A stretch of 46,600 nt of DNA. Source: a virus. Positions 1 through 46,600 of this stretch are shown piece by piece. Below the pieces are notes generated by a model. That model did not search any database, was not told where the DNA came from, and saw only the letters and a program-made list of their open reading frames with translations. Numbering within the stretch: position 1 is the first letter of the stretch; the number at the start of each line of letters is the position of its first letter. The stretch spans positions 1 through 46,600 of IMG/VR virus record IMGVR_UViG_3300037840_000088. One strand, written 5' to 3'. Position numbers and translations under genes: made by a program.

Positions 1-127
1 GACGATCCTCGCGATCTCAACCGCGACGCCGGCCGTCATGCAGATTGGCACCGCGGAAACATGGTCGACCGGCGATCAGGTTTTCATTCAGTTTGACCAG
101 GCGTCGGCGATCGGCCCGGCGGCAGGG
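1..127. repeat. Terminal direct repeat, left copy
   Basis: These 127 bases are identical to 46474-46600. The repeat falls in the middle of the tail nozzle gene, whose frame continues without a break across the junction. The length of 127 equals a common maximum k-mer of short-read assemblers, so I read it as the overlap of a circular assembly graph rather than a natural genome end. Confidence 0.95.
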
Positions 128-2458
128 CTCGGAGCTCCTCGCCTCTTAACTTTGACCCGGATCGATAGTACGCACTATTCGCTCACCGATGGCGTGACGG
201 GTTCCTCAATCAACGGCGCAGCACTCAATTATGTGAACTCGGCGGCCGATAGCGTCTTCCATATTACGCAAATCCCGCTGCCTTACACGTCGCTCGCCGA
301 TCTACAGGCGGTGCGCGTGGTTAAGGCTGACAGCCTGGCACTGCTGTTGCATAAGAACTACACGCCGCAGGCACTTTACTGGGGTGGGGCTGGGTTCACA
401 CTGACGAGTGGGGCGGGCATTCAGGCGTGGGATGGCCCATACCTCGACCCGTTCCTGGGCTCTGCGGAGAGCCAGCAGGGGGTCAGCAGCGGCGTGGTGG
501 GGTCGTGGACTGGCAGCTCTACCTCGACTTTTACGCTCTCTGACGGTTCCTACACATTCACCAGCGCCGATGTCGGCAAGCTCCTCCGGCTGTTTTCGCA
601 GCCGCCGGCCTGGGACCAGACGCTAGATTACGGAACGCTCACGCCGCCGGGGGCGGGCAATCGCTACGTGACGTTTGGTGGCTCGTTCTGGTTCTATCAG
701 GACAGCTCTTTCGACACGAGCCACCAATCGCAGGGCGTGCCGCCAGGGCAGTCCTACATCGTCAACGACAGCGGCAAGACCTACACGGTGGTTCCCTGGC
801 AGCCGGCGCCCTATGCCGGCAACTGGAACTACGCGGTGATTACGGCGGTCAACAGCGGCACGCAGGTTGCGATAACGTATCTTCTCAGCGTGGTGTCCTA
901 TCCCGGAAACTACTATCTGACGGCCGACATCTGGCAGCTCGGGCTCTACGGGCCAGGATCATATCCGGCCTGTGGGAGTTACCATGAAGGGCGGCTGTTC
1001 CTCGGCGGCACGACGCCGAACCGGGATGATGCCAGCGTTGCCGACAGCCTCGATATGCAGAAGGTTGCGACGGCTGGAGGTATCGTGCCGGCAAACGCTT
1101 TCTCGCCGACCGACCGGCTTGGGAACGTTGGCGACGCCAACGCTATCGCGATGGTCTCGAACGATGACGAGATCAATACGACGCAGTGGTTTGCACCAAA
1201 TGCGATCGGGGTTACGGCGGGCACGGCCGGCGGCGAGTTTCTTATCAACGCTTCGGCGCTCAATGACCCCCTGGCGCCGACGACGGTTCAGGTTCACAAG
1301 AATACCAAATTCAAGTCATCGCTGGCGGAGCCGCTGCGGATCGGTGCGGTGATCCTCTTTGTCCAGTTGTTCGGCCGGCGGGTGATGGAATATTTCGCCG
1401 ACGCCTTCACTCGGGCGCTGACGGCCCGGCATCTCAACGAGTATTCCGGCCACCTGGCGCAGGCGGGGATTGCCGAGATCAAGTACCAGGAAGAGCGCAC
1501 GCCGATCGTGTGGGCGCGGCGCAACGATAACGCTTTGGTCGGCTGTACCTACCGGCGCGTCTCGCAGTTCGCCGCGGAACCGCCGTTGTTCACCGCCTGG
1601 CACGAGCACAGCCACGGCTTCGGCAATGCGATCGAAAGTATCTGCACGGGGCCGAACCCGGCAGGCACGATCGACTGCCTGGTGGCGATGACCAAAGACC
1701 CGATCACCGGCTACCGTGATCTGCAGTTCATGGCGTCGGTGTTCGAAGAAGGTTTTCTGTTACCGGCGGCGATGCATATCGATGGCGCGATGCTCCCATC
1801 AGGCACCGATGCGGGTACGTCGACGATCACGTTCTATGGGCTCGCGGACTATGCTGGCAAAACGGTGACGGCTTGGATCGCCGGACTTGACTGTGGGGAT
1901 CACGTCGTCTCGGCGACGGGCTCGATCACGATCCCGTATGGCTCCGATCCTGACGGGTTGCTGACCGAGGCATATCTGCAGGGGGTCAGCAATACCGGCG
2001 GTTGGCTCTATACGGCGCCGATCGACGTGACGATCGGCGGAGTGCTGACGCGCGTGAACGTACCGTGCGCCGTAGGTGCGACTTTTACGTCGCAGGGTCG
2101 CCGGCTGCCATCGCTTGCGCAGGAAGATAGCCGGACGACGACGGGGCCGGCGCTCGGCATGACCAAACGCGAGCACGCCTACACACTGCTGGTGGTCAAC
2201 ACCATTGGCGCTTCGGCCGTCGCGACGGCCGGGCTGACGATTGGTGGGAGCTTCGATCATCAGCAGCCGGTGATTTTCCAAGTGTCGCCGGAAGATCAGA
2301 CCCGGCTTTCGACCGTGCAGATGAAAACGGGGTGGCATGAAGACGTTCTCGACGCCACCTATACGATCGAGGGTGGTATTGCGTGGCAGATGACAAGGCC
2401 GTATCCTGCGACGATCGCCGCGGTGAGTGGCTTCGGCAAGACTGAGGAGCGCCAGTAG
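2..2458 (+). CDS. Tail nozzle protein (tail tubular protein B-like), 3' part
   Basis: This is the C-terminal portion of a protein that starts with GTG at 46142. Joining 46142-46473 to 1-2458 gives 2,790 nt, or 929 aa. The N-terminal part has the conserved pattern of podovirus tail nozzle proteins (FLGGEWSP, then GRIDLPEYRRA, then a short segment ending GAWTRRGGFF). The family forms the lower tail tube below the adaptor ring. The gene follows the tail adaptor gene and is followed, with a one-base TAGTG overlap, by an internal virion protein, the order seen in T7-like and related podoviruses. The first in-frame ATG at 38 is not the true start; it only looks so because the window is cut here. 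Confidence 0.85.
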   Translation, partial: TILAISTATPAVMQIGTAETWSTGDQVFIQFDQASAIGPAAGLGAPRLLTLTRIDSTHYSLTDGVTGSSINGAALNYVNSAADSVFHITQIPLPYTSLADLQAVRVVKADSLALLLHKNYTPQALYWGGAGFTLTSGAGIQAWDGPYLDPFLGSAESQQGVSSGVVGSWTGSSTSTFTLSDGSYTFTSADVGKLLRLFSQPPAWDQTLDYGTLTPPGAGNRYVTFGGSFWFYQDSSFDTSHQSQGVPPGQSYIVNDSGKTYTVVPWQPAPYAGNWNYAVITAVNSGTQVAITYLLSVVSYPGNYYLTADIWQLGLYGPGSYPACGSYHEGRLFLGGTTPNRDDASVADSLDMQKVATAGGIVPANAFSPTDRLGNVGDANAIAMVSNDDEINTTQWFAPNAIGVTAGTAGGEFLINASALNDPLAPTTVQVHKNTKFKSSLAEPLRIGAVILFVQLFGRRVMEYFADAFTRALTARHLNEYSGHLAQAGIAEIKYQEERTPIVWARRNDNALVGCTYRRVSQFAAEPPLFTAWHEHSHGFGNAIESICTGPNPAGTIDCLVAMTKDPITGYRDLQFMASVFEEGFLLPAAMHIDGAMLPSGTDAGTSTITFYGLADYAGKTVTAWIAGLDCGDHVVSATGSITIPYGSDPDGLLTEAYLQGVSNTGGWLYTAPIDVTIGGVLTRVNVPCAVGATFTSQGRRLPSLAQEDSRTTTGPALGMTKREHAYTLLVVNTIGASAVATAGLTIGGSFDHQQPVIFQVSPEDQTRLSTVQMKTGWHEDVLDATYTIEGGIAWQMTRPYPATIAAVSGFGKTEERQ

Positions 2459-3003
2459 TGTCGTGGGATGCGCTGGAAGGCAATGGCGGTGATGTAAACC
2501 CCGGTAGCGGCGCCGGCTCTAGCTGGATGCCGAGCGCGTCCACGCTGACTTCGCTCGGCACCGCGGCTGGAGATTTTGGCGGCTTATTCCAAGGTTTCCA
2601 GCAGGCGAAGGCATATGACGCCGAGGCCAATCTCTATGAGATGGGCGCGTCCAGCGCGCGCAATTCGGCGATGGCGGCCGGTGAAGTCGGCAAGATCGAG
2701 GAGTTTCAGTTGCAGCGGAAGGTCGGACTGAGCGAGAGCGCGACGCGCGCCGGAGCTGCCAGCAACGGCCTGGCCGAGAGTGGCAGTGTCGGCGATATCC
2801 TGCGCGAGAGTGCGATGCAGGGCCACCAGGCAAACCAGAACATCATGTATTCGACCGAGCTGAAGGTTGACCAGTTTGACGAGCAGGCGCACGCGGCTGA
2901 AATGCAAGCCAGCGCAGCGAGAACCGCGGCCTCCGGGGCGATCACCGGAGGCATTATCAAGGGTATAACCGGGGTTGCCCAAATTGCTTCGATGATGGCG
3001 TAA
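2458..3003 (+). CDS. Internal virion protein (T7 gp14-like by position and composition)
   Basis: 181 aa, GTG start overlapping the upstream TAG by one base, with GAGGAG about nine bases upstream. The protein is Ala/Ser/Gly/Gln-rich with long predicted helices (a stretch near residues 45-100 rich in Ala and Glu) and a hydrophobic glycine-rich C-terminus (about residues 155-181). T7 gp14-type internal core proteins have this size, composition and place directly after the tail nozzle gene, and are ejected into the host envelope during infection. Sequence identity to gp14 is not claimed; the assignment rests on context and composition. It ends with TAATG coupling to the next gene. Confidence 0.6.
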   Translation: MSWDALEGNGGDVNPGSGAGSSWMPSASTLTSLGTAAGDFGGLFQGFQQAKAYDAEANLYEMGASSARNSAMAAGEVGKIEEFQLQRKVGLSESATRAGAASNGLAESGSVGDILRESAMQGHQANQNIMYSTELKVDQFDEQAHAAEMQASAARTAASGAITGGIIKGITGVAQIASMMA

Positions 3004-5024
3004 TGGCTACGCTTCCGGTCTATTCTGACACGACGCCGCCGCAGCTTCCCGGCAACATCGGCACGGAGAGCGATATCTCGGCCGCGCGCCGGGTTGGGCC
3101 ACTGTTGCGCGAGGGCGGTGACGCGATAGCTGGCGCCCTCGGCATGGCCGGCCGCCAAGTTGACGAGTACCTGAAAAAGCGCGAGGACGATCAGACGGCC
3201 AAGGAAATCGGCCAAGGCCATCTGCTGATCGCGCAGATACAGACGAGCCATGTCGACCAGCTCCACCAGGCGACAGCCAAGGCCGATCCGAACGATGTGG
3301 CGGCGATCGGTCAGCAATTCGTCACGGATGCGCTGGAGCCCGACCGCGAGACGTTCCTCAGCAAGTTCACCACCCCGGCCTCGCGCAAGTGGGCCGAGGA
3401 AGCCTACGGCCAGTACGAGGGCCGGGCCATCGAGCGCATCGCCAGCGACGGGACGATCGCGGCCGGCGCCGCGGCGATCATCAATGCCGACAAGACGCTG
3501 AACCTGCTCTCGAACAACGCGGTCAAGGAACCTGGCACGATCCAGCAGGGTATCGATACCTGGCTCTCGGGGATCGAAGGGCTGAAGCAGAACCCGCGCC
3601 TTGATGCCGAGCAGCGGGCAAAGCTCGACGAGTTTGGTCAGAAAGGTACGCAGTCGATCGTCTTCGCGGGGATCAAGTCGGCGATCGAGCGGGAGCCGAC
3701 ATCAGGGATCGCCAGGCTCAATGACGTGCTGGCCAAGCACCCGGATTGGCTGACCGGCGCTCAGACGGTCGAGCTGCAGAAATCCGCTGAGGTGCAGACC
3801 AAAATGACGATCGCGCAGCAACGCGCGGATCGGGCTGAGAATGACCGGATCAACCGGCAGAACTTCGACGCCGCTGCCTCCGACTGGATTTCCAAGACGA
3901 CCGATGCGCAGGGCCATCCGACGATTGGGCCGGAGGCTTATCAGCGGTTCGGGCAGATCGCGCACATGCCTGGCGCGGAGCCGGGGATGCTGAACACGAT
4001 GCTCGGCCTCGCTAATCGGACGCAGCTACAGCTCGATGGCGGGTCGCCGACGCTGACTAATCCGACAGTTCGGGAAGATTTCCGCCAGCGGATGTTCCTT
4101 GGCCCCGATGATCCCAAGCAATTGACGGTGCCGCAAATCGTGCAGGCACAGATCGACGGGCAGTTGAGCGATAAAGACGCGCAGATGTTCCGCACGGGCG
4201 TCGATGAGCTTGCCAAGAACCCGCAGCGCGCCGACGAGATGAAGCAGCTCGACGAGTTCCTCAAGTCAGGTAGCACACCTGGTGTCACGAACCCGCAAAA
4301 CTACTACGAGTTCAAGCAGCAGAAGACCCAGCAATTCCTTACCGGGCTGCGTTCCGGTATTCCGGCCAAGGAACTGCTCGACCCTGAGAGCAAGGATTTT
4401 ATCGGCTTTGCGACCCAAGAGCAGTTGAGCGCCAACGCGATCCACCCGGCGCAAGAAGCGGCGCCGCTGACGGCGATCCGTGCTCAGCTTTCTTCCGCGG
4501 TCGACCGCGCTGTGCAGATCACCACGATGAAGCAGCGTGGCGATGATGACGACGCGATCAACGATATCTTGCGCAAGAATGGCGTAACGGGCGTCGACGT
4601 GAAGGACACGGCTTGGTGCGCGGCGTTGGTCAATGCGACTTTGAAAGAAGTGGGGATTACCGGGACGGGCGATCAGCGCGCCGAGAGCTTTAAGACGTGG
4701 GGGTTCCCAATTAGCGCATCGAACGTGCAGAAGGGTGACGTGTTCTATACACCGGCCGCAGGCTATACCGGTCATGTTGGCTTTGTGACCGGGGCGGCGC
4801 CGCGAATGAATAATGGCGTGCTGCAGGTTCAGGTGGTCTCCAGTCATCTCAAGGGTGACCCGGCGAACCCCGGTGGCGTCGAGTGGCGCAACGCCGCAGG
4901 CATGATCTTCCGCCGAGCGCAGCCGCCGCTCGATCAGATAAAACCGGGGATGCTAAGCCGGGTGTGGAGCTCTATGACGGGCTACGGGCCAGATCAGACG
5001 ACGCCGCCGACTGGGGATGAGTAA
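3003..5024 (+). CDS. Internal virion protein with C-terminal NlpC/P60-like peptidoglycan hydrolase domain
   Basis: 673 aa, ATG start overlapping the upstream TAA. Residues 1 to about 500 are charged and helix-rich, without a family I can name, fitting an ejected core protein of the T7 gp15 type. The C-terminal 120 residues have the pattern of the TIGR02594/NlpC-P60 cysteine peptidase group: DTAWCAALVN with probable nucleophile Cys539, KGDVFY, then GHVGFVTG with probable His591. Such enzymes cut peptidoglycan peptides. Placed on an internal virion protein, this suggests local cell-wall opening during genome entry, distinct from the lysis endolysin at 12560-13366. The position between a gp14-like and a very large core protein supports an ejection role. 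Confidence 0.7.
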   Translation: MATLPVYSDTTPPQLPGNIGTESDISAARRVGPLLREGGDAIAGALGMAGRQVDEYLKKREDDQTAKEIGQGHLLIAQIQTSHVDQLHQATAKADPNDVAAIGQQFVTDALEPDRETFLSKFTTPASRKWAEEAYGQYEGRAIERIASDGTIAAGAAAIINADKTLNLLSNNAVKEPGTIQQGIDTWLSGIEGLKQNPRLDAEQRAKLDEFGQKGTQSIVFAGIKSAIEREPTSGIARLNDVLAKHPDWLTGAQTVELQKSAEVQTKMTIAQQRADRAENDRINRQNFDAAASDWISKTTDAQGHPTIGPEAYQRFGQIAHMPGAEPGMLNTMLGLANRTQLQLDGGSPTLTNPTVREDFRQRMFLGPDDPKQLTVPQIVQAQIDGQLSDKDAQMFRTGVDELAKNPQRADEMKQLDEFLKSGSTPGVTNPQNYYEFKQQKTQQFLTGLRSGIPAKELLDPESKDFIGFATQEQLSANAIHPAQEAAPLTAIRAQLSSAVDRAVQITTMKQRGDDDDAINDILRKNGVTGVDVKDTAWCAALVNATLKEVGITGTGDQRAESFKTWGFPISASNVQKGDVFYTPAAGYTGHVGFVTGAAPRMNNGVLQVQVVSSHLKGDPANPGGVEWRNAAGMIFRRAQPPLDQIKPGMLSRVWSSMTGYGPDQTTPPTGDE

Positions 5025-8000
5025 TGGCTGACGACCTGATCCCCGGTGGAGCTACGATCGTTCCACCTCCGTCGGTGCCGGCGCATGACGTGCAGGCGAC
5101 CGCGCGCTACGTCGGGCACGATTGGGATGCTATCCACGATTACGAAGCCTCGATGCACCTGGCCGGCGACCAGGCGGGCTATTCACCACGGGAGATCGAC
5201 GATCATCTCGGGTGGCCCGACCCGCAGCCGTTTCACGATCGCACGGAGGGGCAATGGAGCGGGCGGTTGGCTGCTGACCCGACGATCGCCGATGTGCTGA
5301 AGCCGGATGCGACCCCGCCGCAAGATTTCGGCGGCTCTGACATGCGGATCGATTACGCGCAGGCATTGATCGATGGCCACACGCAGGGCGCCGACGACTT
5401 CGCGCAGCGCTATACCGGCATACTGGCGCAGCAGACCGGCGATCCGAATGACGGTTCGGTCTTGCCGGAGAAACAGGCAGCCGCGGTCGCGGTCGGCCAA
5501 CAGATCGCGCGCACGCTGCCGTCAGCCGATCTGTTTACCGATATGGCTATTGGGCTGACGCACTCGGCCGACCTTCCGGTGACGCCGCAGACGATTGCCA
5601 ACACACGCGCCAACTTGATCGAGCAATGGGCGAACAGCGGGGACCAGATACAGACGATCTTCGACACGGCGCAGGCGAACCCGGAGCTTCGTGACAAGTT
5701 GACGCAACCTGTGCTGGCTCCGAGCGCCAATTTAGGCGAGGTGCTCTCACACGTCTTCCAGACTACCAAGGAAGGATTTGCTCAGGGGTTCGAGGGCTCG
5801 ATCGCGACGAAGACGACAGCGGAGTGGGGAAAGTTCTGGACTGGCTTCGACGAGAAGCTAGGCACCACGCCAGGTACGCCGATGTGGGCGGTGAACCGGC
5901 TTATTGGGATCGCGGGAGTTGGTGGCCTCGGGTATGTCGACGCGGCATTTCGTCTCCCAATGGCGACGCTCTTTGGTCTGGCGGGTACGGCGCGCGGCCT
6001 TCTCGACGAAGTTGGGATCAAGGATGATCTGCTCGACCAGACGATGCGAGAGCTGGTTATGCCGGCCCTCGCTGAGATGGGCGGCCGGGGCGGGGCGCCG
6101 CTGCGCGTGCCGGATATGCAGTTTCGTGTCGTCGACCCGTTAAAACCGCCTGCGGAGGCCGTACAGACGCTTCCCGGTGAGCGCGCCTTCACGCCCAATG
6201 AAGTTCTACATGAGGCCGCGCAGGGCGCTACGCGCGGGGAGAAGCCGGTTCTGCCGGAAAGCTCTACCATAGAGCCGGCTGCGGTCGAGGAGCTGTCTAA
6301 GGGCTACGACGCTGCGACGGCGCTATGGGGCAAGCTGACCGAGATGCACTCAGGCGTGAGCCTGCCCGACGCCTGGCGTGGCCTACAGCAGCTCTGGCGG
6401 GGACCGGAGGGTATGATTGAGGCCGCAGCGAAGTCGGCTGCAAAGGATTACGAACAGGGGTTGATCCGTCGCTACCGTGGCATGGCCGACCGCGAGATCG
6501 CTGCTCACTTCAATTCGCTGGAGGAGTTCCGGGCGGCGATCAATGAGCATATGCCAGATTTCGCGCGCTGGGTACGGATGGGGCCGATGAAGCCCGAGGG
6601 TCCGGTGCCAGTCATTATGGACCTCTACAATTTCATGGAGGGCCGATCGGTCGGGGCAACTCTCCATCCCGATAGTCCGCTTGCTCAGGTGGCCGACGCG
6701 CTCCGCGTGGTTCACGAGAGCGTGCGCAAGCAGATCGAGGAGTACGCCCCTGACATGGGCAGCTTCATCGATGACTACGTGCGGCATTTGTGGACGAACC
6801 CGCTGGAAGCGCAGCGCACCTTCGGCGCCGGGCGGCAGGGCTCTGGCGCCAGCCTCAACAAGCGATCGATCCCCACCATTTCGGAAGGTCTTGACCGCGG
6901 GCTGATGCCAAAAATTCTCGACCCGATCGAGAACACGCTGCACTACACGGCCGGGATGCTGCGGTTCATCGCGGCCCGCAAAATTCTGGATGAGAGCCGT
7001 GAGGCGGGTTACGTCAAGTATAGCACCAGCGGGGCGCCGGAGCCTGGCTGGGTAGCTCTCAAGGGGGCGGCCTCCGTGCTGCCGGCCGGCGAAGGTCTCC
7101 AGCGCGCCTACGCAGCGCCGGGAGCTGCGGCGCCATACAACAACTGGATCGGCCGCGGTATCTACGACTGGTCGAACCCGGCGTTCGGCACGATTTACGA
7201 AAAGCTGCAGGCAGCCTCCAACGCGATGACCGCACTCCGGCTTGCACTCTCCGGCTACCATGCGCTCAATACTGCCAAAGAAACGATGGTCGCGCAGCTC
7301 GCGCTCGGCATCGGAGAAGTCGGCCCTCGTGGTGATCTGATCGCTGGACTACGCGGCATGGGCTACGGCGCCTCGATGCTGCCGGGAGCTATTGACTATC
7401 TGGCGCGCGGGGCGGCGTTTCAGAAGAAATATCTTGACCTTGGAAATGATGATCCAATCGTCAAGTTGTTGACCGAGGCCGGATTTAATCCACTCGGTCG
7501 CTCGCAGCGTTATGCCGGCATTACGTCGCCAGATGTGCAAATGGCGGCCCGTGGCGCGAGCTTCATGCAGATGGTTCGCCGGCATTCGTTGGGTTGGACA
7601 CTCGCCGAGGAGGGTCGGCGGATCGGAGGCAGCGAGGAGGAGAGCTTTCTTAAGCGCGGTGTGCTGGCGCCAGGGCGTGCGGCCGGGTTTGCAGTCCACC
7701 AGTTCGAGCGCATCCTCGATGCGGTTAACGCTCCGCTATTCAATGTAGCCATCCCGAAGATCAAGGCCGGGGCTGCGTCGGCCGAGCTTGAGCAATGGTT
7801 GCGGCGTAATCCGACTGCCACGCTGGAGGAACAACGCGGAGCTGCCCGCAGGATTTCCGACAGCATCGATGATCGCTTCGGAGAACTGAACCAGGATAAT
7901 CTTTTCTGGCCGCGGGCGATGAAGCAGGCGCTCAACCTTTTCACGATATCGGTGGGCTGGGAGTATGGAACCCTGCGCGCTTACGGCGGCGGGGCCAAGG

Positions 8001-8641
8001 ACGTGCTCGGCGGTGATCTGACCTCGGCTCGCGCTCGCTGGCTCATGGCATTCCCGATGATTATGGCGTTGACAAACTCGATTTATCAATACCTTCACAC
8101 TGGGCAGTTGCCTCAGCAGATGAAGGATTTGGTGCTGCCGAAGACGGGTGGAACCTACACCGACAAGTATGGCTCCGTGCCGGAGCGCGTTCTGGCGCCA
8201 GGGTATGAGGGTTTCGCAGCGCAGACGTACAAGTCGATCTTCAACGTGCCCGATGCCGGGCAAATGGATATCCCCGGCAACCTGGCAGATCAAACTCTCA
8301 ACAAGTTGCCGCCAATGTGGCAGATGGTCAGGACGTGGATACGTGGGCAAGACCCGATCGGGCATCACATCGCCAACGAGCCACCGTTTCAGGCGTGGGG
8401 TCTTCCGCCAGGTTACGCGAATTGGGCGCGCTATATGCTCAAGGAGCTGACGCCGATCGCCGCCGAGAACCAGATGGACTTGCGGCCGGGGACGCACGTC
8501 AACCGGGCTGAGCGGTGGCTTGGCTTCCGGCCGGCGGGCCAGTTCTTCCAAGACCCGGAGGGCGCGGCCGCGGGGCTCGCGACGCATGAGCGCACCCTGC
8601 AACGGCAGGAGCGCACGCGGGCGCTGAGAGAGCAGCAATGA
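5024..8641 (+). CDS. Very large internal virion (ejection) protein, T7 gp16-like by position
   Basis: 1,205 aa, ATG at the TAATG junction with the preceding gene. It is the largest gene of the genome. The sequence is mostly soluble and helical, with Gly/Ala-rich hydrophobic stretches near residues 285-325 and 735-785 that could insert in a membrane. I see no lytic transglycosylase catalytic pattern, unlike T7 gp16; the wall hydrolase is on the previous protein instead. In podoviruses the largest gene after the tail nozzle normally encodes the ejected protein that forms a channel across the cell envelope. It ends with an ATGA overlap into the collagen-like fibre gene. Function is inferred from size and context. 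Confidence 0.6.
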
Positions 8642-9510
8642 TCGCGCGTCGCACCGTTCGCGGCATCCGTGATCCGACCCCCGGTGGCTATGTTATCGGC
8701 CGGGCCGCAGGGCGGTCGGCACAGCCGGGGCTCATCCCGCTGTCGGACTTGTCCAACGCGCTCGCCAACGCCAGCGGGGCGCCGACATCGGGCTCCTCCT
8801 CGACCGGCATCGGCACGCAGGGGGCTACTGGCGCGACAGGTTTGACCGGAGCCACCGGCGCAACCGGAGTAGTAGGGGTCACAGGCGCGACAGGTTTGAC
8901 CGGAGCCACCGGCGCAACCGGAGTAGTAGGGGTCACAGGCGCAACCGGGGTTGTGGGTGTCTCGGGAGCCACCGGCGCTACTGGACCAGCAAACCCCGCG
9001 TGGGTAGCCAAGGGCGATTTAATCCAAGGCGGCGCCGCGGCTTGGCAAGTCCTAGCGCCAGGGAGTGCTAACCAGGTGCTTCTTTCGGGCGGTGCTGGTG
9101 CGCTCAATTCGTGGGGGCAGGATAAGGCCGCCAATCTCAGCGACTACGCGACAGGATCATGGACGCCATCGGACCAAAGTGGCGCCAGCTTAAGTTTTAC
9201 TGGAGTGGACGCAGGGTACACTCGTATTGGTAATATGGTATTTGCATATTGCACTTTGCAGTATCCGGTAACTGCAAGCGGCGCTGTTGCGGTTATTGGT
9301 GGTCTGCCTTACACAGTGGCTAATCGCAGTGGTGCAGTTTTACCTCAACCCATAATATCGGCTAATATAAATACTCCAGGGGTTCTGCTCTATACAGTAA
9401 AAAATACTACAACATTTAAGATATATAATGAAAATACTCTTGCGTTTGTATTAAATTCGACGCTGAGTAATGACGCTTTTAATTTTGGAATTGTTTATCC
9501 AATAGCCTAG
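8638..9510 (+). CDS. Collagen-like tail fibre / adhesin
   Basis: 290 aa, ATG overlapping the upstream stop (ATGA). Residues 1-60 are a short head region. Residues about 61-118 are Gly-X-Y repeats with Thr in the third position (GATGATG, GLTGATG, GVVGVTG), a collagen-like trimeric stalk common in phage fibres. Residues 119-180 resemble the linker found after such stalks (KGDLIQG, then NQVLLSGG), and residues 180-290 form a probable beta-rich tip. The DNA of the last 300 bases is strikingly AT-rich with A/T third positions, unlike the stalk, which suggests that the receptor-binding tip was swapped in. The 3' end overlaps the convergent glycosyltransferase gene by 32 bases. Confidence 0.75.
8830..8937 (+). 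repeat. 54-bp perfect tandem repeat in the collagen-like stalk
   Basis: Two consecutive identical 54-bp units (8830-8883 and 8884-8937) encode 18 residues, six Gly-X-Y triplets each; a third, diverged partial unit follows from 8938. Identity at the DNA level implies recent duplication or gene conversion. Copy number here could vary between isolates or be miscounted by short reads. Confidence 0.9.
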
Positions 9511-10588
9511 GATCGCCGGCATACCAGCCGCCGGAGCCATTGGTCAGGTTTACGATGTTGTCAAAATACTTAGCGTACCTTGGCCAAACTGCGCCCATCG
9601 TAAACTGCTGACCATGCGCATAATAGATGACCTTTGGGCTTAGCTTACCGACTTTCTCGACCGCTTCGCAGAAGTCCTTGAAGGTCCGGCAGCGATAGCC
9701 GGTTTCATCGTTATGATTGTGCTCGGTGAAGGCGCCCCAGTCGGTCGAGATCACCGGGGTTCCTGAGAGGAAGGCTTCGGCTTGGACGCCGCAGAACGGT
9801 TCAAGGAAGAGAGACGGCGCGAGAACCGCTCGCGCTCTTGAAAGAAGCTCACGCCGATCGCTAACCCCAACAACCCCGCGATCAGTAGGAAGACCGCCAG
9901 CGCCAACACAAACCAGCTCATGCTTGGTCGCCTCCGCTATCTGCCTGGCGATGTGAGTGCCCTTGCCTTCCCGGCAGCCGAAGTGCAGCAGGTAATCATC
10001 CTTCTCGGCCGAGAACGTGAAGTCGTCCGGGTCATAGTAGTTGGGGATCACCACGTCATACCAGGCGCTATTGAGATTGGCGTACTGAACATTCTGCATC
10101 CCGAGATAGGCGTGCAGTATCGAGTAGCTCTCGAACACCTTGAAGGGGGCGAAATAGGGACCGGGATAGCCGATGCCTGCCTCGACCACCAGAAGATCGG
10201 GGTGGTGTTCAGCGATGCCGGCGTGCGACCCGAAGTGACAAAGCAGGAAGTCACCCGGCCGCTTACGCTTTGCGATGGCCTTGGAGACGCGGCGGTTGAA
10301 CAGCATCGCCAAGTTGTGCGGGTTACCTTTCTCCGCGCCCCAGTTCTGTGGGAAGCCATCCGTGCGCCAATTGTGTGCGGGAAACGCCTTCATCTGCTCG
10401 ATAGCCTTGATGCAGACCACGTGCTCATCGCAGATCACGAAGTCTCGATCGCTACCATACATGAATACGGTATGCCCGGCGGCCTTGAGCATCTGACACA
10501 TGCGGATGATCTTGCCGGTGAACGCGCAGTTCGAGTTGTAAGCCGCATGGGCGACGGTGTGTGCGATGCCTGGGACGTGAAATCTCAT
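9479..10588 (-). CDS. GT-B fold glycosyltransferase (family 4-like)
   Basis: 369 aa, starting with ATG at 10588, which overlaps the end of the upstream small membrane protein gene. The C-terminal half has the donor-binding pattern of GT4-type enzymes: [12 protein letters not shown] near the start of the second Rossmann domain, then a hydrophobic strand ending [18 protein letters not shown], with the paired acidic residues Glu263 and Glu271, then [12 protein letters not shown]. Family members transfer a nucleotide-activated sugar to an acceptor. No signal peptide or membrane segment is visible, so it acts in the cytoplasm. Placed tail-to-tail with the fibre and at the end of the lysis/accessory operon, it could decorate virion protein, host glycan or DNA; the acceptor cannot be read from sequence. 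Confidence 0.8.
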
Positions 10589-10881
10589 AACGGGCTATCG
10601 AACTTGATCTTGATCCCCGCCCAGCCAGCACCTCGGCCGTGCTCGGGGTCATTCAGTTCGTAGGCAAACGCGCCGCCACCAGTCAGCGAGATACGGCAGT
10701 CGCCGTCCGCGTCGCAGGTAGGGTCTTGCCAGGGCTCGGCACAGCCGCCCAGCATAAGAACCAGCGCCGCGACGCAGCCGGCGATAATGATCGCGCAGAT
10801 CGCCGACGAGAGATACCGCACGCCGGGGTTGTCGCTCATGAACCAGGCGGTGATGCCAGGGTTCTTCTCGTCAGGCGACAT
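10585..10881 (-). CDS. Small single-pass membrane protein, lysis region
   Basis: 98 aa from ATG 10881, chosen because AGGA lies seven bases upstream; an in-frame start six codons earlier lacks a site. One strong transmembrane helix spans about residues 25-45 and ends LVLMLGGCAEPW, which resembles a lipobox although it is far from the N-terminus. The remaining 50 residues are Gly/Asp-rich with a Cys pair (PTCDADGDC), probably periplasmic. It overlaps the lipase gene at its 5' end and the glycosyltransferase start at its 3' end. A spanin subunit is possible from topology and neighbourhood but the periplasmic part is short. Otherwise unknown. Confidence 0.6.
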   Translation of the reverse strand: MSPDEKNPGITAWFMSDNPGVRYLSSAICAIIIAGCVAALVLMLGGCAEPWQDPTCDADGDCRISLTGGGAFAYELNDPEHGRGAGWAGIKIKFDSPL

Positions 10882-11548
10882 TGGACAGTCCTGCAGCATA
10901 GAGGCTCATGTGGTGGTAGGCAAAGAGCCCCCATTCATCGTGCGGCATTGGGGTGACGCGAACGTCTTTTGGCGCTTCGTCATCGATAAAGGGGGCGGGG
11001 GGCAGATCGGTCACATAGTCGTGACCGTGATCATCCATTGTTCGGTAGACAACTTCAAGCCAAGGCGCGCCATATGCGGCAAAACTCTCCATGCCGACGC
11101 GCGGGGAGGCAAACCGCGCCAGGTGATCTACTTTCTTGCCTACGCTAAGAAAATGTAGAGCGGCGAATATACGAGCACGCGCGGCACCAAGGGAATGTCC
11201 AATGACGAACAGCCGCTTCCATCGGTCCTGATTGGTCGTCAGCCAAGACCAGATCGCAAGCTCGGCCTGCTCCATCCCGAGGTAGAAGCCGGCGTGAACG
11301 ATCCCGAGCTGCGGATGTGCGACCGGCTTGAAGGGCAGCGCCAGGAAGTCGCGTTCCCAGTCTTCCACGCCCCCGCCTGTCATTGGCGAGCGGGAGCCGA
11401 CGAAGATCACGACTGCGGTGTCGTCGACCAGCTTGATGCCGCAGTCGACGCCGCCGGGCTCCGCGTGCCAGTCCCAAGCGAACGGCGTGCCGTCGTACTC
11501 GTAGGCGCCGAGCTGGAGGCGGGCAAGCTGGAGATCGTTCGGGATCAT
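10871..11548 (-). CDS. Class 3 lipase / alpha-beta hydrolase
   Basis: 225 aa, ATG 11548 overlapping the stop of the upstream 38-aa lipoprotein gene (ATGA), which decides the start against longer in-frame options. The fold of Lipase_3 proteins is recognisable: an oxyanion-side strand (AVVIFVGSRSP), HAGFYLGM, then the nucleophile elbow VIGHSLGAARA with Ser119, a late Asp181 in VTDLPPAPF, and a C-terminal His (His212 or 213) in AYHHMSLY, giving a complete Ser-Asp-His triad. There is no signal peptide. The gene sits in the lysis/accessory operon, so hydrolysis of host membrane lipids during lysis is plausible; an ester of another kind, such as a surface-polymer acyl group, is the alternative. Confidence 0.8.
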   Translation of the reverse strand: MIPNDLQLARLQLGAYEYDGTPFAWDWHAEPGGVDCGIKLVDDTAVVIFVGSRSPMTGGGVEDWERDFLALPFKPVAHPQLGIVHAGFYLGMEQAELAIWSWLTTNQDRWKRLFVIGHSLGAARARIFAALHFLSVGKKVDHLARFASPRVGMESFAAYGAPWLEVVYRTMDDHGHDYVTDLPPAPFIDDEAPKDVRVTPMPHDEWGLFAYHHMSLYAAGLSNVA

Positions 11549-11661
11549 GGGCAGACCCATCCGTATCCGACGTAGTAGACGCAGCCACGGCATTCGGGGC
11601 GGTTAGAACCCCAGGAGCACATGACCCCAAGGATCAGCCCAGCCATCACAAACCGTCTCAT
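11545..11661 (-). CDS. Small cysteine-rich lipoprotein candidate (38 aa)
   Basis: 38 aa, very well supported start: AGGAGG four bases before ATG 11661, and a TGA that overlaps the lipase ATG. The N-terminus reads as a lipoprotein signal (MRRF, then a hydrophobic run ending LGVMCSWG, probable lipidated Cys15). The mature part of about 24 residues carries three more cysteines and several aromatics. Tight coupling to the lipase suggests joint expression in lysis or envelope modification. Too short for most gene finders. No family recognised; an outer-membrane spanin subunit is conceivable but the mature chain is very short. Confidence 0.65.
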   Translation of the reverse strand: MRRFVMAGLILGVMCSWGSNRPECRGCVYYVGYGWVCP

Positions 11662-11682
11662 GCTACCTCCTGGAAAAGGGCC

Positions 11683-11719
11683 GGGGAACTTTCATCCCCT
11701 TGCTGCTCTCTAGGAGCAG
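11683..11719 (-). promoter_or_regulatory. Two leader hairpins with a nine-codon leader ORF
   Basis: Between the stop of the lipoprotein gene (11747) and the start at 11661 the leftward transcript can form two small stems: CTGCTC/GAGCAG (11703-11708 with 11714-11719) and GGGGA/TCCCC (11683-11687 with 11695-11699). The second contains an ATG preceded by AAGG, opening a nine-codon frame that ends in the TAG next to the AGGAGG of the 38-aa gene. A comparable arrangement lies before the polymerase gene at 18639-18695. Could be an attenuator or weak terminator; no U-tract. Confidence 0.35.
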
Positions 11720-11746
11720 TCACACGCGCCGGTCGCTCGGTTCTCG

Positions 11747-12340
11747 TTAGAGCCCTACTGGCGCCAGCATGGCCGCGGGACCGGCAGCAGCGGCGATAGG
11801 GGCGGCAAGCACGGGAACGATCTGGCCAAGCTGGCTCTGCACGTCGAGGCCCATGTTGACCGCGACCGAGGCGCAGGCGCCGAGCAGCATCCGCTTTTCG
11901 TCATTGTAGAACTTCGAGCCTGGCTGGATCGAGCCACTGACCGCGGCCAGTGTGATCGCGCCGGCCGTCGCAGTGTGCGCGGCGCCGATGATCGCGATGG
12001 CGTCCTTCTTGACGGCGAGCACACCGTTGTTGATGCAGCTCGCGAGTGGCGCGTTCAAGGGTTGGCCGGTGCTCGGCACAACCACCATCACGGCGTTCGC
12101 CGCGTTGATGAGATCGGGCTCGCTGGCGTTGAGAATGCCAGTCAGGTCAGTCAGGAATACATCGGCGCCCTTCTGGACGAGGGCGTTCCCCTTGTTGATG
12201 ACGCCTGGCAGAACCTCGTTGCCCGCCGCCGGGGTGCCAGGGGTTGTGGCTGGTGGGGTCGAGCCGTTACAAGCCGCCAGCGACAACGCCGCGGCGAACA
12301 TGAGGGCATGGCCAGCACGGATAATTGCTTTGTCAAACAT
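11747..12340 (-). CDS. Phage-encoded lipoprotein (197 aa)
   Basis: 197 aa from ATG 12340. The N-terminus is a lipoprotein signal peptide with lipobox LAAC at Cys24 followed by a Thr/Pro-rich linker (about residues 25-42). The body alternates Ala-rich helices, and the C-terminus (about 165-197) is strongly hydrophobic and Ala-rich, possibly a second membrane anchor. It would be lipidated and placed in the inner or outer membrane. The start overlaps the end of the holin-like gene by eight bases. Roles of phage lipoproteins in this setting include outer-membrane spanin subunits and superinfection exclusion; I cannot decide between them. Confidence 0.65.
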   Translation of the reverse strand: MFDKAIIRAGHALMFAAALSLAACNGSTPPATTPGTPAAGNEVLPGVINKGNALVQKGADVFLTDLTGILNASEPDLINAANAVMVVVPSTGQPLNAPLASCINNGVLAVKKDAIAIIGAAHTATAGAITLAAVSGSIQPGSKFYNDEKRMLLGACASVAVNMGLDVQSQLGQIVPVLAAPIAAAAGPAAMLAPVGL

Positions 12341-12566
12341 GGGGGTCTCCGGGTTGTGCCGGGATTTCCGGCAGTGGAACAGGCGCAGGCGGGTTGGTGC
12401 CGTCGCCGGACGGCATCCAGAAGGCGAACAGCGTGGTCAGAATGCCATCGATCGCACCGCCGAGCACGCCGTCGATGTGCCACCCATACGCGCCAGCGGC
12501 GTAGAGAAGGCAGACGGTCACATAGCTGGCGAAAAGGCCAGCGCTGACCTTGGGGTGAATTACCAT
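12333..12566 (-). CDS. Holin candidate (77 aa, two membrane segments)
   Basis: 77 aa from ATG 12566, which overlaps the endolysin stop (ATGGTAA). Two hydrophobic helices are visible at about residues 8-27 and 33-51 separated by a short turn, followed by a proline-rich hydrophilic tail (PAPVPLPEIPAQP). Small two-helix proteins translated directly after the endolysin are typical class II holins, which form lesions in the inner membrane and time lysis. The longer in-frame extension upstream lies inside the endolysin gene and is not real. Another membrane protein at 13445-13807 is a competing holin candidate. Confidence 0.6.
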   Translation of the reverse strand: MVIHPKVSAGLFASYVTVCLLYAAGAYGWHIDGVLGGAIDGILTTLFAFWMPSGDGTNPPAPVPLPEIPAQPGDPHV

Positions 12567-13366
12567 CCGCCGGCCGCCGCCAGGTCGCGGCACACGTCGG
12601 GGTCGACTTGCCAGCCGAAATCCCACGGGTCTGCCGGCAAGGACTGCTTGATGTCCCAGTCGGTGAACCCCGCGCTGCCGCCCCAACCGCCCGCGCAGGC
12701 GAGCCACCGCAGCGAGATCAGGCCAGCGGCTTTCAACTCGGTGAGAGCCAGCCCATCGGCATAGGCGCCGATCTTGAATTTACCCGCAACCGTTTGCTCG
12801 ATCGCATGGAAGTACACCTGGACGCCTTCCATCGTATCACGCTCAGCGTCGAAGTCGACGGCGAAGTAGAGACCGCTGCCTTCCGCCTGGCCGATCTCCG
12901 CGGCGAGCTTCAGCGCCTCGGTAGCGTGCTTGACGCCATTTTCCTCGGTGAAAGCCTCGGGCTCATCGCCATTGGCCTCCCACACGGAGAACCGGCTGTT
13001 CGGGCCGAGCGCCGCCTTCACGGCGTCCGCTTCCTGCTCGGTCCAGTTCTTGCCTGGGTTGTAGCTCAAGTAGCGGATCACGAACCCCTTGCCGCCGTGG
13101 CTCGCAGTAAACTTGCGCAGCGCGCCGCCGATCAGCACCGATTGCGCGGCGTCGAACCCTTGGGTCAACGGCTCGACGGGATGGCCCGCCTCGGCATCGG
13201 CGACCATCTGGTTCCAGGCTTTGCGGGTATTCGGGCCGGCGATCCCGTCCGGGTCGAGCCCGAAGGCTTCCTGGAAGACCAGCACGTCGGCCGGCGTATC
13301 GAGCGAATAGGGATGGGGCGGCGCGGCCGGCGTATCGTCGACGACATCGGTCATTGGGTCAGACAC
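12560..13366 (-). CDS. Endolysin: peptidoglycan-binding-like N-domain plus DUF1906 glycoside-hydrolase-like domain
   Basis: 268 aa, GTG 13366 with GGAGG eight bases upstream; the GTG overlaps the TAG of the preceding 30-aa gene. Residues about 25-60 resemble a peptidoglycan-binding helical domain (VLVFQEAFGLDPDG, GPNTRKAWNQM). From residue 68 the chain follows the DUF1906/Rv2525c-like TIM-barrel pattern related to GH25 muramidases: GFDAAQSV, FVIRYLS, VWEANGD, GSGLYFAVDFDAE with acidic residues at the barrel mouth, KIGAYADG. The role is cleavage of peptidoglycan at the end of infection. No signal peptide or anchor is seen, so export would depend on a holin. The neighbouring membrane proteins support a lysis cassette. 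Confidence 0.8.
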   Translation of the reverse strand: MSDPMTDVVDDTPAAPPHPYSLDTPADVLVFQEAFGLDPDGIAGPNTRKAWNQMVADAEAGHPVEPLTQGFDAAQSVLIGGALRKFTASHGGKGFVIRYLSYNPGKNWTEQEADAVKAALGPNSRFSVWEANGDEPEAFTEENGVKHATEALKLAAEIGQAEGSGLYFAVDFDAERDTMEGVQVYFHAIEQTVAGKFKIGAYADGLALTELKAAGLISLRWLACAGGWGGSAGFTDWDIKQSLPADPWDFGWQVDPDVCRDLAAAGGW

Positions 13367-13458
13367 TACTTCATCCTCCAGAGAATGACGATCAGGATAA
13401 TGCCAGCAAACATCAAACCGAAGCTGATGTCAACAACTAAATTTTTAGCGAGGCTCAT
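13366..13458 (-). CDS. 30-aa single-pass membrane protein before the endolysin
   Basis: 30 aa: ATG 13458 lies within the end of the upstream membrane-protein gene, and the stop overlaps the endolysin GTG by one base (TAGTG), so it is translationally coupled on both sides. Nearly all of it is one transmembrane helix (FGLMFAGIILIVILW) with a basic C-terminal end (RMK). It could be a pinholin-like or antiholin peptide controlling lysis. It is below the length cut-off of common gene callers. Function is inferred from place and topology only. Confidence 0.55.
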   Translation of the reverse strand: MSLAKNLVVDISFGLMFAGIILIVILWRMK

Positions 13459-13807
13459 GCTTCGCGACTTCGGCCACCGCGGCCACCGCTGCAACCGCGG
13501 CTACCTGAGCCACATCGGCGACCTTGGCCACGTCGGCGGTCGGCGCGACAGCGGCGGGCGGCACATTGATAATCATGGCGGGCGGCGGGTTCTCAAGACG
13601 AGCCAAGTTTTCTCGTTCCTTTACGCGCTGTGCGCGCTGCTTGGCAAGGCGCTCCGTGCGCCAGGTGACGATCTCGATGGTGTACCAGATGCAGGCCAGT
13701 ACACCGGCTATTGTGGCAACGAAGACGGGAAATACCTGCAAGGTGCTCCCCACGGCTAGGACGAGGGCGCCGGCATCGGTGGTCGTAGCTGCACCTCTCG
13801 CGGACAT
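13445..13807 (-). CDS. Membrane protein with Ala/Val-rich tail; holin or i-spanin candidate
   Basis: 120 aa from ATG 13807; an in-frame GTG at 13840 would add 11 residues and neither start has a well-spaced site (GAAGGA abuts the ATG). Residues about 15-48 form one long or two short hydrophobic helices, followed by a basic/charged coiled-coil-like helix (about 50-70, Arg/Lys/Glu-rich), a Pro-rich hinge, and an unusual heptad-like Ala-Val repeat tail (VAKVADVAQVAAVAAVAAVA). An N-terminal anchor plus charged helix is the topology of T7-type holins and of inner-membrane spanins. The upstream gene stops four bases before. Confidence 0.55.
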   Translation of the reverse strand: MSARGAATTTDAGALVLAVGSTLQVFPVFVATIAGVLACIWYTIEIVTWRTERLAKQRAQRVKERENLARLENPPPAMIINVPPAAVAPTADVAKVADVAQVAAVAAVAAVAEVAKHEPR

Positions 13808-13811
13808 TCCT

Positions 13812-14255
13812 TCAATGTGGGCTGTCAACGTGATTATCACAAGTCTGCGCTACGAGGCATTGCTCGTGCTTAGCACAATCAAGCGGAGACGGGCATTTGT
13901 GAAACATCCATTGACAGACCCTCGGATGTTCGACCTCGTTCAAAACATCTGGATAATCCTGCCGCCGCTGTTCTTCCAACTCGATCTGCAGCATTGCCAG
14001 AGCCCGCCATGCGACCTTCGCCGAATGAAGAAGGCCGTCCGTGTCGACAGTGCCTCGGTCGATCATATGGCGCAGGATGCAATCGGCGTGATCGGTGCTC
14101 AGGTCCTTCGACCAGTGCATCGGCTGGCCAGGATTGTGCTGCTCGTTCCCGACGCCGGACACTCGTGCCACCTCCGCCAGGGCCAGCGGGAAGTAGTCGA
14201 GTACGCCGCGGGCGATCGGCATCGCCTTGCGCTGCGCCTTGTCATCAGTGAGCAT
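13812..14255 (-). CDS. dATP/dGTP pyrophosphohydrolase-like protein (DUF5664, MazZ-related)
   Basis: 147 aa from ATG 14255 with GGAGG nine bases upstream; an eight-residue extension is less likely. Residues about 10-95 match the DUF5664 pattern: LALAEVARVSGVGNEQH in place of the family's LARVxxxGAxKY, then MHWSKDL, then HADCILRHM with His56, Asp58 and His63, then GLLHSAKVAWRALAML with His77. Family proteins are all-alpha MazG-like enzymes that hydrolyse dATP or dGTP to the monophosphate; in Z-genome phages MazZ lowers dGTP in this way. The C-terminal 40 residues contain four cysteines of unknown role. The neighbour is a deoxyribosyltransferase-like gene, suggesting nucleotide-pool editing. Confidence 0.7.
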   Translation of the reverse strand: MLTDDKAQRKAMPIARGVLDYFPLALAEVARVSGVGNEQHNPGQPMHWSKDLSTDHADCILRHMIDRGTVDTDGLLHSAKVAWRALAMLQIELEEQRRQDYPDVLNEVEHPRVCQWMFHKCPSPLDCAKHEQCLVAQTCDNHVDSPH

Positions 14256-14706
14256 GGCAGTACACCTCCAGGATGCCAATGATGAGATCGGCTGCGTCGT
14301 CGAGGGTTGGTAACAGCCAGTCGGCCGTCTCGATCACCGGATGCTTGAGCAACCGCACATCCTGGCAGACAACAGCGACCGGCTTATGATTACCCTGCGC
14401 GACGCCCAGTTCCCATATCGTGCCGACCGACGGAATGCGACGATCATCCCCGATTGGGAAGTAGGCCACCGTCATATCGGTGTGCTGGATGTCGAAGATG
14501 TTCTTCGCGCGGATCGCGTTAGGGACGCCGAACTTCGGATCGGTGTAGCCAACGCTGTAGCGCTCGCCGATCAACGGCTCACAACGCAGCGGGCTGACGC
14601 CGATGATGCCGTGCGGGTACAGCCGGCCGATCATACCCTGGCGCCAATCGTTCGCCTCGGCTTTGTTGCAGCCCATGATCGGGCCGGCGAGATAAACGCT
14701 TCTCAT
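14245..14706 (-). CDS. Nucleoside 2-deoxyribosyltransferase-like protein (or DUF4406)
   Basis: 153 aa, ATG 14706 overlapping the upstream stop (ATGA) with GAGG eight bases before. The start MRSVYLAGPIMG and the later TDMTVAYFPIGDD and SVGTIWELGVAQG are the three characteristic blocks of the nucleoside 2-deoxyribosyltransferase superfamily, with the Glu in WELG as the probable catalytic residue. These enzymes exchange or remove the base of deoxynucleosides or deoxynucleotides. DUF4406 proteins share the fold and lack proven activity, so the substrate is open. The overlap with the MazZ-like gene downstream suggests joint action on dNTP pools. Confidence 0.7.
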   Translation of the reverse strand: MRSVYLAGPIMGCNKAEANDWRQGMIGRLYPHGIIGVSPLRCEPLIGERYSVGYTDPKFGVPNAIRAKNIFDIQHTDMTVAYFPIGDDRRIPSVGTIWELGVAQGNHKPVAVVCQDVRLLKHPVIETADWLLPTLDDAADLIIGILEVYCHAH

Positions 14707-15875
14707 TCAAACATCCTCGGATTGACAGTGCGGCGTTCAACCTCGCCGTACTCGTTGTGGTAGACGATCGCCTTCATGCTGCGGATCGGCCGGTAGCCAA
14801 GCTGGTGCGCGTAGGCGTCGGCCGGCGCCAGGATAGCGTGGGTCTCTACCGTGCAGCCGAGCTGGGTTGACAGCTCGTCGTGGTGCCGGTGGCCGGTGTG
14901 CCAATAGCGGTACTCCGTCTCGCCCCAGTCCTTCGCCTGGTCTTGTGCCATGACGCCGCCGAGCTTGTCAACTTTCACGGTATGCCCGTGGTGGGTGCCA
15001 AGCAGAACCTTGCCGAAGCGGTAGTAGTGGAAGAAAGCCGGGCTCGTGTCGATCGTGACCCGCGGCTCCTCGCCGTAGAAAAAGTTCAGGTGCTCGGCGA
15101 GGTGGACCGCGGCAGCAGTGTCGTGGTTGCCGATCTCGACGATGACGTGAACCTTTTGATGACGTTCGAGCGCAGCGTCGATGAGCCGATGCAGAGCCCG
15201 CATGGCTGCCCGTACCATTTTCGGGAACCGGGTATCAGTATCGAGGAGGTTCCGGTTCTCCGGTGTAAGCGCCTTCCAGCCGTCATAATGTAGATAATCT
15301 CCGAGGGCCGCGATGATCGCTGTTGAAGATCGCGGCGACCGGCGGATAAGTTCGTCGCCGGCTTGAGCCAAAAGGGCCTCCGCAATTTCCACATCGTACG
15401 AGGCACCGACTTCTGGGCGCCAGGCCAACATACCAAAGTGGTGGTCCCCGATCGGGTATAGGGTGAGAAGGTTATCGAGTTGCTCACCGGAGTAATCCAT
15501 CGTTGCTGCGGGGTAGGGGTAGCAGCCGTCCTTGAGCCCCTCGGTGATGGCGCGCGCCCACACATCGAACGCTTGCGCCTCGGGTGCCTGAACGTGCCAG
15601 GTCTGGATGACCTTGCCTTGGCTGTCGACCAGCGTCGATTTGCGACGGTACACGCTGTCGGGCAGCGGCACGAAGTCCTTCCGCTCTGGCACGAATGTTT
15701 CGTATTTGACTTCGCCATCCTTAGTGGTGAATTTGGCGGTTTGCCAGCCCTCTCGGTACTTGGCCAGCGTCGAGTGATGCAATCCAAGGTCACGCGCGAT
15801 CGAGCGATTGCTCTGACCCGCCGCGATCTTCCCGCGGATCAACTCGATTGTCTCGTCAGTCAGCTTGTCGGCCAT
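14703..15875 (-). CDS. Calcineurin-like metallophosphoesterase with N-terminal helix-turn-helix
   Basis: 390 aa from ATG 15875; a longer frame starts upstream but the residues before MADKL are out of character. Residues 5-45 form a resolvase-type helix-turn-helix (SNRSIARDLGLHHSTLAKYR). The phosphoesterase domain follows from about residue 138 with all metal motifs: GDHHFG (Asp144, His146), LGDYLH (Asp193), EIGNHD (Asn250, His251), GTHHGH (His296, His298) and TGHRHH (His329, His331). This is the Mre11/SbcD-like superfamily, so a nuclease acting on DNA ends is plausible; cyclic-nucleotide or protein phosphatase activity is the alternative. The location next to the resolvase-like nuclease and polymerase supports a role in phage DNA processing. 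Confidence 0.75.
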   Translation of the reverse strand: MADKLTDETIELIRGKIAAGQSNRSIARDLGLHHSTLAKYREGWQTAKFTTKDGEVKYETFVPERKDFVPLPDSVYRRKSTLVDSQGKVIQTWHVQAPEAQAFDVWARAITEGLKDGCYPYPAATMDYSGEQLDNLLTLYPIGDHHFGMLAWRPEVGASYDVEIAEALLAQAGDELIRRSPRSSTAIIAALGDYLHYDGWKALTPENRNLLDTDTRFPKMVRAAMRALHRLIDAALERHQKVHVIVEIGNHDTAAAVHLAEHLNFFYGEEPRVTIDTSPAFFHYYRFGKVLLGTHHGHTVKVDKLGGVMAQDQAKDWGETEYRYWHTGHRHHDELSTQLGCTVETHAILAPADAYAHQLGYRPIRSMKAIVYHNEYGEVERRTVNPRMFE

Positions 15876-15892
15876 ATCACACCACGTCGAAG

Positions 15893-16216
15893 TTAGCGGA
15901 ACGCCTGGAGTTCTCGCCAAATGAGGAGGAAATCTTCGGCACGGAGAACGACAAGCCATTCTTTTCGAGAAGCTCGGTGGAAGACAACTGGCGTATCATC
16001 TGGGCCGCTGTCATTGCACGCTTGGTCCATCGCAGCATATACTCGCAATGCTTCCGTGCGTTTGCATTCGATGTGGAGGCCGGGAACCCCGACAACATCC
16101 GGGCTGCCTGGTGAGCCCGAGTATTGAACACCGCGACGACATTCGCTTCCAAAACTATCGCGTAGGTATCCAGCAAGCTCAAGCTCACCGCGCTTTCCCT
16201 TCTGCTTCGAGTTCAC
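15893..16216 (-). CDS. PD-(D/E)XK nuclease, Holliday-junction-resolvase-like
   Basis: 107 aa from GTG 16216, which overlaps the upstream TGA (GTGA). Start reads MNSKQKGKRGELELAGYL with the N-terminal Glu helix of the fold, followed by GSPDVVGVPGLHIECKR, the Asp...Glu-x-Lys core of the PD-(D/E)XK superfamily, and a C-terminal helix-strand unit. Small nucleases of this kind sit beside family A polymerases in many phages and are annotated as Hjc-like or VRR-NUC-like resolvases that trim branched DNA before packaging. A longer version of the frame starting at 16369 is a shadow of the upstream gene. Confidence 0.75.
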   Translation of the reverse strand: MNSKQKGKRGELELAGYLRDSFGSECRRGVQYSGSPGSPDVVGVPGLHIECKRTEALRVYAAMDQACNDSGPDDTPVVFHRASRKEWLVVLRAEDFLLIWRELQAFR

Positions 16217-16584
16217 GGCTTGATGATCTCGCCGGTGTCGATGTCTTCGTAAGGCGCCTGCTTGGTGCGCACATGCGACTTGATGAAGTAGCGGACCTTC
16301 GGCGTCGAGGTGAAGTCCTTGGTCACGAACTCGGTCGGCCCATAGGGGAAAACGCCCATCTCTCGGCACATGTCGTTGAAGGCCAAGGTCGCCTGCGTGA
16401 CGAACCGCTGCCGCACCTCGGCGCGAATGAGCTGATCGGTCTGCACAAATTGCAGCGGAGACATCGCCTTGCCGCGTTCGATCGCCCGATCACGGGCAAA
16501 GGTCGGCGGCACCAGCACCAGCGGGATTTCGATTTCCAACCCTGGCGCTCGGATGCCGCAGACTTCGATGGGCTCGACGATCAT
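16213..16584 (-). CDS. Conserved-looking hypothetical protein of the replication operon
   Basis: 123 aa, ATG 16584 overlapping the polymerase stop (ATGA), stop overlapping the nuclease start (GTGA). No membrane segment, no signal, no motif I recognise. It begins with a beta-rich section (residues 1-27), a helical centre (about 30-78) and a basic C-terminal third. The double four-base overlap between polymerase and resolvase-like nuclease shows it is translated with them, so a polymerase accessory or DNA-binding role is likely but unproven. Confidence 0.65.
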   Translation of the reverse strand: MIVEPIEVCGIRAPGLEIEIPLVLVPPTFARDRAIERGKAMSPLQFVQTDQLIRAEVRQRFVTQATLAFNDMCREMGVFPYGPTEFVTKDFTSTPKVRYFIKSHVRTKQAPYEDIDTGEIIKP

Positions 16585-18632
16585 TTCCTGTATCTATCTC
16601 CCACCCATTCTTCAACCTCGATGGGTATGCCGATCCGGTCAGACCACTCGGTCGGCTGCGCCATCAACTGCTTGAACCGTAGCACATCGGCTTTCGCCTT
16701 GTCAAGTTCAACGACGATCTCGTCATGCACCGTGAGCACCACCGGCATACCAGCCTGCTCCAGCCGATCGATGGCGGCGCACAGCAGCCCACGCGCCAAA
16801 CCTTGCACGACGTTCTCGGTGAGAAGGCCCCCGTACATGCTGCGGCGAACCCACTTGCCGTTCTTGGAAGTCCACGAGAACCAGCACTCGCGGTCGGTCA
16901 CCGGCGAGATGCCAAGCTCGGGCCGATAGTACCATAGCTTCTGCCAGCCGCTCGGCAGCGATGCGGTGATGAAGTCGCCCTCGCGCCGGTAGACCACGCC
17001 ATAAGCCTCATGCGCCCGGCCGGTCTTCACGGCCTTAAGCGCGGCGTCCTGCAGCCCATACCACAGCTCCGGCACCTTCGGCGCCCAGTCATGCCGGTAG
17101 GTCTCGATCACCTCCGCGGCGAAACTAAGCGGTTGCTTCGGGCAGTAGCGCTCGTGAAACCGATCAGTCCCCATCTGAAAGCCACAGCCCAACACTGTGT
17201 TCTTGCCGATCGTGCGCTCGACCACGTTGGCCTTGGTCAGGGAGCCCGGCGGTCGGTTGTAGATGCGGTGGGCAACATCAAGATACACATCCTGACCGGA
17301 GGCCATGAGAGCGGTCTTGTCGTGTTGACCAGCAAGAGCCAAAACAACACGAGCCTCGATCCCCGCGTAATCTCCCACCAGAAAGACCTTATCTGGGTCG
17401 GGGATAAGCGCGTGCCGCAGACTATCCGCCACGCACTGAATTGCATTTGCATGGACTACCTCGCCGGTTTCGCTGTCAACATAGGTGCCGACCGAGCGCT
17501 CGACCACGGCCGGGTCGCCCGACATGATCGCCGCTACGGTTTGCTCGACCGTGATCCCCTTGCGTTTCCAGTCGCCGCGCGGGAAGTTCTGCGGCTGGAT
17601 GATCCTGCCGCCCCAACGGCCGGGGCCGGCAGCGTGGTACTGCAGGAGCCCTCGGGCTCGGCCGTCGTAGCCGACGCAGGCGAGCATGGTGTCGAGCTTG
17701 GTGATGGAGGAGCTGCCCAGCATCGACCGGATTTCCAGCATTCGCCGCACATCAGGCCGCCCCAGCACTCCAACGTCATCCCATTTCGGCAATTCGTCAG
17801 AAGTATCGGCATTGCTTTCGTATCCGGCATCATCCACCTCCTGCTCGCCCAATAGTTTGGCGATCGTTTCCTTCTGCATGTCGGGAACATAGACCCCGCG
17901 TAGCGCGCACCATTCGCCGAGCTTCGCTACCTGTCCCGGCTCGATGCCGCCGGTGATTTCCTTGAACTCCTCCAGCAAAGGACCCTTTGCCAAAGCGACA
18001 ACCCGCTGCGCTGCCCGCACAAAATCCAAATCAATACGGACACCGCGTTGATTAATCTGTTGGTCATAGAGCCACACCTTTCGCTCGTTACGGGATTGCT
18101 GAGATATCAAGCCAATACGCTCGCGAAGTTCACCTTCGACAACAACATCTTGCGCGCAGTAGGCCGAGACCTTCGCCATAATCTCAGACGTGATGGCGGG
18201 CAAATTGCCGTGCTTATCCGGCCGGCTGAGGCCGATCGTCAGCTTGTTGCCAACTTTGTCCTTCTCACCGCGGAGACCAAGAGCCCGCTGGGCGCGGTCG
18301 AGCGCCAGGGGTATGCCCTTCCAGGCGCACGCGGCCATCGTGCAGTCCCACCGCTCAGGGGGCAAGGGCGGGAAGCCATACTGCTGAACCATGATCCAGC
18401 GCCAGATGGCCTGCTCGAACCCGGCATTGTGGGCGACGAACATCACTTCGGGGTCGTCTATCAGCATCGGCAGATCATCGCTATCGAAGCAGGGCCGCCA
18501 CTCGGCTTTGCCCCGCTCGCGATACCGGGCGACTAGCACCTGGGTCGAAGCATCCTGCGCATAGCGATCGGCGCCGACCACTTTGAGATCGGCGAGAGAA
18601 ACGGTCTCAAAGTCGAAGTCGATGAGGATCAT
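16581..18632 (-). CDS. Family A DNA polymerase with 3'-5' exonuclease domain
   Basis: 683 aa from ATG 18632 with GAGG four bases upstream. The exonuclease domain starts at once with DFDFETVS (Asp7, Glu9), followed by HNAGFEQ and YCAQDVVVEGEL. The polymerase domain contains motif A GDYAGIEARV (Asp421), motif B RTIGKNTVLGCGFQMG (Arg473, Lys477, Phe485 at the position equivalent to Klenow Phe762) and motif C LTVHDEIVVE (Asp637, Glu638). All catalytic residues are present, so this is the phage replicase with proofreading; there is no 5'-3' nuclease domain. It is encoded with SSB-like, Cas4-like, helicase and resolvase-like genes, a combination common in phages outside the T7 group. Confidence 0.95.
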   Translation of the reverse strand: MILIDFDFETVSLADLKVVGADRYAQDASTQVLVARYRERGKAEWRPCFDSDDLPMLIDDPEVMFVAHNAGFEQAIWRWIMVQQYGFPPLPPERWDCTMAACAWKGIPLALDRAQRALGLRGEKDKVGNKLTIGLSRPDKHGNLPAITSEIMAKVSAYCAQDVVVEGELRERIGLISQQSRNERKVWLYDQQINQRGVRIDLDFVRAAQRVVALAKGPLLEEFKEITGGIEPGQVAKLGEWCALRGVYVPDMQKETIAKLLGEQEVDDAGYESNADTSDELPKWDDVGVLGRPDVRRMLEIRSMLGSSSITKLDTMLACVGYDGRARGLLQYHAAGPGRWGGRIIQPQNFPRGDWKRKGITVEQTVAAIMSGDPAVVERSVGTYVDSETGEVVHANAIQCVADSLRHALIPDPDKVFLVGDYAGIEARVVLALAGQHDKTALMASGQDVYLDVAHRIYNRPPGSLTKANVVERTIGKNTVLGCGFQMGTDRFHERYCPKQPLSFAAEVIETYRHDWAPKVPELWYGLQDAALKAVKTGRAHEAYGVVYRREGDFITASLPSGWQKLWYYRPELGISPVTDRECWFSWTSKNGKWVRRSMYGGLLTENVVQGLARGLLCAAIDRLEQAGMPVVLTVHDEIVVELDKAKADVLRFKQLMAQPTEWSDRIGIPIEVEEWVGDRYRK

Positions 18633-18638
18633 GCTACC

Positions 18639-18695
18639 TCAGAGACGAACGTCCGGGGGATTTTTCACCCCCGGAACGCCCGCGTAACCCTTCAT
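18639..18695 (-). other. 18-codon leader ORF with 8-bp hairpin before the polymerase
   Basis: ATG 18695 has AAGG five bases upstream and the frame ends with TGA at 18639, inside the ribosome binding site of the polymerase gene. The frame contains a strong inverted repeat TCCGGGGG/CCCCCGGA (18652-18659 with 18668-18675, loop of eight). Formed in the leftward mRNA, this stem lies about 20 bases before the polymerase site, so translation of the leader could control access to it. No U-tract, so a classical terminator is less likely. Confidence 0.4.
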
Positions 18696-18713
18696 CACAG
18701 CCTTGTACGTCGC

Positions 18714-19373
18714 CTAGAAGGGTATCTCGTCGTCGAGACCCTTACTCGGGTCTTCGGCTCGCACTTCGCCCAGGTGCTTCGAGGCCGTCGCGTCGCCGCT
18801 GAGGCGATCGGCAGCCGTGCTCGCCATACCTGGGAAAGCCTCGCCACGGTTCAAGGACCGGCAGTCGTTGATATAGACCTGGACGACGCCACCCTGCGCC
18901 TCGTAGCCGATCACGGAGAGATCGGCCAGCACCTCGACGCCACCGTAGAAGAACGGCTTGAAGCTGGCGCGGTTGGCGTTCTCGGCCCACTTGCCGTTCT
19001 GCGCGACCATCAGCCGGGGCGGCTGCTCGATCTTCGCCTTGCAGTGCAGGATCGTGAACGGCAGCGCCCAATCGAACTTGCGATCCTTGGACTTGGCCGC
19101 GGCCCAGGCCGCCATCGTCTCGGCGTACTCGGCGCCGGTCTGCGTCGGCAGATGCTTCGGCGGCACCTTGAACATCGCGACGACCGCACGGATCGCGTCG
19201 CCGACCGCCTTGCGCTGCGGGTGATCCGCGGTGAAGCACAGGTCGGCCTCGTAATAAGGTGTGAACTTGGTGGTCGTGCTCGGGGTGATGAGCCAGCTCG
19301 ACCCGAGACGAACGGGCTCCGATACCAGAACCCTCACCGCCTCGCCGACCGGCTTGTAAGCCATTTGTGCCAT
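18714..19373 (-). CDS. Single-stranded DNA-binding protein (DUF2815-like)
   Basis: 219 aa from ATG 19373 with GGAGG five bases upstream. The protein follows the DUF2815 pattern of phage SSB proteins: an N-terminal beta-rich region (residues about 5-55), a central section with FDWALPFTILHCKAKIE, an aromatic-rich strand FKPFFYGGVEVLADLSVIGY, and VYINDCRSLNRGEAF. It ends DDEIPF, the acidic-hydrophobic tip used by SSB proteins to contact partner enzymes. It coats single-stranded DNA at the fork and probably recruits the polymerase or nuclease of the same operon. Confidence 0.85.
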   Translation of the reverse strand: MAQMAYKPVGEAVRVLVSEPVRLGSSWLITPSTTTKFTPYYEADLCFTADHPQRKAVGDAIRAVVAMFKVPPKHLPTQTGAEYAETMAAWAAAKSKDRKFDWALPFTILHCKAKIEQPPRLMVAQNGKWAENANRASFKPFFYGGVEVLADLSVIGYEAQGGVVQVYINDCRSLNRGEAFPGMASTAADRLSGDATASKHLGEVRAEDPSKGLDDEIPF

Positions 19374-19384
19374 GTGAACCTCCG

Positions 19385-19558
19385 TTACTTGGGCTGCGCG
19401 ACGGCATAGTTCTCGAACTCGATGGCTTTGTTCAGCGCCATGTTGACCATGCCGGCTGACTTGCCTTCGGCTTCGAGGCGTAGCGCCCGATCGAGCCATT
19501 CATCGCGAGCCGTGAAGTTACCCTCTCGGGTCTCGCGGGGAACAAATGCTGTAGCCAT
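19385..19558 (-). CDS. Small hypothetical protein (57 aa) upstream of SSB
   Basis: 57 aa from ATG 19558 with AGAGG five bases upstream; stop at 19385, 11 bases before the SSB start. Mostly helical and charged, with ARDEWLDRALRLEAEGK in the middle. It has no cysteine cluster, membrane segment or known motif. It lies between the Cas4-like and SSB genes and shares their direction, so it belongs to the replication operon. An operator-like repeat at 19576-19591 lies just upstream. Confidence 0.65.
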   Translation of the reverse strand: MATAFVPRETREGNFTARDEWLDRALRLEAEGKSAGMVNMALNKAIEFENYAVAQPK

Positions 19559-19575
19559 GTAATCCTCTCAGTTCG

Positions 19576-19591
19576 ATTGTCGATTTCCGAT
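19576..19591 (-). promoter_or_regulatory. Operator-like 16-mer upstream of the 57-aa/SSB genes
   Basis: On the leftward strand the sequence is ATCGGAAATCGACAAT, followed by a further ATCGAA. It matches 13 of 16 positions of ATCGAACATCGAAAAT at 21666-21681, which also sits a short distance upstream of a gene start. Both contain ATCG half-sites spaced by eight. Possibly a shared regulatory site; a chance match cannot be excluded. Confidence 0.3.
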
Positions 19592-19593
19592 AT

Positions 19594-20808
19594 CTAACCC
19601 GGGGGCGCGATCTTGTCAAGCGGGAAATCGACCGTCACCGCTTTTCTTCGGTCACTCATCGGCACCACGCTGTAGCCCGCGTCCGGCTTGTAGGCATACT
19701 CGGCGACCAGTTCCTTGGCGCGCGGCCCGAGACCCTCGAACTGCGCTGGCGACAAGAACTTCGGCTGCGAGTAGAGCATGTCGACCGTGTTGTGCTTCGA
19801 CCAGTCAGCAAGGATCGCGGCCTCCGCGTCGGTCTTCCAGATACGGTCAGCCAGCTTGACGACCACCTTCCAGCCGGGCAGCTCCTCCCGGCGGATGGCG
19901 ATGCGCGTGTAGGCCTCGTTCTCCAATTCCTTGGCGAGCATACGGAGCACCTTCGGCCCCGTCTCCAGCAGCGCCAAAAGAGCCGGCGTCGTCAGTTCCT
20001 TGATGCCCTCAGCGCCGAGCGCGGCGATGCTCGTGCCGGTCGACAGCATGGGCGCACAGAATTTCTTGACCGGGCAGAAGCGACACCACTCGCCCATCTT
20101 GAAGATACCCTCGGTGGTCGCCAGCATGGCCGGGCGCAGTTCCTCCTCGGCCCACTTGCGCAGCCGGCCGGCGCTGGTTACCCAGGAGCGGATCGGCCCG
20201 TCAGGGTGCTCGGCGCGCGGCTGCACAATGGTCAGCTTCACCAGGTTGCTGTCGGTGAGCCGCGGCCGGGTCTCGGGCCAGCTCGGGCCGTCGATTGCCA
20301 TGAAGGCGTAGCCCATGCACTGCCGGTTCCGCTCCACCTCGACGATCACGCCCTGACCGTGCTTGTAGTCGACGCACTCCAGCGCGATCGAGGGCTCGGG
20401 GTAGAACAGCAGCACGTCGGCTTGGCCGTAGGCGGCGTCGTGAAATGCCGGATGAGAGATCGGCGTCTCGACCATCATGCCGGCCTTGCCGACACGCTCG
20501 CGCACATAGTCGACCGCAGTCTGCACTGCGAGCATCATGTCTTCAGTCACGTCGGGGCAGATGGCCGGGTCGACGAGCACGGCGTCGGTGCCGGTAGTCA
20601 GGCACTCGGCGAGAACCGCGTGCGCCTGGACGCCATCCTTGCGATAGTCGGGGTCGTCATGCGCCAGCTCACCGGCGCCGCCCATTGTCTTGATAAGGTT
20701 GACCGAGGCGGAGCACTCGAAGTAGCGCTCGGCCTGCGACATCCCGAGAGGGCTATGCCCTTTAGAAGGGAGGGAAGATGGGGTACGATCCTGGTCCGTC
20801 ATCGTCAT
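19594..20808 (-). CDS. DUF2800-type Cas4-like nuclease with Fe-S cluster cysteines
   Basis: 404 aa from ATG 20808, chosen because AAGG lies six bases upstream; other in-frame ATGs a few codons earlier are possible. The nuclease core is visible as YGQADVLLFYPE (Asp131) followed by LECVDYKHGQG (Glu144, Asp147, Lys149), a PD-(D/E)XK RecB/Cas4-type site. A Cys32 near the start and the triad GEWCRFCPVKKFC (Cys242, Cys245, Cys251) match the split 4Fe-4S cluster of Cas4/AddB nucleases. DUF2800 proteins occur beside DUF2815 SSB and family A polymerase in many phages and are thought to process DNA ends in replication or recombination. The last 120 residues are of unknown role. Confidence 0.85.
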   Translation of the reverse strand: MTMTDQDRTPSSLPSKGHSPLGMSQAERYFECSASVNLIKTMGGAGELAHDDPDYRKDGVQAHAVLAECLTTGTDAVLVDPAICPDVTEDMMLAVQTAVDYVRERVGKAGMMVETPISHPAFHDAAYGQADVLLFYPEPSIALECVDYKHGQGVIVEVERNRQCMGYAFMAIDGPSWPETRPRLTDSNLVKLTIVQPRAEHPDGPIRSWVTSAGRLRKWAEEELRPAMLATTEGIFKMGEWCRFCPVKKFCAPMLSTGTSIAALGAEGIKELTTPALLALLETGPKVLRMLAKELENEAYTRIAIRREELPGWKVVVKLADRIWKTDAEAAILADWSKHNTVDMLYSQPKFLSPAQFEGLGPRAKELVAEYAYKPDAGYSVVPMSDRRKAVTVDFPLDKIAPPG

Positions 20809-20935
20809 TGTCATCCTTGTTTCGCCCCGCGTCATGCAGGATCGTGAGCAGCGCGACTACGATAAAGCAGACCCCGGCGAGCAGCGCCCATAGCAGCGTT
20901 CGCCACTCCTCCGGGGTCATCTCATGCGGTTGCAT
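20762..20935 (-). CDS. Small membrane protein (57 aa) overlapping the Cas4-like gene
   Basis: 57 aa from ATG 20935, which shares one base with the upstream TAA (TAATG). One transmembrane helix (about residues 13-36, WALLAGVCFIVVALLTIL) is followed by an acidic stretch (KDDNDDDG) and an aromatic-proline end. The last 47 bases overlap the Cas4-like gene in another frame, which explains why it is easily missed. A membrane protein in the middle of a replication operon could tether or regulate replication; function unknown. Confidence 0.55.
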   Translation of the reverse strand: MQPHEMTPEEWRTLLWALLAGVCFIVVALLTILHDAGRNKDDNDDDGPGSYPIFPPF

Positions 20936-21600
20936 TAGAGCGGGATGCCGTCCGCGGTCTGCGCCTGGGGCTCGACCAGCGCCTTGATAGCGACGAGGAA
21001 GTCCGGCCGCTTCGCCTGCGGGATTTTCGACAGCCCACGGTTGGGATCATCGCCGTCGGCGAACTCGTGGATCGCCGCGATCAACGCCGTGATGTTGCCG
21101 GGGCCGCCGTCAGCCTTCGCCGTCTGCTCCCGCATCTTCTGGCTGATCGGGGCGACCGCGGCCTGGAGCTGTTTGTCGCTGATCTCGGCGATCTCAGAAC
21201 TTGCCGATGTACCGGAGGGCGGCGTTGGAGATAGCGATCCAGTCGACGCCTGCGTAGGCCCCATGCCCATGTCGTCAGCCGCGTCGACTTGCTGAGCCGC
21301 AGTCACATCCGTCGCTGTAGCGGGAAGCGGCGTTTCCTTCGGCTTGTTCGGGCCGCGCCCGCGACGCGCGGGAGGCTCGGCGGCGGCGACGCGCTCGGTC
21401 ATCTCGGCCAGCGTGATCTTGCCGGTGGCGGCCTCCTCGGCCAGCTCGACGGCATCGTGCATGATCTGGCGCGTCATCGCGACATGATCGTCGCCGGGGT
21501 CGAGTTGGATCGAAAAACTGACCTTCGGGTTCCGGTGCTCGAAGTCACCGGGCCGGGTCATTCGGCTGTACTCGACCTGGGCGTTGGTTACGGTAGCCAT
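20935..21600 (-). CDS. Hypothetical DNA-metabolism protein with disordered linker
   Basis: 221 aa from ATG 21600 with AGGAG five bases upstream. Residues 1-62 form a compact domain (ending AVELAEEAATG). Residues about 75-140 are a low-complexity Pro/Ala/Ser/Thr linker containing a basic patch (RRGRGPNKPK). Residues 140-221 form a helical C-terminal domain. No family recognised. The two-domain-plus-linker layout, the basic patch and the operon position beside Cas4-like and SSB genes suggest a DNA-binding accessory protein. The second-site operator-like repeat (21666-21681) lies upstream. Confidence 0.6.
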   Translation of the reverse strand: MATVTNAQVEYSRMTRPGDFEHRNPKVSFSIQLDPGDDHVAMTRQIMHDAVELAEEAATGKITLAEMTERVAAAEPPARRGRGPNKPKETPLPATATDVTAAQQVDAADDMGMGPTQASTGSLSPTPPSGTSASSEIAEISDKQLQAAVAPISQKMREQTAKADGGPGNITALIAAIHEFADGDDPNRGLSKIPQAKRPDFLVAIKALVEPQAQTADGIPL

Positions 21601-21665
21601 TGCGTTCTCCTAAGACGGAAAGTGGAGCCAGCTTACGCCGCTCTTTCTCCCGGCGCAAGCGTTTA

Positions 21666-21681
21666 ATTTTCGATGTTCGAT
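21666..21681 (-). promoter_or_regulatory. Operator-like 16-mer upstream of the 221-aa gene
   Basis: Leftward-strand sequence ATCGAACATCGAAAAT, in a short AT-rich interval (21601-21686) between two genes. It resembles the site at 19576-19591. A weak CGCCG/CGGCG stem lies between it and the start codon. Confidence 0.3.
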
Positions 21682-21686
21682 AAGGC

Positions 21687-22235
21687 TTATCGCTCTTGGA
21701 CATGAACCAAGCTCTCGCCGAAGCTCGCTATCGCCAGGGACAGCGCACCGCAGAGCAGCCCGTAGGCTGGCGGTGCCGTGGCGCTCATGCCGAAAGCCAC
21801 GATCAACCGAAATACCCCGGCGAGGAATACGTTTGCCTCGATGCGATCGGTGCGTCCGAAAGCATCCATCAGGCGCTCGACCACGAGCTTGCTACCGGGA
21901 TTATGGGCGCCCTCCGCGAAGCAATCCACGGCCTCGCCTTCTACGACCAGCATTCGGAGGACCGCGCTCAGGCCAGTGCCATCGGCATTCGTAATTGCCT
22001 CGAACAGCTTGCGCGTCTGATCGCATTGCGCATCGATAAAAGCGGAGCGGCGCTCCTCATCGGAGCCGATCGGCGCCTGCCACATATCCTCTTCCATCGG
22101 CGCCAGTTCCTCTTGCGGCACACCGGCCTCGCTCAGCCACTCGCGCACGCCGATGCGTTTTGATGTCTGGACGCCACTCGGGGTCATCACACCGGAAGGT
22201 AGCCGACGAAATTTGCGAGGAATACGCGAAGGCAT
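21687..22235 (-). CDS. Hypothetical protein (182 aa) after the helicase
   Basis: 182 aa from ATG 22235, AGGAG six bases upstream; the ATG overlaps the TGA of the 44-aa gene (TGATG). The first 25 residues are basic. The middle is helical and acidic. A hydrophobic stretch near the C-terminus (VFLAGVFRLIVAFGMSA, then GLLCGALSLAIASFG) could be membrane-associated or a buried helical core. No family recognised. It is expressed with the helicase. Confidence 0.6.
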   Translation of the reverse strand: MPSRIPRKFRRLPSGVMTPSGVQTSKRIGVREWLSEAGVPQEELAPMEEDMWQAPIGSDEERRSAFIDAQCDQTRKLFEAITNADGTGLSAVLRMLVVEGEAVDCFAEGAHNPGSKLVVERLMDAFGRTDRIEANVFLAGVFRLIVAFGMSATAPPAYGLLCGALSLAIASFGESLVHVQER

Positions 22236-22369
22236 CACCGTCTCCTAAAGCCACAATACCGCGGCCGGCGCTCAAACCCTACGATCCGCTTCCATTTCTG
22301 CCCCTTAACCCGAAAAGAAACAGACCGCCCCCACCCCGGAGTTTTCCACCACCACACGCTGATTGGCAT
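22235..22369 (-). CDS. 44-aa Trp/Arg-rich basic peptide coupled to the helicase
   Basis: 44 aa from ATG 22369 with AGGAG six bases upstream. The ATG overlaps the helicase stop (TGATG) and its own TGA overlaps the next start (TGATG), so it is coupled on both sides. Composition is extreme: five Trp, many Arg/Lys, nearly no acids (MPISVWWWKTPGWG, ending RRPRYCGFRRR). This suggests nucleic-acid or membrane binding, perhaps a helicase cofactor. It is too short for most gene finders. No homologue known to me. Confidence 0.55.
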   Translation of the reverse strand: MPISVWWWKTPGWGRSVSFRVKGQKWKRIVGFERRPRYCGFRRR

Positions 22370-24003
22370 CACCATCTCCTATCCAAAGCACGATCGGTAA
22401 TTTGCGCCTTCCTCAGCGCCGACGCTAGAACTTTTTCGCTGATCGAACCAGGTGCAACGAACAAGTCGGCCTGTACGGCGCAGAGCTGTCCGTCTCGGTA
22501 AAGCCGGTCCACACACTGCTCGTTGTTTCCATGAACCCAATCCGGCTCGACGATGAGACAGTGCGAGGCAACATGCTGCAGTCCGTCGGTGCCTGTTCCA
22601 AGTGACAGGACGTTTCCAAGAATGACGCGAAGCTTATCCTGTGCAACATAGAGCTGGACCTTTTTGTCCTTGGAGAGCGCGCTGTCGCGCCCGTCGACCC
22701 GAACCACACCATATCTTGCCAAACCAGCCTGCAGAATGTCAAGCACCTCGATGTGCCAGGCGAACAGCACGATCTTGTCCTCGCCGCCGCGGAGCAACGT
22801 CTCGCACCACTTGACCGCCTGCGGAGCTATCGCCAGACCCATCTCGCGCCGTGCGCTGGCGATGTGGCCTAGAGCAGCGGCGTCTTTTCCCGTAAAGGTC
22901 TCAGGGTCGATGTCAAGCAAACGTTCTGCAGCAAGGGCCGCCTTGACGGTGGCAGTTTCCTCCACTCGGATAAGGTCATAGATTGGCGGCAAGGTATTGG
23001 GCATGGCGTCCGCCTTCTTATGTCGGCACATGAAATGAGCGCGCAGCCGGTTTTGGAACTCGGGAACCCGGCCAATGCTTTCAGTCTGGTAAGCCTTTCT
23101 GACCGTGGCGCCCGAGGCGTCTGTTCCACTGACATTGTGCAGCTCCACTGAATTGTACTTCTCGTCGAAGTCATCCCGCGACATGAATTCGATTGCCTGC
23201 CAGCACAGATGCCGACTAAGCACATAGCCTTCTCGCGGCCGATTGGGCAGCGGGGTGCCAGTCAGCGCGAGCACGCGCTTAGATCGCTCGATCAAGGGCT
23301 CCGCTGCGAGGGCATGTCCGCCACCAAACACGCTTCGCGTGCGCTTGGCGTCCTCCTCCTTCGCAAAGTGCGCTTCGTCGAGGATCAAGAGATCGAACTG
23401 TTCTTTTGCAAGCGCTCTCCACAAACCAGGATGATGAACTAAATTCCACGAAATAATGATCCACCGGCGACCGGCGTCCAACCCATACCGAGAAGAACGG
23501 ATAATCATGCCATCGGCGGGGCCAGTGCTCCATTCCTTGATCTTCCTCATCCATTGGAAGCGGATCGACGCAGGGCATACCACACAAATCTTGCGCGCCT
23601 GCATCTCGTTCGCCACGACAATCGCGGTCGGCGTCTTGCCGCAGCCCGGCGGGTCGGCATCGAGCGCGTGCTCGCGCGCCAGGATGTACTCGACATCGGC
23701 GGCCTGGAATTGGTACAGCTCGCGCTCGGCCGGCACATCGAAGTGCCGCTTGCACCCCAGCGTGCGTGAAAGGTCAATCTGAGCCGTGATGTGGATCAGC
23801 GCAGCCTTGGCGCGCTCGGTGGCGTGATCGGCGAAGCTCGCCGCGGCGTAGGGCTCGCGCGTGAACAGCATGGCGGTCGACGAGGTGCTGCCGGCGGCCG
23901 AAAAGTTCAATCCGTGCTCAACCATCAAATCGCGCGGGTTGCCCTCGGCGCGCGGATAGTAAAGCACGAACGTCTGGTTTGCTGAATTGAAGTCGAGCTT
24001 CAA
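22369..24003 (-). CDS. SNF2-type superfamily 2 helicase / ATPase
   Basis: 544 aa if started at TTG 24003, whose TTGA overlap with the upstream stop mirrors other junctions here; ATG 24075 would add 24 unlikely residues. The N-terminal 90 residues are a substrate domain. The ATPase core has Walker A DADPPGCGKTPTA (from about residue 116), CVVCPASIRFQW (motif Ia), LILDEAHFAKE (motif II), LALTGTPLPNR (motif III), VLFAWHIEVLDIL, and QCVDRLYRDGQ (motif VI). SNF2-like helicases of this type accompany DUF2800 nuclease, SSB and family A polymerase in phages and probably remodel forks or remove bound proteins. All ATPase motifs are intact. Confidence 0.85.
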   Translation of the reverse strand: MKLDFNSANQTFVLYYPRAEGNPRDLMVEHGLNFSAAGSTSSTAMLFTREPYAAASFADHATERAKAALIHITAQIDLSRTLGCKRHFDVPAERELYQFQAADVEYILAREHALDADPPGCGKTPTAIVVANEMQARKICVVCPASIRFQWMRKIKEWSTGPADGMIIRSSRYGLDAGRRWIIISWNLVHHPGLWRALAKEQFDLLILDEAHFAKEEDAKRTRSVFGGGHALAAEPLIERSKRVLALTGTPLPNRPREGYVLSRHLCWQAIEFMSRDDFDEKYNSVELHNVSGTDASGATVRKAYQTESIGRVPEFQNRLRAHFMCRHKKADAMPNTLPPIYDLIRVEETATVKAALAAERLLDIDPETFTGKDAAALGHIASARREMGLAIAPQAVKWCETLLRGGEDKIVLFAWHIEVLDILQAGLARYGVVRVDGRDSALSKDKKVQLYVAQDKLRVILGNVLSLGTGTDGLQHVASHCLIVEPDWVHGNNEQCVDRLYRDGQLCAVQADLFVAPGSISEKVLASALRKAQITDRALDRRW

Positions 24004-24443
24004 ATGACCTGGCCCGCTTGCGGCTGAACCCTCCAGCCTTGGGGCGTAGGCTCGATCAACTCTAACCGACGCCATGCGCCGTTAAGAGTATGCACTGGCC
24101 CCACCCAACACAGCTTACCAAAATGATCGGTCTTCCAACGCCCCTCGACTGGCTCATCGGCGTTCGCTAGACAACCGCAAGAGCCATAGCGCTGGTGCCC
24201 GTACCTAAGGGCCTCCCCACACCCTTGACCGTGCGCAGCACACGTAACTGCGCCGGTGCGTAGCGCTCGCTGGTTAGCGACCGGCGCACTTGCGGGCTGT
24301 AGCCACGATAGATCAGGAGCACGTTGCCTTTCTTGTCCTTGATGGCGCGCTCGGGTGTATCGCTCAAACGCACCACGCGCCGCTGCGGATGCGGCCATGA
24401 ATAACCAGGCGTCATGCGGCGCTGTGATTTCCAGATGCCCCAT
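24000..24443 (-). CDS. C-terminal frame of a probably frameshifted gene
   Basis: Open frame of up to 147 aa. From about 24218 to the stop at 24000 it has good coding character: RYGHQRYGSCGCLANADE, GRWKTDHFGKLCWVGP, NGAWRRLELIEPTPQGW, with a possible metal-binding His/Cys set. Upstream of 24218 the same frame is a low-quality shadow of the 108-aa frame at 24167-24493. No start codon lies between 24398 and this good part. A minus-one shift at the G-run 24215-24218 would join the two into one 164-aa protein spanning 24000-24493. Alternatively GGAGG ten bases before ATG 24443 makes this an independent overlapping gene. Confidence 0.45.
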   Translation of the reverse strand: MGHLEITAPHDAWLFMAASAAARGAFERYTRARHQGQERQRAPDLSWLQPASAPVANQRALRTGAVTCAAHGQGCGEALRYGHQRYGSCGCLANADEPVEGRWKTDHFGKLCWVGPVHTLNGAWRRLELIEPTPQGWRVQPQAGQVI

Positions 24444-24493
24444 TGAACCAAAACCTCCGCGTAAAGGGTTACGCCGTCGGCGGCGTAGATCAT
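24167..24493 (-). CDS. N-terminal frame of a probably frameshifted gene (108 aa)
   Basis: ATG 24493 overlaps the upstream TGA (ATGA) and has AGAGG eight bases before. Residues 1-90 look well coding, with GC-rich third positions (MIYAADGVTLYAEVLVQW, then DTPERAIKDKKGNVLLIYRG). After about residue 92 the chain becomes GVGRPLGTGTSAMALAVV, less convincing, while the minus-one frame takes on coding character. No known family. It may continue by frameshift into 24000-24218. Confidence 0.6.
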   Translation of the reverse strand: MIYAADGVTLYAEVLVQWGIWKSQRRMTPGYSWPHPQRRVVRLSDTPERAIKDKKGNVLLIYRGYSPQVRRSLTSERYAPAQLRVLRTVKGVGRPLGTGTSAMALAVV

Positions 24494-24705
24494 TTCACGA
24501 TCCTCTCAAGCTGCGCCATCGCGGCACGCAGCGCACCCAGCGTGATCGGCCGGGCCATCTCGACATGGTGGTTTTGCCCACCGACATTCACGGAGAATGT
24601 CACGATGCTCAATCCGCGATCTTGACGGCTGCGAATGAGCACCTCGATATCGTCCTTGTCCCCGCCGAGATAGGGCGCGGGCAGGAGAACGCCGGCCGCG
24701 CTCAT
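24490..24705 (-). CDS. Small hypothetical protein (71 aa)
   Basis: 71 aa, ATG 24705 overlapping the upstream stop (ATGA) and its TGA overlapping the next ATG. Probable small alpha-beta protein with GGDKDDIEVLIRSR and a C-terminal helix LGALRAAMAQLERIV. No motif or membrane segment. Part of the tightly overlapped leftward chain leading to the helicase. Confidence 0.6.
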   Translation of the reverse strand: MSAAGVLLPAPYLGGDKDDIEVLIRSRQDRGLSIVTFSVNVGGQNHHVEMARPITLGALRAAMAQLERIVK

Positions 24706-25178
24706 ACGCTGCCGGCCAGCTTCTCGGGGAACGCTGGCTGCGGGTGGGTCACCGGGCGGTCAAGCACGCCGATCACCAAATTGGTGCGCTTCCAGACCCA
24801 CTTCGCGGTGCCCGTCTCGGGCTCGCGCGTGAAGATCGCGCCGTCGTAGTGCAGCGAGCGGATGTAGCCATCCGGGCCAGGCTCGATTTGCCGGATCGGG
24901 CTGTCGTGCTGAGGGCCAGGCTCGGCGTACCACTTGAAGCCGACGCTGCCGACGCCCTGCGGCGTGTACCGGCGATAGAGCGTCTTGCGGTCGGCCGCGA
25001 GCCCCCAGAGGCAAGTATCTGGCATCGTGCGGATGCTGACCAGCAGCTTCGACAGGTCTTGCGCGTGGGCGCTGGGCGCCTCGACTTCGGCCGGGAGCGG
25101 TGGCGCGTGATGGGCGCACGTGCATTCATACATGCGCTTGCCGCAGTCAAGGCATTTCTTCAGGTGCTCAGCCGGCAT
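24702..25178 (-). CDS. Hypothetical protein with N-terminal Cys cluster (158 aa)
   Basis: 158 aa from ATG 25178, GGAG six bases upstream. Residues 9-25 contain CLDCGKRMYECTCAHH, a compact zinc-ribbon-like cluster. The remainder has aromatic/charged strands (TLYRRYTPQGVG, FKWYAEPGP, LHYDGAIFTREPETG, AKWVWKRTNLVIG) that look like a small beta domain. It could bind nucleic acid through the Cys cluster. It starts inside the end of the 65-aa gene and overlaps the 71-aa gene by four bases. Confidence 0.6.
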   Translation of the reverse strand: MPAEHLKKCLDCGKRMYECTCAHHAPPLPAEVEAPSAHAQDLSKLLVSIRTMPDTCLWGLAADRKTLYRRYTPQGVGSVGFKWYAEPGPQHDSPIRQIEPGPDGYIRSLHYDGAIFTREPETGTAKWVWKRTNLVIGVLDRPVTHPQPAFPEKLAGSV

Positions 25179-25365
25179 CGTCGTCTCCGTTGAAGTCATC
25201 CGACCATCTTAGGTCTTCCGTGCGCCCTGTCAAGCGCAATCGATCTTCGAGAGGCCGAGAAATGTTCAACGGCGTTCCCACGTACGCGCGATCGTCGTTC
25301 CATCGCCGCTTACCTCCGGTGGGCCGGCGCCATCCCGAGGGCTTCAAATCGTATTGGTCAAGCAT
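25168..25365 (-). CDS. First gene of the leftward replication operon, hypothetical (65 aa)
   Basis: 65 aa from ATG 25365, with AGGAGG ten and GAGG three bases upstream. Highly charged: basic N-terminal half (KPSGWRRPTGGKRRWNDDR), acidic end (DDFNGDDDAG). It is the promoter-proximal gene of the leftward chain that runs to the polymerase and lies directly opposite the PrimPol gene start. Might be a small DNA-binding or regulatory protein; no family recognised. Confidence 0.55.
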   Translation of the reverse strand: MLDQYDLKPSGWRRPTGGKRRWNDDRAYVGTPLNISRPLEDRLRLTGRTEDLRWSDDFNGDDDAG

Positions 25366-25382
25366 CTACCTCAAACCTCCTA

Positions 25383-25412
25383 TTGACAATTGCATTACAA
25401 GTAGCCTAGTTT
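25383..25412 (+). promoter_or_regulatory. Sigma70-like promoter for the PrimPol gene, probably leaderless
   Basis: A perfect -35 TTGACA (25383-25388) is followed after 18 bases by TAGTTT (25407-25412), which keeps the key first, second and last -10 bases. Transcription would start near 25419, directly before ATG 25420, and no Shine-Dalgarno sequence precedes that ATG, so the mRNA may be leaderless. The opposite strand has another TTGACA (25421-25426) and TGTAAT (25391-25396), spaced 24 apart, so a leftward promoter is possible but poor. Confidence 0.5.
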
Positions 25413-25419
25413 CCTGCGC

Positions 25420-27282
25420 ATGTCAACGCTGCTCGACGCCGCCATCGCCTACGCCGAGCGCGGCTGGCACATATTTCCCCTCAACGGCAAGGTGCCCTAC
25501 AGCGGATCGCGCGGCGAACACGACGCCACCAACGATATCGAGCGGATCAAGACCTGGTGGACCGAGCACCCCGACGCCAACATAGGCTGGCGCCTTGGCG
25601 CGGATGGCTATTGTGCAATCGACCTGGACGACAAGCACGGAAAAACCGGCTATCTCGAATGGGAAAAACAAGTCGGCGAGAAGCCCGACACGCTGACCCA
25701 TCGCACGCCAAGCGGCGGTATCCACCTAATCTATCGCGGGGAGCTTCGCGCCAGTCAATCGGCAATCGCTCGCGGCATCGACACGCGCGGGAAGACTGGC
25801 TATATCGCGCTACCACCATCCCCAGGGTATGCAAAAATTCTTCACGCCGAGCCGGCGCCGGTGCCACAGTGGGTTATAGATGCCCTGGTTCAAACCGAGC
25901 GCGGCGAGCGTGCCCCGCTCAACTTCACGGAGGACACAGATGAAGCAGAAGCATTGGCACATTACCATATCCGTCTTTGCCTGGACCGGAGCGGTCCTCC
26001 TGTCCCTGGCGATCGCGATACCCGCGGGTATCTCCTCGCGCTCGATCTCAAGGACGACGGCCTCAGTCCAGAACGAGCAATCGAATTGCTCGAAACCGAG
26101 TGGGGTTGCGACCACGATCTTGCGCGGGACAAGGTAGCCTCGGCTTGGGCCGACCGCGGCAGCAACAAGAACGAGCCTGGCTGCAACCTCACCAACAACG
26201 GGCTGCGCCACGCCGCCGGCCTTGGCAATATCAACGATTTTGAAATGCCGGGGGCGGAGAATAAGGAGCGTAATCTCCGCTTCAAACTCGCCAGCCCGAC
26301 CGAGCAGCGCGACACACCGCCGCCGTCCTATTGGGATGAACACCGCGGCGCGCATTGCATCTTCCCCAAGCAGCAAGGCGGCCTGACGATCCTGGTTCAA
26401 GGCGAGAAGGGCTCGCACAAAACGGGCGTCTGCATCTACGAATGTCTAGAGGCGATCCAGCGCCAGGGGGCGAAGGTGCTCTACTTCGCATTGGAGGGCG
26501 CGCAGGGCATAATGACGGCGCGCTTGCCGCAAGCCCTAGCCGCTCGTGGTATGTCGACGGATGACGTTGAAGATAGCTGGCGCTTGTTGCCGATCGGTCT
26601 CAACATGACGCTGGCGAGCGAGCGTAAGCAGTTGATCGGCGATCTTCGCGCCCAAGAGTTCGAACCCGATATCATCGTGATCGACGTGCTGACGCGCGCC
26701 CTCGGCGGTATCGACATCAACAGCCCGGCCGCAGGGATGGCGATTGCCGACGGCGCGGATCACCTCGGCCGGGCGTTTAACGCCAGCGTCCTACTCGTCA
26801 CGCACCCTGGCAAGGACAAATCGCGCGGCGTCATCGGTAGCAGCCTGCAAGGATCACTTGGATATGCGGTCTGGGAAATCAGCCATGAAAGCGGTTTGGT
26901 GACGCTCAACCTCGCGTACATGAAGGATGGGCCAGCAGAGTTCAATACGTTGTATGACGTGGTGATGACGCCCGCGCCAGTGATAAGCGAGGCGGTAGAG
27001 CAGCCCTACAGCCGGCCGAAAGCGGGCAGAGCGGTCAGCGGCCTAGGACTGCAGGCGCAGATACGAGCCGTGCTTGATCGCAACCCCGGCCGGACCTTCG
27101 ACGATAAGGAAATGGCGGAAAAGCTGGCACCGTATGATGACGGGTCAAGCGATTTGCTAAAGCAACTGCGGAACGCGCATCGACCGACATCGGCCGCGGT
27201 GTTCAGAGAAATGGGCGCCGCGGTCCTCAATGGCGAAAACCGCGGCGCGCAGTGGCGATGGGGTGCCCGCTTGGCGCTATAG
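25420..27282 (+). CDS. PrimPol-helicase fusion (replicative primase-helicase)
   Basis: 620 aa from ATG 25420. Residues 1-150 are a bifunctional primase-polymerase domain: AIAYAERGWHIFPL, CAIDLDDKHG with Asp68 and Asp70, and SGGIHLIYRGE with His102, the DxD...H site of archaeo-eukaryotic primases. From about residue 310 a RecA/AAA_25 (RepA-like) ATPase follows: GEKGSHKTG (Walker A, 328-336), YFALEGAQGI, IIVIDVLTRAL (Walker B, Asp422), LLVTHPGKD, RGVIGSSLQGS. The last 100 residues resemble a winged-helix tail. It would prime and unwind phage DNA. It is the only rightward gene inside the leftward early region, with its own promoter. Confidence 0.9.
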   Translation: MSTLLDAAIAYAERGWHIFPLNGKVPYSGSRGEHDATNDIERIKTWWTEHPDANIGWRLGADGYCAIDLDDKHGKTGYLEWEKQVGEKPDTLTHRTPSGGIHLIYRGELRASQSAIARGIDTRGKTGYIALPPSPGYAKILHAEPAPVPQWVIDALVQTERGERAPLNFTEDTDEAEALAHYHIRLCLDRSGPPVPGDRDTRGYLLALDLKDDGLSPERAIELLETEWGCDHDLARDKVASAWADRGSNKNEPGCNLTNNGLRHAAGLGNINDFEMPGAENKERNLRFKLASPTEQRDTPPPSYWDEHRGAHCIFPKQQGGLTILVQGEKGSHKTGVCIYECLEAIQRQGAKVLYFALEGAQGIMTARLPQALAARGMSTDDVEDSWRLLPIGLNMTLASERKQLIGDLRAQEFEPDIIVIDVLTRALGGIDINSPAAGMAIADGADHLGRAFNASVLLVTHPGKDKSRGVIGSSLQGSLGYAVWEISHESGLVTLNLAYMKDGPAEFNTLYDVVMTPAPVISEAVEQPYSRPKAGRAVSGLGLQAQIRAVLDRNPGRTFDDKEMAEKLAPYDDGSSDLLKQLRNAHRPTSAAVFREMGAAVLNGENRGAQWRWGARLAL

Positions 27283-27465
27283 GTACCCCAAAAGCACGGT
27301 TTTATCGTAAACCGCGACGATAGCGAATTGGCCTGCCCTTTCGACGCAATATTCCCACTCAGGGTCATCCGTTTCCAACCGTTTCGCCAATGCCTCGGCG
27401 ACAGCTTCGGAAACGCGCGTCGCCGCGTTCCGATCATTGGTTCGATTATGCGCGCGCGGATACAT
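27277..27465 (-). CDS. Small hypothetical protein (62 aa)
   Basis: 62 aa from ATG 27465 (GGGAG eight bases upstream); GTG 27474, which forms a GTGA overlap with the upstream stop, would add three residues. Helical first half (TRVSEAVAEALAKRLETDD), then beta-like YCVERAGQFAIVAVYD. The 3' end overlaps the convergent PrimPol gene by six bases. No family recognised. Confidence 0.55.
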   Translation of the reverse strand: MYPRAHNRTNDRNAATRVSEAVAEALAKRLETDDPEWEYCVERAGQFAIVAVYDKTVLLGYL

Positions 27466-27470
27466 ATCGA

Positions 27471-28070
27471 TCACACTCCCAGCGGCGCAAGATGCAAGGC
27501 TGACACCGCGTCAGCGTCGTAAGTTCCGGCCGTGCCGCGAGCCGCTACATATTCACACCAGCTATCCCATAGCTGCTCAGTACCGCCGAGGCGAGCGCAC
27601 AAGCGATTGTAATCCGTCGCCGCGCCCATCATCCGCGCCTTGCGATATCGGGCGTCATCGCGATAGTGCCAAGTCTCCGGATCAATGCCGTAGCGGGCGC
27701 AGTTGTGCGTATCGATGCAACCGCTGACACCGTAAAGCATCTGCGCCAGGAAGCCAGCTTTGACAAAGCCAAGCGCCGGCACGTGCGTCAAAGTGCCGAC
27801 AATCTCATCGGCCGCGTTCTCACTGTCGTGCCAGGATCGCTCGCATTGCTCATAATAGGCTGCGGCATGGTCGCGGAGCTCGGCGAGGCCAGCGTGCTTA
27901 GCACCGAAAATCGAGCGGCACGGTTCGCTACGGTATGCCGCGTCGCAATCCTTGGCGGCGTCGCGCAGCGGCATCCGTATCGTGCAAATCACAAAGCACG
28001 CAACGCGCCGGAACTGTTCAGGACCGCGACGGCCGAATGCGGCGATTTGTGGCTGATGATTAGCGAACAT
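27471..28070 (-). CDS. Hypothetical protein with helix-hairpin-helix-like segment (199 aa)
   Basis: 199 aa from ATG 28070. The segment LTHVPALGFVKAGFLAQML followed by CIDTHNCARYGID resembles the helix-hairpin-helix and following conserved region of HhH DNA glycosylases and related phage proteins (PGxGxxKAxF, then a Cys-x-Asp-x-His motif). The N-terminal 90 residues are helical and rich in Cys and Asp. A DNA base-excision or DNA-binding function would fit, but the catalytic Lys/Asp of true glycosylases cannot be assigned from sequence alone. Lies in the small early gene cluster. Confidence 0.6.
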   Translation of the reverse strand: MFANHQPQIAAFGRRGPEQFRRVACFVICTIRMPLRDAAKDCDAAYRSEPCRSIFGAKHAGLAELRDHAAAYYEQCERSWHDSENAADEIVGTLTHVPALGFVKAGFLAQMLYGVSGCIDTHNCARYGIDPETWHYRDDARYRKARMMGAATDYNRLCARLGGTEQLWDSWCEYVAARGTAGTYDADAVSALHLAPLGV

Positions 28071-28072
28071 AG

Positions 28073-28282
28073 CTATCCCCTAATACGGCGCAACACCGCA
28101 ACGCGCGAGCGCTCATCCTGTTTTAGAACATAGGCCGCCGCGCAACAAAAGCACGCACCGCATTTGCGGCCGATCATGCCGTGCGGATTATCGAGCGCTT
28201 CAAATCCCTTGCTGATTAGAAGCTGTCGCGCGTGCCATAGCTGATTAGGCCATGTTGGCGCGCTGTGATCCTGCGTTGTCAT
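28073..28282 (-). CDS. Small cysteine-rich protein (69 aa)
   Basis: 69 aa from ATG 28282, GAGG seven bases upstream, ATGA overlap with the preceding stop. Contains GRKCGACFCCAAAYVL, a four-Cys cluster that could bind zinc or an Fe-S centre, and a basic C-terminal end (SRVAVLRRIRG). No family recognised. Early gene cluster, where small host-takeover proteins are common. Confidence 0.55.
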   Translation of the reverse strand: MTTQDHSAPTWPNQLWHARQLLISKGFEALDNPHGMIGRKCGACFCCAAAYVLKQDERSRVAVLRRIRG

Positions 28283-28458
28283 CTTACCACCTCAAACGCT
28301 GGCGTGCGCAATGCGAGCGCAATGTGATCGATCGCCGCACTTAAATGCGGCGCGTGATCTACGGGCCGAAATGTTGTCTCCACCGAGCGCGTTGCGCGCC
28401 AGTGGCGGCAAGCGCTAAACAGCACAGCGGTAAAAAATTGGCGTTCTTGCGTTGTCAT
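28279..28458 (-). CDS. Small hypothetical protein (59 aa)
   Basis: 59 aa from ATG 28458 with GGAGG about eight bases upstream; an in-frame start 19 codons earlier lies inside the upstream gene and lacks a site. Helical, His/Arg-rich, one Cys, no membrane segment. The first three residues MTT and the TTQ motif repeat in the next gene product (MTTQ), a hint of a shared N-terminal start region. Overlaps that gene by four bases. Confidence 0.5.
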   Translation of the reverse strand: MTTQERQFFTAVLFSACRHWRATRSVETTFRPVDHAPHLSAAIDHIALALRTPAFEVVR

Positions 28459-28459
28459 A

Positions 28460-28759
28460 TCAACGCCCTCCTCTTTGCACGTAGCGGTAAAGCTCGCGGT
28501 TGGCGGCGTGCGCAATCAACGCGCCACGAATGAAAGCATGACGCGCGTCGCGCCAGCTACGGCAATGCCGCTGATTATCCGCAACGCGGTTGAGACAAGC
28601 GCGGATAATTTCTCGATTGGTCGCGCCAACGTGAAATCTGCCGACGTAGCGCTCGCCGGCCGCATACTCTGCGGCATAGGTGCCGCGAATACGCTTTAGG
28701 CGCGTCAACGCACGATCCTCAACGGACGCCACTGCGGCGACAAGCGCAACTTGCACCAT
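28460..28759 (-). CDS. Small basic protein (99 aa)
   Basis: 99 aa from ATG 28759, within the end of the upstream gene. Very basic, with Arg in nearly every turn (ALTRLKRIRGTYAAEYA, then CRSWRDARHAFIRG). Largely helical. Probable nucleic-acid-binding or host-interacting early protein; no motif recognised. The ribosome site is weak (GGTAG). Confidence 0.5.
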   Translation of the reverse strand: MVQVALVAAVASVEDRALTRLKRIRGTYAAEYAAGERYVGRFHVGATNREIIRACLNRVADNQRHCRSWRDARHAFIRGALIAHAANRELYRYVQRGGR

Positions 28760-28917
28760 GCTACCGCGTCAGCCCGGACCTTGCGGCCGTCATCGCCGAA
28801 AAACACTTGCCGACGCGGATTTAGAAAATCGTGCGCGACGCCATAGACAACGCCTTCATAGGCGCGGCGATTGAAATAGGCGCGTATCGGCCGGACCTTA
28901 TAGGTGACTGGTTCCAT
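28705..28917 (-). CDS. Small basic beta-rich protein (70 aa)
   Basis: 70 aa from ATG 28917, with a GAGGAGTAGGGAAG leader that gives an excellent ribosome site; the upstream in-frame extension runs through a hairpin and is rejected. Beta-rich and basic (YKVRPIRAYFNRRAYEG, VFFGDDGRKVRADAVAW). The 5' leader carries the nested hairpin at 28934-28991. Function unknown. Confidence 0.55.
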   Translation of the reverse strand: MEPVTYKVRPIRAYFNRRAYEGVVYGVAHDFLNPRRQVFFGDDGRKVRADAVAWCKLRLSPQWRPLRIVR

Positions 28918-28933
28918 CTTCCCTACTCCTCGC

Positions 28934-28991
28934 TCCGGTTGCTTAATGCCGGCCACCATTCTCAGGCGATGGCCGGAGATAAGCAACCGGA
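28934..28991 (-). ncRNA. 58-nt nested hairpin in the early leftward transcript
   Basis: A 12-bp perfect outer stem TCCGGTTGCTTA (28934-28945) pairs with TAAGCAACCGGA (28980-28991). Inside, after a three-base internal loop on each side, a second perfect 7-bp stem CCGGCCA (28949-28955) pairs with TGGCCGG (28970-28976) around a 14-base loop. It fills the gap between the stop at 28994 and the ribosome site of the 70-aa gene. No U-tract follows, so an RNA-processing site, mRNA stabiliser or translational switch is more likely than a terminator. Confidence 0.55.
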
Positions 28992-28993
28992 AG

Positions 28994-29722
28994 CTAGACG
29001 GCCTTGGACCGGACCTTTACGCCCTCATCCGTTGACGGCGCTGGCTTGCCGTGAACCGTTTCGAGCCGATCGATGCACTCGGCAATCTCGGCATTGGTAT
29101 GTGGCAGGTTGCCGAGCGCCAAGCCCGTTTGCCGCTCATGAACCAAAGCCTTCGCCGCCCATAGGACCATGTGATAATCGCGCGGCGTGATTGGCGCGGC
29201 GTGCGGCCATCCGGTGCCGCGAACACCGTGCAAGGGCTCGGCGGCGACGGCCGTTGGCTTGCGAACCTGCCCGTGAAAATGAGGCAAGTCGATTTGCCAG
29301 TCTGGCTCAACCACGCCATCGATCACGCCATGCTCGGCGCGAGTGAGCCGGGTTTTTGCCGCGCCTATCTCATGCTCGGCAAACATGGTGCTATCGCCAG
29401 TACCAGCGTGCGGGTTTTCCGTCTCTAAGCAATGACCGCGCGCGACGCCATCGCTGTGAACCACGTATACGTCTTGCATCGCGGTGTGATCCAACAGCCA
29501 ACGGATTAGGTTGAACGTGGCGTCATCCGACAGCGACGCGACGCGATAGACGTAAACAGGTTCCTCCGCGCCGCGCCATCCGCCGGTTTGCAGCGAGCGA
29601 GTGAAGCCCAACGCGGCGGTATAGAGCCGCGTCTCGAATGTCTCGCGGCATTCCGGCGACACACAGCCATCAACGAGATGGAAAATAGTCTCGGCGCCTA
29701 GGTTGTCAATGCGGTGTTTCAT
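28994..29722 (-). CDS. Hypothetical early protein (242 aa)
   Basis: 242 aa from ATG 29722, GAGGAG and AGGA upstream, ATGA overlap with the preceding gene. N-terminal half looks like a compact alpha-beta domain (TIFHLVDGCVSPECRETF, then VYVYRVASLSDDATFNLI, QDVYVVHSDGVARG). The C-terminal half is helical (DYHMVLWAAKALVHE). It is the largest gene of the early small-gene cluster and the second from its promoter. I do not recognise a family; no membrane segments. Confidence 0.6.
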   Translation of the reverse strand: MKHRIDNLGAETIFHLVDGCVSPECRETFETRLYTAALGFTRSLQTGGWRGAEEPVYVYRVASLSDDATFNLIRWLLDHTAMQDVYVVHSDGVARGHCLETENPHAGTGDSTMFAEHEIGAAKTRLTRAEHGVIDGVVEPDWQIDLPHFHGQVRKPTAVAAEPLHGVRGTGWPHAAPITPRDYHMVLWAAKALVHERQTGLALGNLPHTNAEIAECIDRLETVHGKPAPSTDEGVKVRSKAV

Positions 29723-29904
29723 CGTCCTAACTCCTCTCGTTTGGCGGTATTGCGAATAATTTCGATGGATTGCAAGCGCTCGCATTCGCGACGAAGGCCT
29801 TGCACGCTAGCGACAGCCCATTGATAGCCGATACGGTACTGGTCGCTTCGTGCGGCCATCAACAGCACGTCTTTTAGATCGGAAAGTGTTAACTCTGTAT
29901 CCAT
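29719..29904 (-). CDS. Promoter-proximal early protein (61 aa)
   Basis: 61 aa from ATG 29904 with GGGAG and AGGA upstream; the sequence GAGTTAGGA before this start is repeated before the next gene. Helical and charged (LTLSDLKDVLLMAAR, then LRRECERLQSIEIIRN). First gene of the leftward early operon, next to the control region. A small regulator is possible; no helix-turn-helix is evident. Confidence 0.55.
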   Translation of the reverse strand: MDTELTLSDLKDVLLMAARSDQYRIGYQWAVASVQGLRRECERLQSIEIIRNTAKREELGR

Positions 29905-29932
29905 CGATCCTAACTCCCATTGCTAACGCGCC

Positions 29933-29962
29933 AGTATGCGCATAGGTGCTGATTAAATGCAA
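29933..29962 (-). promoter_or_regulatory. Leftward sigma70-like early promoter
   Basis: On the leftward strand TTGCAT (29962-29957) is separated by 18 bases from CATACT (29938-29933), a four-of-six -10 match. Transcription would begin near 29926, about 22 bases before the start of the 61-aa gene. Two copies of GCTAACGCG (29922-29930 and 29966-29974) flank it, as an operator pair would. Confidence 0.45.
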
Positions 29963-29974
29963 GAGGCTAACGCG

Positions 29975-30332
29975 AGCGATAATCAGCAAACGAAATCAAT
30001 GTTGTAGGCTGAAAATCATTTCGAGTTTTGTCGACGTAATTTTATTGCGCGAGATTTGCTTAAATTAGCCTATAGGTTGCGCTCAATCGCGTGCTCAATT
30101 CACCTATTGGATAGCGTGCTCAATCGGTGCTCAATCGGTGCTCAATCGTCGTAAGTGGTTGTAAACATTGTGCTCAATGCGTGCTCAATCGGTGCTCAAT
30201 GGTTCCGTGCTCACTGAGCACAAGCGCTTGTGCAGCTACCTGCCAGCGCAGTGCAGGAGGAAAGCGTCATTGAGTATGCTTCCCTCCCCTATCTGGCGAT
30301 TAGTAGTCGCAATCGCCCCTGGCGCAACCTAG
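29975..30332. other. Gene-free control region, candidate replication origin
   Basis: No convincing gene lies between the early promoter and the hairpin at 30333. From about 29985 to 30080 the DNA is AT-rich, as expected of an unwinding element. From 30081 to 30233 it carries phased repeats and palindromes (listed separately). A well-placed AGGAGG (30255-30260) precedes a 20-codon frame starting TTG 30270 or ATG 30276, too short and unmatched to call a gene. Confidence 0.6.
30081..30233 (+). repeat. Helically phased GTGCTCAATCG iteron-like array with palindromes
   Basis: The core GCTCAAT occurs at 30081, 30093, 30118, 30129, 30140, 30172, 30183 and 30194, with a diverged copy (GCTCACT) at 30209. 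Two trios are spaced exactly 11 bp (30118/30129/30140 and 30172/30183/30194) and the trios are 32 bp apart, about three helical turns, so all sites can face one side of the helix. GTGCTC-ACT-GAGCAC (30207-30221) is an inverted repeat, and GCACAAGCGCTTGTGC (30218-30233) is a perfect 16-bp palindrome. This is the layout of replication-initiator iterons or of a cooperative operator. Confidence 0.8.
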
Positions 30333-30361
30333 ACCAGCCATTCGCTATTGGCGAAGCTGGT
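30333..30361 (-). terminator. Hairpin at the end of the 67-aa leftward gene
   Basis: ACCAGC (30333-30338) and TTCGC (30341-30345) pair with GCTGGT (30356-30361) and GCGAA (30351-30355), an 11-bp stem with a two-base bulge and five-base loop. It ends on the stop codon of the leftward gene 30361-30564 and would separate that transcript from the repeat array. No strong U-tract, so termination is inferred from position. Confidence 0.45.
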
Positions 30362-30564
30362 TAACTAAGAAATCGCGTGAAGAAAATTGCATCCTCGCCG
30401 ATCGTGATCGTTTCGCCTAGCCCGACATCCATCAAGGCGTCGATGAGTTGAGGATACATCTCGCCGAACTCGGAATGGACTTGCGTAAGCGTGGCATTGC
30501 GCACGACGCCATGCTGTTCGATTTCAATTCGATATGGCTTACGCTGCCGATTGCGCCGCATCAT
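30361..30564 (-). CDS. Small hypothetical protein beside the control region (67 aa)
   Basis: 67 aa from ATG 30564 with AGGAG eight bases upstream; the longer in-frame version from 30690 overlaps the operator-like repeats and is rejected. Basic N-terminus (MMRRNRQRKPYRIEIEQ) followed by an acidic/hydrophobic rest (YPQLIDALMDVGLGETITIGEDAIFF). Divergent from the small terminase gene and flanked by repeats, it may be a regulator acting on them, though no DNA-binding fold is obvious. Followed by a hairpin. Confidence 0.6.
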   Translation of the reverse strand: MMRRNRQRKPYRIEIEQHGVVRNATLTQVHSEFGEMYPQLIDALMDVGLGETITIGEDAIFFTRFLS

Positions 30565-30622
30565 CTGACTTGCTCCTATCTCGTGCTGGCCTACCCAACA
30601 CACCGCCACCATTATGACCCTC

Positions 30623-30890
30623 GCTAACAGCGTTATGTCAATCCGGTATCCGCGCAACATTCTTGCGTTGTTGGCGTGGTCGCGCAACATTCTTGCGCAA
30701 GATTATTGCGTGCTGTTAGCTGGTGTCATTCTAAAAGACCGGGGTGCCGGGGTGCCGCCCCGAGTGATATGGTCGCGCGAAAATTTTCACCTAGCACTCA
30801 AATATAGCGGAGATCGCCAGAAATATCATGCTAACAGCGTTAGCTTTGTTGCGAAATCGGGATCGATATCTTGAAAATCTGGCCGCTAAC
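30623..30890. repeat. GCTAACAGCGTTA operator-like repeats
   Basis: Copies: GCTAACAGCGTTA at 30623-30635, GCTAACAGCA inverted at 30711-30720, the perfect palindrome-like GCTAAC-AGC-GTTAGC at 30830-30844, and GCTAAC at 30885-30890. Two shorter relatives (GCTAACGCG) lie at 29922 and 29966. All are in the two non-coding intervals that bracket the control region and its promoters, so they look like binding sites of one regulator. Confidence 0.55.
30651..30698 (+). repeat. 17-bp direct repeats with 30-bp period
   Basis: CGCGCAACATTCTTGCG occurs at 30651-30667 and 30681-30697, start to start exactly 30 bp. Each unit contains an inverted repeat (CGCAA...TTGCG), giving further dyads; the second continues into TTGCGCAA and a promoter-like stretch that recurs before 34551. 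Likely a promoter/operator for the rightward virion genes. Confidence 0.6.
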
Positions 30891-30905
30891 ACGTAGCTAT
30901 CCTGG

Positions 30906-31430
30906 ATGACAAATGAACTGATACGCCCCGAACGAGACCTCGGACCCGCGATGCGCGCCCTTTCCGGCCGGGAGCGGGAGTTCGTGTGGGCGCTTTACAC
31001 CCCCGGTCTCCAGAGCGCTGTCGACGCGATCCGTCTGACGAGCTACGCGAGCGAGAGCGAGGGTTCGATGCGGGTGCAGGCCCACCGGCTGATGCACCGC
31101 CCTAGCGTCATCGACGCGATCATAGAGGAGAACCGGGCGCTGGTCAACGTGAAGACACCGTTCTATATGCGTGCGCTGGAGGCCATCGCTTTCGACACGG
31201 GCCACAAGGACCAGCGCGGTGCTCTCAACGATCTGCTACAGCGCGGCCACATGGCGGCGGTGGTCAAGGTCGAGCACAAAAAGGTGCCGAGCGACGCCGA
31301 AGCCAAGGCCGAAGCCATCGCCGCGGCCAAGCGTCTGGGCTACCCACTTGACAAGCTGGGTATTGTGGTTGATGCTGAGTACACCGATATCACCCCTGAT
31401 GTCGATTCCTTGGAGGGAGTACCCCTGTGA
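30906..31430 (+). CDS. Terminase small subunit (by position)
   Basis: 174 aa from ATG 30906; the ribosome site is weak. The N-terminal 60 residues have a helix-turn-helix-like layout seen in small terminases (LSGREREFVWALYTPGLQ, then LTSYASESEGSMRVQAHRLMHRPSVIDAI), followed by an oligomerisation helix and a charged C-terminal region. Small terminases bind the packaging start site and hand DNA to the large subunit, encoded 830 bp downstream. It opens the rightward virion operon next to the operator-like repeats. Ends with EGVPL and couples to the next gene by GTGA. Confidence 0.7.
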   Translation: MTNELIRPERDLGPAMRALSGREREFVWALYTPGLQSAVDAIRLTSYASESEGSMRVQAHRLMHRPSVIDAIIEENRALVNVKTPFYMRALEAIAFDTGHKDQRGALNDLLQRGHMAAVVKVEHKKVPSDAEAKAEAIAAAKRLGYPLDKLGIVVDAEYTDITPDVDSLEGVPL

Positions 31431-31753
31431 GCACGCCTTGGTATAATCGCCCGGAGAACAAGCACCAGGCCGCGGTCGCCGCTCTGACCAAGAAATACAA
31501 GGAAGACCTCGCCGCGCTCAACGCGGGCGCGCTGGGCTCCGAGGCAGCCCGACACCGCAGCCGTGCGTTCGTGCCCCCGGACGGCGGCGAGCGAGTGGGC
31601 GACGTCAATCCGCCCCGGCCGCCGAGCTACACGCACGCCACCATCCCTGGCGCACTGGCGGTGCGGGAGGGCGAGCGGGACAGCGCAGGGCAGTTCATTC
31701 TCGGTGATCGCGACAACGCTGGTCAGTTTGTCGACCCGGAGGTTCCTCTTTGA
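31427..31753 (+). CDS. Hypothetical protein (108 aa) in the terminase operon
   Basis: 108 aa from GTG 31427 (GTGA overlap), with GGAG seven bases upstream inside the terminase gene. Hydrophilic and proline-rich, with an N-terminal helix (HQAAVAALTKKYKEDLAALNAG) and a disordered rest. Two similar short motifs (DSAGQFILGDRD, DNAGQFVDPE) occur near the end, and it finishes EVPL. No family recognised. Confidence 0.6.
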   Translation: MSTPWYNRPENKHQAAVAALTKKYKEDLAALNAGALGSEAARHRSRAFVPPDGGERVGDVNPPRPPSYTHATIPGALAVREGERDSAGQFILGDRDNAGQFVDPEVPL

Positions 31754-31914
31754 TCAAGTGGGAGGTACATCAGCGGCAAGACCTGGCTTGCCAGCCGTGG
31801 GAGTTGACCGTTATTCGAGATGGAGAGTACACGCGCGAGCTGATAGATACTTATGATCAGCTCGCTATGAGGCTCATGGAGATTAGTGTTGAGCGAACTC
31901 GGCAAGACCGCTGA
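31750..31914 (+). CDS. Small hypothetical protein with TTG start (54 aa)
   Basis: 54 aa from TTG 31750, which overlaps the upstream TGA (TTGA) and has GGAGG a few bases before, embedded in the end of the previous gene. Reads KWEVHQRQDLACQPWELTV then RELIDTYDQLAMRLMEIS, a plausible small helical protein. The 3' end overlaps the next gene by 29 bases. The unusual start and short length make it easy to miss. Confidence 0.45.
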   Translation: MIKWEVHQRQDLACQPWELTVIRDGEYTRELIDTYDQLAMRLMEISVERTRQDR

Positions 31915-32257
31915 TGGTCGGAAGGTCTTCTCGACTGCGATCGAGGCGATGGCCGATGCGCAGACCAGGGGTGAGGATGATATCCAGTCCTGGTCGTTGC
32001 CGGTTGGAACGTTGAAGGGCGGAGTGCCGGCGCAGCAGGTTCTTGGCCGCAAGGTCATCCCACGGCAGAACCCGGCCTCACTGACCGTACCATTCTACGA
32101 CCGGCCCGAGAACCGCGGCAAGCGGCCCTCGTGGGAGTACACCGACGAGCGCGGCAACCGCATCCCGATCATTTCCTCCGAGCCGGTTACGGATGCGGTC
32201 GGCCGGGAGTATGACCCGCTGGAGCGCTACCTGGCCGACATGGGCGTCCCCCTTTAG
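31886..32257 (+). CDS. Hypothetical protein (123 aa) before the large terminase
   Basis: 123 aa from GTG 31886 (GGAG four bases upstream) or TTG 31889 (seven bases). N-terminal helix (GRKVFSTAIEAMADAQTRGED), then beta/coil with basic and proline residues (VIPRQNPASLTVPFYDRPEN) and ends DMGVPL. Three bases separate its stop from the large terminase start. No family recognised; packaging accessory is a guess from position. Confidence 0.6.
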   Translation: MLSELGKTADGRKVFSTAIEAMADAQTRGEDDIQSWSLPVGTLKGGVPAQQVLGRKVIPRQNPASLTVPFYDRPENRGKRPSWEYTDERGNRIPIISSEPVTDAVGREYDPLERYLADMGVPL

Positions 32258-32260
32258 CTC

Positions 32261-33856
32261 ATGCTTCCTACCCACGACAGTATGGGGGCGGTCGCCGCTG
32301 ACCTGGAAGTCGTCGAGCGCTATCTCAAGTTTCACGCTTTCGACCGGATCGCGGCGCAGCTCTACCCCAAGCAGCGCGAGTTCATTGCCCTCGGCGGCGA
32401 CCCCGATATCTACGAGCGGATGTTCTCGGCCGGCAATCAGTTCGGGAAGTCCGATACTGGCGCCTTCGAGATGGCCTGCCACCTGACTGGCAACTATCCG
32501 AGCTGGTGGGAAGGCTATCGCTTCGACCGGCCGATCAAGGCATGGGCCGCCGGGCCGTCGGGCGGTATGGTGCGCGGCGCCGGGCAGACCAAGCTCTTCG
32601 GCGATCCGATGATCGAGGAAGACTTCGGCACCGGCTTCATTCCGCGGCACCTGATCGTCGGGAAGCCGACCCAGGCCCGCGGTGTGCCGGGGCTCTACGA
32701 TACCGCCCAGGTCCGGCACAAGAGCGGAGGCATCTCGACCGTTCGCTTTATGACCTACGAGATGGAGCGGTACGTTTGGCAGGGCGCTCCTATCGACCTG
32801 ATCTGGTTCGACGAAGAACCGACGATGGACCTCTATTCCGAAGGTCTGGCGCGGCTCGGCGCGACCAAGGGCAAATGCTATATGACGTTCACCCCACTGA
32901 AGGGGATGAGCGAAGTGGCGACCCGGTTCTTCCGGCCGGCCGACTACGGCGCGCTCCATCGGCGCTTGCTCATCATGGACATCGAGGACTGCCCACACAT
33001 GCTGCCGGAGCTGGAGAAGCTCAAGGCGCAGTACCCCGAGTGGCAGTGGCCGATGCGTATCCATGGCATCCCGAATATGTCGGAGGGCCAGATTTTCACG
33101 ACGCCGGAAGCGAACCTGCGTTGGCAGTGCATTGACTTTGCTGCGATCCCGGCGCACTACGCGAAGATATGGGGGATCGACTTCGGGACCGGCCACCCAT
33201 TTGCAGCGGTGCTCTACGCGATCGACCGCGAGCGGGGCTCGATGAATGCCTACGTGCGCGAAGTGCAGGCCAATGTGCCGGAGGAGTTTCGGCCGAAGAA
33301 CACGTCGCGGATGATCGCTGGCAGCGGCCATGCTTACCTGCTGCAGGCGCTCCGCATGGAAGGTATGGGTATCAACGATCACGTCGCGGCGATGAACCAG
33401 GTGGCCCGCGGGGTGCCGGTGGCGTGGCCCAGGGACGGCCACAACCGCATCAACGACGGCGGCGGCCTGGCGCAGATGGCGGAAATCTACCGGCGCGCTG
33501 GGCTCAACATGCTCGGGACGCACGCCAAGTATGACGACCAGAAGCACACCTACAGCACCGAGGCAGGTATCGCTGATCTCGACTACTCGATGCGGCTGGG
33601 GATGTTCCATGTCAACGAAAACTGTGAAAAATGGTTTGGGGAGTACCGCAATTATCGACGTGAGGTGCCGAAGAACGGCGGGTCTGCCCAAATTGTGAAG
33701 AAGGGCGATGACCTTATGTCGGCAACTCGGATCGGCTGGATGGCCCGCCGGTTTGCGGTGCCGATGCCGCTGGGCAGCCGCGCTGTCTCGCAGTGGGCGG
33801 GTGGCCAGGAGGCGAACCTGGCACGCGCCGCGGAGTATGACCCGCTGCGTCGTTGA
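32261..33856 (+). CDS. terL: Terminase large subunit
   Basis: 531 aa from ATG 32261. ATPase domain: Walker A-like SAGNQFGKSDTG (residues 56-67), Walker B IDLIWFDEEP (178-187) with catalytic Glu, and coupling motif YMTFTPLKGMSE (207-218). Nuclease domain from about residue 300: WGIDFGTGHPF with Asp307 as the first metal ligand, and a later acidic set near DLDYSMRLG. It powers DNA packaging through the portal and cuts genome ends. The variant phosphate loop and TxxKG coupling motif resemble P22/T7-related podovirus terminases. End type (cos, pac or terminal repeat) cannot be read from the protein. Confidence 0.93.
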   Translation: MLPTHDSMGAVAADLEVVERYLKFHAFDRIAAQLYPKQREFIALGGDPDIYERMFSAGNQFGKSDTGAFEMACHLTGNYPSWWEGYRFDRPIKAWAAGPSGGMVRGAGQTKLFGDPMIEEDFGTGFIPRHLIVGKPTQARGVPGLYDTAQVRHKSGGISTVRFMTYEMERYVWQGAPIDLIWFDEEPTMDLYSEGLARLGATKGKCYMTFTPLKGMSEVATRFFRPADYGALHRRLLIMDIEDCPHMLPELEKLKAQYPEWQWPMRIHGIPNMSEGQIFTTPEANLRWQCIDFAAIPAHYAKIWGIDFGTGHPFAAVLYAIDRERGSMNAYVREVQANVPEEFRPKNTSRMIAGSGHAYLLQALRMEGMGINDHVAAMNQVARGVPVAWPRDGHNRINDGGGLAQMAEIYRRAGLNMLGTHAKYDDQKHTYSTEAGIADLDYSMRLGMFHVNENCEKWFGEYRNYRREVPKNGGSAQIVKKGDDLMSATRIGWMARRFAVPMPLGSRAVSQWAGGQEANLARAAEYDPLRR

Positions 33857-33892
33857 GTAGTTCTACTCTCTACTCACCCCTCCTAGCGCGGG

Positions 33893-33909
33893 CCATATCT
33901 GCGATATGG
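33893..33909 (+). promoter_or_regulatory. Inverted repeat over a start codon
   Basis: CCATATC-TGC-GATATGG is a perfect 7-bp inverted repeat whose right arm contains the ATG (33906) of the exported 75-aa protein. In mRNA it would hide the start codon; in DNA it could be an operator. No Shine-Dalgarno sequence is visible before this gene. Confidence 0.4.
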
Positions 33910-34133
33910 AAAAGCTCTTTGCTCTCGCGGCTATCGCTTCGCTCGCTCTCGCCACTCCGGCTTTGGCTCAGATCGGGGTCGAGCTCCCCGGCGTTGGGAT
34001 CGAGATAGGCCCCGGCTACGTCAACCCTTGCGGCCAGTTTGGGTGCGAGCAGTATCCGTACTATTACGGCCGTGATCGCCAGCGTCACGATTGGCGCCAG
34101 GAGCACCGCGAGCATGAGGAGCACCGCCGATGA
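33906..34133 (+). CDS. Small exported protein with Sec signal peptide (75 aa)
   Basis: 75 aa from ATG 33906. A classical signal peptide (MEKLFALAAIASLALATPALA, cleavage after Ala21) is followed by a Gly/Pro-rich segment with two Cys (NPCGQFGC) and a very basic, His/Arg/Glu-rich tail (DRQRHDWRQEHREHEEH). Mature product of about 54 residues in the periplasm. Such tails resemble small host periplasmic proteins, so it may be host-derived. Not a structural protein by appearance although it lies between terminase and portal. Confidence 0.65.
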   Translation: MEKLFALAAIASLALATPALAQIGVELPGVGIEIGPGYVNPCGQFGCEQYPYYYGRDRQRHDWRQEHREHEEHRR

Positions 34134-34273
34134 TTAACACTGCCCTGCTGATTATCGCTTTTATCTGCGCGATCTTCGGCGCTTTTGGCTGGCCGGCCGC
34201 CCCATTTCGCTGGGGTTGGGTTGCCTTCGCGTTTTTCATCCTCAGCCTCTTGGTTGGGGCGAACCTTCGATAG
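34130..34273 (+). CDS. Small membrane protein (47 aa)
   Basis: 47 aa from ATG 34130, overlapping the upstream TGA (ATGA), with GAGGAG eight bases before. Two hydrophobic helices (LLIIAFICAIFGAFGW and WVAFAFFILSLLVG) joined by a Pro/Arg turn. Coupled to the exported protein, it may act with it at the inner membrane, for example in exclusion of other phages; this is a guess. Confidence 0.6.
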   Translation: MINTALLIIAFICAIFGAFGWPAAPFRWGWVAFAFFILSLLVGANLR

Positions 34274-34282
34274 GAGAGCGGC

Positions 34283-34495
34283 GTGAGAAAAGCAACGGCG
34301 GAAAAGGTCGACGAGCATCTCAAGGCGATCAAGGCCATCCTCGCTGAGGATGACGCGGCCGATATGGTGTACCGTCGCGCGCACGGGCACCCGCACAACC
34401 TACATCCGGTTGTCGATGATGAGCCGGTCGAGGAACCAGTCATCGAGGCTCCGGTCGAGCCCGCGCCGCTCGTGTTGCAGGATGATGTGGAATAA
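34283..34495 (+). CDS. Small acidic protein (70 aa)
   Basis: 70 aa from GTG 34283 with GGAGAG four bases upstream. N-terminal helix (KVDEHLKAIKAILAEDDAAD), a His-rich patch (RRAHGHPHNLHP) and an acidic, proline-rich end (EPVEEPVIEAPVEPAP). No family recognised. Ends 55 bases before the next start, in a promoter-like interval. Confidence 0.6.
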   Translation: MRKATAEKVDEHLKAIKAILAEDDAADMVYRRAHGHPHNLHPVVDDEPVEEPVIEAPVEPAPLVLQDDVE

Positions 34496-34530
34496 TCTTG
34501 CGCAATAATATTACGTGTGCCATATATGAT
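34495..34530 (+). promoter_or_regulatory. Promoter-like element before the portal region
   Basis: A stretch beginning TCTTGCGCAATAATATTACG resembles the one at 30690-30711 (19 of 22 bases if both are extended by two). TTGCGC could serve as -35, with an AT-rich CATATATGAT about 17 bases on. It lies in the gap 34496-34550. Two copies before two virion gene groups suggest a class of phage promoters read by host polymerase. Confidence 0.4.
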
Positions 34531-34550
34531 CCTCTGACTTTGGAGGGATC

Positions 34551-34778
34551 ATGGCTGGTGGTTGGGGCGGATCAGCATTTGGCGCACCAGGCGGCCCGCA
34601 GCCGGCAGCCGGCGCCGCGGCGCAAGCGTTGCTCGGTGGTCTGAGCAAGCCGGCGAAGTCCCCGCTTGAAGACGAGATGGAACGGCGCCGGAAACGGATG
34701 CTGCAGGGCACCGACACAACCGGCACGGGCGCGAGCGCCTCGGCCCTTATGGGGATTGCCGGTGGGCAGTTCTACTAA
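34551..34778 (+). CDS. Hypothetical Gly/Ala-rich protein before the portal (75 aa)
   Basis: 75 aa from ATG 34551 with GGAGGG in front. First half is Gly/Pro/Ala-rich (FGAPGGPQPAAGAAAQ), then a charged helix (SPLEDEMERRRKRMLQG) and a Gly/Ser end. Small genes of this kind often precede portal genes in podoviruses; function unknown. Confidence 0.6.
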   Translation: MAGGWGGSAFGAPGGPQPAAGAAAQALLGGLSKPAKSPLEDEMERRRKRMLQGTDTTGTGASASALMGIAGGQFY

Positions 34779-34785
34779 GGTTGTG

Positions 34786-34878
34786 GTGTTTTCGTTGTTG
34801 GCTCTGCGGCGTGCGATCCGGCGCGGGATGACCGTGGCGGAGTTTTTTCTGCTCGTGAGTGAGGAACAAAGTGGCTGA
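34786..34878 (+). CDS. 30-aa peptide overlapping the portal start
   Basis: Frame from GTG 34786 with AAGG five bases upstream to TGA 34878, reading FSLLALRRAIRRGMTVAEFF and ending LVSEEQSG. It fills the otherwise empty 92-bp gap before the portal and overlaps its start by eight bases, with the portal ribosome site inside. Amphipathic helix likely. Supported only by context and ribosome-site spacing. Confidence 0.4.
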   Translation: MFSLLALRRAIRRGMTVAEFFLLVSEEQSG

Positions 34879-36700
34879 CGCCTATTCGCTGGTGCCGGCC
34901 GGGCCACAGTCGACGATCCAGGCGCCACCGACTGAGTACGAGCAGAACCGCGTTATCAACGCGCTGCGGCTGTTCGGCCAGCTTCAGGTTTGGAAGAACC
35001 CCTTCTCGAACCAATGCGAGGAGGTGGCACAGCTCATCATGCCCGAGTGGCGCAACACTTTCTACGTTGGGAGCTGGAACTTCCCCGGCTCGAAGAAGAC
35101 CGAGCGCCAGATCGACAGCAACGGGATGCGCTGCAACGCCAAGCACGCCGCGATTTGCGACAGCCTGGTGACGCCGGCCGCGATGACCTACGAAGAGGTC
35201 GTCACGAACAATCACGAGCTGAACAAGCTCCGCGTGGTGCAGGAGCACTGCGAGGCAGTCACGCGCATCCTCTTCGAGGAGCGCTACCAGCCGACGGCTG
35301 GCTTCCAGGGTCAGATGCACCAGAACTACATGTTCCTCGGCGGCTTCGGCACGATGGCGATGTTCATCGAGGCGCTCGACGGGCGCGCGATGGGTCAGCC
35401 GAACCTGCGCGGGCTGCGTTACCGATCTTGCCCGATGGGAGAAGTGTTTTTCATTCAAAATCATCAGGGTATCGACTGCGGGTTCATGCGCTACTTCAGG
35501 TTGACGGCTTACCAGGCATGGCAGCGCTGGCCCGATACGTTCCCTGATGCGCTGGTTCCAGCGCTCAACAGCGGGTCGCAGACGCAGTTCGAGTTCCTTC
35601 ATTGGTGCGAGCTTGCGACGAGCTACCCCGACCATGACCCCGAGCGGCTCGACTACCGCGGGATGCCGTGGCGTTCGACCTGGATTTCGATGACCGGCCG
35701 GCGCATTCTGCAGGAGGGGGGCTACTGGTCATACCCGCTGCCGTCCGGCCGCTACACTCAGGTCGCTGGCGAGGCGTATGGCCGCGGCTGGGCGATGATG
35801 ACGCTGCCGACCCTTAAGACCTTGAATGCGGCGAAATCCGACAACATCACGCTTGGTCATCGCAGCGCGGCGCCGGTCTACCTGTCCAAGGACGACGGGG
35901 TGGCTTCGAACTTCTCGTGGCAGCCGAACGCGATCAACCCAGGCGGCATCAATGAGGACGGCCGCCCGCTGATGCAAATGCTGCCGGTGGGCAACTTTCA
36001 GGTCTCGAAAGAGTTCATGCAGGGCGAAGTCGACATTCTCGATGACATGTCGCTCGTCGCGCTGTTCAAGCTCCTGCTGGAGGCGCCGCAGCTTACGGCG
36101 ACCCAGGTCATCGAGATGGTCAACGAGAAAGGTATCCTCCTGGCGCCGACTGTCGGCCGGCAGTCGCAGGAGTTTGTTGGGCCGATGACGAGCCGCGAAC
36201 TTGATCTGCTGGAGCGTATGGGCAAGCTGCCGCGCAAGCCGGCGGTGATGAAGGAAGCTGGGGCGCGTTACGCGCTCGTTCATACCTCGCCGATCGCCAA
36301 GCAGATGCGGGCGCAGTACGCGGCCGGCGCGATGCGGACGGTCGAGATGGGGCTGAATATCGCTCAGGCGACCAATGATCCGTCGGCGCTCGACTTCATG
36401 TCGGTGCCGCGCACAATGAAGGGCGTCGCGGATATCCAGTCGTTCCCGATCGATTGGCAGGCGACCCCGCAGGAGATGGCGCAGAAGGCTCAGATGCGCG
36501 CCAAGGCGAACCAGATGGAAGCACAGATCAAGGCGGCGCCTGGCCAGGCTGCGATGCTGAATGCGAAGTCGAAGGCGATGACCGCGCAAGCCGAGGCGGC
36601 GAAGTCGAGTGGCGCGATGCCGCAGGGTGGTCAAGTGCCTCCGCCAGGTATTGGGCAGCCGATCCCGAGCTATGGTGCGCAACCGGGAGCCGGGCCATGA
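34871..36700 (+). CDS. Portal protein (head-tail connector)
   Basis: 609 aa from GTG 34871, preferred over the in-frame GTG 34859 because GAGG lies six bases upstream of it. The podovirus head-tail connector family pattern is present: ERQIDSNGMRCNAKHAAICDSLVTPAAM (near residue 75, broken here: the core is CDSLVTP), LGGFGTMAMFIEA, and RYRSCPMGEVFF. The C-terminal 100 residues are Ala/Gln/Met-rich coiled-coil-like, then a Pro/Gly tail. Twelve copies form the ring through which DNA enters and leaves. The size is between T7 gp8 (about 540) and P22 gp1 (about 725). Confidence 0.88.
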   Translation: MADAYSLVPAGPQSTIQAPPTEYEQNRVINALRLFGQLQVWKNPFSNQCEEVAQLIMPEWRNTFYVGSWNFPGSKKTERQIDSNGMRCNAKHAAICDSLVTPAAMTYEEVVTNNHELNKLRVVQEHCEAVTRILFEERYQPTAGFQGQMHQNYMFLGGFGTMAMFIEALDGRAMGQPNLRGLRYRSCPMGEVFFIQNHQGIDCGFMRYFRLTAYQAWQRWPDTFPDALVPALNSGSQTQFEFLHWCELATSYPDHDPERLDYRGMPWRSTWISMTGRRILQEGGYWSYPLPSGRYTQVAGEAYGRGWAMMTLPTLKTLNAAKSDNITLGHRSAAPVYLSKDDGVASNFSWQPNAINPGGINEDGRPLMQMLPVGNFQVSKEFMQGEVDILDDMSLVALFKLLLEAPQLTATQVIEMVNEKGILLAPTVGRQSQEFVGPMTSRELDLLERMGKLPRKPAVMKEAGARYALVHTSPIAKQMRAQYAAGAMRTVEMGLNIAQATNDPSALDFMSVPRTMKGVADIQSFPIDWQATPQEMAQKAQMRAKANQMEAQIKAAPGQAAMLNAKSKAMTAQAEAAKSSGAMPQGGQVPPPGIGQPIPSYGAQPGAGP

Positions 36701-36966
36701 CCACCGCGGACGTAGCTCTTATCTCAATCGCGATTTTGGGCCTTGTGGGGAATATTTTTATCGGCCTGCTCTGCCGCAGCACGCATGTTCTGGTGAACAG
36801 CCGGCTCACTGAATTGCTGGCCGTTTCGATCCGGTCGGCCCGTTCGGAAGGGAAGGCGGAAGGCCGTGCGATCGAGCAGAACGTGGTAGCGACCACGGCC
36901 GCTGCGGTGGCTGTCGGCGTGCAGCAGGAGAAAGATGCGGTAGCCGCGGCGGCTGGTGCTTCATGA
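36697..36966 (+). CDS. Small membrane-anchored helical protein (89 aa)
   Basis: 89 aa from ATG 36697 (ATGA overlap with portal stop), GGAG seven bases upstream. One transmembrane helix at about residues 5-27 (VALISIAILGLVGNIFIGLL), then a soluble helix rich in Ala, Val and charged residues to the end. Function unknown; could be a minor virion or membrane-associated assembly protein. Confidence 0.6.
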   Translation: MTTADVALISIAILGLVGNIFIGLLCRSTHVLVNSRLTELLAVSIRSARSEGKAEGRAIEQNVVATTAAAVAVGVQQEKDAVAAAAGAS

Positions 36967-37145
36967 GCGTAGTGGAGCCTGGGCCGCTTGGGCGCCGAGC
37001 CCGAAAGGTTGTCAGCCGTGCCGGCCAAGCCGACTTGACGCAGGACATGGCGGATGCTATAGACCAGCTCAAGGTTGACAACGTGAAGACCCACGCCCAA
37101 CTTGACCTGATTATCGCGATGCTGCGAAGGCAGAAGGAGCTATGA
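36963..37145 (+). CDS. Small hypothetical protein (60 aa)
   Basis: 60 aa from ATG 36963 (ATGA overlap). Basic N-terminal part (GRRARKVVSRAG) and C-terminal amphipathic helix (VKTHAQLDLIIAMLRRQKEL), possibly a coiled coil pairing with the preceding gene product. No family recognised. Confidence 0.55.
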   Translation: MSVVEPGPLGRRARKVVSRAGQADLTQDMADAIDQLKVDNVKTHAQLDLIIAMLRRQKEL

Positions 37146-37339
37146 TGCCCGGTGTAGTCACCTATATCATCATGTATGTGATTTTAAGCGGCCAGCCTGC
37201 GATGCCGGCGGGGCACGTACACGGGACGTTCGCCACCGAGCAAGAATGCGAAGCAGCGGAGATCACTTTCCGCGCGCAGCTTGAAGCGACCCCTGGAGTA
37301 ACGGTTGTCGAGATGCACTGCCAGGAGATGAAGCACTGA
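37145..37339 (+). CDS. Small exported protein with two cysteines (64 aa)
   Basis: 64 aa from ATG 37145, where AAGGAG is spaced five bases; ATG 37142 is two bases from it. N-terminal hydrophobic segment (VVTYIIMYVILSG) followed by Pro/Ala and a mature part with two Cys (EQECEAAE, EMHCQE), so probably exported and disulphide-bonded. Start overlaps the upstream TGA (TGATG). Unknown role. Confidence 0.55.
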   Translation: MPGVVTYIIMYVILSGQPAMPAGHVHGTFATEQECEAAEITFRAQLEATPGVTVVEMHCQEMKH

Positions 37340-37620
37340 TGCCGCGTAAGCGTTGGGGTTCCCGAGCGGAGGCGGAGGAAGACCTTCGTCAGATCGCCGC
37401 CGGATTTCGCGGGATCAACTCGTCGGCGATGCGCTGGCTCGGTGAGTTCTGCCGCGCGAAAGAAAGCACCTTCCACCCGAACGAACGGGTTAGCTCGCGG
37501 CTCGATGGGCGCCGCGAGGTCTACCTGTTGATCGAGCTATTTCAAACCCTTCCGCCGCACGAGTTGTTTGATGCTCTCGGCGGGAGAGAACCACCCCCAC
37601 CAGACGAGGATGAATTATGA
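37339..37620 (+). CDS. Hypothetical protein before the scaffold (93 aa)
   Basis: 93 aa from ATG 37339 (TGATG overlap). Helical, basic start (PRKRWGSRAEAEEDLRQIAA), central SSAMRWLGEFCRAKE, then an aliphatic helix (REVYLLIELFQTLPPHELFDAL) and an acidic Pro-rich end. No motif recognised. Coupled to the scaffold gene by ATGA. Confidence 0.6.
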   Translation: MPRKRWGSRAEAEEDLRQIAAGFRGINSSAMRWLGEFCRAKESTFHPNERVSSRLDGRREVYLLIELFQTLPPHELFDALGGREPPPPDEDEL

Positions 37621-38531
37621 GCGCAAATCCACCGCCAGCTCCAATCGGCACGGTCGTTCCGCCGCCTGCTCCACCGGCCGCCTGGCACGCCGGTCTCGAC
37701 GCCGAGCTGCTCGGGCACGCGCAGACCGCTGGCTGGGACAAGCTCGAACCCGCCGCCGCCGCGCAAGCCGCGGTCAAGGCACACCGAGAAGCACAGAAGA
37801 TGATGGGCGTCCCGCCCGATCAGATCATCAAGCTCCCTGCGGCCGATGCGGGTGCCGACGCCTGGCGTCCGATCCATCAGCGACTTGGCGCCCCGGAGAA
37901 GCCGGAGGGCTACGATCTGACGCCGGTCAAGCTGCCGACGCCGGAGCTGACCGCGCAGTTTCATTCACTCGTCCAGAAGACCGCGTTCGAGCAGGGTATC
38001 TCGAAGGCAGCGGCCGAAGCGCTTATCACTGGCGTCGCCGGGTTCTACAGCAAGATCGATACCGATGCAGCAGCGGCGACTTCCGCCACGCTCGCGGGGC
38101 AGACTCAGGCGCTCGAAGCGAGCTGGGGCGCCAAGGGCAGTGAGACCTACAAGACGAACGAGGCCGCCGCGCGGCAGGCCGCGCTTGCGCTCGGCTGGAC
38201 GACGGAGGAAGGCGCGACCGAGTTCTTCAACACGCTCGACAAGACCGTTGGGTTCGACAAGGTGATGCAGGGGCTCCTCAAGGTCAATCAGCGGATGGGC
38301 GAAGACCCGTTCAAGAGCGGCGGCGGGGGTGGCACGGTGCGACCCGGCCCGATGAACTATGAGATGGCCGTGGCTCGCCGCGAGGAAATCTACAAGGATA
38401 CCGCTTGGGTTGCTCGTTATAACGACGAGAAAACCGGCGGCCTGAACAGCCCCGAAGGGAAAGAGCTGTCTTACCTTAACCGGATCATCGCGGACAGCAA
38501 GGACCGCGGGGCGCATCTGCAGCCTCGGTAA
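37617..38531 (+). CDS. Capsid scaffolding protein
   Basis: 304 aa from ATG 37617 with GAGG seven bases upstream. Proline-rich disordered N-terminus (residues 1-25), then mostly helical, Ala/Gln/Lys/Glu-rich body typical of scaffolds (APEKPEGYDL, TPELTAQFHSLVQKTAFEQG, KAAAEALITGVAGFYSK), a Gly-rich hinge (GGGGGT), and a C-terminal charged helix that could bind the coat. The position directly upstream of the major capsid gene agrees. Scaffolds guide procapsid assembly and are then released. Confidence 0.8.
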   Translation: MSANPPPAPIGTVVPPPAPPAAWHAGLDAELLGHAQTAGWDKLEPAAAAQAAVKAHREAQKMMGVPPDQIIKLPAADAGADAWRPIHQRLGAPEKPEGYDLTPVKLPTPELTAQFHSLVQKTAFEQGISKAAAEALITGVAGFYSKIDTDAAAATSATLAGQTQALEASWGAKGSETYKTNEAAARQAALALGWTTEEGATEFFNTLDKTVGFDKVMQGLLKVNQRMGEDPFKSGGGGGTVRPGPMNYEMAVARREEIYKDTAWVARYNDEKTGGLNSPEGKELSYLNRIIADSKDRGAHLQPR

Positions 38532-38708
38532 ATGCGCGAGCGGGCTCCTTCGTGGGATGATATACGTGAGGCGAATGGGATTATCGCCCAACTCGGTCGT
38601 CTCGCGAAAGAGCACGCATCGACCTGGAGATACTGGCCGTTAGAGAACCGGCTCGATGAGCTTGGGGTAGCTCGTGGCGAGAAGCTCTTGAAACTGCCGG
38701 CTGAGTAA
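38532..38708 (+). CDS. Small hypothetical protein between scaffold and capsid (58 aa)
   Basis: 58 aa from ATG 38532, directly abutting the scaffold TAA. Helical and charged (RAPSWDDIREANGIIAQLG, then LENRLDELGVARGEKLL). No family recognised. Followed by a 137-bp gap (38709-38845) with no convincing gene or terminator, ending in a good GAGGG ribosome site for the capsid gene. Confidence 0.55.
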   Translation: MRERAPSWDDIREANGIIAQLGRLAKEHASTWRYWPLENRLDELGVARGEKLLKLPAE

Positions 38709-38845
38709 TTATCTGTCGCTGAGCACGGTTGACCCGGAGCCACGTCGGGAACCTCCATTGGGGGCCGGCATGGATGGCGCCGATATGGCCCTCGCAAGAG
38801 GTAAGCCAGACCCGTAACGGTTTGTCTTAACTCGTCGAGGGCGTC

Positions 38846-39790
38846 ATGACGACCAACCTACCGTCACTTTACACCGAGAGCTTCTCGTCCAATCTGCTGC
38901 TCCGGCTGCAGCAAGAGACGACCCTGCTTCGCGGCAAGGTCATAGAAGGCACGCACGTCGGCGAGGCGGTTTCGCCGGTCAACTATGTGTCGGCCGTGAA
39001 CAGCCGCGCGCCGTCCGGCGTCCTCGCTCCGATCACGTTTGTCAACGCCGACTTTATGCGGCGCTGGGTGACGGCGCAGAACCGCGAAGTCCCCCAGGCG
39101 ATCGATACCTTCCAGCAGCTTCAGACGATCATCGATCCGAAGTCGCAGTATCTCGCCGTCGCCGCGGCGGCTTGCGCCCGCGATTGGGACGATGCGATTA
39201 TCGCTGGGGCTTTCGCGACCGCGCTGATCGGCACCGGCCTCGCCACGTCCGGCGGGTTCACCTCCGAGACCTTCGCGTCGTTGACTGACGTTCAGGTGCT
39301 CTCGGACTTCGAGGATGGCTCGACCTACCGCGGCCTGACCGTCGAGAAATTCCGCGAAGTGCGGCGCCTGCTGCGCCATCATCACGTCGAGCTTGAGCGC
39401 GATCCGCTAACCTTTGTCTCCGGGTCGCAGCAAGAAAGCGATCTGCTCGGCCTCGTCCAGGTCGTATCGACCGAGTTCAACGACCGGCCGGTTCTGGTCG
39501 ACGGGATCGTGGTACGTTTTCTCGGGTTCTCGATGGTCTTCTCGGAACGTCTCGCCACCGTGACGGTCAGCTCGAACGTCGTGCGCAACTGCATCGCGCT
39601 CACGAAGTCGAGCATGTACCTCGCGATGTGGAAGGAGATGACCTCCGATGTCGATCAGCGGAAGGACATCACCGGGCTGCCGTACCAGATTTACGTGTAC
39701 CACAGCTTCGGCGCGACCCGGCTGGAGCCCAACCGCCTGGTCCAGGTTCAGTGTCTCGATAGCACGGGCGCCGACCCGATGCCCACCTAA
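38846..39790 (+). CDS. Major capsid protein
   Basis: 314 aa from ATG 38846. N-terminal helix (ESFSSNLLLRLQQETTLLRG), then VNYVSAVNSRAPSG, a conserved-looking middle (DFMRRWVTAQNREVPQAID) and a C-terminal region ending HSFGATRLEPNRLVQVQCLD, a pattern I associate with the HK97-fold phage capsid family of podoviruses with short coat proteins. Position after the scaffold, length and the strong terminator downstream all support the call. Hundreds of copies form the shell. Confidence 0.85.
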   Translation: MTTNLPSLYTESFSSNLLLRLQQETTLLRGKVIEGTHVGEAVSPVNYVSAVNSRAPSGVLAPITFVNADFMRRWVTAQNREVPQAIDTFQQLQTIIDPKSQYLAVAAAACARDWDDAIIAGAFATALIGTGLATSGGFTSETFASLTDVQVLSDFEDGSTYRGLTVEKFREVRRLLRHHHVELERDPLTFVSGSQQESDLLGLVQVVSTEFNDRPVLVDGIVVRFLGFSMVFSERLATVTVSSNVVRNCIALTKSSMYLAMWKEMTSDVDQRKDITGLPYQIYVYHSFGATRLEPNRLVQVQCLDSTGADPMPT

Positions 39791-39796
39791 CCGGTT

Positions 39797-39826
39797 GGGG
39801 GCGAAAGCCCCCTTTCTGGCCATTTT
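39797..39826 (+). terminator. Intrinsic terminator after the capsid gene
   Basis: GGGGGC (39797-39802), GAAA tetraloop, GCCCCC (39807-39812), then a T-rich run ending CATTTT. Seven bases after the capsid stop. A partial terminator here would set capsid expression above that of the tail genes. The best terminator in the window. Confidence 0.8.
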
Positions 39827-39846
39827 GATCTTGATGTGAGGAACAC

Positions 39847-40398
39847 ATGACCACCGAAGCCCTCAAGAGCACGTCGATCACCAACAAGGACGCGAACCCG
39901 ATCGTGCTGGTCGACAGCGGCCAAGGCGCGCCCGGTATTCTCCGTCAAGTCGAAGATTATGTGTCGCCGACGACCGGCAAGACTTCAGGGTCGACCTATC
40001 GCGTGCTGCGTTTGCCGTCGAGCGCGGTGATGAAGACCCTGCATTGGTGGATCGAGGCATCGAGCACGACCAGCACGTTCGATGTCGATATCGCCTATTC
40101 GGACGGGATCGATGACCCGTCCTACAACGCTCAGGCGGGCGCGATCATCCAGGTTTCTTCGGCCGACAACAAGGTGTTCGGCGCGGCCATCGATATGCAC
40201 ACCGCTGCGGCGCCGGCCGACCTGGTGTACGCCATTATGACCGGCGCGTCGTTCAACACCCCGCTATGGGCGCTGTCCGGCCTCGGCCCCTTGGCCTCCG
40301 ACCCGATGTGCATGTTCGACATTGTGCTGAAGAACACAGCGACCAACAGCGGCACTGCGGTCATTCATCTGCGCGCCACTTACGTTTCGCCGGCCTAA
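39847..40398 (+). CDS. Minor structural / decoration protein candidate (183 aa)
   Basis: 183 aa from ATG 39847 with GAGG six bases upstream. Beta-rich, Thr/Ser/Ala-rich with few charges (SSTTSTFDVDIAYSDGIDD, LKNTATNSGTAVIHLRATYV), as in head decoration or tail adaptor-associated proteins. No family named. Follows the capsid terminator. Confidence 0.6.
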   Translation: MTTEALKSTSITNKDANPIVLVDSGQGAPGILRQVEDYVSPTTGKTSGSTYRVLRLPSSAVMKTLHWWIEASSTTSTFDVDIAYSDGIDDPSYNAQAGAIIQVSSADNKVFGAAIDMHTAAAPADLVYAIMTGASFNTPLWALSGLGPLASDPMCMFDIVLKNTATNSGTAVIHLRATYVSPA

Positions 40399-40407
40399 AG
40401 GTCGGCG

Positions 40408-40980
40408 ATGGCTCGGTTTGCGGTAGCCTGTGGGCTGAACTATTCCGGCTCGACGGACCACCCGGCGCGCTCAGGCGCCCCGTCGATCGTCACGGATGTC
40501 GTAGGGCAGCAACAGGCTTCGACATCGACATGGACGGCGGTCAAAGCGGCGATAGCAGCGTTGGAAGCGGCAATCGCTGCTCTCCTGGCGACGACCGCGG
40601 TGCAGGGCGATAACACGACGAAAACCAGTGTAACGCTGGGTCAAACCGATTTCCATACCTATCAGCAGGACTTCGCGCAGGGCGCGAGCTTGACCACGAT
40701 CCAGGCGTCGATTGAGACGCTGGTCAATACCACCTGGCCGGCGAACGCGGTTATCACTGGCGATACGACCGCGGACGCCGATCTGGTGATTGTTCAGGCG
40801 GATTGGACCACGGTTAAGGCCGCGATGACGGCGTTTGTTGTCGGGGTTGCTGCGGTGCCGTCCACGTCGGATGTGGTGGTTTCCGTCAACGCTTCTACGG
40901 TGTTGACTGTGAGCGCGTTGCGCACCATTTTCAACAAGATCGACAAGTTCGTGCAGGGCAACAACGCCCTGACCCCGTGA
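40408..40980 (+). CDS. Hypothetical structural protein (190 aa)
   Basis: 190 aa from ATG 40408, AGG about five bases upstream. Ala/Thr/Val-rich with repeated short blocks (TAVKAAIAALEAAIAALLATT, VKAAMTAFVVGVAAV) suggesting helical coiled-coil segments; starts ARFAVACGLNYSGSTDHPAR. No family recognised; virion component by composition and location. Confidence 0.55.
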   Translation: MARFAVACGLNYSGSTDHPARSGAPSIVTDVVGQQQASTSTWTAVKAAIAALEAAIAALLATTAVQGDNTTKTSVTLGQTDFHTYQQDFAQGASLTTIQASIETLVNTTWPANAVITGDTTADADLVIVQADWTTVKAAMTAFVVGVAAVPSTSDVVVSVNASTVLTVSALRTIFNKIDKFVQGNNALTP

Positions 40981-40988
40981 GGTGACGC

Positions 40989-41234
40989 ATGGCTTCCCAC
41001 TACATCGCGCTTGTGTCGGCCGGCGACGCGCAAACCAGCATTCTGGATAAGAATGGCACTGGCTCTGGCGTCGTGTTTGGCACTTCCAGCGATGCGACCG
41101 CTTTCATGGAGCTGCGCATTCTCGATGGCGTGGTGAACTCGAACAGCGTCGCGATTAACCGTTCGGTGATTGTTCAGGGGATCGAAAAGCTCAAAGACAT
41201 CCTCCTGCAGTTTCCTAACAAAATCCCGTACTAA
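40989..41234 (+). CDS. Small structural protein (81 aa)
   Basis: 81 aa from ATG 40989 with GAGGTG before it. Compact alpha-beta protein (ASHYIALVSAGDAQTSIL, then FMELRILDGVVNSNSV and a C-terminal helix KLKDILLQF). No family recognised. Part of the minor head/tail cluster. Confidence 0.55.
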   Translation: MASHYIALVSAGDAQTSILDKNGTGSGVVFGTSSDATAFMELRILDGVVNSNSVAINRSVIVQGIEKLKDILLQFPNKIPY

Positions 41235-41243
41235 GGGGTAGCT

Positions 41244-41540
41244 ATGTCGCGCGCAACAGACGGCAAGACAGCCGGGCCGATCGCCTCTGGAGCCAATCCG
41301 ACGAAGTTCTCGCTTGACGGCGGCCTCTACGCTTTCGACACCGTTGGCGCAACTGGGTCGAGTATCGATATGCGCCGGCTAGGGCCAGACGGCTCGACTT
41401 ATGTGTCAGTGTTGACTGCGATTATTACGGCGAATAGCGAGCAATTGGTTTATTTGCCCGCTGGGCAGTATGAGTTTGTATACGGGGCAAGCGGAGCGAC
41501 TGGCATTTATGCACGAGTCTCACGTATTCCGTTTGAATAA
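41244..41540 (+). CDS. Small beta-rich structural protein (98 aa)
   Basis: 98 aa from ATG 41244. Pattern GLYAFDTVGAT, MRRLGPDGSTYVSV, VYLPAGQYEFVYGAS is that of small beta-sandwich virion proteins in many phages (a modified Ig-like or head-fibre base unit). Ends three bases before the signal-peptide-bearing fibre gene. Function inferred from composition. Confidence 0.55.
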   Translation: MSRATDGKTAGPIASGANPTKFSLDGGLYAFDTVGATGSSIDMRRLGPDGSTYVSVLTAIITANSEQLVYLPAGQYEFVYGASGATGIYARVSRIPFE

Positions 41541-41543
41541 GCC

Positions 41544-42662
41544 ATGCGTAGATTTCTCGCTGTTCTTGGATTTTTTGCGCTGCTGTGCGGCGCTGCGGAA
41601 GCGTTTGAGTTTCAGCCTTCGGCCGATGTTGATTTTCGGCGGGAAGTTAGCCTTCAGCCAGGTGGAGCGGCTACGGGGCCTTGCGGAGGTGATCTCGGCA
41701 GCAATTTTCCAAATTGTACGGTTGTAAATCTTTCCAACGTCACCAATGGATCGTTGCCGTTATCGGGCATTAACGGCTACCCGGCATGGACTGGATTTGC
41801 CTCACTTGGGATTACTGCGCCGGTTGTAAATACGACGCCCCTGACGATCTCAGGTTATTCGTTGACCGGCTCTAATGCGTCGTCGCTGATTGATCTCAGT
41901 GGGACGTGGAACACGTCAGGATCGGCGATAGGAATAAAGTTCAATGCGACCTGTACGAGTTGCGCGAACGCGCAGTTGATCGGTTTGCAGGTCGGCGGAG
42001 TTAGGCGATTTGATGTTGATACGAATGGCATTGTTGGGATCAACGGGGTTACGGGAGGATCACCCCGCATCCTGGTGGGGTTAGCTACTGAAACGGGTCG
42101 AGTATCTATTGGTTTAGACACTTTTGATAATGCTTTGATCGCGTTTGGTCCGGGCGGTGGAAGCTCCCGCGACACCTTTCTCACGAGATCGGCAGCGGCT
42201 AGTTGGCACCTAGGCGGAGTTGACGCCGCCGCCCCTGTAGCACAGACCCTCGGGGTGCAAGGCGTGGTCGCGGGCACCAGCAACACGCCGGGGGCGAACT
42301 GGCTACTCAAGGGTAGCGATGGTACTGGAACGGGCGTAGGCGGTACGATTGTCCTGCAAACGGCACCAGCGGGGACTACCGGCACAACGCAGAACCCCTT
42401 TGCGACAGGTCTGACGATCACCGCCCCCGCCGTGAACATGCAGCCTAGCGTGGTGGTGGGAAACCAGGCGCTCGCGACCAATGCGACAGATGGCTTCCTT
42501 TACATCGCGAGCGGCGCTGGCACTCCGACCGGGACGCCAACTACCTTCACTGGCCGCGTGGCGCTCTACTACGACACGACCAACCATCAGCTTTGGGTGT
42601 ATGACGGCGCGTGGCTCCAGCCCAAAACGCCCGCTGCCGCTGCCATCGTGAATTGGCAATAG
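41544..42662 (+). CDS. Fibre-like protein with Sec signal peptide (372 aa)
   Basis: 372 aa from ATG 41544. The N-terminus is a textbook signal peptide (MRRFLAVLGFFALLCGAAEA, cleavage near Ala20). The body is Gly/Thr/Ser/Asn-rich and beta-structured (LSGINGYPAWTGFASLGIT, SVVVGNQALATNATDGFLYI), ending RVALYYDTTNHQLWVYDGAW, a motif frequent at the end of phage fibre and head-fibre proteins. Two Cys pairs (residues 47/57 and about 135/138) would suit oxidising export. Export of a fibre is unusual because tails assemble in the cytoplasm; either the signal is kept as a membrane or virion anchor, or the protein acts outside. Confidence 0.6.
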   Translation: MRRFLAVLGFFALLCGAAEAFEFQPSADVDFRREVSLQPGGAATGPCGGDLGSNFPNCTVVNLSNVTNGSLPLSGINGYPAWTGFASLGITAPVVNTTPLTISGYSLTGSNASSLIDLSGTWNTSGSAIGIKFNATCTSCANAQLIGLQVGGVRRFDVDTNGIVGINGVTGGSPRILVGLATETGRVSIGLDTFDNALIAFGPGGGSSRDTFLTRSAAASWHLGGVDAAAPVAQTLGVQGVVAGTSNTPGANWLLKGSDGTGTGVGGTIVLQTAPAGTTGTTQNPFATGLTITAPAVNMQPSVVVGNQALATNATDGFLYIASGAGTPTGTPTTFTGRVALYYDTTNHQLWVYDGAWLQPKTPAAAAIVNWQ

Positions 42663-42671
42663 GGAATAGCG

Positions 42672-43775
42672 ATGACCGGATACCTATCAGATATAGTCTA
42701 TGCCGGTGACTTTGGGGCAGTAGCTGGAGGAAACCCAACTGCAAACCGCATCGCATTTCAAAGCGCTATTGATACGGCGTTTGGTCCAGCTTCAAGTCCA
42801 AACGGTAGTGGAATAGGGCAGACCAAAAACCGGCCGCTTATTTTCCCCCCTGGACTATTCGATATCGATCAGTCGTTGGTATTTACCAAGGTGCAGGGAA
42901 GTCGAGTAATCGGGGCGGGACGCGGCGCGACGTGGTTGCGTAATCAAGACGGCGGGGTGCTTGCGACCAACGGCTGCGCATATATGAGAATCGAGGGCTT
43001 TCAATTGACCGGAGGTCCAGGTTCGACATGCTTTGATTACGATTGGGACGGGGCAGGTGATGTTGCCTTGCAGGCGACCACATTTGCTGATCTGCTATTC
43101 GACGGCACCGCCGGGGCATCTATTGGAATAAATATCGGAAAATCGGGCTACATGGGTTCCGAAGGTTCTTTCGATAATTGCCATTTTACTGGCTTTTCAA
43201 CCGCTGGGCTTATAACGTCTAACGGAAATGCCCTCGCCCAGACAATAAAGGGTGGCAACTTCCAATCGTGCAATCGCGGAATATGGGTAGTGGGCGGGTC
43301 TGTGCTTGTGCTCGGAAGTGGCTTTCAGCAACAGGCTGACTTTGATATTTATATTGAAACATCTTCAATCAATACATGCCACATCGCGGGCGCGCGCAGT
43401 GAAAGCACAAATTTCCTTTATCTTGCGGGCGGCTCAAATTGCGGAGTCTACGATGTAGATCATCAGGGATCAACTCACGGCTTGTTTGCGAGTTGGAATT
43501 CTGGCAACGGACAGATTATGAACTGTCGATCAACTAACGGTCGGATATTTGTTCAGCAGAATGGGTGTCTGAAAATAAACGGGGTCTTTGACCGTTCAGA
43601 CTTTATGTCATACGGTAGTCTGTGGCCCGATGAGCCGCCGCCAGGAGATGCGGGCGTAGCCCGCATTGAGATCGTAGGCGTAGCTACGAACGCTGGTCCG
43701 GGGATTCCACTGTGGATTAAAGATCAGTTGATTGTCTCGGACGGGACCGGGAAACCAGTAATAACAGGAAGCTGA
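42672..43775 (+). CDS. Tailspike-like parallel beta-helix protein (367 aa)
   Basis: 367 aa from ATG 42672. Starts with the pectate-lyase-superfamily entry pattern (DIVYAGDFGAVAGGNPTANRIAFQSAID, seen as DFGAV plus FQSAI), then FPPGLFDIDQSLVF, GAGRGATWLRN and successive beta-helix turns with Asn/Gly ladders (FDNCHFTGFSTAG, GGNFQSCNRGIW). Such spikes bind or cut surface polysaccharide. The DNA is AT-richer in third positions than its neighbours, so it was probably acquired by recombination. Catalytic residues cannot be assigned. Ends with a 14-codon remnant frame directly after it (43776-43820). Confidence 0.7.
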   Translation: MTGYLSDIVYAGDFGAVAGGNPTANRIAFQSAIDTAFGPASSPNGSGIGQTKNRPLIFPPGLFDIDQSLVFTKVQGSRVIGAGRGATWLRNQDGGVLATNGCAYMRIEGFQLTGGPGSTCFDYDWDGAGDVALQATTFADLLFDGTAGASIGINIGKSGYMGSEGSFDNCHFTGFSTAGLITSNGNALAQTIKGGNFQSCNRGIWVVGGSVLVLGSGFQQQADFDIYIETSSINTCHIAGARSESTNFLYLAGGSNCGVYDVDHQGSTHGLFASWNSGNGQIMNCRSTNGRIFVQQNGCLKINGVFDRSDFMSYGSLWPDEPPPGDAGVARIEIVGVATNAGPGIPLWIKDQLIVSDGTGKPVITGS

Positions 43776-43867
43776 ATGACTGCGGCCAACCGCGAAGCCC
43801 TCGCCGGCCGAAGCTCTTGAACGAGACGGCAGCAGGCGCCATTTTAGGGGTTGCGAAAGGAAGGTTG

Positions 43868-44884
43868 ATGCGCCGATTTCTCACCGCTCTCTCGGTAGCT
43901 CTTGCGCTGGTGGTGCCGGCGATCGCGCAGGCGTTCACGGCTGGGAACATCGTTGTTTACCAGGATGGCACCGGCGGGTTCATCAAAGACAGCGGCGTGC
44001 CAATCACGGCGTTGCGGACTACGCTCACTGGGGCGCAAGATTATTTTGTTCGCACGGATGGGCTCGATAGCAACACAGGCCTGACGAACTCGGCGAGCGC
44101 GCCAAATGGCGCGTTTCTGACCGTTCAGCACTGCTTGAACGTCATCGCGTACACGCTTGATACCGCTGGCTTCAATGTCAAGTGTCGGGTTCAGGGGGGT
44201 ACTTATACCGCCAATATCATCGTCCCCGGTTCCTTTGTCGGGTACAATGGCAGCGGCTTTGAGCAGGTTATGGTGCTGGGTGAAAATGGCACCGTCACCC
44301 TCACCAGCCCTAATACCGGGGCGGCGATTTTTGCCACGAAGTCGGGCGCCCCGTGGGCGTTCGAGAACATCGTCGTCACCAATCCGGCCGCCAATGGGGT
44401 CGAAATCGAGGCGGATGATTATGCCTTTCTCGCGCTCAAGACTGTCACGTTTGGCGCGACGGGCTCGGGAGGTATCAAGCTCCAATCGCTGCTGAACTCG
44501 CAAGTCCTGTTGATTTCGAGCACCTTCCAGCTCGTCGGCAATAGCGGTGTGGCCTTCTATATGGTCAACACGGGCAAGATTACCGCGCAGCCCAGTACGG
44601 TGTTCAATGTGTCCGGGGCACAGACTTACGCGACGGCGGTGGTTTTCGTCGACCCGACGAGCCAGTTCTTCAATCAGTTGACCAGTTTCACCGGGTCGAC
44701 GCCGACCGGGCCGGCTTACAGTCTCGCGGCGGGCGGGTATATCTATGATCCAACGTTGATCGCAGGGTCGGTCGCTGGCACTGCGGGCGGGCTCACCGGC
44801 ACCGTGACCGTGCGCAAAGGCGGCGGCTCGACGGACTGTGGGCTCGTCTACGTCAACGGTATTCTCACCAGCACGACTTGTTGA
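43868..44884 (+). CDS. Second fibre-like protein with Sec signal peptide (338 aa)
   Basis: 338 aa from ATG 43868 with AAGGAAGG a few bases upstream; a TTG at 43817 would add 17 residues before the signal. Signal peptide MRRFLTALSVALALVVPAIA, cleaved near AQA, strikingly similar to the one at 41544. The body shows a beta-helix-like pattern (TDGLDSNTGLTNSASAPNG, FLTVQHCLNVI, VVTNPAANGVEIEADDYAF) and ends in a Cys-bearing motif with Val-Asn-Gly (LVYVNGILTSTTC). Pectate-lyase-like fold is probable. Same question of export as above. Confidence 0.6.
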   Translation: MRRFLTALSVALALVVPAIAQAFTAGNIVVYQDGTGGFIKDSGVPITALRTTLTGAQDYFVRTDGLDSNTGLTNSASAPNGAFLTVQHCLNVIAYTLDTAGFNVKCRVQGGTYTANIIVPGSFVGYNGSGFEQVMVLGENGTVTLTSPNTGAAIFATKSGAPWAFENIVVTNPAANGVEIEADDYAFLALKTVTFGATGSGGIKLQSLLNSQVLLISSTFQLVGNSGVAFYMVNTGKITAQPSTVFNVSGAQTYATAVVFVDPTSQFFNQLTSFTGSTPTGPAYSLAAGGYIYDPTLIAGSVAGTAGGLTGTVTVRKGGGSTDCGLVYVNGILTSTTC

Positions 44885-44899
44885 TGATGGGGCGCTGAT

Positions 44900-46138
44900 G
44901 TGTCGTTCCAGACCCCCGTCGACATCGCGAACCGAGCGTGCCAGCATGTAGGCGTCCGCCGTATCGTGACGCTGTTCCCTACGCCGGAGGCGACCAATCA
45001 GGCGCAGGAGATCGCTGCCTGCTATAATCAACTGCGTATAGCCGAGTTGACTGAGAACCTGTGGAAATTCGCCACGCGGCGTGTCGTGCTGCGGCCGATC
45101 GATGTTAATACGATGCTGCTTGTGCCGGCGGCGTGGTCGAGCACTTCTAAGTACATTATGGGAAGTGTTGTCTCCTATGGCGGCCTGATCTATACCTGTC
45201 AGGGCTGGCAAGTGATCGGCACGAGCCCCGATGTCGACACGATCAATTGGGCGCCGTACTTCGGCCCGATGACTGTCGAGCCCTATGATACGAGCGGGGC
45301 GACGACGTATTTTACGGGCGAGTTGATCTACACGCCGTCGAATGAGGGCGTCGTCGTTTATCTTGCGATAAACACGCCTGGAACGGATGTGCCGGGAGTG
45401 TTTCCGGTATGGAATGGCACTGGGCCATATAACCGTGGGCAGTCGGTTTTCACGGGCCTAGTGCAGGTTTTGTCGGAGCCGGGGGACATCCCAGTATTCT
45501 CCAATCCGGGGGATATTCCAGTCGTCTCGGTTCCAGCCGGAGGCCCACAGCAATCTCTATTTGACCTGAACACAACGGTGCCAGGTTCCAATCCGGCGCA
45601 ATGGCAGGGAGTGCCTGCCATAGGGCAGCCGGATTACATGACTGGGCTGAACTGGCTGCGGCTCGATGCAACGGTGCAATCAATCACAGTGCCCTATCCG
45701 TATACCGCGGGGCCAGCGTCTGACCCGACGACCTTGAATGCCTATTATTTGCCGAACGGGTGGCTACGCCATGCACCGGATGATCCGAAGCGCGGGCTCA
45801 TTGCCGGCCTAGGCGCCCCGACCAATCCGCCGCCAAGCGATTTGGTGTTCGAGAATGTCTTCGCGTTGACCGGGATGCTGGTCGGTCTCACGAACCCGCT
45901 GATGCTGCGCTTCGTAGCCGATATGACTAGCGTGCCATTGATGAATGCACTGTTCTGCGAGGGGTGGGCCGCGCGGATCGCGCGGGAGGTGTGTGAGCGG
46001 ATTACGCAAAGTACAGCCAAGCATGAGCAGATCGATCGGGACTACACCAAGGCGATCGACCTGGCCAAGGCCATCGATGCGATCGAGCGTGGCATCACGA
46101 TGCCTCCACTCGATGGCTATCTTCTCTGTCGGGCATAG
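44900..46138 (+). CDS. Tail adaptor (tail tubular protein A-like)
   Basis: 412 aa from GTG 44900. The N-terminal section TPVDIANRACQHVGVRRI, then NQAQEIAACYNQLRIAELTENLWKFATRR matches the gp4/gp11-type adaptor family that sits under the portal in podoviruses. A central Pro/Gly/Val-rich insert (residues about 150-220) is an extra beta domain. The C-terminal helix AREVCERITQSTAKHEQ and KAIDLAKAIDAIER complete the fold. Followed after three bases by the tail nozzle gene, the expected order. Confidence 0.82.
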   Translation: MSFQTPVDIANRACQHVGVRRIVTLFPTPEATNQAQEIAACYNQLRIAELTENLWKFATRRVVLRPIDVNTMLLVPAAWSSTSKYIMGSVVSYGGLIYTCQGWQVIGTSPDVDTINWAPYFGPMTVEPYDTSGATTYFTGELIYTPSNEGVVVYLAINTPGTDVPGVFPVWNGTGPYNRGQSVFTGLVQVLSEPGDIPVFSNPGDIPVVSVPAGGPQQSLFDLNTTVPGSNPAQWQGVPAIGQPDYMTGLNWLRLDATVQSITVPYPYTAGPASDPTTLNAYYLPNGWLRHAPDDPKRGLIAGLGAPTNPPPSDLVFENVFALTGMLVGLTNPLMLRFVADMTSVPLMNALFCEGWAARIAREVCERITQSTAKHEQIDRDYTKAIDLAKAIDAIERGITMPPLDGYLLCRA

Positions 46139-46141
46139 CTC

Positions 46142-46600
46142 GTGGCGGCGAGTAATTCGGTTCAGAGCAGTTTCCTCGGCGGCGAGTGGTCTCCGTTCGC
46201 GCAAGGCCGCATAGACTTGCCCGAATACCGCCGGGCTATGAAGACTTGCAAGAACGCGATTATCTTGCAGGAGGGGGCCTGGACGCGTCGCGGCGGGTTC
46301 TTTCGTATGGGACCGACCGTACACGGCGAGGCCGGGTTTGTTCGCCCTTTCATCTTGCCGAACAACGCGCCGGGCTATCTGGAGTTCACGTTTAATGGCA
46401 GCACCAGCAATTTGCGGTTCTGGCAGGCAAACGCCACGGGCACTGGCTTCATTTTGCTCTCCGGCAGCAATGCGACGATCCTCGCGATCTCAACCGCGAC
46501 GCCGGCCGTCATGCAGATTGGCACCGCGGAAACATGGTCGACCGGCGATCAGGTTTTCATTCAGTTTGACCAGGCGTCGGCGATCGGCCCGGCGGCAGGG
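46142..46600 (+). CDS. Tail nozzle protein (tail tubular protein B-like), 5' part
   Basis: First 153 codons of the 929-aa nozzle protein continued at positions 1-2458. GTG 46142 lies three bases after the adaptor stop. N-terminal pattern SSFLGGEWSPFAQGRIDL, then PEYRRAMKTCKNAIILQEG and TRRGGFFRMG is characteristic. The frame is open to the end of the window and agrees exactly with the frame at the window start. Confidence 0.85.
   Translation, partial: MAASNSVQSSFLGGEWSPFAQGRIDLPEYRRAMKTCKNAIILQEGAWTRRGGFFRMGPTVHGEAGFVRPFILPNNAPGYLEFTFNGSTSNLRFWQANATGTGFILLSGSNATILAISTATPAVMQIGTAETWSTGDQVFIQFDQASAIGPAAG
46474..46600. repeat. Terminal direct repeat, right copy
   Basis: Exact copy of positions 1-127; see the left copy. 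Removing one copy gives a circle of 46,473 bp in which every gene is intact. Confidence 0.95.

What the first reader, a model, noticed from the sequence alone, without database searches (positions are those of the whole stretch)
30081..30233. Helically phased iteron-like array with two overlapping palindromes: candidate origin
Nine GCTCAAT-type sites, six of them in two trios with exact 11-bp spacing and 32 bp between trios, lie next to AT-rich DNA and end in a 15-bp dyad overlapping a perfect 16-bp palindrome. No gene fits here. The array lies between the early leftward operon and the virion operon. Sites facing one side of the helix imply cooperative binding of one protein, such as a replication initiator or a master regulator. 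The motif matches nothing I know from other phages.
Basis: partly seen in the sequence, partly recalled or inferred. Interest (0 to 1): 0.78.

Follow-up and report, generated by a model that had tools for sequence, protein, structure and literature searches.

The report
Iteron array, likely phage replication origin
A non-coding stretch of an undescribed phage carries nine copies of a short DNA word, most spaced one helical turn apart and ending in a mirror-image copy; distant relatives have the same layout spelled with different words near their primase-helicase gene, so it is most likely where the phage starts copying its DNA.

Summary
In detail: seven exact GTGCTCAAT plus two one-mismatch copies at 30079-30215, two trios at exact 11-bp spacing with 32 bp between them, ending in a 15-bp dyad that overlaps a perfect 16-bp palindrome. 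It is far beyond chance. No known phage matches it.

The sequence is unique but the architecture is not. Four other phages that encode a PrimPol-helicase carry non-coding arrays of a different ~6-9 bp word, mostly 9-14 bp apart within clusters: G009, L150 (looser), L271 (Rhodospira MAG) and L272 (Desulfarculales MAG). In L272 and L271 the array starts 15 and 103 bp after the PrimPol-helicase gene. Inverted word copies belong to four of the five arrays. A 12-bp box, TTGNAAWCATTG, lies between the window's trios (30159-30170) and in the G009, L150 and L271 arrays.

Best reading: an iteron-type origin bound by the phage initiator, probably the PrimPol-helicase (confidence 0.6). Main rival: an activator/operator array for a leftward promoter at about 30035.

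Packaging is less likely: a separate conserved G-rich element (AAAAGACCGGGGTG, 30733) sits beside the terminase genes. GC skew cannot discriminate. Binding and origin activity are inferred, not shown.

The parts
30079..30215 (+). array of nine GTGCTCAAT-type direct repeats (sites start 30079, 30091, 30116, 30127, 30138, 30170, 30181, 30192, 30207)
30116..30146 (+). first trio, exact 11-bp spacing
30170..30200 (+). second trio, exact 11-bp spacing, 32 bp after the last site of the first
30159..30170 (+). box TTGTAAACATTG between the trios; matches TTGNAAWCATTG, also present in the arrays of G009, L150 and L271
30207..30221 (.). 15-bp dyad GTGCTCA-C-TGAGCAC: terminal inverted pair of the repeat
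30218..30233 (.). perfect 16-bp palindrome GCACAAGCGCTTGTGC overlapping the dyad
29978..30047 (.). AT-rich block (33% GC, second lowest 70-mer in the genome), candidate DNA unwinding element and/or promoter
29986..30000 (+). GCAAACGAAATCAAT, identical 15-mer in the array gap of relative L150
30035..30049 (.). CGTAATTTTATTGCG, a two-mismatch copy of the CGCAANATTNTTGCG dyad found in the divergent gap; overlaps a -10-like TAAAAT for leftward transcription (by eye)
25420..27282 (+). PrimPol (PF09250) + AAA_25 DnaB/RecA-type helicase with a poorly conserved C-terminal domain; candidate initiator
29719..29904 (-). 61-aa leftward ORF directly left of the array gap; no homologues found among relatives
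30361..30564 (-). 67-aa leftward gene right of the array; no homologues found among relatives
30653..30710 (.). three CGCAANATTNTTGCG dyads in the divergent gap (30653, 30683, 30696), similar ones seen by eye in several relatives; candidate shared operator
30733..30761 (+). conserved AAAAGACCGGGGTG G-rich element upstream of the terminase genes; candidate packaging/terminus signal, distinct from the array
30906..31430 (+). small terminase subunit candidate (alternative start 30951)
32261..33856 (+). large terminase subunit

Best explanation
The array is the initiator-binding part of the phage's replication origin, of the iteron type. Copies of one DNA-binding protein, most likely the phage's PrimPol-helicase through its variable C-terminal domain, bind head-to-tail to the 9-bp iterons. 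Within each trio the 11-bp step puts them on one face of the helix, and 32 bp (three turns) keeps the trios in register. The loaded array and the box between the trios organise the DNA so that the adjacent AT-rich block (29978-30047) melts and the primase-helicase is loaded to prime synthesis by the phage's own family-A polymerase. The terminal inverted pair (30207-30221) would bind two protomers facing each other and may serve as an operator or boundary. Shown here: the array, its spacing, the AT-rich neighbour, the terminal dyad, recurrence of the architecture with other iteron sequences in four other PrimPol-helicase phages, adjacency to that gene in two of them, and the shared box in four of the five arrays. 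Inferred: the identity of the binder, melting, and origin function.
For: Array and phase. Same architecture with different words: G009 GGTGGGGA, 12 copies, spacings 13,79,12,10,29,14,12,10,43,12,10; L271 TGCCCACA, 11 copies, 9,11,11,57,12,12,11,48,9,11; L272 TGCGAG, 18 copies (16 of them TGCGAGATT), mostly 9-14 with two 56-bp gaps; L150 GACCGG, 4 direct and 3 inverted. The array starts 15 bp (L272) and 103 bp (L271) after the PrimPol-helicase gene, 1.2-2.8 kb after it in L150, G009 and the window; all five encode PF09250/PrimPol homology + AAA_25, in two ORFs in L272. Inverted iteron copies in or at the end of the array in the window, L150, L271 and L272. Box TTGNAAWCATTG: 16 hits in 2.93 Mb held, six of them in the four array gaps; 0 of 20,000 letter-shuffled patterns hit three or more gaps. 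AT-rich block. Variable helicase C-terminus. Precedents: SaPI/SCC helicases recognise iterons directly downstream of their own gene (PMC7581432); the pRN1 PrimPol-helicase uses a site downstream of its gene (PMC4234260); cooperativity of Rep binding is lost when iterons are moved by half a turn (PMC4980987).
Against: Most of the 19 relatives tested have no comparably dense array, so either their origins look different or the array is not essential. The box was found by looking at these same arrays, so its shuffle test is optimistic; the preference for non-coding DNA among hits outside the arrays (6 of 10, with 12.6% of bases non-coding) is more independent. L272 lacks the box. The C-terminal domain of the PrimPol-helicase could not be assigned a fold (mean pLDDT 68; no match). 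In the window the array is 2.8 kb from the PrimPol gene. An 11-bp array also occurs next to a RecJ-like gene in L273, Marinobacter, where no PrimPol match was found. GC skew cannot separate origin from transcription direction. A promoter-like site with a dyad lies next to the array.
Confidence: 0.6

Rival explanations
1. Transcription control array: a phage-specific activator or repressor binds the phased sites upstream of a leftward promoter at about 30035 and switches the leftward replication operon; the terminal dyad is its strongest operator.
For: The array lies at about -45 to -190 of a -10-like TAAAAT overlapping CGTAATTTTATTGCG at 30035-30049 (promoter reading by eye). Motif repeats are common in the regulatory gaps of relatives. 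Minus-strand iterons read ATTGAGC, which can supply a -35-like TTGAGC with an 18-bp spacer to TATAGG (by eye).
Against: The consensus scan finds no promoter here. The divergent gap already carries a separate dyad that resembles those of relatives. Adjacency to the PrimPol gene in L271 and L272 is not predicted. Eight or more copies is more than a simple operator needs.
Confidence: 0.27
2. Packaging site (pac/cosB-like): the small terminase subunit binds the phased repeats, as at multi-repeat pac sites.
For: The array is about 700 bp from the small terminase gene; a few contigs (L248, L267) carry an 11-bp array directly upstream of the G-rich element; phiM5 has a 12/10-bp trio inside its terminal repeat.
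Against: A different, sequence-conserved element AAAAGACCGGGGTG sits beside the terminase genes in most family members and is 0.5 kb from the array. In G009 and L150 the array is 2-4 kb from the small terminase gene, and in L271 and L272 it is next to PrimPol.
Confidence: 0.07
3. Partition (centromere-like) array for plasmid-like maintenance, in the manner of ParR/parC-type short direct repeats bound by a small ribbon-helix-helix protein.
For: Clusters of one-turn direct repeats are the layout of such centromeres (own knowledge); two small unknown proteins of 61 and 67 aa flank the array.
Against: No ParA, ParM or other partition protein among the profile hits; the small proteins are not shared with the other array-bearing phages searched.
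Confidence: 0.03
4. RNA element in the leftward transcript (leader, attenuator or protein-binding RNA repeats).
For: The region folds better than shuffles on both strands (z -3.3 minus, -2.5 plus).
Against: No Rfam match; the palindromes and a flanking hairpin contribute much of the stability; helical phasing and recurrence with unrelated words point to duplex DNA binding.
Confidence: 0.03

Closest known systems
SaPI / SCC replication origins (Rep or Cch helicase with iterons directly downstream of its gene)
   Same: Short direct repeats downstream of or near the gene of an origin-binding helicase; in SaPIs the C-terminal domain of the helicase reads the iterons (PMC7581432)
   Different: Here the enzyme is an AEP PrimPol fused to an AAA_25 (DnaB/RecA-type) helicase, iterons are ~9 bp at one-turn spacing, and the window array is 2.8 kb from the gene
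Iteron plasmid origins (pPS10, F, R6K type)
   Same: Direct repeats for initiator monomers plus an inverted pair, as in the RepA operator of pPS10 (PMC4857107); AT-rich block alongside
   Different: Plasmid iterons are longer, about two helical turns apart (own knowledge); no Rep-type initiator gene recognised in this phage; no DnaA-box enrichment
pRN1 / PrimPol-helicase replicons
   Same: AEP primase fused to helicase, with an essential cis site downstream of the gene (PMC4234260)
   Different: The pRN1 site is a 100-bp stem-loop without iterons, and the helicase is SF3
Phage P4 alpha protein with its iteron origin
   Same: One protein combines primase, helicase and origin recognition (PMC4234260 discussion; own knowledge)
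   Different: P4 alpha has a Toprim-type primase; the P4 iteron sequence is unrelated (own knowledge)
LUZ24-like podoviruses and Sinorhizobium phage phiM5
   Same: phiM5 shares DNA polymerase, Cas4-like exonuclease, helicase and PrimPol genes in a leftward early block and a rightward terminase
   Different: Only 34-39% polymerase identity; no matching array; phiM5 has a three-copy CTGACAGC repeat inside its terminal repeat

Membership tests
Iteron-type replication origin | multiple direct repeats of one word in non-coding DNA | tested here: met
   9 copies, 7 exact; shuffles give at most 4 of any 9-mer
Iteron-type replication origin | regular, helix-phased spacing | tested here: met
   two trios at 11 bp, 32 bp apart; three outer sites out of phase
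Iteron-type replication origin | adjacent AT-rich unwinding element | tested here: met
   29978-30047, 33% GC, second lowest 70-mer of the genome; melting itself not tested
Iteron-type replication origin | linked initiator gene | tested here: inconclusive
   PrimPol-helicase 2.8 kb away in the window; 15 and 103 bp away in L272 and L271
Iteron-type replication origin | initiator binds the iterons | not testable with these tools
   no binding data; C-terminal domain without a recognised fold
Iteron-type replication origin | replication starts there | not testable with these tools
   no reads or coverage; GC skew not discriminating
Iteron plasmid (Rep/DnaA) origin | DnaA boxes in the origin | tested here: not met
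   no TTATCCACA within one mismatch near the array; whole window at chance level
Multi-repeat packaging site (pac/cosB) | repeats are the conserved site next to the terminase genes | tested here: not met
   the conserved element there is AAAAGACCGGGGTG at 30733, not the array
Multi-repeat packaging site (pac/cosB) | small terminase subunit binds the repeats | not testable with these tools
   no binding data
ParR/parC-type centromere | partition NTPase gene present | tested here: inconclusive
   no partition protein among profile hits for the genes scanned; not every gene was scanned
Known structured RNA | match to an Rfam family | tested here: not met
   no match up to E = 1 in 29400-31500

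The most novel reading that the evidence does not exclude
A widespread but unrecognised class of phage replication origins used by PrimPol-AAA_25 helicase phages: clusters of single-turn (about 11 bp) iterons whose sequence turns over completely between phages while the spacing, an inverted iteron and in most cases a TTGNAAWCATTG box are kept, read by the variable C-terminal domain of the primase-helicase.
Probability: 0.45. Interest if true: 0.72.

Novelty: new variant of a known kind. Interest (0 to 1): 0.58.

Why it matters
Origins of most uncultivated phages are unknown and cannot be found by sequence similarity because the repeats change from phage to phage. If architecture rather than sequence marks the origin beside PrimPol-helicase genes, origins can be predicted across many metagenomic phages, and the matching of a variable protein domain to a variable DNA word becomes testable. 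The comparison also exposed a separate sequence-conserved element beside the terminase genes that is probably the packaging signal of this phage family.

Tried and rejected
Searching for the motif itself: no match in named phages; of 27 viral contigs with two TGCTCAAT 11 bp apart, none has an array. DnaA boxes: chance level. GC skew as a decider: minimum broad and at the direction switch. Helical periodicity of all repeats in the relatives' gaps: not significant (vector strength 0.12 at 10.5 bp with 173 distances). The GCTAAC dyad near the divergent gap: at chance level genome-wide when mismatches are allowed. Structure of the PrimPol C-terminus: low confidence and no PDB match; a winged-helix reading of the alignment is only a guess. 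Searches for closer relatives with the polymerase, the L271 helicase and the L150 PrimPol gave none. One search was a mis-specified alignment and is not used. Rfam: nothing.

Full report
What is there. The window is a 46.6-kb virus record whose ends overlap by 127 bp, so it closes to a 46,473-bp circle. It is a podovirus-like phage with a family-A polymerase (16581-18632, minus), Cas4-like exonuclease (19594-20835), SNF2-type helicase (22369-24075), a PrimPol fused to a DnaB/RecA-type helicase (25420-27282, plus) and large terminase (32261-33856). Its nearest named relatives are distant: Sinorhizobium phage phiM5 at 34-39% polymerase identity, Rhizobium phage RHph_N2 and Microcystis phage MJing1 at about 38-41% terminase identity.

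The array. Seven exact GTGCTCAAT and two one-mismatch copies lie on the + strand at 30079-30215 with spacings 12, 25, 11, 11, 32, 11, 11, 15, then a 15-bp dyad and an overlapping 16-bp palindrome. Shuffles of the 456-bp gap never give more than 4 copies of any 9-mer. The array is non-coding. It lies between a 61-aa and a 67-aa leftward gene, one gene left of the divergent gap 30565-30905. To its left is the second most AT-rich 70-mer of the genome.

Relatives. The motif is unique: nothing in named phages and no array among 27 viral contigs sharing one 11-bp pair. Polymerase, helicase and genome-contig searches brought in a family with about 38-54% identity in these enzymes, plus L271 (41%) and the more distant L272 (30%). 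Gene prediction of my own (a simple codon-usage caller) shows the same layout: leftward early block with PrimPol, a gap, then the terminases.

Recurrent architecture. Dense non-coding arrays with other words occur in G009 (GGTGGGGA, 12 copies, clusters stepped 10-14 bp), L271, a Rhodospira MAG contig (TGCCCACA, 11 copies, 9,11,11 / 57 / 12,12,11 / 48 / 9,11), L272, a Desulfarculales MAG contig (TGCGAG, 18 copies, mostly 9-14 bp with 56-bp gaps) and, more loosely, L150 (GACCGG, 4 direct and 3 inverted). L163 has a three-copy 11,11 array followed at 32 bp by a one-mismatch copy, the same steps as in the window. The first four encode PrimPol + AAA_25. The first iteron is 15 bp after the PrimPol-helicase gene in L272 and 103 bp after it in L271; 1.2, 2.5 and 2.8 kb in L150, G009 and the window. 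Inverted copies of the word are part of the array in the window, L150, L271 and L272; in L272 they form the arms of a 40-bp terminal palindrome. Against this, of 19 relatives with this region covered most have only 4-5 repeats or none above shuffles.

A shared box. The spacer between the window's trios contains TTGTAAACATTG (30159-30170, overlapping the first base of the next iteron). The pattern TTGNAAWCATTG occurs 16 times in 2.93 Mb of held sequence; six hits are in the array gaps of the window, G009, L150 and L271, and 0 of 20,000 letter-shuffled patterns hit three or more of those gaps. I defined the pattern from these same sequences, so that test is optimistic. Of the other ten hits, six are non-coding although only 12.6% of bases are, and five of those six lie in gaps near the G-rich terminase-side element described below. 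L272 lacks the box. A 15-mer, GCAAACGAAATCAAT, is identical in the array gaps of the window (29986) and L150 and nowhere else held.

Candidate binder. The 61- and 67-aa proteins have no homologue among 1,069 predicted proteins of the window and its relatives (L271 and L272 were not in that set). The PrimPol-helicase is in every array-bearing phage; its primase and helicase parts align across the family while about the last 130-145 residues align poorly. Prediction of that part was weak and gave no PDB match; the helicase core matches RAD51, DnaB and KaiC folds. That the C-terminus reads the iterons is inference, by analogy with SaPI helicases that recognise iterons directly downstream of their own gene (PMC7581432) and pRN1, whose PrimPol-helicase has a C-terminal winged helix and a downstream origin candidate (PMC4234260). 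Iteron plasmids supply the logic of direct repeats plus an inverted operator (PMC4857107) and of phase-dependent cooperativity (PMC4980987).

Rivals. A dyad CGCAANATTNTTGCG, three copies of which are in the divergent gap, has a two-mismatch copy at 30035-30049 over a -10-like TAAAAT (promoter reading by eye, the consensus scan found none). The array would sit directly upstream, so control of leftward transcription is the strongest rival; both functions could coexist. Packaging is less likely because a different element, AAAAGACCGGGGTG at 30733, is conserved: in a scan of 2.9 million viral contigs the 16-mer AAAAGACCGGGGTGGG hit 42 stretches, most with a family large-terminase match 0.6-1.8 kb downstream. 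Partition and RNA readings have little support. GC skew has its detrended minimum at 31.66 kb but is flat from 29.5 to 33 kb and follows gene direction.

Verdict. Origin activity, binding and melting are untested.

Noticed in passing
window 30733-30761; L229-L270: AAAAGACCGGGGTG followed by G-runs or a G/C hairpin lies upstream of the terminase genes in most family members; the 16-mer AAAAGACCGGGGTGGG hits 42 viral contigs, most with a large terminase match 0.6-1.8 kb downstream. Probable packaging/terminus signal; I know of no description.
   Followed up: partly
L232, L234, L236, L240, L245, L263: Six fully held contigs end within about 450 bp upstream of that G-rich element, which would fit a physical genome end there; only a rough count was made.
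   Followed up: no
window 30653, 30683, 30696, 30035, 34501: Dyad CGCAANATTNTTGCG: 14 matches with up to 2 mismatches against 1.7 expected (palindromic sites counted on both strands), concentrated at three intergenic places; similar dyads seen by eye in the terminase-side gaps of several relatives. Candidate operator of a shared regulator.
   Followed up: partly
L154 rc 17830, 17873, 17906, 17937: Four TGGCAC[GA]NTTCTTGCA sites, matching the sigma-54 promoter consensus, in tandem directly upstream of the G-rich element of this relative.
   Followed up: no
L273 3819-4200: More than 20 copies of TTTAACCT-like repeats at an exact 11-bp period in a Marinobacter contig, near a RecJ/DHH-like gene; no PrimPol match found there.
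   Followed up: no
window 9391-9460: Lowest-GC 70-mer of the genome (21%) near the end of a tail fibre gene where the rightward and leftward blocks converge.
   Followed up: no
L035 275-310: phiM5 has a CTGACAGC trio (12, 10 bp) inside its left terminal repeat and further CTGACA/TGTCAG palindromes upstream of its right one.
   Followed up: no
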